This document shows positions 1 to 37,402 of a stretch of 37,402 nucleotides of DNA, in pieces. The translations under genes and the position numbers were made by a program. Each line of letters opens with the position of its first letter. Within the stretch, counting starts at the first letter, position 1. The notes under the pieces were generated by a model. The model had not been told where the DNA came from, made no database searches, and saw nothing but the letters and a program-made list of their open reading frames with translations. The DNA is taken from assembly GCA_944387035.1 (NCBI GenBank), contig CALXDJ010000018.1, positions 1 to 37,402 on the forward strand, read 5' to 3'. The stretch comes from an uncultured Oscillospiraceae bacterium (GTDB lineage: Bacteria; Bacillota; Clostridia; Oscillospirales; Oscillospiraceae).

Positions 1-3
1 CAG

Positions 4-147
4 TCATGATGTAATGTTTTTTGGTGTAATCCACCCTCTATACATTACATCATGGTTCTGGATGCTGTTGGACTCGCCCTCCCGGTCATCCTCCTGGCTG
101 AGCCGGGCGTACAAAATATCATAGAGTTCCTGGTTTGCCTGTTTCAT
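4..147 (-). pseudogene. Serine recombinase, 5' fragment broken after about 31 codons
   Basis: From the ATG at 147, preceded by AAAGGAGC, the product begins with the N-terminus typical of the large serine recombinases of Tn4451-like elements (motif YARLSQEDD, then ESNSIQN). In that family SIQNQ is followed by hundreds more residues. Here the homology stops at about position 55, and the frame runs 17 unrelated codons to a TGA at 4-6. The break coincides with the arm of a perfect inverted repeat (5-54), so an insertion or rearrangement inside the gene is likely. The rest of the recombinase may lie outside the window. TnpW and mobilisation genes follow on the same strand, as in related elements. 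The fragment retains the probable catalytic Ser region but cannot be active alone. Confidence 0.75.
5..54. repeat. 12-bp perfect inverted repeat around a 26-bp loop
   Basis: CATGATGTAATG (5-16) and its exact complement CATTACATCATG (43-54) flank a 26-bp spacer. The right arm begins exactly where the recombinase reading frame loses homology. It could be the end of an inserted mobile element or a small hairpin insertion; the window edge prevents a decision. Confidence 0.6.
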
Positions 148-233
148 CTTCTGCTCCTTTCTTTCCGGCAAACCGATACGGTATGGCTCAAGCATACCGC
201 ATCGGTCCCCGGAAGTCTATCCCCAGTAGGGAT

Positions 234-512
234 TTATTTCTTCTCCTCCCGCAGGTCGATGTACTCCAGCAGGCGGTCCGTGGGAGTGACCGAGGTGGTG
301 GGGAAGAAGGAGCTGACTAAAAAGTTCCGCTTGTCCACCAGCATGGTGCGCCGCACCCGCTTCCCCTCCGGTCCCGTGGCTACCTCGGTGTCCTCAAAAC
401 GGGTGGAGACCAATCCGTCTCCCTCCGGCTGGACGGCGGACTGGGCATAGTCGCAGGAGCCCAGTACGCCTGTCTCCAAAAAATGCTGCAATTCTGTCTT
501 GTTATTTTTCAA
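234..512 (-). CDS. tnpW: TnpW-family transposon-encoded protein
   Basis: A 92-residue protein. It resembles the small TnpW proteins encoded beside the serine recombinase in Tn4451/4453-like elements: a variable N-terminus, then a core with KRVRRTMLVDKRNFLVSSFF and a C-terminal TPTDRLLEYID helix. The likely start is TTG at 512, because GGAGG lies nine bases upstream; no ATG in this frame has a comparable site. The longer in-frame extension to 614 runs through the end of the relaxase gene and is unlikely to be translated. The role in the family is unknown, possibly modulating recombinase or transfer. Position between relaxase and recombinase matches the expected order. Confidence 0.7.
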   Translation of the reverse strand: MKNNKTELQHFLETGVLGSCDYAQSAVQPEGDGLVSTRFEDTEVATGPEGKRVRRTMLVDKRNFLVSSFFPTTSVTPTDRLLEYIDLREEKK

Positions 513-534
513 TGGCGTGTTCCTCCATAAATGA

Positions 535-2019
535 TTATTGCATGGTCTGCTCCCAGGTCTGTTCTTCCGGTTCCTCCGGTACCTGTTCAGCTTCCGGGGG
601 TTCTCCGGCGGCATGCGCCAACGCCATTACCGCGCCGGCCACAAGGCCGATGAACACGCCGATGTTTTTGGCCTCTTGCTCCGCCTGGGCGCGGCGGGAC
701 CGCTCCTCGGCATCATCCCCGTCCTCATCCAGCAGCGTTCCCGCTGCCGCAAGGCCGTACAGGCCGGCATGGAGCGGACTCAGGGGAGCAGGTCCCGGAT
801 GCCGCTGATCACCGTCGCCGTGCCGTACCCCAGCCCCAGCAGCACTGCTACGATGAACGACACCAGCACGATCCATTTGACCACTACGGTCAGGTCGAAG
901 TCCGGGAGCCGGTCCAGCCATTTGCAGGACCGTTTCTCTTTCTTTTTCCCAGCCTGTTGCAGCTGGGCCTGTATTTGGGCCACATCCCGCGCCAGCGCCT
1001 CCGCCTGCTCCCGGGTGGGAAGCTGCCCTACCTGTCGGGACAAATCCCGAAACAGGGCCTCCTGTGGGCCGGCGCTGGCCTCCAGCCGCTCCAGCCGGTC
1101 GCTGGTTGCCCTCCCCAGCCGGTACAGGGCGCTGAGCATGCTCAGCAGATCCTCCCAGTCCTGCCGGGTGAGACCGTCCGGTGGCATGGCCGGTAGGGAC
1201 GGGACCGATGGCTGGTTCAATTTCTTCAGTTCTTCCACGGACAATCTCTGTCCGGATTCTAAATTCATGCTCCATGACCTCCTTGGTGTACTTTCTGTCG
1301 TGGAGCCGGTCGTCCCGGCACTTCCTGCCCTCCGGGGTGGTGTAGGTGATGTTCTTCCGGCCCTCCGTCCACCGCACCTGGCAGCCCTCGCTCTCCATCA
1401 GGGAAATGAAGTCCTCACGGGTTTCAGCGTACCTCATGCACTGGTCGATGGTGTTCATCAGCCGGAACTTCCAGCTCTCACCCTTGACGGCGGAGCGGTA
1501 CTCCCGGGTACCCATGCTCTGGACCTTTTTCTTCCCCTGCTCTTGAGGAAGAACAGAGAACCCGTGCAGGACGCACAGCTCGTCCGAGAGCGCACGCAAA
1601 GTGCGGAGGGTATTGGGCCCCTGCCGGAGCATTTTACCGCTCTCCCAGCACACCGCGTTGACGACGAAGTGGGAGTGGATGTGCTCGGCGTCGGTATGGG
1701 TGGCAATGAGCACCTCACTGTCCGGCCAGGCCTTCGCCGCAAACTCTTGTGCCAGCTCGTGGGCCTGTTCGCCGGTGATCTTCTCCTCCGGGGAGAAGGA
1801 CTGGACATAGTGATAGAACCATGTTGGGCTCTCCTTTCGGTGCGCCTCCCTGGTGGCGATGAATTCCCGGTCGGCAAGTTGGGGCGCGCAGTTCTGTCCG
1901 CTGACCAGCCGCCGGTCCTCCGTCCCCCGTGTTTTTTCCTCTTGGGACACATACCGGGCGACGCCGCCCACCGCCCCGGCGGACTGTTTCTGATATTTGA
2001 TAAAGGTTACCGTTGCCAT
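535..2019 (-). CDS. MobA/MobL-type relaxase
   Basis: A 494-residue relaxase that would nick oriT and lead plasmid-like DNA into a recipient. The relaxase domain fills residues 1-260. It has the metal-binding HIHSH motif (H113, H115, H117), a conserved KAWPDSEVL segment before it, and Tyr23 or a neighbour as probable nicking residue. The start codon overlaps the mobC stop (ATGA, 2017-2021), so the two are probably translationally coupled. After residue 250 the reading frame continues through a Gly/Pro/Ala/Arg-rich stretch because a second gene (780-1268) is encoded in another frame there. The tail then recovers a plausible, acidic sequence (residues 425-494), which suggests the long frame is really translated. 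An alternative is that the relaxase ends functionally near residue 260 and the tail is a separate product. Confidence 0.85.
   Translation of the reverse strand: MATVTFIKYQKQSAGAVGGVARYVSQEEKTRGTEDRRLVSGQNCAPQLADREFIATREAHRKESPTWFYHYVQSFSPEEKITGEQAHELAQEFAAKAWPDSEVLIATHTDAEHIHSHFVVNAVCWESGKMLRQGPNTLRTLRALSDELCVLHGFSVLPQEQGKKKVQSMGTREYRSAVKGESWKFRLMNTIDQCMRYAETREDFISLMESEGCQVRWTEGRKNITYTTPEGRKCRDDRLHDRKYTKEVMEHEFRIRTEIVRGRTEEIEPAIGPVPTGHATGRSHPAGLGGSAEHAQRPVPAGEGNQRPAGAAGGQRRPTGGPVSGFVPTGRAASHPGAGGGAGAGCGPNTGPAATGWEKERETVLQMAGPAPGLRPDRSGQMDRAGVVHRSSAAGAGVRHGDGDQRHPGPAPLSPLHAGLYGLAAAGTLLDEDGDDAEERSRRAQAEQEAKNIGVFIGLVAGAVMALAHAAGEPPEAEQVPEEPEEQTWEQTMQ
780..1268 (-). CDS. Small single-pass membrane protein nested in the relaxase gene
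   Basis: A 162-residue protein lying entirely inside the relaxase reading frame, same strand, shifted by one base. It has its own canonical ribosome binding site (AAGGAGG, then ATG at 1268). The sequence is protein-like throughout: a Leu/Gln/Glu-rich region likely to form coiled coil (residues 65-105), a Lys-rich stretch (KKKEKR), then one hydrophobic segment (about residues 127-150) and a short C-terminus. It therefore probably sits in the membrane with the bulk in the cytoplasm. Similar small TM proteins follow relaxases in related clostridial elements, and a coupling role in transfer is plausible. I recognise no named family. Confidence 0.7.
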   Translation of the reverse strand: MNLESGQRLSVEELKKLNQPSVPSLPAMPPDGLTRQDWEDLLSMLSALYRLGRATSDRLERLEASAGPQEALFRDLSRQVGQLPTREQAEALARDVAQIQAQLQQAGKKKEKRSCKWLDRLPDFDLTVVVKWIVLVSFIVAVLLGLGYGTATVISGIRDLLP

Positions 2020-2336
2020 CAGCGCGCCTCCCGGCCGGTCAGCTCCCGGAGCTGCTGGTAGATGCCGCCCAGAGCCTCCATCGTCTCGCCCAGACGGACC
2101 TCCCGGATCTTCCCCATGTTGGCCAGCACCACCAGTTGGTTGACATTGCGGCCAATGCCCTTGAGCTCATGGGTGAGCTCCTTCAGGCCGTCGATGACCA
2201 CCACCCGATGCCGCAGGGCGGCGGCCCGGACGTAGGCCCCGGTGGACATGTGGGCCAACTCCGCTTTGGCCCGGATCGTTTCATACTGCTCCGGCGTCAC
2301 CCGGAGCGTGATCCGTTTCTCTTTCTTCTGTTTCAA
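2019..2336 (-). CDS. mobC: MobC-type relaxosome accessory protein
   Basis: A 105-residue protein with a Lys-rich N-terminus, a ribbon-helix-helix-like segment (ITLRVTPEQYETIRAKAELA) and the MobC signature around GIGRNVNQLVVLAN near residues 80-90. MobC proteins bind oriT and help the relaxase open the nick site. The stop codon overlaps the relaxase start in ATGA, so the two form one operon. A cluster of four hairpins directly upstream (2361-2451) is the expected location for oriT. Length is normal for the family and I see no defect. Confidence 0.87.
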   Translation of the reverse strand: MKQKKEKRITLRVTPEQYETIRAKAELAHMSTGAYVRAAALRHRVVVIDGLKELTHELKGIGRNVNQLVVLANMGKIREVRLGETMEALGGIYQQLRELTGREAR

Positions 2337-2360
2337 TCTTCGTACCTCCGTAAAGTGGGT

Positions 2361-2451
2361 CCGGGCTTCCGCCCGGAATACGCCGGTTTTCCGGCGGCGC
2401 CAAGACCGACAAAGTCGGACAGGCGCTCTGCTTGCCCTCTCTAAAGAGAGG
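2361..2451. other. oriT candidate: four consecutive hairpins
   Basis: Four perfect stem-loops lie in 91 bp just upstream of mobC: CCGGGC/GCCCGG (2361-2376), CGCCGG/CCGGCG (2381-2396), CCGAC/GTCGG (2406-2418, with an outer GCGCC/GGCGC stem 2397-2426) and CCTCTCT/AGAGAGG (2436-2451). No gene occupies the stretch. Such arrays beside mobC are characteristic of transfer origins; the nick site is not identified. Confidence 0.5.
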
Positions 2452-2481
2452 AATCTCCGTTATCGGCAGCCTTTCAGCGTC

Positions 2482-2808
2482 TTATCGGAACAGTTCCAGG
2501 AACTCCTCCACGGAGCTGACCGCCCCGGCCTGCTTCCAGTAGTGGTAACGGAGCAGATCGCAGAGTGTGCGGAAATTTACCTCCGCCATTTCCAGCATAC
2601 GATCCATCGCAAGGGCCTGCTGGAAAGCAGTCAATTCCGTCTGCCGCTCCGGGCGGCGGATGAAGGATCTCACCGCCTCTGCCGGGGGAAGCTCCCCGTC
2701 ATCCATAGACTGTTCCATCGTCTCCATGATGGTGCGCAGGGCTTCCGCCGTGCAGCGGTCCGCCAGGGTATCCAAAAGCAATTTCAGATCTTTCTCCAAC
2801 AGATTCAT
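2482..2808 (-). CDS. Unrecognised small acidic protein of the mobilisable element
   Basis: A 108-residue, Leu/Glu-rich, apparently all-helical protein with no membrane segment and no motif I can assign. Its start overlaps the stop of the RepA-like ATPase by four bases (2805-2808), so it is translated from the same transcript and probably coupled to it. Small proteins in this position, between the replication ATPase and mobC, occur in related elements. A role in replication or its control is inference from position only. Confidence 0.65.
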   Translation of the reverse strand: MNLLEKDLKLLLDTLADRCTAEALRTIMETMEQSMDDGELPPAEAVRSFIRRPERQTELTAFQQALAMDRMLEMAEVNFRTLCDLLRYHYWKQAGAVSSVEEFLELFR

Positions 2809-3905
2809 TTGTCCGCGCCTCCTACGTTGGAAGTATCTGTTCGATTTGGTGACGGCTGCGACGGCTGTGACAACAAATTTGGTACTGGGCCTGTATCGTT
2901 TTTCCCGTCACTGCCGTCATTGCCGTCACCCAAACGGGTCAGGGTCAGCTCCCGCCGGTCCCGGCTGCGGCGGCTCCGGAGGGTGATCCCCAGGCGGGAC
3001 AGCTCCTCCTGACGGCGGAGCAGGTGCTTCATCAGCACATTGGGCCGGGGCTTTTCTCTGCCATAAGGCCCCAGCGCCTCCGCCAGTTCCGTGGCGGTGC
3101 CGGTAAATTCCCGGCGCTCCGTGAGGAATGCAGAGAGGGCGCGCAGGACTTCGTCGTGAGGTTCCTCGGCGGGTTCTCCTCCGGATACCAACTTCCAGAC
3201 GTGGGCGTCCTGATCGAATTCCAGTGTCAGTTCCTGGTACTCGATGTCCCGCCCGGTGCAGTAGAGGGTGGCGGTGCTGCCGCTGCGCACTCCCTTTTTC
3301 AGCACCAGATTGGTGTCTGTGGCCCCGCTGATGCCGGTGGTGCCGGAGATCATGTTCATGGGGTCCTCGTCATTCAGCTTCCGCAGGTGGTGGATCAGCA
3401 GAACGGCGATGCGGTGCCGGTCCGCCAGCTCCTTCAGAACGCCCAGGTCCCGGTAGTCGCTGGCGTAGGGATTTGCTTCGTTTCCCACTGCCCGGATGCG
3501 CTGGAGGGTGTCGATGACCACCAGAGCCGTGTCCGGGTGTCCGGCGAGAAAGCCCTCGATCTGTTCCACCAGACCGGTGTGGAGCCTCTCGGACATGGTG
3601 GCGAAGCACAGGCCCGCGGGCGCGTCATCGGTAAGATCCAGCAGGCGGCTTTGGATGCGGGACCAGCTGTCCTCCAGGCAGAGGTAGAGAACGCCGCCCT
3701 GGGCGGTGGGGAAATTCCAGACCGGCTCCCCCTTGGCGACGCACAGGCAGAGCCACAGGGCCAGCCAGGATTTTCCCACTTTCGGGGAGCCAGCCAGGAT
3801 ATGTAGTCCCTGGGGAAGCAGGCGGTCCACCACAAAACGGATGGGCGGCAGGATGGTGCTCATCAGCGTTTCGCCGTCCAGATAGGTCAACGGGGTTTGG
3901 TTCAT
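2805..3905 (-). CDS. RepA-like hexameric AAA helicase (plasmid/element replication)
   Basis: A 366-residue RecA-fold ATPase of the RepA/RSF1010-like group (AAA_25 type). Walker A is GSPKVGKS at residues 39-46, preceded by a short N-terminal region and followed by a Walker B segment ALVVIDT near residues 126-132 and the LLIHHLRK sensor segment near 174-181. The C-terminal third looks like a winged-helix region with a polar, Asn/Gly/Asp-rich tail. Such proteins unwind DNA during replication of plasmids and integrative elements. AAGAAGGG stands before the ATG at 3905. It is the first gene of the minus-strand run towards mobC. Replication in this element is inferred, since no initiator is visible. 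Confidence 0.75.
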   Translation of the reverse strand: MNQTPLTYLDGETLMSTILPPIRFVVDRLLPQGLHILAGSPKVGKSWLALWLCLCVAKGEPVWNFPTAQGGVLYLCLEDSWSRIQSRLLDLTDDAPAGLCFATMSERLHTGLVEQIEGFLAGHPDTALVVIDTLQRIRAVGNEANPYASDYRDLGVLKELADRHRIAVLLIHHLRKLNDEDPMNMISGTTGISGATDTNLVLKKGVRSGSTATLYCTGRDIEYQELTLEFDQDAHVWKLVSGGEPAEEPHDEVLRALSAFLTERREFTGTATELAEALGPYGREKPRPNVLMKHLLRRQEELSRLGITLRSRRSRDRRELTLTRLGDGNDGSDGKNDTGPVPNLLSQPSQPSPNRTDTSNVGGADK

Positions 3906-4128
3906 GGTGACCCTTCTTTCTTTTTTGAGTTTGGTGGGAGGCTCCGGCTGCGGCCATCAGCCGGTTTTCTCTTTGGAAAATTTGCCCCTCACTTATAAGG
4001 ACACTCAGAGGCGATTTGTAAACCGAAAAACGAAAATTTCTCCAAAAAATTTTGCTCCTGTCCAAAGTGGACGGGAGCGGAGACTGGGAACAGTAAAATC
4101 CAGAGAACAAAAGAGCTGAGGAGCTCTG
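3906..4128. other. Leader of the minus-strand element operon; no gene seen
   Basis: This AT-richer stretch separates the RepA-like gene from a helix-turn-helix remnant. A perfect 8-bp inverted repeat, CTCTGTCA/TGACAGAG, spans 4124-4141 across the stop of that remnant and could be an operator or the stem of a weak terminator. I see no convincing open reading frame. Confidence 0.4.
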
Positions 4129-4236
4129 TCATGTGACAGAGTTCCCCAGCTTTTCGTGGAGCTTTTTCAGCCGCTTTGATACCGCCATTTTCGATACGCC
4201 GCAGAGCTTCCCGATCTCCTCCATGGCCAGTTCTCT
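4129..4236 (-). pseudogene. C-terminal helix-turn-helix fragment
   Basis: The last 35 codons before the TGA at 4129 read as a good helix-turn-helix: an AMEEIGKLCGVSK first helix and turn, MAVSKRLKKL as recognition helix, then HEKLG. Upstream of about 4237 the same frame becomes the low-complexity antisense of a permease gene, so the 5' part of this regulator is missing. It may be the truncated control gene of the mobilisable element. An internal ATG (MEEIG) could in principle start a minimal protein, but it lacks a ribosome binding site. Confidence 0.5.
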
Positions 4237-4239
4237 GCC

Positions 4240-5677
4240 ATACACCGAGGGCGGCGGGAAGACCCGCGCCAAGGGCCGCAGGGCCCGGAAGGTCAGCCCC
4301 CTCTCCATGGCCTGGGCCAACCTGGGCCGCAGCCGGGGAAAGACGGTGGTGACGGTGCTCTCCCTCTCCCTGGCGGTGGTGCTGCTGACGGTGACGGTGA
4401 ACATCACCAATGGCTTTGACATGGATAAATATGTCTCTAACTTCACCGCCAGCGACTTCATCGAGGCGGGCGCCGGGAAGTTCCAGAACAGCGTCCTGGA
4501 CTTCACCCCCGACATGGCCGTGCCCCAGTCCGCCATGGACGCCATCGACGCCCAGGGCGGCGTCACCGACGGCGGCGTGGTGTACGGCATGACCTTCGGC
4601 GCCCTGGAGTACGTCACCGAGGACTGGTTCCGGCAGGGCAGGCAGCGCTTCTACACCCCGGAGCAGCTGGACGGCCTGATCCGCCTGACGGAGCGGAACG
4701 AGGCGGGCCTGCTGGCCGACCGGATCCAGCTCTCCGGCATGAGCGATTTTGCCCTGGACCACCTGACGGTGCTGGACGGCGACCTGTCCGCCCTCTATGA
4801 GCCGGGCAGCCGGAAGATTGCCGCCGTGTACAGCGACGACTACGGCAACCCGGAGATGGATTCCCACTGGGTCCGGCTGGGGGACACCGTGACGGTGCGG
4901 TATGTGGAGAAGAGCGAGTTCTACGCCCCGGACACCGGGGAGGTCTGGGCCGCGTACGAGGACATCCCCGACGGGGCCAACTATGTGGAGCGGCCAATCA
5001 AGTACCGGGACGTGGACTACACCGTGGCCGCCCTGGTGACGGTGCCCTTCGCCCTCTCCTACCGCTACTCCGGCGCGGACGAATTTGTGATGAACGATGA
5101 GACCTTCATCCGGGACTCCGGCACGTCGGATGTGATGTACTACGCCTTCGACACCACCGACGAGGCGGGCACCGCCATGGAGTCCTTCCTGGCAGACTAC
5201 ACGGAGAACGTGAACCCGGAGCTGGACTACGAGAGCAAGTCCACCTACGCCGCCGAGTTTGAGAGCATGCGCGCCATGTTCCTGATTTTGGGTGGGGCCC
5301 TGAGCTTCATCGTGGGGCTGGTGGGGGTGCTGAACTTCTTCAACGCCGTTCTCGCCGGCATCATCGCCCGCCGGCGGGAGCTGGCAGTTCTCCAGGCCGT
5401 GGGCATGACCGCCAGGCAGCAGCGCTCCATGCTGGTGTGGGAGGGATTGCTGTACGCCCTGGGGGCGGCTGGCCCTGCTGCTGGCCCTGGTCCTGGGCCC
5501 GGTGGCCTTCCGGCAGTGGAGGGGCTGTTCTGGTTCTTCACCTACCGCCTGGACCTGACGGTCTTCCTGCTGATCGTCCCCCTGTTCGCCCTGCCGGGGG
5601 CGGGCATCCCCGCCCTCACCGTCCGGGCGGCGGAGCGGCACACCGTGGTGGAGCGGCTGCGGACGGTAGAGAGCTGA
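4240..5677 (+). pseudogene. FtsX/MacB-type ABC transporter permease, 5'-truncated
   Basis: The frame encodes the second half of a large permease. A first hydrophobic segment follows SMAWANLGRSRGKTV, then an extracellular domain of about 300 residues, then the conserved FtsX block (helix with GLVGVLNFFNA, followed by ARRRELAVLQAVGMT). Members of this type are about 800 residues with two FtsX units; here the N-terminal unit is missing and homology begins near 4240, where the mobile-element sequence stops. Near the C-terminus (5466-5515) the expected helix is readable only in the next frame, so two compensating indels have scrambled it. No ATPase partner is present. Almost certainly a dead remnant cut by the element. 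Confidence 0.75.
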
Positions 5678-5720
5678 ACCGGTTCCGCGCATCATACAGC
5701 GCTCCAGTCGGCGCGTCCGG

Positions 5721-5746
5721 CGATTGCAAAGCCCCTCTTGCAATCG
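5721..5746. promoter_or_regulatory. 9-8-9 inverted repeat before the LysR gene
   Basis: CGATTGCAA (5721-5729) and TTGCAATCG (5738-5746) form a perfect palindrome with an eight-base spacer, 61 bp before the LysR start. It contains T-N11-A spacing as LysR-family boxes do, so autoregulation is a reasonable reading. A terminator stem for the permease remnant is less likely, since no T-run follows. Confidence 0.4.
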
Positions 5747-5807
5747 CGCGGCGGATGCTTTATGCTCTAAGTATCCGTGAGTTCACTGATTTATGGAGGC
5801 GGCAGCA

Positions 5808-6716
5808 ATGACCTTACAGCAGATCCGCTACTTCACCACCGCCGCAGAATGCGGCTCCATCACGGCGGCGGCGAAAAAGCTGTTCGTGGCGCAGTCCAGC
5901 ATCTCGGAGGCGGTGAAGGAGATCGAGAAGACATACGGGATCACCGCATTCACCCGTCAACGGCGCGGCGTGTCCCTCACCCGCGACGGAGAGGACCTCA
6001 TGATGGAGCTGCTGAGCATCCAGCATCACCTGGAATTCCTGGACGAGAAGTACATGCTGCGGCAGAAGCGGCAGGAGATGCTCTGTGTGGCCTCCCAGCA
6101 CCATATCTGCGGCCTGGACTCCTTCACTGCGTTCATGAACAAGACCGGCGGCAGCTCCTATTGGATCGAATTCCTGGAGTGCAGCACGGACAAAGTCCTG
6201 AGCAATGTGGAGAACGGGGTTGCAGACCTGGGGATCTTATTCTACAGCTGCGATCTGGAGCGGCAGATGGAGCGGGACCTGAAAAACCGGCACCTGTCCT
6301 TCCATCTGCTGGCAGAGGGGATGTCCCACGCCTATTTCAGCGCAAGCCATCCCCTGGCCAGGCAGATGGATGTGAGCACAGAGGAGCTGATGGCATACCC
6401 CTTCATCTCCTACGACCGCCGGACAGGCGGAAACGGCGTGTACACGGATGTGGTCCTCTTCGACAAGTACCAGAAGGTCGTGACCGTGGAGGACCGGGCC
6501 ACCGCCCACGCCATCATGCTGGGAAGCCGTGCCTTTACCGTGGGCAGCGGATTTCGGTCCCTCCTGGACCCGGATCAGATCCAGTGCAAGCCCATCCGGG
6601 ACGGCAAGAAGATCAAGATCGGCTGGCTGTGCAGCCAGCAGAAGCCCCTGTCGGAGAACGCAAAGCAGTATGCCGCGCTTTTGGCTCAGGAGATAAATGC
6701 GCGGGAAAATGGTTGA
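5808..6716 (+). CDS. LysR-family transcriptional regulator
   Basis: A 302-residue regulator with the standard LysR winged helix-turn-helix at residues 1-60 (LQQIRYFTTAAECGSITAAA, then SSISEAVKEIE) and a periplasmic-binding-like effector domain from about residue 90. The ATG at 5808 is chosen over one five codons upstream because GGAGG sits eight bases before it. The gene lies upstream of and parallel to the ABC-importer/amidohydrolase operon, separated by a terminator hairpin and a promoter. It probably controls that operon and itself in response to the imported or hydrolysed compound. Effector unknown. Confidence 0.9.
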   Translation: MTLQQIRYFTTAAECGSITAAAKKLFVAQSSISEAVKEIEKTYGITAFTRQRRGVSLTRDGEDLMMELLSIQHHLEFLDEKYMLRQKRQEMLCVASQHHICGLDSFTAFMNKTGGSSYWIEFLECSTDKVLSNVENGVADLGILFYSCDLERQMERDLKNRHLSFHLLAEGMSHAYFSASHPLARQMDVSTEELMAYPFISYDRRTGGNGVYTDVVLFDKYQKVVTVEDRATAHAIMLGSRAFTVGSGFRSLLDPDQIQCKPIRDGKKIKIGWLCSQQKPLSENAKQYAALLAQEINARENG

Positions 6717-6816
6717 CCTTTATGCATTCTCACAAGCAGGTTCGGCGTGCTGTCAAAAAACCGGCGAATTTTCAGAAAAAAGGTTTCAAAAATTGTGCAA
6801 ATTAGGAAAGACTCGC

Positions 6817-6845
6817 GGGAGCCATCGGAAAAACCGATGGCTCCC
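6817..6845 (+). terminator. Terminator after the LysR gene
   Basis: GGGAGCCATCGG and its perfect complement enclose an AAAAA loop, a 12-bp stem. Only a weak T-rich stretch (AATCTCATTTT) follows. It separates the regulator from the transporter operon. Confidence 0.6.
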
Positions 6846-6862
6846 AATCTCATTTTGAGGGA

Positions 6863-6891
6863 TTGCGGGAGATGTGAAAAGTTTGTATGAT
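6863..6891 (+). promoter_or_regulatory. Sigma-70 type promoter of the ABC importer operon
   Basis: TTGCGG (6863-6868) and TATGAT (6886-6891) are separated by exactly 17 bases, about 80 bp upstream of the first permease gene. It lies directly after the LysR terminator. Confidence 0.5.
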
Positions 6892-6970
6892 TTAGATAAA
6901 AGATAGTACCACGGCGCGCCCAGCGGCGCCGCTGTCCGTCTTATCCGCGGAGGAGGAAGGAGCGATCCCG

Positions 6971-7915
6971 ATGCTGCGATATTTGTGTAAAAGAGTGCTG
7001 TCCACCATTCCGGTGCTGTTTTTGGTGTCGATCGTGGTGTTCTCCATGATCCATCTGACGCCGGGCTCTCCCGCCCGCTCCATGCTGGGGCCAGAGGCCA
7101 CGGAGGAGCAGGTGGCGGCCCTGGAGGAGGTCATGGGGCTCAACGATCCCCTCCCCGTCCAGTACGTCAACTGGATCTCAGACCTTCTGCACGGGGACTT
7201 CGGCGTCTCCGTCTCCGGCAACGAGCCGGTGCTCTCCATGATCGTCAGCCACATGGGACCCACCATCTCCGTGACGGTGTTCGCCCTGATCATTGACCTG
7301 CTGATCGCCCTGCCGCTGGGGATACTGGCGGCCAGGAAGAAGGGGGCCGCGGCAGACCAGCTTGTGTCGGTGGTGTCGCTGTTCGGCGTGTCGCTGCCGG
7401 ACTTTTTGCTGGGCCTTTTGCTGATGCTGCTCTTCGCCGTCCACCTGGGGTGGTTCCCGTCCTCCGGATACGTCCCCCTCTCTGACGGCTTCCTGGCCCA
7501 TATCCGCTCCATCGCGCTGCCCTCTATCGCCCTGGGCTTCACCTATTCGGCGCTGATGATGCGGATGACCAAGACCGCCATGTACGACGCGCTCCACAAG
7601 GACTACATCAAATTCGCCAAGGCAAAGGGCGTGCACGCGTCGGGCATCGTGATGATCCACGCGCTGAAAAACGCCTCGGTGAAGCTGCTGACCATCGTGG
7701 GACAGGCCGTGGTGGGCATGCTCTCCGGCGCCGCCGTGATCGAGACGCTGTTCGTGATCCCCGGCGTGGGACAGCTGATCGTCCTGTCCATCTCCCGCCG
7801 GGATTATGAGGTGATTCAGGCCATCGTGCTGCTGGTGGCGGTCATCAACGTGGCCATCATGCTGCTGGTGGACATCCTGTACGGCCTGATCGACCCGCGC
7901 ATCCAGATTGAGTGA
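6971..7915 (+). CDS. DppB/OppB-type ABC importer permease
   Basis: A 314-residue inner-membrane permease of the peptide/nickel (Dpp/Opp/Nik) importer class. It starts with the typical MLRYLCKRVLSTIPVLF helix, followed by the extracytoplasmic loop with TPGSPARSML and GLNDPLPVQY. Further transmembrane helices carry the BPD_transp_1 domain from about residue 95, including the ATPase-coupling loop around DYIKFAKAKGV, and the protein ends in the family's GLIDPRI. GGAGGAAGGAG precedes the ATG. It is the first gene of a five-gene transporter operon also carrying an amidohydrolase. With the next gene it forms the membrane channel. The substrate class cannot be read from this protein. Confidence 0.92.
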   Translation: MLRYLCKRVLSTIPVLFLVSIVVFSMIHLTPGSPARSMLGPEATEEQVAALEEVMGLNDPLPVQYVNWISDLLHGDFGVSVSGNEPVLSMIVSHMGPTISVTVFALIIDLLIALPLGILAARKKGAAADQLVSVVSLFGVSLPDFLLGLLLMLLFAVHLGWFPSSGYVPLSDGFLAHIRSIALPSIALGFTYSALMMRMTKTAMYDALHKDYIKFAKAKGVHASGIVMIHALKNASVKLLTIVGQAVVGMLSGAAVIETLFVIPGVGQLIVLSISRRDYEVIQAIVLLVAVINVAIMLLVDILYGLIDPRIQIE

Positions 7916-7931
7916 GAGGAGGGGAAGCGCC

Positions 7932-8816
7932 ATGACATCGACCTCTGAAAAGGACCTGTACCTGCTGCAAAAGCAGATGCTGCAGGAGCAGCGCCGGATC
8001 AAGCTGCGGCGCCTGGGCCGCAACCGCGTGGCGGTCATCGGGACGCTGATCGTCCTGGTGATGGCCGTGATCGCCATTGCCGCGCCCCTCATCGCCACCC
8101 ACGACCCCTACGCATTCGCCGTGGCGGACCGGCTGCAGCCCCCCAGCGCCCAGCACCTGTTCGGGACGGACTCCATGGGCCAGGACGTGTTCAGCCGTGT
8201 GATCTACGGCACCCGCACCTCCATGATCGTGGGCCTGTGCGTCAGCGTCTCCGCCGGCGTCATCGGCACGCTGCTGGGGCTCTACGCCAGCACCAGCAAA
8301 GTGCTGGACCATGTGCTCATGCGCCTGTGCGACGGGCTCAAGGCGATCCCCTCCATTCTCTTTGCCATTTGCCTGATGACCATGCTGGGGCCGGACATCA
8401 AAAACGTCATCTTGAGCCTGGCCATCACCAGCATTCCCAACATGGCCCGCATCGCCCGCTCGGAGGCCCTGGTGGTCCGGGAGCAGACCTATGTGGAGGC
8501 CCTGCGCTCCACCGGCGCCACCGAGACGCGGATCCTCTGGCTGCACATCGCGCCCAACATCATCTCCTCCATCATCGTGCAGATGACCTTTGTGTTCGCC
8601 TCGTCCATCATCCAGGAGGCGGCGCTGAGCTTCCTGGGCGCCGGCCTTCCGGCGGGCGCCCCCAGCTGGGGGAATATCCTGAGCGACGGAAAGAACTTCA
8701 TCTACAAGGCCTGGTGGCTCATCGTGTATCCCGGAATCTTCACGATGCTCTCTGTCCTCGGCTTCAACCTCTTCGGCGACGGTCTGCGGGACTTCTTCGA
8801 TCCCACCAAGGTATGA
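7932..8816 (+). CDS. DppC/OppC-type ABC importer permease
   Basis: A 294-residue second permease. A charged cytoplasmic N-terminus (about 45 residues) precedes the first helix, followed by the DPYAF...P.HLFGTDSMGQDVFSRVIYGTR signature of DppC proteins, five further helices and the EAA-type coupling loop around YVEALRSTGATE. The C-terminus has the usual GDGLRDFFDP. The start at 7932 is preferred over 7908 because GAGGAGGGG lies just upstream and the 7908 start would overlap the previous stop without one. It pairs with the DppB-like protein. Confidence 0.92.
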   Translation: MTSTSEKDLYLLQKQMLQEQRRIKLRRLGRNRVAVIGTLIVLVMAVIAIAAPLIATHDPYAFAVADRLQPPSAQHLFGTDSMGQDVFSRVIYGTRTSMIVGLCVSVSAGVIGTLLGLYASTSKVLDHVLMRLCDGLKAIPSILFAICLMTMLGPDIKNVILSLAITSIPNMARIARSEALVVREQTYVEALRSTGATETRILWLHIAPNIISSIIVQMTFVFASSIIQEAALSFLGAGLPAGAPSWGNILSDGKNFIYKAWWLIVYPGIFTMLSVLGFNLFGDGLRDFFDPTKV

Positions 8817-8826
8817 GGGCAGTGCT

Positions 8827-9813
8827 ATGGAAGAACAAGTGATTCTGGATGTCAAGAATTTGTCCACCACGTTCCATACGGAGCGGGGGGACTACCAGGC
8901 CGTCTCCGGCGTCTCCTTCCAGGTACACCGGGGAGAGATCCTCGGCGTGGTGGGGGAGTCCGGCTGCGGCAAGAGCGTCACCTCCCAGTCCATCCTCCGT
9001 CTGTACGATGAGCGCCGGGAGGCCTGCTACAGCGGGGAAGTGCTGCTGGAGGGGAGAGACCTCCTCTCCATTCCCATAAAAGAGATGCAGCGCCTGCGGG
9101 GCAGCGAGATCTCCATGATCTTTCAGGACGCCCTCAGCACCCTCAACCCCGTCCTGACCATCGGCTACCAGCTGCGGGAGCCCATGCGGATCCACGAGAA
9201 GCTGAGCCGGAAAGAGGCGGATCTGAATGCGGTGGAGCTGCTGCGCCTGGTGGGGATCCCGGAGCCGGAGCAGCGGATGCACCAGTATCCCCACGAGCTC
9301 TCCGGCGGCATGCGCCAGCGGGTGATGATCGCCATCGCCCTGGCCTGCCGGCCCAAGCTGCTGATCGCCGACGAGCCCACCACCGCCCTGGACGTCACGA
9401 TCCAGGCCCAGATCATGGCGCTGCTGCTGTCGCTGAACCGGCAGCTGCACATGGGCGTCATCCTTATCACCCACGATCTTGCGGTGGTGGCAGAGACCTG
9501 CTCGCGGGCGGTCGTCATGTATCTGGGGCAGGTGGTGGAGGAGGCGCCGGTAGAGGAGCTGTTCCGCCATCCCCTTCACCCGTACACCCAGGGGCTGATC
9601 GCCTCGGTACCCCACCTGGACGACCCCGGCAAGGAGCAGCTCCACGTCATCCCCGGCACGGTCCCCTTCCTGGAGGACATCCCCACCGGCTGCCGCTTCG
9701 CCCCGCGCTGCCCCTATGCCACAGACCAGTGCCGCCGGGAGATGCCGCAGCTGCAGGAGGCGGGTAGCCAGCGGGTCCGCTGCTGGCACATCCGCTCGGA
9801 AGGAGGCGTGTGA
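8827..9813 (+). CDS. DppD/OppD-type ABC importer ATPase
   Basis: A 328-residue cytoplasmic ATPase. Walker A is GESGCGKS (residues 43-50), the Q-loop is near Q100, the ABC signature LSGGMRQR is at 158-165 and Walker B LLIADEP at 178-184; an H-loop ITHD follows. After residue 235 comes the oligopeptide-transporter C-terminal extension, with [10 protein letters not shown] and the Cys motif [14 protein letters not shown]. All catalytic residues are present. It starts ten bases after the permease stop and forms a heterodimer with the next ATPase to power import. Confidence 0.93.
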
Positions 9814-9814
9814 T

Positions 9815-10777
9815 ATGGCGGGAGAAGAGAGTATCCTCCGCGCCGAGAAGATCTACAAAAACTTCCCGGTAAAGACCAACCGCCATCTGACCGTCCGGGC
9901 GGTGTCGGACGTGTCCCTGACCATCCGTGTCGGTGAGATCTACGGGCTGGTGGGGGAGTCCGGCTGCGGCAAGAGCACGCTGGGCCGCGTGATCAGCTAT
10001 CTGATTCCGCCCACCAGCGGCAAGGTCTGGCTGAATGACACGGACCTGTCTGCCCTGCCGAAGAAGGAGCTGCGCCGGCAACGGCAGAACATCCAGATGG
10101 TGTTCCAGGACTGCCTGGCCTCCATGGACCCACAGCAGCGGGTGGGAGACGCCCTGACCGAGGTCCTGCGGGTCCACAGCATCGGGGACCCCGCCCAGCG
10201 CATGTCCGCGGTCATCGACATCATCCAGCAGGTGGGGCTCCGGCCGGAGCACCTGTTCCGCTATCCCCACGAGTTCTCCGGCGGGCAGCGGCAGCGCATC
10301 GGCCTGGCCCGCGCGCTTTTGCTCCACCCGGCCCTGATGGTCTGCGACGAGCCGGTTTCCGCCCTGGACGTCTCCATCCAGGCGCAGATTTTGAACCTGC
10401 TGCTGGATCTCCAGCAGCAAAATCACCACAGCTATCTCTTCATCGCCCACGACATCAGCGTGGTCAAGCACATCTCGGACCGCATCGGCGTCATGTATCT
10501 GGGCCACCTGGTGGAGGAGGCGGAGACGGAGGAGCTGTTCGCCCACACGGCCCACCCCTACACCAAAGCGCTGCTCTCTGCGGTCCCGGACATCAGCAAG
10601 CGCCATGAGGAGGAGCGGATCGTCCTGAAGGGGGACCTCCCCTCTCCGATCCACGCCCCGTCGGGCTGTGTGTTCCGCACCCGCTGCCCCTACGCCACGG
10701 CGGCCTGCGCCGAGGCGGCGCCGGAGCTGCGGGAGATCGCCCCCGGCCACAAGGCGGCCTGTCACCTCTGCAAATGA
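9815..10777 (+). CDS. DppF/OppF-type ABC importer ATPase
   Basis: A 320-residue partner ATPase. Walker A is GESGCGKS (47-54), signature FSGGQRQR (154-161), Walker B LMVCDEP (174-180), and the C-terminal extension has HPYTKALLSAVP and a CVFRTRCPYATAAC motif. The frame is open upstream to 9716, but AAGGAGG lies just before the ATG at 9815, which begins one base after the upstream stop, so that start is chosen. The pair of ATPases with two permeases and a lipoprotein makes a complete five-part importer. Confidence 0.93.
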   Translation: MAGEESILRAEKIYKNFPVKTNRHLTVRAVSDVSLTIRVGEIYGLVGESGCGKSTLGRVISYLIPPTSGKVWLNDTDLSALPKKELRRQRQNIQMVFQDCLASMDPQQRVGDALTEVLRVHSIGDPAQRMSAVIDIIQQVGLRPEHLFRYPHEFSGGQRQRIGLARALLLHPALMVCDEPVSALDVSIQAQILNLLLDLQQQNHHSYLFIAHDISVVKHISDRIGVMYLGHLVEEAETEELFAHTAHPYTKALLSAVPDISKRHEEERIVLKGDLPSPIHAPSGCVFRTRCPYATAACAEAAPELREIAPGHKAACHLCK

Positions 10778-10796
10778 GTATGGATAAGGAAGTAAG

Positions 10797-12152
10797 ATGA
10801 CAATGAATGCGATACCAACCAAATGCGACATCCTGATTCAGGACTGCACGCTGCTCAACCGGGACTTTGACACTGAGGCACACCGCTCCGCCGCCATCCG
10901 GGACGGCGTGATTCTGGAGGTGGGCGAAGCGGAGGCCATGGGGGCGAAGTATGATGCGGCGGAGACCATCTCCGGCGCGGGAAAGCTGCTGATGCCGGGC
11001 TTTGCAGACGGCCACACCCACGTCTGCCAGCAGCTGCTGCGCGGCCGCTCTGGCGGCACAGAGCCCATGACCTGGTCCGGCGTCCTGGTCCCCTTTGAGA
11101 GCGGCCTGACGCCCCAGGACGTGCGCGTGAGCGCGCGGCTGGCCTGCTTGGAGATGATCAAAGCCGGCTTCACCAGCTTTGCCGACGCCGGCGGCGTCCA
11201 CATGGACCAGGCGGCGGAGGCAGTGCTGGAGTCCGGCATGCGGGCGGCCATCTGCCGCTCCTCCATGGACATCGGGGAGACGGTCGGCGGCCGGCTGATC
11301 GAGACCCGCCAGGAGATCCTGTCCCGGTTTGAGGAGCTGTACCGGGTCTATGACGGCAAGGGCAATGGCCGGCTCCAGATCTGGCTGGGCCTGCGGGAGA
11401 TCATGACCTGCTCCCCGGAGCTGATGCGGGACACCGCAGCTGAGGCCGCTGCCTATCACACCGGCATCCACGCCCACCTGTGCGAGCACCGGGACGAGGT
11501 GAGCTTCAGCCTGACCCACTACCGTCTGCGGCCGGCGGAACTGCTGGCCGAGACCGGCGTCTTGGGGGAGAACCTGCTCACCGCCCACAATGTGCTCCTC
11601 TCTGACCACGACATCGCCCTGCTGGCCGACAGCGGCACCCACATCATCCACTGCCCGAAGGGGAACCTGGCCCACCACGGCTTCCCCCGCGTGCCCACCA
11701 TTCTGGAGAACGGCGGCGTCATCGGCCTGGGCTGCGACGGCGCCTCCAGCGTCAACCTGGATATGTTTGAGCTGATGCGCACGCTGCAGCTGGCCACCAT
11801 CGCCTCCCAGGGTCTGCCGATCTTCGACAAGCAGATCGTCACGGTGAAGGACATGCTGCGCATGGCCACCGTGGGCGGCGCCAGCGCCATCGGCGGCGAC
11901 ACGCTGGGCGTGGTGGAGGCCGGAAAGAAGGCGGACGTCATCCTGCTGGACATCCGGCAGCCCCACCTGATGCCCACCCGGAACCTGGCCGTGACCCTGG
12001 CCTACTGCGGCCACGGCCACGACGTCACGGACTCCATCATCGACGGGAAGATCGTCATGCGGGACCGGCATGTGCTGACCCTGGACGAGGAGCAGGTGAT
12101 GGCGGATGCCGCCTGCCACATGGAGGCGTGCTTCGCCCGGATCAATATCTGA
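10797..12152 (+). CDS. Metal-dependent amidohydrolase/deaminase (SAH/MTA-deaminase-like)
   Basis: A 451-residue enzyme of the amidohydrolase superfamily, in the branch holding S-adenosylhomocysteine/methylthioadenosine deaminases and the triazine hydrolases AtzA/TrzN. The N-terminal beta-sandwich leads to PGFADGHTH (metal ligands H73 and H75). A second His cluster HAHLCEH, a TAHN segment and GLGCDGASS supply the remaining ligands. The loop normally read as CP.SNLKL is HCPKGNLAHHG here, so the substrate may differ from the named enzymes. It sits between ATPase and binding-protein genes of the importer, which suggests that it acts on the imported compound. AAGGAAG precedes the ATG; a second in-frame ATG lies two codons on. 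Confidence 0.82.
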   Translation: MTMNAIPTKCDILIQDCTLLNRDFDTEAHRSAAIRDGVILEVGEAEAMGAKYDAAETISGAGKLLMPGFADGHTHVCQQLLRGRSGGTEPMTWSGVLVPFESGLTPQDVRVSARLACLEMIKAGFTSFADAGGVHMDQAAEAVLESGMRAAICRSSMDIGETVGGRLIETRQEILSRFEELYRVYDGKGNGRLQIWLGLREIMTCSPELMRDTAAEAAAYHTGIHAHLCEHRDEVSFSLTHYRLRPAELLAETGVLGENLLTAHNVLLSDHDIALLADSGTHIIHCPKGNLAHHGFPRVPTILENGGVIGLGCDGASSVNLDMFELMRTLQLATIASQGLPIFDKQIVTVKDMLRMATVGGASAIGGDTLGVVEAGKKADVILLDIRQPHLMPTRNLAVTLAYCGHGHDVTDSIIDGKIVMRDRHVLTLDEEQVMADAACHMEACFARINI

Positions 12153-12207
12153 GGGTGACTCTGTGCGTGTGCACTGATCATAAAACTTCAATACAGGAGT
12201 GAAGAAA

Positions 12208-13818
12208 ATGAAGAAGAACGCCCTGAAACGGTTGCTGTCCCTGGCACTGGCGCTGACGCTGGCACTGAGCCTGACGGCCTGCGGCTCCGGCGAGGAGGAA
12301 GGCACCACGGAAGAGGACGGCACGGCACCCGCCGAGACTGCGGACACGGGGGACTCCGAGGCCTGGATCGCCCTGTCCATGAACGCGGAGACGCTGGACC
12401 TGCCCAAGACGACCTCCCTGGGCTGCCGGCAGGTGTCCCTCGGCACGGTGTGGGAGCGCCTGGTGACGCTGAACAGCGCCGGTGAACCCGTCCCTGAGCT
12501 GTGCGAGAGCTATGAGATGTCTGAGGACGCCCGCACCTTCACGTTCAACCTGCGCCACGGCGTCCTGTTCCACGACGGCAGCGAGATGACCGCCGACGAT
12601 GTGGTCGCCTCCATGAACCGCTGGATCGAGAACTACAGCAACGTGCAGACCCTGGTGGGCTCCGGCCGCTTCGAGAAGGTGGACGACTACACGGTATCCA
12701 TCACGGCGGATTCCCCGGCCCTGACCCTGCCGGACATGATCGCCGGCGCCACCTTCTGCGCCATCATCACCACGGCCGAGGCCTGCGCCGACCTGACGGA
12801 GGACGGCTATCTGAAGGACTACATCGGCACCGGCCCCTACCAGTTCACGGAGTTCGTGCAGGACCAGTACATCCGGCTGGACCGCTTTGCGGACTACGTC
12901 CCCTACGGCGAGGAGGGCTATGTGGACGGCATGGCCGGCCACAAGGAGGCGTCGATCCAGACGCTGTACTACAGCTATGTCAAGGAGTCTACAACCCGGA
13001 TCGCCGGCCTGCAGACGGGGCAGTACGACCTGATCTACTCCCTGAGCTCCGACAACTTTGACGTCATCGCCAACACCGCCGGCATGGAGACCCAGAACGA
13101 GGAGGCCGGCGCCCTGATCCTCATCATGAATAAGGTGGAGGGACTGTGCACGGACGTGAACTTCCGCAAGGCGGTCAACATGGCGCTGAGCATGGACGAC
13201 ATCATGACGGTGGGCTACGGCTCCTTCTACAGCCTGGGCTCCTGCTACATGGACGAGAGCAACGGCTTCTGGCTGACGGATGCCGGCTCCGAGTGCTATA
13301 ACCAGGGCAATCAGGAGCTGGCCAAGGAGTATCTGGCCCAGTCCAGCTACCAGCCGGGCGACGTGTTCACGATTCTGACCACCAACGAGAACAACCGGGA
13401 CAAGCTGGCCCTCGTCATCGCCTCTCAGCTGGAGGCCATCGGCATCACCTGCGAGGTGGAGGCCTACGACTACCCCACCATGAACTCCTACTCCTATGAT
13501 CCCACCCTGTACGACATGTACGTCATGAGCTACTCCTCCGTCCCCCTGCCCACGCTGAAGGCCTACCTGGGCGACGGCGACGGCTTCTGGACCACGGACG
13601 AGACATATCTGGACTACCTCGCCCAGTTCAACCAGGCCACCACCAAGGAGGCGGCCTACGAGATCTGGGAGACAATCCAGGCCTACTGCTGGGAGGAGTA
13701 CCTGCCCGTCATCAACTGCGGCCACTACCAGGAGTGCTACGCCTGGAACGGCAGCACCCTGAGCAACATCAATATCTACAACAACATTGCCCACATGTGG
13801 AGCGCCACCATGAGCTGA
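12208..13818 (+). CDS. Peptide/nickel-type ABC importer binding lipoprotein (SBP family 5)
   Basis: A 536-residue extracellular solute-binding protein. A Lys-rich start and hydrophobic segment (residues 9-22) end in the lipobox LTAC with Cys25, followed by an acidic Gly/Glu/Thr linker. So the mature protein is a lipoprotein outside the membrane. The family core is recognisable in CESYEMSEDARTFTFNLR, GVLFHDG and GTGPYQF. The ATG at 12208 fits AGGAG spaced eight bases upstream; an earlier GTG overlaps that site. It is last in the operon, 55 bases after the amidohydrolase, and delivers substrate to the DppBC-like channel. The substrate may be a nitrogen heterocycle or nucleoside-like compound rather than a peptide, given the enzyme beside it. 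Confidence 0.9.
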   Translation: MKKNALKRLLSLALALTLALSLTACGSGEEEGTTEEDGTAPAETADTGDSEAWIALSMNAETLDLPKTTSLGCRQVSLGTVWERLVTLNSAGEPVPELCESYEMSEDARTFTFNLRHGVLFHDGSEMTADDVVASMNRWIENYSNVQTLVGSGRFEKVDDYTVSITADSPALTLPDMIAGATFCAIITTAEACADLTEDGYLKDYIGTGPYQFTEFVQDQYIRLDRFADYVPYGEEGYVDGMAGHKEASIQTLYYSYVKESTTRIAGLQTGQYDLIYSLSSDNFDVIANTAGMETQNEEAGALILIMNKVEGLCTDVNFRKAVNMALSMDDIMTVGYGSFYSLGSCYMDESNGFWLTDAGSECYNQGNQELAKEYLAQSSYQPGDVFTILTTNENNRDKLALVIASQLEAIGITCEVEAYDYPTMNSYSYDPTLYDMYVMSYSSVPLPTLKAYLGDGDGFWTTDETYLDYLAQFNQATTKEAAYEIWETIQAYCWEEYLPVINCGHYQECYAWNGSTLSNINIYNNIAHMWSATMS

Positions 13819-13850
13819 CCAGCTGCCGGCTGAAATCAACAGCTACAGGG

Positions 13851-13877
13851 GCGGGCGGGGAAAGAGTCCCCGCCCGC
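13851..13877 (+). terminator. Hairpin at the end of the importer operon
   Basis: GCGGGCGGGGA pairs perfectly with TCCCCGCCCGC over 11 bp around an AAGAG loop, 33 bp after the binding-protein stop. No T-run follows, so it may act as a stabilising 3' stem or a Rho-assisted stop. Confidence 0.5.
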
Positions 13878-14317
13878 TCCTGCTGCGCTCCGGGCGTTTC
13901 GGGCGTAAAGCCCCTCCTGCGGCGTCCGCCGCGCCTTGGGGATCGCCATCGCCCGGTTTCCGCAGGACCGCAAATCTTCGAGCAGCGTTTTGACTAGATC
14001 GGACAGTCTCTGACAGCCGTGAAGGAATTCCCACAGAAACCGTTCTGCCACGCGGAGTCTAACAAGAATGCGGAAAACCGCTCGGAAAACGAGCAGGAGG
14101 CAGAAGGAGGTCAAATCTGGCGGGTGGACGACGTGTATCTTACAAGCCTACACGAGATTTCTTGCGAAATTCTTTCGTAATATTTTCCCTATTTTTTATT
14201 TTGGGGGTTGCAATCCAAAAATAAGTATGCTAAAGATGGAAAACCTGGGTACCGGAAGTCGCGGAGGAAGTCGAGAGAATTTTTTGAAAATACAGAGAGC
14301 GGGATGGAGAAAATGAA
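13878..14317. other. Intergenic stretch without a supported gene
   Basis: It holds GC-rich sequence to about 14130 and AT-rich sequence after. There are two adjacent small hairpins (GCGG/CCGC and GCTCG/CGAGC, 14070-14094). The only open frame, 14068-14316, has a biased, protein-unlike composition and no ribosome binding site. Confidence 0.5.
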
Positions 14318-14352
14318 ACGCCTAGGCTGTAGATGGTCAACAGCCTGGGCGT
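14318..14352. repeat. 13-bp stem-loop
   Basis: ACGCCTAGGCTGT (14318-14330) and ACAGCCTGGGCGT (14340-14352) pair with a single G-T wobble around a nine-base loop. Lying between two gene ends, it could be a terminator for plus-strand read-through or a remnant of a small repeat element. Confidence 0.45.
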
Positions 14353-14353
14353 T

Positions 14354-14392
14354 GAATGAAAAATAGCCGGGGATAGCTTTCACTCTCCCCGG
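14354..14392 (-). terminator. Intrinsic terminator downstream of the CAP/SLH gene
   Basis: On the minus strand CCGGGGA pairs with TCCCCGG (14367-14392) and is followed by CTATTTTTC. It is 180 bp beyond the stop of the surface-protein gene and no other minus-strand gene intervenes. Confidence 0.65.
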
Positions 14393-14569
14393 TTGCCGCG
14401 TATCGGTTTGCTTATCTCCCTCGGTCCATTATGTGGCCTTATTCCGTTCCGGGTTCAAGCGGAGGGGGCTTTGTCTTCCCCGCTGCCCCGGCTACGGTCT
14501 CCCGGTCCCGTTCGCAGCCGGAGCAGCCGGGGTACGGCATCCGTTTGCGGCAGCTTGCCCCACGGCATG

Positions 14570-16948
14570 TTACGCCTGTGCCGCCAGGTAGTCCGCCATC
14601 CGCACGATCACCGTGCAGCCCTGCGCCCGGTTCATGCAGTTGCTGCCGCCGAAGGTTCCGTCCGCCTGACCGTTGAGCAGGCCCAGGGCGTAGCACACCG
14701 ACACGGCCTGCCGATAGCTCTCAGGAATGGCCTCCCAGTCTCCCACCGCAAGCCGGGCCGCTTCCAGCGTCTGAGCATCCGGGAGCTCCACCTCCAGCGC
14801 CGCCAGCAGACGGTAGAGCATCTGGGCCATATCCAGGCGGGTGATCGGCGTGTTCAGCACGCCCTCCCAGCTGCCCGAATCCAGATATCCCCGCTCCATT
14901 GCGGTCCCCGTCAGGATTCCCTGGTCACGGCAGACGAAGGTTCCCGGCTGCCACCACGCGCCGCCATACAGGCCCAGCTCCTCCGGGAAGAACGCCCGGG
15001 CCAGCATGGCGTCAAAATGGGCATTGGTCACTGTGGCGGCAGGGTGGAAGGTCCCGTCGGCGTATCCGTTGACGATTCCCGCATCGGCTGCCCGGGTAAT
15101 GGCCCCATAGGCCCAGTGGGCAGTGGGTACATCCCGGAACGTATGCGTCTGCTCGGGCTGCTGTGGCTCCTGCGCACTCTCGCCGGGCTGCTCCTGTCCC
15201 GCCTGTCCCGGCACGGTGTTCTCCTGTCCGGGCACAGCGGGCTGTTCCGGACGGGCATCGTTCTCTGCCTGCTGTCCTCCGAAGAACGTCACTTCATAGG
15301 TAAAGTCCGGAACGTTCTGACCGTTGCGTGCCCGAAGCCCCTGGATCTGGACCGTGTACGTTCCGTCATAGGTCTCCACACCGTCCGGCCGGAAGATGAT
15401 GCAGCAGCCGGTGCCGTATCCGGCATTGGAGACGCTGAAAAATCCATCGCTGCTGCCTGACCGGAATGTCCAGGTCCGGCCGTCCTCCTCCCGGGTGAGG
15501 GTGACGGTGACCGACGCCTTGTTTGCATCTGCATACAGCTCCGGATTGAGCGTCACGCTCCAGGCGGTCCGCCCATCCATCAGCTCTTCCGGGAAATTCC
15601 CGGAGGCAGGCCAGGAAACGAAGTCATATGCACAGCCGCTGCCACTCTTGTCCATGACTTTTTCCGCGGCATAGGCCCCGTAGCCGCCTTCTCCAAGGGC
15701 AAATCCAAAGCCCACCTTTCCCAGCACGGGATTGAGCTGCCAGCGGCGGTGACCCACACCGGCGATGTTGGACGCGTCGCTGTCCTCCATCCAGCTGTCC
15801 ACAGATCCCACCAGCGTGTACCCCGCACTGAGATTGCTGGTGGACGAGGCGCTGCGGGCCTCTTTGTAAAAGTCATCGCTCATGCCGGGAAGCTGATCGG
15901 GATAATGATTCAGTCCCCCCTGGGCCGCCTGAATTACCGCACCGTACTGCGCGGAGCGGCTGAGCTCCATATCCAGCTTCACGGCGGGCAGCCCCGCAAT
16001 GCGGCGCAGAGCGTTGAGCCGGTCCGCCGCCGCCTGCAGCGCATCCTTCTCTACCGTTCCGCTGGAGAAGGGCGCACGGACAGAGGGCGTCTGCACAAAC
16101 ACGTCTCCTTCATACCGCAGCGGTGCCTGCTCCAGAAGCTCCTCGATTTCTGCCTGAGAGAGCTTTTCCAGCTCGGTGCTGCCGCTGTCGCGCAGACCTG
16201 TGGCTGCAGCGGCCGGGCTCTCCTCCAGACGGGGAATTGCCACCGTGTGCACGTCACCGCACCGGGAGCACCGGCAAAGCTGCTCGCCCTCCTGTTCCAC
16301 AGTGGCGGGGCGGATCACCTTCTGCACCACATCGTTGTGCCCCAGGGCCGGCAGGACTTTTGTGACTTCACGCGCGCCGCACTGCAGGCACGTCCGCTCA
16401 TACTTTCCGTCCTCCGTGCAGGTCGCCGGTACCGACCGATACTGCCAGGTATGCTGCTTGCAGCTTCCCTCCTGGGTGCCGGAGCCTGCTCCGCCGCCCA
16501 GAGGCGGGATCTCCTCCGTATAGCTGTCACCGCAGCGGGAGCAGGTATAGGTCCGCACACCCGTCGCTTCCTCCGTGGCGGGCACTGTCACCGTATCGGT
16601 ATACGCATGCCCCAGCGCCGGGAACTCCACATTCAGCTCCCGCTCTCCGCACAGCACGCAGTAGTAGGCGTTATAATCCTTCTCCGTGCAGGTGGGCGCC
16701 TCCTTGTGATATTCCAGGATGTGCTTGCCGCCGTTATTCTCCGGGCAGATATACGTATGGATCCGTTCCCGGTAGGTCGACTCTCCGGTCCGCTCACTGA
16801 AATAGGTACCGCCCTCCACCCGGGTAAAATCCCGGCCATAGGCGTCGACCTGCCTCTGCGCTGCCGCCGCCGGGGTCCCCAGCATCCCGGAAAGCAGCAC
16901 TCCGCTCATCAGCACAGAAACCGCACGATGCAGCCATGTCTTTTTCAT
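14570..16948 (-). CDS. Secreted surface protein: zinc-ribbon repeats, CAP domain, SLH domains
   Basis: A 792-residue exported protein. Residues 1-30 are a signal peptide ending PAAAA. Residues about 60-260 hold several short CxxC-containing repeats of the type CTEDGKYERTCLQCG...LPALGH, common in clostridial surface proteins and probably zinc- or disulfide-stabilised. Residues about 300-480 form a CAP/SCP-like domain (ALNALRRIAGLPAVKLD-type start, then SWMEDS and GVGHRRWQLNP). A Pro/Gln/Glu-rich linker follows, then SLH units from about residue 600 (FRDVPTAHWAYGAI, GYADGTFHP, GLLNGQADGTFGG) that bind cell-wall polymer. The start at 16948 fits AAGGAGG; an ATG eight codons upstream does not. Function of bacterial CAP domains is mostly unknown; wall or biofilm roles are plausible. 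Confidence 0.88.
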   Translation of the reverse strand: MKKTWLHRAVSVLMSGVLLSGMLGTPAAAAQRQVDAYGRDFTRVEGGTYFSERTGESTYRERIHTYICPENNGGKHILEYHKEAPTCTEKDYNAYYCVLCGERELNVEFPALGHAYTDTVTVPATEEATGVRTYTCSRCGDSYTEEIPPLGGGAGSGTQEGSCKQHTWQYRSVPATCTEDGKYERTCLQCGAREVTKVLPALGHNDVVQKVIRPATVEQEGEQLCRCSRCGDVHTVAIPRLEESPAAAATGLRDSGSTELEKLSQAEIEELLEQAPLRYEGDVFVQTPSVRAPFSSGTVEKDALQAAADRLNALRRIAGLPAVKLDMELSRSAQYGAVIQAAQGGLNHYPDQLPGMSDDFYKEARSASSTSNLSAGYTLVGSVDSWMEDSDASNIAGVGHRRWQLNPVLGKVGFGFALGEGGYGAYAAEKVMDKSGSGCAYDFVSWPASGNFPEELMDGRTAWSVTLNPELYADANKASVTVTLTREEDGRTWTFRSGSSDGFFSVSNAGYGTGCCIIFRPDGVETYDGTYTVQIQGLRARNGQNVPDFTYEVTFFGGQQAENDARPEQPAVPGQENTVPGQAGQEQPGESAQEPQQPEQTHTFRDVPTAHWAYGAITRAADAGIVNGYADGTFHPAATVTNAHFDAMLARAFFPEELGLYGGAWWQPGTFVCRDQGILTGTAMERGYLDSGSWEGVLNTPITRLDMAQMLYRLLAALEVELPDAQTLEAARLAVGDWEAIPESYRQAVSVCYALGLLNGQADGTFGGSNCMNRAQGCTVIVRMADYLAAQA

Positions 16949-17085
16949 TCCAGATTCCTCCTTTATTTCCACTACACAGACATTGTTTCAACTGATGGGC
17001 ACAGTATACTCCGCGGAGGAATTGTGTTTTTTCAAAAAGTGTAGAAAACAGGGACCGCTTTTCCTTCCCCCGCTGCCCTCCGCCC

Positions 17086-17114
17086 TTGACGGACGTACTG
17101 CACAGGCTTAAACT
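17086..17114 (+). promoter_or_regulatory. Promoter candidate for the WYL gene pair
   Basis: TTGACG (17086-17091) and TAAACT (17109-17114) are separated by 17 bases and lie 65 bp upstream of the first WYL start. The -10 matches only moderately. Confidence 0.4.
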
Positions 17115-17178
17115 TTTTATTGTATATCCGTACGATTTTTGTACCATTGTCCCCGCAATTGGAGAAAGGAGCTCTGCC

Positions 17179-18431
17179 ATGCCGGAGATGGGAGGCGTCC
17201 GGGATTATAACCGAATCCGCCGGTTTTTGAGCCACATCTACCTATATGGATTTTTCAGCCGGGAGGATTTCGCCCGTTCCGGCATGGCAGCGCCAAGGAC
17301 TATGACTACGGCATGAAGCTGATCCGGGCCCTCTTTCCCGACAGCGACCAGGCAGCTCTTTGGCGGGACGGGCGGAAGTATCCGCGCTTTGTCCGCACGT
17401 ATGAGGGCAGCGGGGAAAACCGCATGGCGGATTCCTATCTTCTTCACGCCCTGGATACCGAAACCGATCTTCCGGAGCTGCTGATTCTGCTGGGCGCTTT
17501 GGCTGCCTCTCCCCGAACGCTGGAGCAGCTGCGGCGCAGTGCGGAGCTCCACTGTGACGATGAGGAGGCAGACGGGTACTCCCGGGTGCGCCGCCGCATT
17601 CTCGAACTGGAACAATACGGATACCTTCAACGGCAGGGCCGTACGTTCGCCCTTGCCCATGACTGGCTGCGCCAGTTGGAAAACGAGGAACTGGAAGCGC
17701 TGGTGCAGTTTGTCCGCTTTGCCGCCGGGACGGCGTATCCCCGGGTGGCTGCCAGCTTCCTGCGGCGCAGCGCGGAGCGGGAGATGCACCGCAGGGGGCT
17801 GGCGCTCCCGGCGCAATCCCTGCTGCTGCGCCACAACGTCAGCGCCTGCGTCTTTGATGAGGATATCGTCTGGCAGCTGCAGGAGCTCATTGCCGCCCGC
17901 CGGGGCGCCGTGATCACCATGGGGCGGGGGAGTGTCGAGTGCCTGCCCATCGCCCTGCGGATCGACATGCGGCTTGGCCGCTGGTATGTGCTCTCCATGG
18001 AGCAGCGGGGTCCCGTGATCCGCCGGGTAAGCGGCATCCGCAGCGTAAAACAGGCTCCCGCAGTGCCGCCGGAACAGTGGCAGGAAGCCCAGCAGGCCGT
18101 CACAGACCGGTTTGCCCGCTGCGGCTGTTCGGGTGCCATGCCCGCCGGAGAACCGGTGCTGGTTCGGGCGCGGCTGAATTTTTCCTCCGCACCGGGCCTG
18201 CAAAATCAGTTTGCCCGGGAAATCCGGCTGGGCCGGATTGTGGAGCGGGAGGACGGCATTTATTACGAAGCGGAGGTCAACGATCCCCTGGAACTGCTGC
18301 CCCTGCTGCGGTCCTATGCACCGTGGCTGCGGGTACTGCCGGGTGCGCACACTCTGGATCAAAGGCTGCGGGAGGATCTGTTGCTGATGCGCCAGGCAGC
18401 GGAGGGAGCACGCAATGAAACTATTCAATAA
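17179..18431 (+). pseudogene. WYL-domain regulator with an apparent one-base frameshift
   Basis: The ATG at 17179 follows GAAAGGAG and starts a helix-turn-helix-like N-terminus (DYNRIRRFLSHIYLYGFFSREDF). At 17284-17290 the frame derails and meets a stop about ten codons later. The next frame reads GSAKDYDYGMKLIRALFPD and continues without stop to 18431, giving DNA-binding and WYL-like regions (LPIALRIDMRLGRWYVLSME). One missing G in ATGG(G)CAGC restores a protein of about 417 residues. A shorter product could start at ATG 17313 (372 residues) but would lack the N-terminus and has no ribosome binding site. WYL proteins sense ligands or nucleic acid and regulate stress or defence genes. The 3' end overlaps the next WYL gene by 17 bases. 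Confidence 0.72.
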
Positions 18432-19356
18432 ATACCAAAGCCGGGCCCTGCAGTTTGCGCTGGACCTGCTCGCTCAGCTCCAATCCACCGCCCTTTCCAC
18501 CAGCCAGATACAGGCATTGGCCCAGCAGTGGGGCTTGGACTATGCCGATCAGGTGATCCAGCCGCTGTGCCGGGCCGGGTTTTTGGAGCAGACCACCGAC
18601 GGATACCGCCTGACGGCAGACGGCACGTTGCCCCGACTGCCGCTGAGCGCCGCGGAACGGAGCACGCTTGCCGCACTGCTCCAGATTCCGGAGTCCCAGC
18701 TGTTTTTGGAACCGGCACTGTGGGAGCACCTGGCCGCCCTGTGCGCCGGGACACCGGCTCCGCCGTCCGTCCAGAGGTATGCCCCTGCCGGGGAACCGCT
18801 GCCGCAGCATCCGGGGCCGGAGGGCTTCCGCACGCTGCTCAAAGCGGCCCAGCGGCGCTGGCTGATTCGTTATACTTATTACACCCGGGATCACCAGACG
18901 GTCCCCCGGCAGGCCGAAGCCCTGCCCTGGAAGCTGGAATACAGCGCCTATGACCGGCGCTGGTGGGTGATTCTCTACGATCCCGGACAGGCCCGCACCA
19001 TCAAGGCCCGCCTGGACAATCTGGAGGAAATTCGCCTCCTGGGCCCCTCCGGCGTGGAGGACGGGGAAGTGGAAGCCGCCATGGACCGTCTGCTGGAGCC
19101 GGAACCGGTGGTGTTGGAGGTCCGCAGGACCCGGGGAACGCTGGAGCGGTGTTTTCTGGTACTGGAAAACCAGCTCTTTGAGCGGACCCGCCAGGTCTCC
19201 GAGGACTGCTTTTATGTCAGCTTCCGGTACTACCGCTTTGACCGGAGCGAGATCCTCCGGCGGCTTTTGTACCTGGGCCCGGGCGTCCGGCTCATTTCCC
19301 CGCCGGATCTGCGTGAAGCTCTGGTCGCTCTGCTGGATCAGGCCCTGGAAGCATGA
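18415..19356 (+). CDS. WYL-domain transcriptional regulator
   Basis: A 313-residue protein. It has an N-terminal winged-helix region (residues 1-75, with TSQIQALAQQWGL as a helix-turn-helix) and a WYL domain from about 135 (RWLIRYTYYTRDHQTVPRQAEALPWKLEYSAYDRRWWVILYD, shown in part by conserved Arg, Trp and Tyr positions). A C-terminal WCX-like extension follows (DCFYVSFRYYRFDRSEILRR). It starts inside the previous WYL gene, GGAGGGAGCACGC before ATG, so the two are cotranscribed. Paired WYL genes often act together. No target operator is obvious nearby and the regulated genes are unknown. Confidence 0.85.
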   Translation: MKLFNKYQSRALQFALDLLAQLQSTALSTSQIQALAQQWGLDYADQVIQPLCRAGFLEQTTDGYRLTADGTLPRLPLSAAERSTLAALLQIPESQLFLEPALWEHLAALCAGTPAPPSVQRYAPAGEPLPQHPGPEGFRTLLKAAQRRWLIRYTYYTRDHQTVPRQAEALPWKLEYSAYDRRWWVILYDPGQARTIKARLDNLEEIRLLGPSGVEDGEVEAAMDRLLEPEPVVLEVRRTRGTLERCFLVLENQLFERTRQVSEDCFYVSFRYYRFDRSEILRRLLYLGPGVRLISPPDLREALVALLDQALEA

Positions 19357-19426
19357 TTTCTATAGAAAATGAAAAAAACATCGGCCCGCTTCCGATAAGA
19401 TCAGAACCCAGGAAAGGGTTGGAGAA

Positions 19427-19615
19427 ATGGAAACAAAACGGGAATTGACCTACGAAGAGCGGGTCAAGGGCTTGTCCTTTTTAAAAGATGTCATTCTGCA
19501 TGTCAATCAGTATATGTCCGCCGCCATCGAGTCTGCCAATCACACCTGCCACGTGACAGACGAGGAGTTCTGGGACCATCTTTTTTTAAGCACCAGCCGC
19601 AACAAATCCCATTGA
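19427..19615 (+). pseudogene. Short unrecognised ORF, probably 3'-truncated
   Basis: GGAG precedes the ATG, and the first 50 codons look genuine: a charged start METKRELTYEERVKG, then a helical stretch and TDEEFWDHLF. Beyond about 19580 the frame enters the antisense of a DapA-family fragment and stops, so the 3' part of this gene has probably been lost. I cannot assign a family. Confidence 0.45.
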
Positions 19616-19745
19616 CGCCAGTTTTCAAGAACGATCTGATCAGCCGGTCAAACTGCGCATAATCTACGCTGCCGTCCTCTTGGAACGGCACAGCGGCCAG
19701 TGGACAAATCCCACGGATACGCGATTGTAAATTCAGTGACAGCAT
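19605..19745 (-). pseudogene. Dihydrodipicolinate synthase/N-acetylneuraminate lyase family, N-terminal fragment
   Basis: GGGAGG precedes the ATG at 19745. The first 47 codons read as the start of a DapA-family aldolase: a RIRGICPLAAVPFQEDG segment (strand 1 and the loop after it), then DYAQFDRLIRSFLKTGVNGI. Full proteins have about 300 residues and continue with the GTTGE-type loop; here homology stops at about 19605. DapA-family enzymes are frequent neighbours of PdxA2 and DUF1537 kinases in sugar-acid operons, so this was probably once part of the locus to its right. Now surely inactive. Confidence 0.7.
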
Positions 19746-19856
19746 AACACCCTCCCGTTCTCCATGAATTGCAGCCATCTGTTTGTATGACAGACACCGC
19801 AGCCATGGTTGTAAATTTTCCCAAAACAATTTGCAGTTTTTGATCGCGGTAAAGAA

Positions 19857-19883
19857 AACTCCCGCGGATGCGGGAGTTTTTTT
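19857..19883. terminator. Bidirectional intrinsic terminator
   Basis: AACTCCCGC and GCGGGAGTT enclose GGAT, followed by TTTTTTT on the plus strand and by a T-rich TTTTCTTT on the minus strand. It ends the pdxA2 transcript from the right and any plus-strand transcript from the left. Confidence 0.8.
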
Positions 19884-19908
19884 ATGATGAATAACGCAGC
19901 GGGATCAC

Positions 19909-21018
19909 TCAGGTCCCGGCCTTGGCGTTGGCCATCCGGATGCCGTAGTCAATGGCATTGACCAAGCTCAGCTCGTTGGCATGACCATCTCCGGCGTGAC
20001 CAAAGCCTGTTCCATGGTCTACGCTGGCCCGGATGATGGGCAGGCCCAGCGTCACATTGACGCCGGCCACGGCGTCCCAGTGTCCCGCAGCCTTGTTGTA
20101 AACGAACCCTTTGAGCTTAAGCGGAATGTGGCCCTGATCGTGATACATCACCACCACAATGTCATACCAGCCGCCCAGTGCTTTGGAAAAAACCGTGTCC
20201 GGCGGAGTGGGCTTTCCCTCGGGAATGAGGATGCCCTCAGCCATGGCCGCATCAATGGCAGGCTGGATTTCCTCAATTTCCTCCCGGCCGAACATGCCGT
20301 TTTCACCGCAGTGCGGATTGAGACCGGCCACAGCGATCTTGGGAGCTTTGATCCCAATGGCCTTGCAGCCGGCATCGGCAATGCGGATCACATCCAGCAC
20401 CCGGTCTTTTTTCACCCGGTCGCAGGCTTCCCGCAAAGACACATGGGTGGACACATGCACAACCCGCAGATCCTCGTGGGCCAGCATCATGGTGTACTTG
20501 TCGGTGTGGGTGTAGTCGGCGTAAATTTCCGTATGGCCGGAGTAATGGTGTCCGGCCAGGTTGATGGCCTCTTTGCTCAGGGCATTGGTGACAGTAGCAT
20601 CCACCTCGTGAGCCATCGCCAATTCAATGACCTTTTCCACATACCGGAAGGACGCCTCTCCGCCCAGGGCAGTGGCCCCCAGACCGAAGGGTCTGGGATC
20701 ATCCGGCGTACACGGAATGTCGGAGGGTTTGATCAGGCCCATGTCGTACACATCGATCACACCGTATTCAAACCGCGCCTCCGCCACAGATTTGACCGGC
20801 CGGATCTGCATGTGAATGCCGGAGACCTTCTCCGCCGCCTTCACGGCATATTCCATGCTGGCCATATCCCCCACTACCAGTGGGCGGCAGCGTGCACACA
20901 GTCTTTTATCCGCCAGTGCCTTGACCGTGATTTCCGGGCCGTTTCCAAACGGATCCCCCATGGAAATTCCAATAATCGGAAGATTCATCATATCCCTGCT
21001 TTCTGCGTTTTCGCTCAT
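19909..21018 (-). CDS. pdxA2: PdxA2-type 4-phospho-D-threonate/erythronate dehydrogenase
   Basis: A 369-residue NAD-dependent dehydrogenase of the PdxA family. Start GISMGDPFGNGPEI, metal-ligand histidines in AGHHYSGHTEIYAD, in NPHCGENG and in MYHDQGHIPLK, and C-terminal DHGTGFGHAG are all as in the family. Next to a DUF1537 kinase, PdxA2 proteins oxidise and decarboxylate 4-phospho-D-threonate or D-erythronate to dihydroxyacetone phosphate rather than making vitamin B6. That function follows from the neighbour. The upstream gene ends 15 bases before 21018. Starts at 20991 or 20988 (MMNLPIIGI, with AGGGA nearby) fit family length better, so the exact start is unsettled. Confidence 0.88.
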   Translation of the reverse strand: MSENAESRDMMNLPIIGISMGDPFGNGPEITVKALADKRLCARCRPLVVGDMASMEYAVKAAEKVSGIHMQIRPVKSVAEARFEYGVIDVYDMGLIKPSDIPCTPDDPRPFGLGATALGGEASFRYVEKVIELAMAHEVDATVTNALSKEAINLAGHHYSGHTEIYADYTHTDKYTMMLAHEDLRVVHVSTHVSLREACDRVKKDRVLDVIRIADAGCKAIGIKAPKIAVAGLNPHCGENGMFGREEIEEIQPAIDAAMAEGILIPEGKPTPPDTVFSKALGGWYDIVVVMYHDQGHIPLKLKGFVYNKAAGHWDAVAGVNVTLGLPIIRASVDHGTGFGHAGDGHANELSLVNAIDYGIRMANAKAGT

Positions 21019-21033
21019 TTCTCTGCGGACTCA

Positions 21034-22332
21034 TCAAACTCTCTCAGACGGCTTCTCATTGCATACGAACCCATCCAATTTCTGCATGGCCCCGGACTTT
21101 GTCAGTTTGGCCAGAGTGTACAGCAAATCGGGCTTCCCAAACCCGCCGGACTTCGTAATGATAAAATGGCGCTTGCCCTGATATGCAAAATAGGTCAGAA
21201 CCACACCCGTGTCCAGTTCGCATACGGGCGTCAGTTCCGTTACACCCACGGCCCGCATCAAAGCCATCAGGGTATCCCCGCCGGTACACATCAACGTCCC
21301 TTCCAAGCCATCATCCAGAAGCCGCCGCACCAACTGCCCCAATGTACAGGAGATCTGCACCCGCACTTGCTGAAGATCCAGACCGTGTCCGGCAGCAAAG
21401 GCTCTGGCATCGGGACCGCCTGGTGGATCGTTGCTGTCCAGGATGCACGCACCCTCTTGCATGGCGGTTTTGCGCCAGTGTTCCACTTTGCCGGCACACG
21501 CTCCGCTCTCCAGCCACTCCGGCAGGAGCTTTTCCTCCGGCAGCAGCCGGAAACGGGGAACCCCGGCCTGCTCCGCATAGTCCAGCTGCCGGCAGGTTAC
21601 CGGGTTTACACTGCCGCAGACAACGAAGAAGGGGCTTGGCAGATCCGGCACCCGGGGAGACGGTCCCGACAGCGCCAGCAGATTTGCCAGCACTGACGCA
21701 AATCCCGCGCAGCCTGCACACAGCCGCACACCGGACGGCCCCAGCTGCCGGCCAATCTGCTGGAGATCCTCCTCGCTGGCAGCATCGAAAACCTGAATGC
21801 CCGGAAAATCGGAATCGGGATCTCCCGGATGCCGCTGTACCACGGTCAGGGGGGACTGCTCGCGCAAAACATCGGATACGCGGGAATGCCGCACCGGATC
21901 GAAGGGGTCCTGTCCAAACACGCTCTGTGCAACCGGTACCCCGTCAATCAGATGGACACCATCCCGGGTGATGCGATTCATCTTGGGAAACGCAGGGATA
22001 AAGGGGAGTCTGTCCGTACCGGCTGCATCCACCACGGCTGTCAGCTCGGCACCGATGTTGCCCCGCAGGGCGGAATCGGTCTTTTTGTATATGCAGCAGA
22101 CGCCGGCTGCCAGCGCATGTTCCGCCGCTTTCCGGACTACGGAATATGCCTGCTCCGGCCGCAGATGGCGGGTTTCGGCATCCATGACCAGAACCTGCAG
22201 CCCATCGTCTGCTCCGGCAAAATCAAAGGCGGGATCTGTTATAACGCTGGTCGCCGCACCGCGCGCGGCAAACTGCACACCGGTATCCAGCGCGCCGGTA
22301 AAATCATCGGCTATGATCAGAAGTTTGACCAT
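21034..22332 (-). CDS. Four-carbon acid sugar kinase (DUF1537 family)
   Basis: A 432-residue kinase. N-terminal LLIIADDFTGALDTG is the diagnostic sugar-binding motif, KKTDSALRGNIG follows near residue 90, and the C-terminal nucleotide-binding domain has CTGGDT and the ending ITKSGGFGKPD. The family phosphorylates D-threonate, D-erythronate or L-threonate at the 4-position with ATP. The product feeds PdxA2 encoded directly downstream. GGAGGG precedes the ATG. A palindromic operator (22348-22364) sits 16 bp upstream of the start codon, divergent from a PrpR_N regulator. No sugar-acid 2-dehydrogenase or transporter is visible here. Confidence 0.88.
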   Translation of the reverse strand: MVKLLIIADDFTGALDTGVQFAARGAATSVITDPAFDFAGADDGLQVLVMDAETRHLRPEQAYSVVRKAAEHALAAGVCCIYKKTDSALRGNIGAELTAVVDAAGTDRLPFIPAFPKMNRITRDGVHLIDGVPVAQSVFGQDPFDPVRHSRVSDVLREQSPLTVVQRHPGDPDSDFPGIQVFDAASEEDLQQIGRQLGPSGVRLCAGCAGFASVLANLLALSGPSPRVPDLPSPFFVVCGSVNPVTCRQLDYAEQAGVPRFRLLPEEKLLPEWLESGACAGKVEHWRKTAMQEGACILDSNDPPGGPDARAFAAGHGLDLQQVRVQISCTLGQLVRRLLDDGLEGTLMCTGGDTLMALMRAVGVTELTPVCELDTGVVLTYFAYQGKRHFIITKSGGFGKPDLLYTLAKLTKSGAMQKLDGFVCNEKPSERV

Positions 22333-22347
22333 GCTATCCCTCCATGC

Positions 22348-22364
22348 TGTTTATATTTGAAACA
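22348..22364. promoter_or_regulatory. Operator copy 1 (kinase side)
   Basis: TGTTTATATTTGAAACA, an inverted repeat TGTTT-N7-AAACA, lies 16 bp from the kinase start. It matches two more copies in the same intergenic region. Confidence 0.65.
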
Positions 22365-22477
22365 CGCTTACGCGCAACCGGTCCCCAAAAGCATCTGAAA
22401 ACATTGGTGATGGTTGCTTGATTGGGTCTCATTTTACAAAAGCAGTCACGGAAGGGCAATATTTTTTCAGCATGAAG

Positions 22478-22494
22478 TGTTCTGTTTTGAAACA
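22478..22494. promoter_or_regulatory. Operator copy 2 (middle)
   Basis: TGTTCTGTTTTGAAACA has the same geometry with one mismatch in the left arm. The palindrome extends one base on each side (GTGTTC...GAAACAC). Confidence 0.6.
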
Positions 22495-22537
22495 CAGCAA
22501 AAAAAGATTGCAGTTTTTTTGTGGATTTAATACAATG

Positions 22538-22554
22538 TGTTTAAAATTGAAACA
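22538..22554. promoter_or_regulatory. Operator copy 3 (regulator side)
   Basis: TGTTTAAAATTGAAACA ends three bases before the AGGAGG of the regulator gene. Its position over the translation start region suggests autorepression. Confidence 0.65.
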
Positions 22555-22570
22555 ATCAGGAGGGGCCTTT

Positions 22571-24382
22571 ATGGAACATTCATATCGCGTCCTGGGGATT
22601 GCACCCTATGAGGGGATGAAAACCCTGATGGCTGATCTGGCGGAGGAATACCCGCAAATGGACCTGACACTGTTTGTGGGGGATCTGGAGCAGGGATTGG
22701 AAATCGCACACAGCAATTTTCACGGGAACTATGATGTGGTGATTTCCCGGGGCGGAACCGCCAAAATGCTCAAGAAAAACCTGCCGCTTCCGGTGGTGGA
22801 GATTCCGGTATCCATGTATGACCTCCTGTGTACGCTGAAGCTGGCGGGCGTCTCCAAGGGGACCGGGACGGTCTCTATGGTCTCTTTTGACAACATCACC
22901 GCCAATGCCCGGCTCCTGTGCGACCTGATGGATTACGATCTCGATATCCACACCGTGGATGACGGGGCGGATGTAGACGCGATCCTCCTGGGACTGAAGA
23001 ATGACCACTGCGACGCGATCCTCTGCGACGCCGTCTCCAACGCCGCCGCCAAACGGCTGGGGTTCCACTCGTTTTTGATCACCTCCGGCGCCGACAGCAT
23101 CCGGCAGGCCTTTGAGCAGGCGCTGCTGCTGTGCCGCAGTCAGACCCGTCTTCGCGAGGAGAACCTGTTTTTCCGGGAGCTGCTCCACGGACAGATCGGA
23201 CAGACGATGGTTCTGGATGACGATGGGCACCTCTACTTGTCCACGCAGGAAAACCCGCCGCCGGACCTTTTGGAGCTGTTGCGGCGGGAACTGCCGGAGT
23301 CCAAACAAGCAGGTGAGCGGCGGATCATCCGAAACATGGGAGGGATGCTGTACGTCATCCGGTCCCGGCGGGTAACGTCCGGCAATCTCTCCCGTACCGC
23401 CTTTTTCTTCACGGTCCGAAAGTCTCCGCTCTCTCCCGGTCAAACCGGCATCCGCTTTTCCACAAGGCCGGAGGCGGAGGCAGCCTTTTCCGAAAACATC
23501 TTCAGCTTCGCCGGAACCACCCGTGGTGCATTGCAGGCGGACATTGACCGCATCAGCCGCAGCAAGTCTCCGGTTGTGGTCACGGGGGAAGACGGCACCG
23601 GGAAGGAGTCCGTCGTCAACCTGCTGTATATGCGGGGAAGCCTGCGAAACAACCCGCTGGTCTTCGTCAACTGCAGCCTTCTCAGCGATAAGAGCTGGGC
23701 CTTTTTGCTGGAGCACCACAACTCTCCCCTGGCAGGGGCGGACACCACCCTTTACTTTGCCAGTATTGACGCGTTGTCTCCGGAACGTCAGCATCAGCTT
23801 CTGGCAGCGCTGTCGGAAATGGACGTATGCCGCCGAAACCGCGTGATTTTTTCCTGTGTGTGCCAACCGGGAGAATATCTGTCTCCGACGGGCTCGCTCT
23901 TTATGGATAAGCTCTGCTGCCTGTCGCTGTTCCTGCCGCCTCTGCGGCAGCTGGCAGAGCAAATCCCGGCACTGGTCAATCTGGCCCTCAGCCATCTAAA
24001 TGCCAATCTCCCCCGGCAGCTGGTGGGCGCGGAGCCGGAAGCCCTGGCCCTGCTGCAGTCTTTCCGCTGGCCGCATAACTACACCCAGTTCCGCAGGGTC
24101 ATCGGGGAACTGGCGGTAGCCGCAGCCGGCCCGGTAATCACGGCGGAAGATGTCCGGCACATTCTGCAGAAGGAGCGGCATATGGGCGCATTTTCTTCCA
24201 TGGCGGAAAACGCCTCCGCTCCGCTGGACCTGAATCGCACACTGGAGCAAATCAGTCAGGATGTGGCACTGCGGGTTCTGGAGGAAACCGGCGGAAACCA
24301 GACGGCAGCAGCCAAGCGCTTAGGCATCAGCCGCACCACCCTGTGGAGACTGCTGCAAAAACAGGAGCTGCGGCAACGGTGA
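22571..24382 (+). CDS. PrpR_N/AAA+/Fis regulator with a degenerate AAA+ domain
   Basis: A 603-residue regulator. The PrpR N-terminal sensor domain fills residues 1-190 (VVISRGGTAKML, PVVEIPVSMYDLL). A middle PAS-like region follows. The AAA+ region from 320 keeps a Walker A-like GEDGTGKES (339-347), but the Walker B segment reads LYFASID, with Ala397-Ser398 where active members have Asp-Glu. The GAFTGA loop that contacts sigma-54 is absent. The C-terminus is a Fis-type helix-turn-helix (GGNQTAAAKRLGISRTTLWRLL). So it binds DNA but probably neither hydrolyses ATP nor activates sigma-54. It probably controls the divergent kinase-pdxA2 operon. AGGAGGGG fixes the start at 22571; the frame is open further upstream. 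Confidence 0.85.
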   Translation: MEHSYRVLGIAPYEGMKTLMADLAEEYPQMDLTLFVGDLEQGLEIAHSNFHGNYDVVISRGGTAKMLKKNLPLPVVEIPVSMYDLLCTLKLAGVSKGTGTVSMVSFDNITANARLLCDLMDYDLDIHTVDDGADVDAILLGLKNDHCDAILCDAVSNAAAKRLGFHSFLITSGADSIRQAFEQALLLCRSQTRLREENLFFRELLHGQIGQTMVLDDDGHLYLSTQENPPPDLLELLRRELPESKQAGERRIIRNMGGMLYVIRSRRVTSGNLSRTAFFFTVRKSPLSPGQTGIRFSTRPEAEAAFSENIFSFAGTTRGALQADIDRISRSKSPVVVTGEDGTGKESVVNLLYMRGSLRNNPLVFVNCSLLSDKSWAFLLEHHNSPLAGADTTLYFASIDALSPERQHQLLAALSEMDVCRRNRVIFSCVCQPGEYLSPTGSLFMDKLCCLSLFLPPLRQLAEQIPALVNLALSHLNANLPRQLVGAEPEALALLQSFRWPHNYTQFRRVIGELAVAAAGPVITAEDVRHILQKERHMGAFSSMAENASAPLDLNRTLEQISQDVALRVLEETGGNQTAAAKRLGISRTTLWRLLQKQELRQR

Positions 24383-24599
24383 AAGGAAGAATCCACCGGC
24401 AAGCTCTTCCAAACACTCGTATCTTACAAACCATGGAGGCGTGCGGCTCAAATGTGCAGGAAGTGTGACAAATCATAGCAGCTCCAGCGGACGAATCATA
24501 CAATCGTACTCGCTTGTCTGTTCCGTTCGTCCATGGATGGCCTCACTCCAAAAGCAGCCGATGTCTGTTCCACCCCCCAATCATTCCAGGCAAAAAAAA

Positions 24600-24632
24600 G
24601 TTCCTGATTTCTTGCGAAATCAGGAACTTTTT
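24600..24632. terminator. Terminator of the original tRNA-Val locus
   Basis: GTTCCTGATTTC and GAAATCAGGAAC form a perfect 12-bp stem around TTGC, flanked by an A-run on the left and a T-run on the right, so it works in both directions. It also ends the regulator transcript. Confidence 0.75.
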
Positions 24633-24677
24633 GGTGGAGACTACTGGACTCGAACCAGTGACCTCCTGCGTGTGAAG
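24601..24677. other. Left attachment site (att) of the integrated element
   Basis: These 77 bp match 37047-37123 in the same orientation with three mismatches, all in the first 14 bases; the last 63 bp (24615-24677) are identical. The block covers the terminator and the 3' part of tRNA-Val, the classical target of tyrosine integrases. Confidence 0.88.
24632..24677 (-). pseudogene. tRNA-Val 3' fragment
   Basis: Identical to 46 bases of the intact tRNA-Val at 37078-37123: CCA end, acceptor 3' strand, T arm, variable loop and the 3' side of the anticodon arm. The 5' half is missing. It is the displaced 3' end left by integration. Confidence 0.88.
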
Positions 24678-25000
24678 ATCCGTCTGGACGTCAAAGCCTT
24701 GCTATTGGGCGCTTTCCGGTACTTTTTGCTCCATTTTTTCAGAGCAGGCAAGAGGTCATTGTCCACTGCGTCCACCCGCTGATATCCGGATATTGGTCAG
24801 CGTATTGGTCAAATCCCCGGCTCCGCCTATTGGGCGGGGCCGGGGACGCTTTCCACAAGAAATCATTTCACTGCCGTGATCGTAGCTTGCAATCGAGGAA
24901 ATGTCAAGCACTGTTTTCGGCCCAGGCAACTTGTGCCAGAGAAAGCCTGCAATTTTATTTTTGAGATGGCGCCACGACACGGCAGAAAAACTGCTCTGGG
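24678..25000. other. Left end region of the integrated element
   Basis: No gene is supported. It holds two copies of TATTGGTC with a 12-bp period (24791-24798, 24803-24810), matched near the right end, and a GC-rich hairpin, CCCCGGC.CCGCC paired with GGCGG.GCCGGGG (about 24814-24844). The rest is unassigned. Confidence 0.55.
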
Positions 25001-25381
25001 TCAAGCCCTCTTTTCTGCGACTACTTCGATTTCCACTTTTGCGTCCCGGGGTAGCCTGGCTACCTGGAAGGCAGCGCGAGCGGGGTAGGGCTGGGAGAAG
25101 AAGGCGCTGTAGACCTCATTCATAGAAGAAAAATCTTCCATGTCAGCCAGAAGTACAGTGGTTTTGACTACGTCAGTCATGGACAAACCAGCCTGCTCTA
25201 AAATCGCCTTGACGTTGGATAGAGAGACACGGGTCTGGTCTCGGATGTCTTCCGAGGGAAAGTCCCCGGTGACCGGATCAATGGGAAGCTGGCCGGAGAC
25301 GTAGATAGTGTGGTTGGTTTCGATAGCCTGGGAGTAGGGGCCAATGGCTGTTGGCGCGGAAGCTGTAGTGATATTTTTCAT
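25001..25381 (-). CDS. ridA: RidA family 2-iminopropanoate/2-aminoacrylate deaminase
   Basis: A 126-residue RidA/YjgF protein with the family landmarks GPYSQAI (14-20), YVSGQLPIDP, VVKTTVLLADM, the catalytic Arg102 in YPARAAFQVARLP, and the C-terminal KVEIEVVA. RidA hydrolyses reactive enamine/imine products of PLP enzymes to 2-oxoacids and ammonia, protecting other PLP enzymes. AAAGGAGG fixes the start at 25381; the open frame continues upstream without a site. It is divergent from an XRE regulator and near a MalY-type lyase whose reaction makes exactly this intermediate. It is the leftmost gene of the integrated element. Confidence 0.92.
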   Translation of the reverse strand: MKNITTASAPTAIGPYSQAIETNHTIYVSGQLPIDPVTGDFPSEDIRDQTRVSLSNVKAILEQAGLSMTDVVKTTVLLADMEDFSSMNEVYSAFFSQPYPARAAFQVARLPRDAKVEIEVVAEKRA

Positions 25382-25412
25382 AAGGTCCTCCTTTTGTTGA
25401 ACAGGAACAGAA

Positions 25413-25441
25413 TTGACTTTTTCTCCAGAATCAGATATCTT
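25413..25441 (+). promoter_or_regulatory. Promoter of the XRE regulator
   Basis: TTGACT (25413-25418) and TATCTT (25436-25441) are spaced by 17 bases, 40 bp upstream of the regulator start, in the ridA divergent region. Confidence 0.5.
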
Positions 25442-25480
25442 TAAATGAAAAGAGTGTGAAACTGCTGTGGGAGGATTACC

Positions 25481-26188
25481 ATGTCTGAGATCTCTGCTGA
25501 GGCAGGAAAACGCATCCGTTATTTCCGAAAGAGCCGCTCTATGACTCTGGAAGAGTTGGCCGCAGTCATCCATAAGAGTAAGGCCACCCTCTCCAAATAT
25601 GAGACTGGGGAGATCTCCATTGACCTGGATACCTTGTACGACCTGGCAGTTGCCCTGCAGGTCCGTGCTGAGCAGCTGCTTCCCGCAAGCTCTGGGAAGA
25701 CTGCTTCACCGCCTCGAGAGATTCACCCTGCTTTCTTTCGGGGACTAGAGCGGTTTTACGGTTATTACTTCGACGGACGCAATGGGCAGGTGAGCCGCTC
25801 TGCCTTTGATGTGTTTTCCCAGATCGATACAAACCGCTATAAGATTGCCATGTATATGTCCTACCGGGATCTGGAGCGGTACCAACAGGCTGAAAACACC
25901 TACTGGGGGTATATCGAGCATTTTGATGCACTTTCCCTCATCGAACTGGCCCACCAGAGCAACCCTATGGAGAAAGCCAGCATCCAGATTCTCTCTTCCT
26001 TCCTGGATGCGGAGACCAAGTGGGGCCTTTGGAACGGGGTTTCCTCCCGGCCCATGATGCCGGTGGCCCTGAAGATCCTTTTTTCCAAGAAACCGCTGAA
26101 GGAGGATGGAGAGCTGATCCGCCAACTGAAGGTCTCACAGGAGGATATACGGCGGATGAAATATTATAACATGTTCTCGGTGATATAG
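25481..26188 (+). CDS. XRE-family transcriptional regulator
   Basis: A 235-residue regulator. The N-terminal helix-turn-helix (residues 8-65) has the Cro/C1 pattern: GKRIRYFRKSRSMTLEELA, then KATLSKYETGE and DTLYDLAVALQV. The C-terminal 160 residues are a helical, Tyr/Phe-rich domain I do not recognise; it may bind a ligand or mediate dimerisation. GGGAGGATTACC precedes the ATG. It is divergent from ridA and convergent with the malY-like gene, so it probably controls the lyase/permease/ridA set. A large terminator hairpin separates it from malY. Confidence 0.88.
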   Translation: MSEISAEAGKRIRYFRKSRSMTLEELAAVIHKSKATLSKYETGEISIDLDTLYDLAVALQVRAEQLLPASSGKTASPPREIHPAFFRGLERFYGYYFDGRNGQVSRSAFDVFSQIDTNRYKIAMYMSYRDLERYQQAENTYWGYIEHFDALSLIELAHQSNPMEKASIQILSSFLDAETKWGLWNGVSSRPMMPVALKILFSKKPLKEDGELIRQLKVSQEDIRRMKYYNMFSVI

Positions 26189-26199
26189 ATCTCGGGGAA

Positions 26200-26243
26200 A
26201 TGCCGCGTCTGACAGGAAGTCCTGTTTGCCGCGGCATATTTTA
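26200..26243. terminator. Terminator between convergent genes
   Basis: ATGCCGCG (26200-26207) pairs with CGCGGCAT (26230-26237), with an inner ACAGGA/TCCTGT stem; ATTTTAT follows on the plus strand. It lies between the stops of the XRE and lyase genes. Confidence 0.7.
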
Positions 26244-26257
26244 TGCCGGAGGGGCGG

Positions 26258-27472
26258 TCAGCTCTTTCTGTGCCGGCGGATGGAATCCCGAATGCGCTCC
26301 AAGCCGGTCTGAATCATGGATCGAGGCATGGCCAGATTCAGACGGATATACCCCTCCGCGTTGTCTACGAACAAGGAGTTGCCCCCCTCCAGCAACACGC
26401 CGGCTTCGTTGGCAAAGAAACCCGGAAGATCCGCCACATCAGGCAGACACCGTCCCAGGTCCACCCAGGCCAGGTAGGTGGCATCGGAGATATTCATTAC
26501 AGCCTCGGGCAGTTCCAGGGACAGAAACTCCTGTACAAATGCAAAGTTGCCGTCCAGATAGTCCCGCAGCTCTTCCAGCCAGGGACCGCCCTTGTCGTAG
26601 GCTGCCTTGGCAGCGGTGAGAGACAGAGGATTCACCATACCGAAGAGCTTGTCCCGGGCCCTGAACTCCTCCCGGGTAGCCTGGTCCCGGATAATGATGT
26701 TGGAGAAGGCCATCCCCGCCAGGTTGAAGGTCTTGGTGGGGGCCATGCAGGTGATGAGCTTGGGGTAATCGGTCATAATCTTGGCCATGGGGATGTGGGA
26801 CTTCCCCTTTCGGGTCAGGTCGCAGTGAATCTCGTCGGACACCACCCACAGGTTGTACTTTTCCATAATGGCCGCCGCCTGGCGGAGTTCTTCCTCTGTC
26901 CAGATGTGACCAGTGGGGTTGTGGGGGTTACACCAGAATACCAGTTTGCATTTGGGGTCGGCGCACCGGCGCTCAAAGTCCTCTGCGTCCAATGTGAAGC
27001 AGCCTTTCTCGTCCTTCTTCAGGGGAGAGTGGAGTACGCCCCTGTTAGAGTACTCGGCGGCATGGAGAAAGTAGCCGTAGGCGGGGGTGTTGATGAGAAC
27101 CTTCTCGTTGGGGGCAGTCAGACTCTCCACCAGCTGGTAAATGGCGGGAATGATGCCGGGGGAGAAGCACAGCTCTTCCTGGGATACTTCCCAGCCGTAG
27201 TGCTCCAGACACCAGTGCCGGAAAGACTGGTAATACCCATCATCGTACACACCGGTATAGCCGAAGATGCGGCGATCGATTCGCTGGCGCATGGCGTCCA
27301 GAATCTCCGGGGCCACGCCGAACTCCATATCTGCCACCCACATGCGGACAAATTCCTCGTCCTTGTAGGGAAAGACTTTCTCGGGGCCGGCATGGAAGAT
27401 GTACTGCCGGAAGCCGTCGGTGTTCAGGGCGTTGGTTCCACGGCGGTCAATGATTTCGTCAAAGTGATACAT
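26258..27472 (-). CDS. MalY/PatB-type PLP-dependent C-S lyase (cystathionine beta-lyase family)
   Basis: A 404-residue class I/II aminotransferase-fold enzyme. It starts with FDEIIDRRGTNALNTDG, the family's Cys-S-lyase opening, and has the WVADMEFG motif (45-52), NPHNPTG (182-188), the cofactor-binding VSDEIH with Asp213 and the Schiff-base Lys247 in APTKTFNLAG. The family cleaves cystathionine, cysteine or cysteine S-conjugates to pyruvate, ammonia and a thiol, through 2-aminoacrylate. GCAGGAGG fixes the start; the longer frame overlaps the permease end. It follows the permease by 77 bp on the same strand, so import and cleavage of one amino acid are likely coupled. The exact substrate is not readable. 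Confidence 0.88.
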   Translation of the reverse strand: MYHFDEIIDRRGTNALNTDGFRQYIFHAGPEKVFPYKDEEFVRMWVADMEFGVAPEILDAMRQRIDRRIFGYTGVYDDGYYQSFRHWCLEHYGWEVSQEELCFSPGIIPAIYQLVESLTAPNEKVLINTPAYGYFLHAAEYSNRGVLHSPLKKDEKGCFTLDAEDFERRCADPKCKLVFWCNPHNPTGHIWTEEELRQAAAIMEKYNLWVVSDEIHCDLTRKGKSHIPMAKIMTDYPKLITCMAPTKTFNLAGMAFSNIIIRDQATREEFRARDKLFGMVNPLSLTAAKAAYDKGGPWLEELRDYLDGNFAFVQEFLSLELPEAVMNISDATYLAWVDLGRCLPDVADLPGFFANEAGVLLEGGNSLFVDNAEGYIRLNLAMPRSMIQTGLERIRDSIRRHRKS

Positions 27473-27549
27473 AGAAAACCTCCTGCAAATTCGCTCGGTA
27501 GTATGCTTGTATAGTAATATGTGATGCCATTGGGTACGGCAATCTTCTG

Positions 27550-28929
27550 TCATTCGTCTGCCTTTAGGGCTGAATCCACGATCTCCTGCCGACGTTTACC
27601 CAGTACGGAACTGTCCACCGAGTGGGTTTTCAGTGCGATGGCGGAGAAGATCAGGGGGATGATGACGATGGCGGCGGCCACTGCCGCGTCAGTAGATGTT
27701 AGATCCTTAAAAAGGGTGACGGCAATGATCAAGGCGCAGATGCCGCCCAACACGCTGCAGGCACGGAAAGCCCAGACGGGGATCTTAATGGAGCGCTTGG
27801 CAAACTGCTCGGGGTATTTCTTTGGGATGATGATGCATGCAGCGTTCAAATAAGCGTTGATGAGCATAGAGGGAATCATCAGCATGGTGATGGCGTTTCC
27901 CACGCTCATGCCGGTAAGAATAGGGACCAGAGCGATGATGTAGACCATCAGGAAGCAGAAGTAGGGATAGCCATCATTGCTTTTTTTGCGGAAAATCTGG
28001 GGCAGCCAACCGTCGTCCGCCATGTGGGACAAGGGCTCCCGGATCATGGCTAGCACCGCCAGGAAAGAGGAGATGATGGCACATACGCCGCCGCCGATGA
28101 TGAAAAAGGCGAAGGGCCCCTGGGACATGATGGCCCCGGCAGTGACGCTGAGGTTTTTGCCGGCAATCATATCGTAGGGAAGGACGCCGGCAGCCACATA
28201 CGACATCAGTCCGTAGACAGCAGACACCACCAGGCAGGTGACCAGGATGCCCAGGGGGATTGTACGCTTGGCATTTTTGGTAATGGGAACCACACCCACG
28301 GGACCCATGGTAGTGCCCTGGCAGGCCCAGCCCATCACCGCGATGGCGCTCAACATCCCCATAAAACCATTGCGGAAGAAGCCGCCGTCGTAGCTGGGAT
28401 TAAAAAAGACTGCTGCGTCCACATTGGGAAAACCCATCACGACAAAGAGAACTAGAGCACCAATCAGTAAAACTGTCGCCACGTTCTGGAACAGAGTGAC
28501 GATTCGATTGCCCCGGATTGTCAGCAGGAAAAAGACAGTCAACAAAATGGCGCTGGACAGCTTGCTGTGATCTGCCAGAACAGGCCACAGGCTGCTGAGA
28601 TAGTCGGTTAGGGAGAGGGCGTAGCCGGTGAAACCGAAGGCCCAGATCACGTTGGTCCATCCGCCGTAGCCGGTGAGCAGAGGCGGCAGCAGCATCCCCT
28701 TCATGCTGTAGTCGCCGCCCTCTACGACAAAAACGCCGGACATGGCCAGATTGTACCAGTAGGCCAACAGCATGTAGAATACACAGATTACGGTGATGGG
28801 AAGGATAGAGCGTCCTGTCATGCCGATGGCGTTTCCCAGGGTCACAAAGATACCGGAGCCAATGGCTCCGCCCACGCCCAGGCCAACGATATTCCAAAGG
28901 CCAAGTTGTTTTGCTGGCTTGTTGCTCAT
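27550..28929 (-). CDS. APC-superfamily amino acid permease
   Basis: A 459-residue integral membrane transporter with about 12 hydrophobic segments. The N-terminus LGLWNIVGLGVGGAIGSGIFVTLG is the substrate-binding helix 1 motif of APC amino acid transporters, and the helix 6 region has IAVMGWACQGTTMGPV. GGAGG precedes the ATG at 28929. It is the first gene of a two-gene operon with the C-S lyase. A promoter (29013-29040) and an inverted repeat (28968-28985) lie upstream. It probably imports the lyase substrate, perhaps by proton symport or antiport. Confidence 0.88.
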   Translation of the reverse strand: MSNKPAKQLGLWNIVGLGVGGAIGSGIFVTLGNAIGMTGRSILPITVICVFYMLLAYWYNLAMSGVFVVEGGDYSMKGMLLPPLLTGYGGWTNVIWAFGFTGYALSLTDYLSSLWPVLADHSKLSSAILLTVFFLLTIRGNRIVTLFQNVATVLLIGALVLFVVMGFPNVDAAVFFNPSYDGGFFRNGFMGMLSAIAVMGWACQGTTMGPVGVVPITKNAKRTIPLGILVTCLVVSAVYGLMSYVAAGVLPYDMIAGKNLSVTAGAIMSQGPFAFFIIGGGVCAIISSFLAVLAMIREPLSHMADDGWLPQIFRKKSNDGYPYFCFLMVYIIALVPILTGMSVGNAITMLMIPSMLINAYLNAACIIIPKKYPEQFAKRSIKIPVWAFRACSVLGGICALIIAVTLFKDLTSTDAAVAAAIVIIPLIFSAIALKTHSVDSSVLGKRRQEIVDSALKADE

Positions 28930-28967
28930 AAATTACCTCCTGCTCTTCTTTTCTGGGATAAATTTGT

Positions 28968-28985
28968 TGATCCTGACATCAACTG
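28968..28985. promoter_or_regulatory. Inverted repeat in the permease leader
   Basis: GTTGAT-CCTGAC-ATCAAC, a perfect 6-6-6 palindrome, lies between the promoter and the permease start. It is a candidate operator for the XRE regulator, though no second copy is seen at the ridA promoter. Confidence 0.45.
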
Positions 28986-29012
28986 GCCGCGCAGCACAGC
29001 TTTATGTTGTTA

Positions 29013-29040
29013 AGTATATGGATTTTTTTGCCTGCGTCAA
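29013..29040 (-). promoter_or_regulatory. Promoter of the permease-lyase operon
   Basis: On the minus strand TTGACG (29040-29035) and TATACT (29018-29013) are spaced by 16 bases. Transcription would start near 29006 and give a leader of about 75 bases. Confidence 0.6.
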
Positions 29041-29537
29041 AAAGATCTGAATTTCATATAGAGAAACAAAATACGCATTAGTATCGCAAAAATAGAATTA
29101 TGGATTGTCTGTGTGGGTAATTGCCTTCCAGTAAAAAAATTACCGGGAAAATACCAGGTTTGTATATTTTGGCGAGAGATAGCATTCGCTTCTCCTGCTT
29201 GATCGTAAAAATGTCACAACAGCTGCCCGCAGTTGCCTAACAGAAAGTTTGCACCAATGTAGCACGCTTCATCTATCTACTCGAAAATTTTTCGTACAGG
29301 TCACAAAACTATCTGAAACTTTTAATGCAAATTACTTCAAAAGCTGATTATATTCTGGGGCCACTTTCCAAGATATCCAGTAGTGCCTTGTATGAGAAGT
29401 AGCTAAACCGGGAGACAGCGCACAACGCGGCCTTTGACTGTATACAGACATCACATTACGGGTTTTCTTGATTTATTTCCAAGCGCAAGAAGAACAAAGG
29501 TTTACAGAAGGTTCACAGATGACCCGGGGGTCAGCGG
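29041..29537. other. AT-rich intergenic region without a supported gene
   Basis: No reading frame with a ribosome binding site is present. A copy of GGGGTCA at 29527-29533 matches four more copies in the oriT-like region at 30.5 kb. Confidence 0.5.
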
Positions 29538-29566
29538 TTGACACAGTTTCTCTCTAATTTTATAAT
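29538..29566 (+). promoter_or_regulatory. Perfect consensus sigma-70 promoter
   Basis: TTGACA (29538-29543), 17 bases, TATAAT (29561-29566). Both hexamers and the spacing are ideal. It drives a short untranslated transcript or the leader of the replication/mobilisation genes. Confidence 0.8.
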
Positions 29567-29572
29567 ACAAAT

Positions 29573-29703
29573 ACTGGAAATCAAAAGCCCGGTAGCCCTT
29601 CACGCGGGCCAGTACAGTACTACAAGTGAATAGTGGCATGTTAAGGGGAAGGGCGCCATCCGTGATCGTAAAAGCAAGGACGATCTGGGTGGCTTTTTGT
29701 TTT
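29573..29703 (+). ncRNA. Candidate structured RNA of about 130 nt (sRNA or attenuator leader)
   Basis: The predicted transcript runs from the consensus promoter to an intrinsic terminator, with no plausible coding sequence inside. It contains a GCCCG/CGGGC stem (about 29587-29609) before the terminator stem. It may be a stand-alone regulatory RNA, or an attenuated leader for the gene at 29976. RNA family not recognised. Confidence 0.45.
29655..29703 (+). terminator. Terminator of the short transcript
   Basis: GCCATCC and GATCGT pair with ACGATC and GGGTGGC around a short bulge and a ten-base loop; TTTTTGTTTT follows. It lies 273 bp before the next start codon. Confidence 0.7.
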
Positions 29704-29827
29704 CTAGGGAGAAATGAAGGGGGAATGTCGATGAGTGGTTGAACACCAGTTGCTGGTCAACAGAGTTTTTAAGAACGGTGGTGATATGCATCCGCACACA
29801 ATGCAAAGACCAATTGGGTTTCCAAAT

Positions 29828-29869
29828 CAAAAAGGAAAGCCGCCGAAACTGCTGCAACAGTTCGGCGGC
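29828..29869 (-). terminator. Minus-strand terminator opposite the leader of the HTH gene
   Basis: GCCGCCGAA (29839-29847) and TTCGGCGGC (29861-29869) pair perfectly, with an inner CTG/CAG. On the minus strand TTTCCTTTTTG follows. No minus-strand gene lies upstream, so it may end a short antisense RNA. Confidence 0.5.
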
Positions 29870-29975
29870 ACGCCGCGTTCCGAAAAACGCAGACTCCATC
29901 TGCAAACAGTTTAACGCGAAGGCACTCGGAACGCAAGAAAAATTCCATGTCTGAATTTTACAAAGGAGGTTCCGC

Positions 29976-30344
29976 ATGCCAATTCTTGGTGAACGATTCT
30001 ATCAAATGAGCAATGCCATCTTTTACTATGACCTAAAACCGATTCCGCTGGCGGTATACAGTTACCTGGTTTGCTGCGCCGGGCAGAAAGATCTGTGCTG
30101 GCCTAGTATCAAGACCATCGCGCTGCACTGCAACTGTTCAGAGAATGCTGCACGGGATGCGGTCAAGCAGTTAACGGATCGCGGATTCATCCGCAAGGTG
30201 AAGACCACACGATGTGCAAGGAATGGTAAGTGGCTCCAGGGTAACAACCACTACTACATCCTGCCGCTGCCTGTGCTTCCCACTGCGGGGCATCGTGCAG
30301 GCAGGAGATCTGTTAAAAAAGATGGGGAACAAAACGAAGGATAA
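29976..30344 (+). CDS. Winged-helix DNA-binding protein, possible replication initiator
   Basis: A 122-residue protein with a HTH_36-like winged helix. LAVYSYLVCCAGQKDLCWPS leads into a helix-turn-helix (TIALHCNCSENAARDAVKQL) and a beta wing (GFIRKVKTTRC...NHYYIL). The C-terminus is short and basic. AAAGGAGG precedes the ATG. Such domains occur in plasmid replication initiators and in regulators of integrative elements; full initiators are longer, so this may be a regulator or a minimal initiator. It is the first gene of the mobilisation block. Confidence 0.72.
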   Translation: MPILGERFYQMSNAIFYYDLKPIPLAVYSYLVCCAGQKDLCWPSIKTIALHCNCSENAARDAVKQLTDRGFIRKVKTTRCARNGKWLQGNNHYYILPLPVLPTAGHRAGRRSVKKDGEQNEG

Positions 30345-30671
30345 CAAGCAAGGGCCTGTGAGCCGTTGTGAGGCCCTGTGTGGAGCGGTTCGGGATCCGG
30401 CAGGGCCCATCCCCGCCCGAGAATTTCGGGCAGTTGTGGGCCGGTTTTGAGGCTCTGCGGAGGACGAAAGAAAAAGCTGGATAAAGGCCTGGGGTCATTG
30501 CCCCGGCTTTCACCCGGCACATCTGCCCGCAGTGCGGGCAGTTACGGGGGGGTCAGCGGCCTCGAAAATGGGGTCAAAAATGGCAGAGAAACAAAATTCT
30601 GCGGTCGTTATCCCGCAGAGCTTACGCCCACAAGAAAAAAGGAGGGGTCACCCCTAAGAAAGGAGGCCTAT
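30345..30671. other. oriT candidate of the integrated element
   Basis: Four copies of GGGGTCA (30491, 30549, 30570, 30644) are mixed with hairpins: TGCCCGC/GCGGGCA (30524-30540), TCTGCGG/CCGCAGA (30598-30619) and the near-palindrome AGGGGT-C-ACCCCT (30643-30655). No gene is supported. It sits just before the accessory protein and relaxase genes, where oriT is expected. Confidence 0.5.
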
Positions 30672-31100
30672 ATGAGCCAAAAAGAGAAATTTGCCCTCTA
30701 CCTGACGCCGGACATGAAGACGCGGCTGGAGCGGCGTTATACGGAAGATGGCAGCCGCAGTCTCACCGGATTTATCGAGAACGCCATCAACTTCTATCTG
30801 GACTATCTCAGCGCAAACAACGCTGGCATGTTTCTGCCGTCCTCAGTGCAGTCCTATCTGGACGGCCGGCTGGATCAGTTTGAAGATCGCATGGCGGTGC
30901 TGCTCTACAGGCAGTCGGTGGAACTGGATATGGTCATGAGTATTCTCGCGGACTGCGTCAACCTGGATGAGGAATACTTGCGGCGAAAGCGCGCAGAGAG
31001 CGTGGCCAACGTGAAAAAACTCAATGGACGACTGCGTCTGGAGCAGATCGCCAAGCGCGCACAGGAGCAGCGGGACGGTGATGATGGATGGCAAGACTGA
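30672..31100 (+). CDS. MobC/ribbon-helix-helix-like relaxosome accessory protein
   Basis: A 142-residue protein. The N-terminus (KFALYLTPDMKTRLERRYTEDGSR, in part) followed by SLTGFIENAINFYLDYL resembles a ribbon-helix-helix DNA-binding fold. The rest is helical and rich in Arg, Glu and Leu. AAGGAGG fixes the start at 30672; the longer open frame upstream crosses the oriT-like repeats. It overlaps the relaxase start by 13 bases, so the two are coupled. DNA-binding at oriT is inferred. Confidence 0.72.
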   Translation: MSQKEKFALYLTPDMKTRLERRYTEDGSRSLTGFIENAINFYLDYLSANNAGMFLPSSVQSYLDGRLDQFEDRMAVLLYRQSVELDMVMSILADCVNLDEEYLRRKRAESVANVKKLNGRLRLEQIAKRAQEQRDGDDGWQD

Positions 31101-33055
31101 TCGTCAAGAGTCCGTATATCAAGTGTGGCGGTGGTCAGGGTGCAGACGGTTACATGAGGTACATTGCGACGCGGGAGCGGGTGGAGATCATCCCGGATGA
31201 CCGCCCGCCAACCCGCAAGCAGGAGCAGCTCATCACAAAGCTGACGAAAGACTTCCCGGATGTGAAAGAGCTGCTGGAGTACGAGGATTACGTGCAGAAG
31301 CCTACAAAGGCCAACGCCTCGTCGTTCATCACCCTGGCGCTAGAGGAGCACTGGAAGGAGGTGCAGCAGACGGATGGCTACATGAAGTACATCGCAACAC
31401 GTCCTCGCGCTGAGCGCCTGGGTGACCATGGCCTGTTCGGTGACGCAGATCGTGTGGACTTGGATGCCGCCATGTCCGAGCTGGAGCACTACACCGGCAA
31501 CGTCTGGACGCACATCATCTCCCTGCATCGAGAAGACGCAGAGCGTCTCGGTTACAACAACGCACAGGCATGGCGGGCCCTGCTCCGTGCTCACCGTAAC
31601 GACATCGCGGCAGCTATGCATATCCCGCCCCAGGACTTCCGGTGGTACGCGGCGTTCCACAATGAAGGACACCATCCTCACGTTCACATGATGGCGTGGT
31701 CAGTGAAACCGGGACAAGCACACCTGGATCGGGATGGCATCCGGCAGATGAAGTCTCAACTCACCAACGATATCTTCCAACAGGAACTGCTCCACGTCTA
31801 CGAACAGAAGTCTGTCTCCCGGGACGAGTTGGTGAAAGAGACTCGGAAGGTTATGCTGGAGCTGTCCCGGCAGATGCAGGAGACGGTGTGTGAGCACACC
31901 CAGGCAGAGCAGATGATCTGGAAACTGTCCCAACAGCTGGGTGAGGTCAAAGGCAAGAAGTCCTATGGTTATCTCCCGAGGCCCATAAAGCGGCAGGTGG
32001 ATGAGATCGTGGATCAGCTGGAGCAAATCCCCATTGTCAACGAGTGCTATCAGAAATGGTGGGAGCTCCAGTGTCAGGTGAACGAGTTCTACTCGGGAAA
32101 GAAACAGCAGCGTCCGCCGCTGTCAAAGCAGAAAGAGTTCCGGGCCATCCGGAACGCGGTCATCCGGGAGGCGGAGAATATCCGCCTGGGCAAGATCACC
32201 TTCGAGGATGAGAAGAGGGAAGAGCAGGGCGAGTGGGTGGAAAACTGGGAGGTCTCCTATGAGTGCCTGCGGCTGCGGGCCAGGATCGAAGACAACAAGC
32301 TGCCGCTGGATCAGCGGGATGAGGCAGTGGAAGATCTGGAGAGGCTGGCAGAGTACGGTGATGTCTACGCTCAATACTTTCTGGGACTGCTGTACCGGGA
32401 CGGCGGCTTGCTGCTGCCGGATGCGGAACAAGCCGCCCACTGGCTGGAACTGGCGGCAAAGCGAGATCTGCCGGCCGCCCAGTATGCTCTCGGCAAGCTA
32501 TATATCTCTGATGATCCGGGGGTACATGACGTTGATGATGGAATCCAATGGTTGGAGAGTGCAGCTCGAAACGGAAACACCGACGTCGCCTATCGCCTAG
32601 GCAAGGAATACCTGACGGGCACGTCCGTGCAAAAGGACGCAGTCAAAGCAACAGAGTATCTCTGCTATGCAGCCGCTCAGAACCATCCATGGGCCAGCTA
32701 CCTGTTGGGGAAGCTGTACCTCACTGGCAACGGCGTTCCCAAAGACGAAGAAGCAGCCTGGAACTGCTTCCGGATGGCGAATGCGTATGGTCATCCCTAT
32801 GCTCGGTATGTTCTGGAACGCCAAGAGCAGTGGCAGCGTCCAGAACTGCTGCTGACAGTGTCCCGCCTGCTCTACCACATGAGCAATATCTTCCGGGATA
32901 ACGCACCTGCTGTGCCTGCACAGCCCAGGCTGCACATTGACCGCAAGCGAATGCAGGAACTCCAGGAGATGCGGATCGCCCTGGGGCATCAGCCTGACGA
33001 CCATGAAGAAGAGCAAACGCAAACCTGGGGCGGCATGACCATGAAGGGGTGGTAA
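31088..33055 (+). CDS. MobP3-type relaxase with C-terminal Sel1 repeats
   Basis: A 655-residue relaxase. The metal-binding motif HHPHVH (H195-H200, with H196, H198 and H200 as ligands) lies in the N-terminal domain. Two related segments, DGYMRYIATRERVE at 20-33 and DGYMKYIATRPRAE at 97-110, appear to be an ancient duplication; their Tyr residues are candidates for nicking. A coiled, charged middle (250-400) follows. Residues about 420-580 form four or five Sel1/TPR-like repeats (YAQYFLGLLYRDG, AQYALGKLYIS, VAYRLGKEYLTG, ASYLLGKLYLTG). The tail is acidic. No type IV secretion genes are present, so transfer would need a helper. The Sel1 part may contact the host coupling protein. Confidence 0.87.
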   Translation: MARLIVKSPYIKCGGGQGADGYMRYIATRERVEIIPDDRPPTRKQEQLITKLTKDFPDVKELLEYEDYVQKPTKANASSFITLALEEHWKEVQQTDGYMKYIATRPRAERLGDHGLFGDADRVDLDAAMSELEHYTGNVWTHIISLHREDAERLGYNNAQAWRALLRAHRNDIAAAMHIPPQDFRWYAAFHNEGHHPHVHMMAWSVKPGQAHLDRDGIRQMKSQLTNDIFQQELLHVYEQKSVSRDELVKETRKVMLELSRQMQETVCEHTQAEQMIWKLSQQLGEVKGKKSYGYLPRPIKRQVDEIVDQLEQIPIVNECYQKWWELQCQVNEFYSGKKQQRPPLSKQKEFRAIRNAVIREAENIRLGKITFEDEKREEQGEWVENWEVSYECLRLRARIEDNKLPLDQRDEAVEDLERLAEYGDVYAQYFLGLLYRDGGLLLPDAEQAAHWLELAAKRDLPAAQYALGKLYISDDPGVHDVDDGIQWLESAARNGNTDVAYRLGKEYLTGTSVQKDAVKATEYLCYAAAQNHPWASYLLGKLYLTGNGVPKDEEAAWNCFRMANAYGHPYARYVLERQEQWQRPELLLTVSRLLYHMSNIFRDNAPAVPAQPRLHIDRKRMQELQEMRIALGHQPDDHEEEQTQTWGGMTMKGW

Positions 33056-33153
33056 TCGTCCGCAATTTATCTCAGACCCCATTGATTGTAGGGCACCCCC
33101 TCCACCAGATGGTGAGGAAGTGTATCAACAAGACGAAGTATAACAAATAAAAA

Positions 33154-33174
33154 CCTCTCCCACGGCAGGAGAGG
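33154..33174 (-). terminator. Hairpin before the excisionase gene
   Basis: CCTCTCC and GGAGAGG pair around a seven-base loop. A T-run (TTTTTATTTG) follows only on the minus strand, where no gene lies upstream, so its role is unclear. Confidence 0.35.
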
Positions 33175-33188
33175 AGAAAGGATACTCA

Positions 33189-33404
33189 GTGAAAAAAGAA
33201 ATATTCAAATCTTACGAAGAGCTGCCGCTGATGCTTTCGGTTCCTGAGATGGCAGCGGCGCTGGGAATTTCCCGTGCCGGAGCTTATGAATTGGCCCGGT
33301 CCGAGGGCTTTCCCGCACTGAGGATCGGCACCCGCATCGTGATCCCCAAGGATGAACTCCGGGAATGGATCAAGCGGAATATGGGCAAGCAGGAGACCCA
33401 GTAA
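33189..33404 (+). CDS. Excisionase-like helix-turn-helix protein
   Basis: A 71-residue protein starting with GTG, preceded by GAAAGGA. It has a MerR/Xis-type helix-turn-helix (MLSVPEMAAALGISRAGAYELARSEGFPALRIG) and a basic C-terminal helix (RIVIPKDELREWIKRN). Such small proteins bind next to att sites and direct tyrosine integrases towards excision. It lies two genes before the integrase, the usual order. Confidence 0.83.
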   Translation: MKKEIFKSYEELPLMLSVPEMAAALGISRAGAYELARSEGFPALRIGTRIVIPKDELREWIKRNMGKQETQ

Positions 33405-33410
33405 AAAACG

Positions 33411-33440
33411 GCGGCACCCGATTTTCCGGGTGCCGCTTTG
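33411..33440 (+). terminator. Terminator after the excisionase gene
   Basis: GCGGCACCCG and CGGGTGCCGC pair over ten bases around ATTTTC, followed by TTTGAATTT. It would separate excisionase from integrase expression. Confidence 0.7.
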
Positions 33441-33532
33441 AATTTGCTAACAAATTGATAACTCTGCCGGGTTGGGATGGCTATTGAGGTCAGGTCATGG
33501 TATTGTGTGTCGCTGATAGGAGGCGACTCACG

Positions 33533-33844
33533 ATGCGTGATTATATGAAAGCCCTCTGCTACAGGTTCGAGACAACATCCCGGAGGGCGGAGTATCTGGG
33601 CAGGAAAATCGAACGGACCTGCAGGCAGCTCTCCCGTCTGCTGGATGAGCCGGAACGGAAGTTGCTCCTGAAGATGGCAGATCTGGAAGATGCTCTGCGG
33701 GAGGAAGCGTGTCTCAACAGCTTCATCTCTGGTTACCGTCTGGCCCAGGGTATCCAGCAGGAGCTGCTGGCGGATCATCCGCCGTACAACTTTGAAAACG
33801 AGGACGAGCAGCGGGCCTGTGAACTGACAGGAAAGGAGAGATGA
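33533..33844 (+). CDS. Unrecognised small helical protein upstream of the integrase
   Basis: A 103-residue, charged, apparently all-helical protein (Arg, Glu, Leu-rich; Tyr in the first helix). AGGAGG sets the start at 33533. It ends four bases before the integrase start, so the two are cotranscribed. It resembles small unknown proteins (DUF6809-like, low certainty) found next to integrases in gut Bacillota. A regulatory or structural role in integration is possible. Confidence 0.65.
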   Translation: MRDYMKALCYRFETTSRRAEYLGRKIERTCRQLSRLLDEPERKLLLKMADLEDALREEACLNSFISGYRLAQGIQQELLADHPPYNFENEDEQRACELTGKER

Positions 33845-33847
33845 TAG

Positions 33848-35005
33848 ATGGGGAAGAAACGAGCTAACGGAGAAGGCAGCATCCGCAAACGGAAGGATGG
33901 CCGGTGGGAGGGGTTCTACACGGCCTCATATGACCCGGTGACCGGGAAGCAGAAAATCAAGAATGTCCTGGGAAAGACTCAGGCAGAGGTCAAGGAGAAG
34001 CTGAAAAAGGCCATTGCAGACAGCCAGCGACTGGACATGAACCGCAGCGGTACCCATACGGTAAAAAGCTGGGTGCAGATGTGGTATGAAGTCTATGCCG
34101 AGCCCCGGCTTCGGGAGAACACCAAGGACTATTATCTAAACTACATCAACAACCACATCATCCCCCAACTGGGGGACATCAAGCTGGACAAGCTTACCAC
34201 GATCCAGATCCAGAAGTTCTACAACGATCTCCAGAAGAACGGGCGGGTGCAGCGGTATCAGCACATCCAGCTGAAGAACAAGGGACTGAGCATCCGGGTG
34301 GTCCACGGCATCCATACCCTGCTGAACAACTGCCTGGAGCAGGCCGTGGCAGAACGGCTGATTCTGGTGAACCCCGCGAGAGGCTGTAAGCTGCCAAAGA
34401 TGGAGAAGCGGGAGATGAAGGTCCTGCCGGAAGAGAAGATCCGACCCTATCTGATGGAAGCGGACAAGCGGGGACTGCTGGCACCCTTCTACCTGGAACT
34501 GACTACGGGACTGAGACGGGGAGAGTTGCTGGCCCTCCTCTGGACGGATCTGGACGTGGAGAACCGAACCATCTCCATCACGAAGCAGGTGACGCGCACC
34601 AAGGGAGAACTGGTGGTGAGCCAGCCAAAGACCCATAATTCCATCCGCGTCTTGCCGGTCTCACAGCAGGCAGTGGAGTTGCTGGTGGAGGAGCACAAGA
34701 AGCACCCGGGAAATCCATACATGTTCCCGTCACCCAAGACGGGAGGAATGTTCGATCCGGACTCCTTCCGGCATACCCACGAGAAGATCCTGAAAGCCAT
34801 CGGTGCGGAACATATCCGGTTCCACGATCTCCGGCATACCTTCGCAACGCTGTCTCTGAAAAACGGAGTGGATGTGAAGACTCTGTCCAGCACCCTGGGG
34901 CATTACAGTGCGGGATTCACCCTTAGTACCTACACCCACGCCACGCCAGACATGATGCGGGAGGCAGCGGATACAGTGGGAGATGTGATTGATCAAATGA
35001 TATAA
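33848..35005 (+). CDS. Tyrosine integrase
   Basis: A 385-residue phage-type integrase. An arm-binding N-terminus (GEGSIRKRKDGRW) leads into the SAM-like core-binding domain (residues 70-170) and the catalytic domain, with Arg223 (TTGLRRGE), His326 and Arg329 (HDLRHTFA), His352 (LGHYS) and Tyr362 (STYTHA). All five signature residues are present, so it should be active. It is 2.1 kb from the intact tRNA-Val and within the att-flanked segment, and so is the likely agent of its integration. GGAGAG precedes the ATG. Confidence 0.94.
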   Translation: MGKKRANGEGSIRKRKDGRWEGFYTASYDPVTGKQKIKNVLGKTQAEVKEKLKKAIADSQRLDMNRSGTHTVKSWVQMWYEVYAEPRLRENTKDYYLNYINNHIIPQLGDIKLDKLTTIQIQKFYNDLQKNGRVQRYQHIQLKNKGLSIRVVHGIHTLLNNCLEQAVAERLILVNPARGCKLPKMEKREMKVLPEEKIRPYLMEADKRGLLAPFYLELTTGLRRGELLALLWTDLDVENRTISITKQVTRTKGELVVSQPKTHNSIRVLPVSQQAVELLVEEHKKHPGNPYMFPSPKTGGMFDPDSFRHTHEKILKAIGAEHIRFHDLRHTFATLSLKNGVDVKTLSSTLGHYSAGFTLSTYTHATPDMMREAADTVGDVIDQMI

Positions 35006-35014
35006 TAAATAAAG

Positions 35015-35053
35015 AAGAGTCTTACTAAGCGTATTGAGCTTGGTAAGACTCTT
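35015..35053. terminator. Strong bidirectional terminator after the integrase
   Basis: A 16-bp stem, AAGAGTCTTACTAAGC with GCTTGGTAAGACTCTT (one G-T wobble), lies between the convergent integrase and cargo genes. A T-rich CTTTATTTAT follows on the minus strand. Confidence 0.75.
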
Positions 35054-35076
35054 CCCATGTTAATGCTAGTTAATGT

Positions 35077-35658
35077 TTATGTCCAAGTATCCCTATCGTT
35101 GTTTACTTGGACGTCTTCTGGGCGCATAAAGAAAACGGTTAGTTTGCATATGAACATGTAATATCCAATCTGCGACAATGCAGCGATTCGATGGACAATG
35201 CCCTTCTGGAGGAGAGATAAAAATGTAGTTCTCGATAAAGTTGTAAGTAAACTAAAATCAATTAGTAAATCTTGAGTTTCTGGATCGGGAATATAAAATA
35301 AACGAAAAGTGCGATTCCCTTTTATGGAGATTAAATCTGTTGCTTTCTTTGAGAATTCTTCACAAGGATGAATTGCTGCAAATATAAGATTGTCATCTCG
35401 GACAGCATCGCATGTATTTGTAAGTAGTTGGGCCTTTCGCATAATACATGTCTGTTCTCCACTTTCACTGGTATATAAGAAAGGAATCTCGGTATAGATA
35501 TCTCCTTGATATAACTCTTTATCTTTTGGGTGAGCTACAAGCTTTGGATTGCCATACAGATCTTCAAATTGTTCCATAGCTCGTTTGGCCTGATCACGAG
35601 TATATGGACTAATACTTGGAAATAATTCCTTGCAAAAATCTATGAACTCTGGAATCAT
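35077..35658 (-). CDS. Cargo protein C, unknown function
   Basis: A 193-residue soluble protein of unrecognised family and AT-rich codon use. Residues 48-61 (ELYQGDIYTEIPFL) lead to a strand and a TNTCD segment (80-84) followed by Asp88-Asp89. This polar Cys/Asp cluster between hydrophobic strands looks like a functional site. The last 60 residues have two hydrophobic stretches. AGAGGTGG precedes the ATG. Third gene of an operon lying between the integrase and the att site, where defence or anti-defence cargo is often carried; function is unknown. Confidence 0.7.
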   Translation of the reverse strand: MIPEFIDFCKELFPSISPYTRDQAKRAMEQFEDLYGNPKLVAHPKDKELYQGDIYTEIPFLYTSESGEQTCIMRKAQLLTNTCDAVRDDNLIFAAIHPCEEFSKKATDLISIKGNRTFRLFYIPDPETQDLLIDFSLLTTLSRTTFLSLLQKGIVHRIAALSQIGYYMFICKLTVFFMRPEDVQVNNDRDTWT

Positions 35659-35693
35659 TGCAACATTCCACCTCTGGAGTGATAAGTCGACAG

Positions 35694-35999
35694 TTATTTA
35701 TATAGGCTAAATATGTTTATTCCCAGGGGCTTAGATGCCCTAGATATCATTGCCTTATATAAGTCCTGTTCTTTTTCTGTAAAATCTCGAAGTTCACCAA
35801 AGAAGCTTTGAGCCTGCTGGCGGGGGCTTTCTGAAAAGAACTGTTGATATAAGTTCGTAGAAGACGTATATTCCTGAGAAATCGCGGCTGGGAAAAACGA
35901 GCTCGATGCATTAGGAAGAGGAATTGTTATAAATGTGGCCACAACAATTCCAGCAGAAATAGCCGCTGACGAAACTGTTTGGCAAAAATTATTAGACAT
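35694..35999 (-). CDS. Cargo protein B, small possibly membrane-linked
   Basis: A 101-residue protein. Residues about 8-28 are hydrophobic (VSSAAISAGIVVATFITIPL), compatible with a signal anchor or a buried helix; no charged residues precede it. The C-terminal half is polar and helical (SPRQQAQSFFGELRDFTEKE). The ATG at 35999 has GAGAGGTGA nine bases upstream and overlaps the stop of gene A; a GTG four codons earlier lacks such spacing. Not recognised. Likely translationally coupled with gene A. Confidence 0.6.
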   Translation of the reverse strand: MSNNFCQTVSSAAISAGIVVATFITIPLPNASSSFFPAAISQEYTSSTNLYQQFFSESPRQQAQSFFGELRDFTEKEQDLYKAMISRASKPLGINIFSLYK

Positions 36000-36747
36000 A
36001 AACAATGTCACCTCTCTCGATTAAAATAGGGAGAGATTTTGAAATAAATTTTTTAGAAAGTTCAAAAATTTTTTGGGGGGTGTCTTTCCCAGAAAGATAA
36101 GAACTCTTTGTATTAAATGCTAATCGGTCATTAATATCAATATTTACAGTCAAAGTATGGGCAGTTTCTTTCATGCCATACAAAGAACCAGGCACAATTT
36201 GAGTCCCTTCAAGATATCGATGATTACTAATCTCTACGTTGACGAAATAAGTATCATCAACGGTTAGTGTTGTTCGGAATGCGATATCCTTTATGTCTGG
36301 CGAAATATTTCCCTTAAAAAAGTGACCAACGATGAAAGATACAGGGTCATCAATTCCATCTTCGCTAGAAAACTCAGTTTGCATATTAAGCCCAGAATAA
36401 TAAAAAGCAGGCATATTTTCACGCTCAAGGCCGAAAAGACTGAGGCTTGCTAAAATCTTATCCCGCATATCTTCCATATAGGAAAAACACGAAGCAAGGT
36501 CATTCCAAAAATGAGAGTCAAACATAGTGGTAACTTGTACGTTGTTGCCAGATACCATTAACTGTGAATGACCATTTTTTGAAGTAGCCGTTATTCTTGG
36601 AAATTCAGGAGGAGCCTCATTAGGTATAGGTATTAAGTTAAAAGGGGTCATAAAATTTGAGAACACTTTTTCCAAATTAAATAGGTTTTCACGCATGTTC
36701 GCTACATTGGGAAAAACAATATTAAAGCTACCAGATCTGATCTTCAT
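35992..36747 (-). CDS. Cargo protein A, resembling TIGR04255-type proteins
   Basis: A 251-residue soluble protein, first of three cotranscribed genes. The segment around residues 45-70 (PPEFPRITATSKNGHSQLMV), then an amphipathic helix and a C-terminal beta-rich half, recall the sporadically distributed TIGR04255 proteins of unknown function. The resemblance is weak. AGGGAG precedes the ATG and TATAAT lies about 50 bp upstream. Base composition is clearly AT-richer than the element backbone, which suggests separate acquisition. Confidence 0.68.
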   Translation of the reverse strand: MKIRSGSFNIVFPNVANMRENLFNLEKVFSNFMTPFNLIPIPNEAPPEFPRITATSKNGHSQLMVSGNNVQVTTMFDSHFWNDLASCFSYMEDMRDKILASLSLFGLERENMPAFYYSGLNMQTEFSSEDGIDDPVSFIVGHFFKGNISPDIKDIAFRTTLTVDDTYFVNVEISNHRYLEGTQIVPGSLYGMKETAHTLTVNIDINDRLAFNTKSSYLSGKDTPQKIFELSKKFISKSLPILIERGDIVYV

Positions 36748-36796
36748 TAAATCAACTCCCTAATATCATGCGGGCAAAATGTTGATATACCACTAT

Positions 36797-36802
36797 ATTA
36801 TA
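36797..36802 (-). promoter_or_regulatory. -10 box of the three-gene cargo operon
   Basis: TATAAT on the minus strand, about 50 bp from the first start codon. TTGATT lies 15 bases upstream as a poor -35. Confidence 0.45.
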
Positions 36803-36970
36803 CTTATTTTAAATGGGAATCAATATTTTACCCCCTAATTTTAATAATTTATGAAAATAAGTTGTACGAAAGAATGCAACTCAATCCAATAATTCATACA
36901 AAATTTATAAATTAATCAAAAATACCCTGATATAAGCAAGAGCGTCCATCTAAATTATCAAGAATAACGC

Positions 36971-36991
36971 ATATTGGTCAGTGTATTGGTC
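36971..36991. repeat. Right integrase arm-site candidate
   Basis: Two copies of TATTGGTC (36972-36979, 36984-36991) with a 12-bp period. It matches 24790-24810 at the other end with a single base difference, in the same orientation. Confidence 0.55.
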
Positions 36992-37046
36992 GGAGAAAAA
37001 GCAGAAATTTAAAGCAAACTTTCTCATGGCGAATAAAAAGAAAAAG

Positions 37047-37123
37047 TTCCTAATTTCTCACGAAATCAGGAACTTTTTGGTGGAGACTACTGGACTCGAA
37101 CCAGTGACCTCCTGCGTGTGAAG
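37047..37123. other. Right attachment site (att) of the integrated element
   Basis: Direct copy of 24601-24677, lying inside the intact tRNA-Val and its downstream terminator. The three mismatches fall in the terminator stem, which is less perfect here; this copy was probably supplied by the element. Confidence 0.88.
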
Positions 37124-37154
37124 CAGGCGCTCTAACCAGCTGAGCTAAGCCTCC
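37078..37154 (-). tRNA. tRNA-Val(CAC)
   Basis: Cloverleaf with acceptor GGAGGCT/AGTCTCC, D arm AGCTCAGCTGGTTAGAGC, anticodon stem CCTGC/GCAGG with loop TTCACAC (anticodon CAC), T arm with GGTTCGAGTCC, and encoded CCA. It is intact because the integrated element restores the 3' half. Confidence 0.95.
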
Positions 37155-37213
37155 ATACGGATATGAAATTTTTCTCCCCCATAAGACGCCGCGCACAACG
37201 GCGTCCTATGGGA

Positions 37214-37288
37214 TGGTGACCCGTACGGGATTCGAACCCATGTTACAGCCGTGAAAGGGCCGTGTCTTAACCACTTGACCAACGGGCC
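37214..37288 (-). tRNA. tRNA-Glu(TTC)
   Basis: Acceptor GGCCCGT/ACGGGTC, anticodon loop CTTTCAC (anticodon TTC), T arm with GGTTCGAATCC, encoded CCA. About 60 bp downstream of the partial tRNA-Met, in the same cluster. Confidence 0.95.
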
Positions 37289-37330
37289 GTTTATTGGGTC
37301 CATGAAGCGCCGACAGGCGCTTCATGGAAA

Positions 37331-37402
37331 TGGTAGCGGCACCTGGATTTGAACCGGGGACACTGCGGGTATGAACCGCATGCTCTAGCCAACTGAGCTA
37401 TG
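37331..37402 (-). tRNA. tRNA-Met(CAT), 5' end outside the window
   Basis: Anticodon stem TGCGG/CCGCA with loop TTCATAC (anticodon CAT), T arm with GGTTCAAATCC, 3' end GCTACCA. The acceptor 5' strand is cut off by the window edge. CAT could also be a tRNA-Ile2 read after modification; elongator Met is more likely. Confidence 0.85.

Follow-up and report, generated by a model that had tools for sequence, protein, structure and literature searches.

A conserved three-gene operon of phages and mobile elements, with a protein of predicted MazF/CcdB fold and a possible role in phage exclusion

The operon beside the integrase of an integrative element in an uncultured Oscillospiraceae bacterium is one copy of a conserved trio of genes, A-B-C, in which the third protein, C, has a predicted MazF/CcdB fold. 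We regard the operon, tentatively and with slightly less than even confidence, as a three-gene module derived from a toxin-antitoxin (TA) system, carried by the mobile element, probably expressed while that element is dormant and most likely excluding competing phages. We would file the trio as a TA-like multi-gene mobile system, as yet unnamed. It is a conserved cassette at accessory sites of phages and mobile elements, from the lineage of the window (the whole stretch of 37,402 nucleotides analysed) to E. coli. If protective, it would be a new system, one allele of which is alone found in 92 of 5,426 complete E. coli genomes; its effector would have a MazF fold with a new active site, and there would be a testable role for some of the TIGR04255 proteins, described as "sporadic" in NCBIfam.

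The element and its operon

The element lies at the end of the window (24615-37123, about 12.5 kb) and its ends are an exact 63-bp direct repeat. The features that concern us are as follows.

24615-24677, no strand: attL, 63-bp direct repeat of the tRNA-Val 3' end, exact match to 37061-37123
31088-33055, plus strand: MobP3-family relaxase with Sel1 repeats (NF041499, E 4.4e-117; PF18555, PF08238)
33848-35005, plus strand: tyrosine integrase (PF00589, E 7.9e-25)
35077-35658, minus strand: gene C, 193 aa, phrog_4575 family
35694-35999, minus strand: gene B, 101 aa from an ATG start, an ORF
35992-36747, minus strand: gene A, 251 aa, phrog_22817 family
37061-37123, no strand: attR, 63-bp repeat overlapping the 3' end of tRNA-Val (37078-37154, minus strand)

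The preliminary description had placed here a cargo operon of unknown function, between the integrase and the right att end, and this stands. The three minus-strand ORFs are tightly spaced, with A and B overlapping by 8 bp and a gap of 35 bp between B and C, and the exact repeat over the tRNA-Val 3' end confirms an att site beside them. The operon also differs in composition from the element backbone as had been said, its GC content being 0.37, where the integrase has 0.558 and the window as a whole 0.578. All three starts are preceded by purine-rich stretches that, read by eye, resemble ribosome-binding sites, and an alternative GTG start would extend B to 105 aa. The claim that the operon has its own promoter was not borne out, as the 10 sigma-70-like sites found are no better than chance (8.4 +/- 3.0 in shuffled sequences). 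The other end of the element (25001-28929) carries amino-acid cargo, comprising two ORFs recognised by eye, one RidA-like and one like an HTH regulator, together with a class I/II aminotransferase (PF00155) and an amino acid permease (PF13520).

Protein C and its predicted fold

None of the three window proteins has a meaningful match in Pfam, NCBIfam or PADLOC. For these and 16 other trio proteins PADLOC-DB 2.0.0 gave no match at E <= 1, and it also gave none for a control, the DUF4238 protein of locus L001. Among open-licence papers none names TIGR04255 or phrog_4575, and Rst_3HP (see below) is named in four. Window C falls in phrog_4575 (E 4.6e-25 over residues 5-186), a family with no function assigned in PHROG, and a protein search found 130 relatives. 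The family is rare, being present in 1 of 394 sampled genomes of the window's order, which is the window's own, in 3 of 398 of the phylum, the window's genome included, and in 2 of 246 genomes of another order, one of them the centre genome, a carrier of C known beforehand.

The predicted structure of C falls within the MazF/CcdB fold over about residues 47-181, and has in addition an N-terminal helical part. C resembles MazF/PemK and CcdB, toxins of type II TA systems, in this predicted fold, in sharing a GD with them on the first strand, in an Asn on the second strand according to a weak profile alignment, and in having a small partner, B, encoded just upstream. It is unlike these toxins in its helical extension, in the presence of a third gene, A, and in lacking a Pfam or NCBIfam match: window C has no Pfam family at E <= 1, and the 25 families listed for a set of 71 C proteins do not include PF02452.

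The catalytic pair of MazF is an Arg and a Thr/Ser. At the corresponding two places 11 PemK proteins all have Arg (11 of 11) and Thr/Ser (11 of 11), whereas in C, as far as a weak hhalign alignment (0.3%) against these proteins can place the residues, the pair is not conserved. Arg is found in 22 of 71 C proteins, and at the place of the Thr at least 69 of the 71, counted from the eight commonest residues, have neither Thr nor Ser. Position 75 of C, next to the place aligned to the Arg, is Lys in 62 of 71, and a one-residue shift would put a basic residue there.

C has a conserved set of residues of its own. The site of the form TNTCD...DD that had been described as conserved-looking holds for its first part, which in window C reads N81-T82-C83-D84, N81 and C83 being present in 71 of 71 and D84 in 70; its second part is less well kept, with D88 in 52 and D89 in 42. 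When proteins of both branches of the family (see below) are aligned, Q51, G52, D53, N81, C83, L161, G165, K172 and R179 are invariant in all 82, and D84 is present in 81.

Conservation of the trio and its surroundings

In the window's phylum and Leptospira, A-B-C is found at five of six places with C: the window, L001, L007, L050 and a Leptospira phage record, L004, which was seen again as L009. At the sixth, L008, C is truncated, B is a remnant and A is absent. A second branch was found via phage VW-6S. Comparison of the C proteins by hhalign gives 99.6% with E 2.4e-24, and the HMM of each branch finds the other, which at the level of sequence establishes C as one protein family in both branches. 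Scanning IMG/VR turned up 22 loci, 21 of them with intact A, B and C in this order (intact A being about 250 aa or more by longest ORF); the other, L086, has A and a C that is open in part only. One of the 22 duplicates VW-6S and eleven more are near-copies of a single E. coli allele, which leaves fewer independent places than loci. A and C are also found in phage Dobby, in a second Pseudomonas phage record, OQ658368, and in a Phocaeicola plasmid record. As the trio is conserved in distant lineages, the operon is more than a chance association.

The preliminary description had named co-occurrence of the three genes as a check, and it holds at these loci but not in two incomplete versions, L008 and L015. 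In L015 (8983-10082) A and a B-like ORF are present without C, between amidase-like and truA-like ORFs (by eye), and this pair may be an incomplete or a different version. Homologues that occur singly and in housekeeping contexts had been named as the counter-case. The neighbourhoods read show C in no housekeeping context, but the L015 pair of A and the B-like ORF does lie among chromosomal housekeeping-like ORFs.

Window A falls in phrog_22817 (E 1.3e-30), also with no function assigned in PHROG, and a search from an alignment of eight A proteins found 91 relatives. Its predicted structure is an alpha/beta fold in a loose TBP- or guanidino-kinase-like arrangement. A weak resemblance to TIGR04255 had been suggested, but no profile comparison of window A itself supports this: neither window A nor any of the 63 sequences aligned in its family matches TIGR04255 at E <= 1 (the model cut-off is 30 bits), and there is no detectable profile similarity between the window A family and its TIGR04255 counterpart. 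However the A slot of the homologous VW-6S trio does hold a true TIGR04255 protein (86.9 bits, E 1.8e-24), and A of the E. coli trio is annotated as TIGR04255. On sequence, either the A families have diverged too far for profiles or the slot may hold exchangeable proteins, and the lack of detectable similarity weakens any single story for A. The genome from which the window comes also contains a separate TIGR04255 gene (L062, at G000:C27:5970-6725), such genes being found in 25 of the 60 genomes searched, this one included; at the 12 loci fetched there was no match to C.

B is short and variable across the branches (102-159 aa in the IMG/VR loci). Window B has a hydrophobic N-terminal stretch (best at 12-28; p 0.003 against shuffles), a variable middle and the C-terminal end NIFSLYK. 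Most of the 14 B proteins compared end alike, with NIFSLYK, NVFDMYK or NFFDYVK in one branch and NLWDLYAD, SLWDLYLD or NISDLYEE in the other; Leptospira L004 has a B without the common end.

The trio of VW-6S is directly after the CI repressor gene and on the same strand, and those of L069 and L071 follow ORFs that by eye are HTH-repressor-like. The Rex genes of phage lambda, rexA and rexB, are also downstream of CI; the likeness is one of position, the VW-6S set having three genes and not two. In the one E. coli copy opened, the trio is in a lambdoid prophage, on the opposite strand, between the holin and antiterminator Q genes. An E. coli trio lies at 3763763-3765490 of NZ_CP028578.2. The trios of L050 and L007 are near ORFs like those of prophage lysis, that of L050 being followed by a HicAB pair. 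In Dobby the trio is beside the portal gene, and the stretch between gpA and gpQ of E. coli P2-like phages is a defence hotspot according to PMC9122126. In L001 (4927-10515, a Lachnospiraceae MAG) the trio, a DUF4238 gene, dprA and a phosphoribosyltransferase gene lie side by side near an integrase gene. This is a small island of defence-associated genes. DUF4238, and DprA with a phosphoribosyltransferase, are the domain contents of two systems validated in PMC9122126, the likeness being in domain content. The truncated C of L008 is beside type I restriction-modification and Fic genes. Taken together these placements form a pattern of accessory genes of dormant elements, with several of the sites known for phage exclusion, and by position and neighbours the trio may have a defence or anti-defence role.

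A proposed mechanism and its alternatives

We infer the following roles for the three proteins in exclusion. As effector, C would use invariant residues of its own (N-[ST]-C, K and R) in place of the Arg/Thr pair of MazF. The tails of MazE-type antitoxins bind and restrain the toxin, and the C-terminal end of B would do likewise with C; the hydrophobic N-terminus of B may bring the complex to the membrane. A would be a sensor or adaptor that frees C on infection by another phage, and growth of the cell would then stop before phage is made. Several results weigh against this reading: PADLOC gives no match, the MazF pair is not conserved at the (weakly) aligned places, the hydrophobic N-terminus stands out from shuffles in a minority of the B proteins, the B of L004 differs at its C-terminal end, the two A families show no profile similarity, and L015 lacks C. 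The reading can be made bolder, as an as yet unnamed, cross-phylum anti-phage system with a MazF-fold C whose RNase site has given way to a new catalytic or ligand site, N-[ST]-C-D, with restraint by the C-terminal end of B, and with interchangeable A sensors from two unrelated-looking families; in this full form we think it unlikely. A third component beyond a pair, and overlapping ORFs, are also features of the TA-like defence systems PD-lambda-2 and PD-T4-9 (PMC9519451), though the likeness is by description and the word MazF is absent from the main text of that paper.

The alternative that survives best, although we consider it rather unlikely, is that the trio serves addiction alone, as a three-part toxin-antitoxin set by which the element or prophage is retained in the cell; A would be its chaperone or regulator, and there would be no anti-phage role. 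Genes for addiction and fitness are likewise carried by prophages at positions such as those described. The predicted fold of C fits this, as does the overlap of A and B, which is found in many TA operons, and so do the carriers, namely an integrative element, prophages and a small plasmid record, and the HicAB pair adjoining the L050 trio. However three genes are conserved where two would suffice, A is larger than C and yet kept in the operon, and in L001 the neighbours are DUF4238 and DprA-phosphoribosyltransferase genes.

Less probable again is a non-toxic module for superinfection exclusion or surface conversion, with B a small membrane peptide, and A and C (a MazF fold without the catalytic pair) as regulators. 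The hydrophobic stretch of window B, the failure of C to keep the catalytic residues at the aligned places and the position after CI in VW-6S are all as expected of such a module. Against it, the hydrophobic N-terminus exceeds shuffles (p < 0.05) in 5 of the 14 B proteins and fails to do so in the other 9, and the invariant residues, N81 and C83 among them, lie in C.

It is improbable that the trio is, or is a distant branch of, the published P2-hotspot system of three genes without domains, which we take to be Rst_3HP. PMC9122126 describes protection against P1 by three genes from between gpA and gpQ in which no domain is clearly predicted, and by that description the trio resembles them in having three genes without clear domains and in the portal-adjacent, P2-family site in Dobby. 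However the 13 E. coli entries that span the hotspot, among 60 listed of 2,220 records, include none that names TIGR04255. The two three-gene hotspots of E. coli P2-like phages that were opened differ from the trio in gene size (L094:4534-6693, 376/129/212 aa, the second with DUF4325; L095:1573-4457, 612/89/156 aa) and are not matched by the HMMs of A and C, and the opened E. coli copy of the trio is in a lambdoid prophage.

That the trio is metabolic or peptide-modifying cargo with no part in conflict is very improbable, as the genes that suggest it, hxsA, hxsD, hxsB and hxsC directly after the trio in Leptospira phage KF114877 (L004:5627-8936), are beside this trio and its copy L009 only, with none recognised by eye or annotation in the other neighbourhoods read. 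The hxs genes of KF114877 are annotated as a His-Xaa-Ser radical-SAM system.

Distant A-like genes are found at L016:5808-7442 (E 6.8e-9) and L017:9034-10759 (E 5.8e-8). Each is followed by a second gene, with no similarity between the two, and then by an ORF that by eye is HEPN-like, and the set is adjoined by a SIR2 gene in L016 and by an FRG gene in L017.
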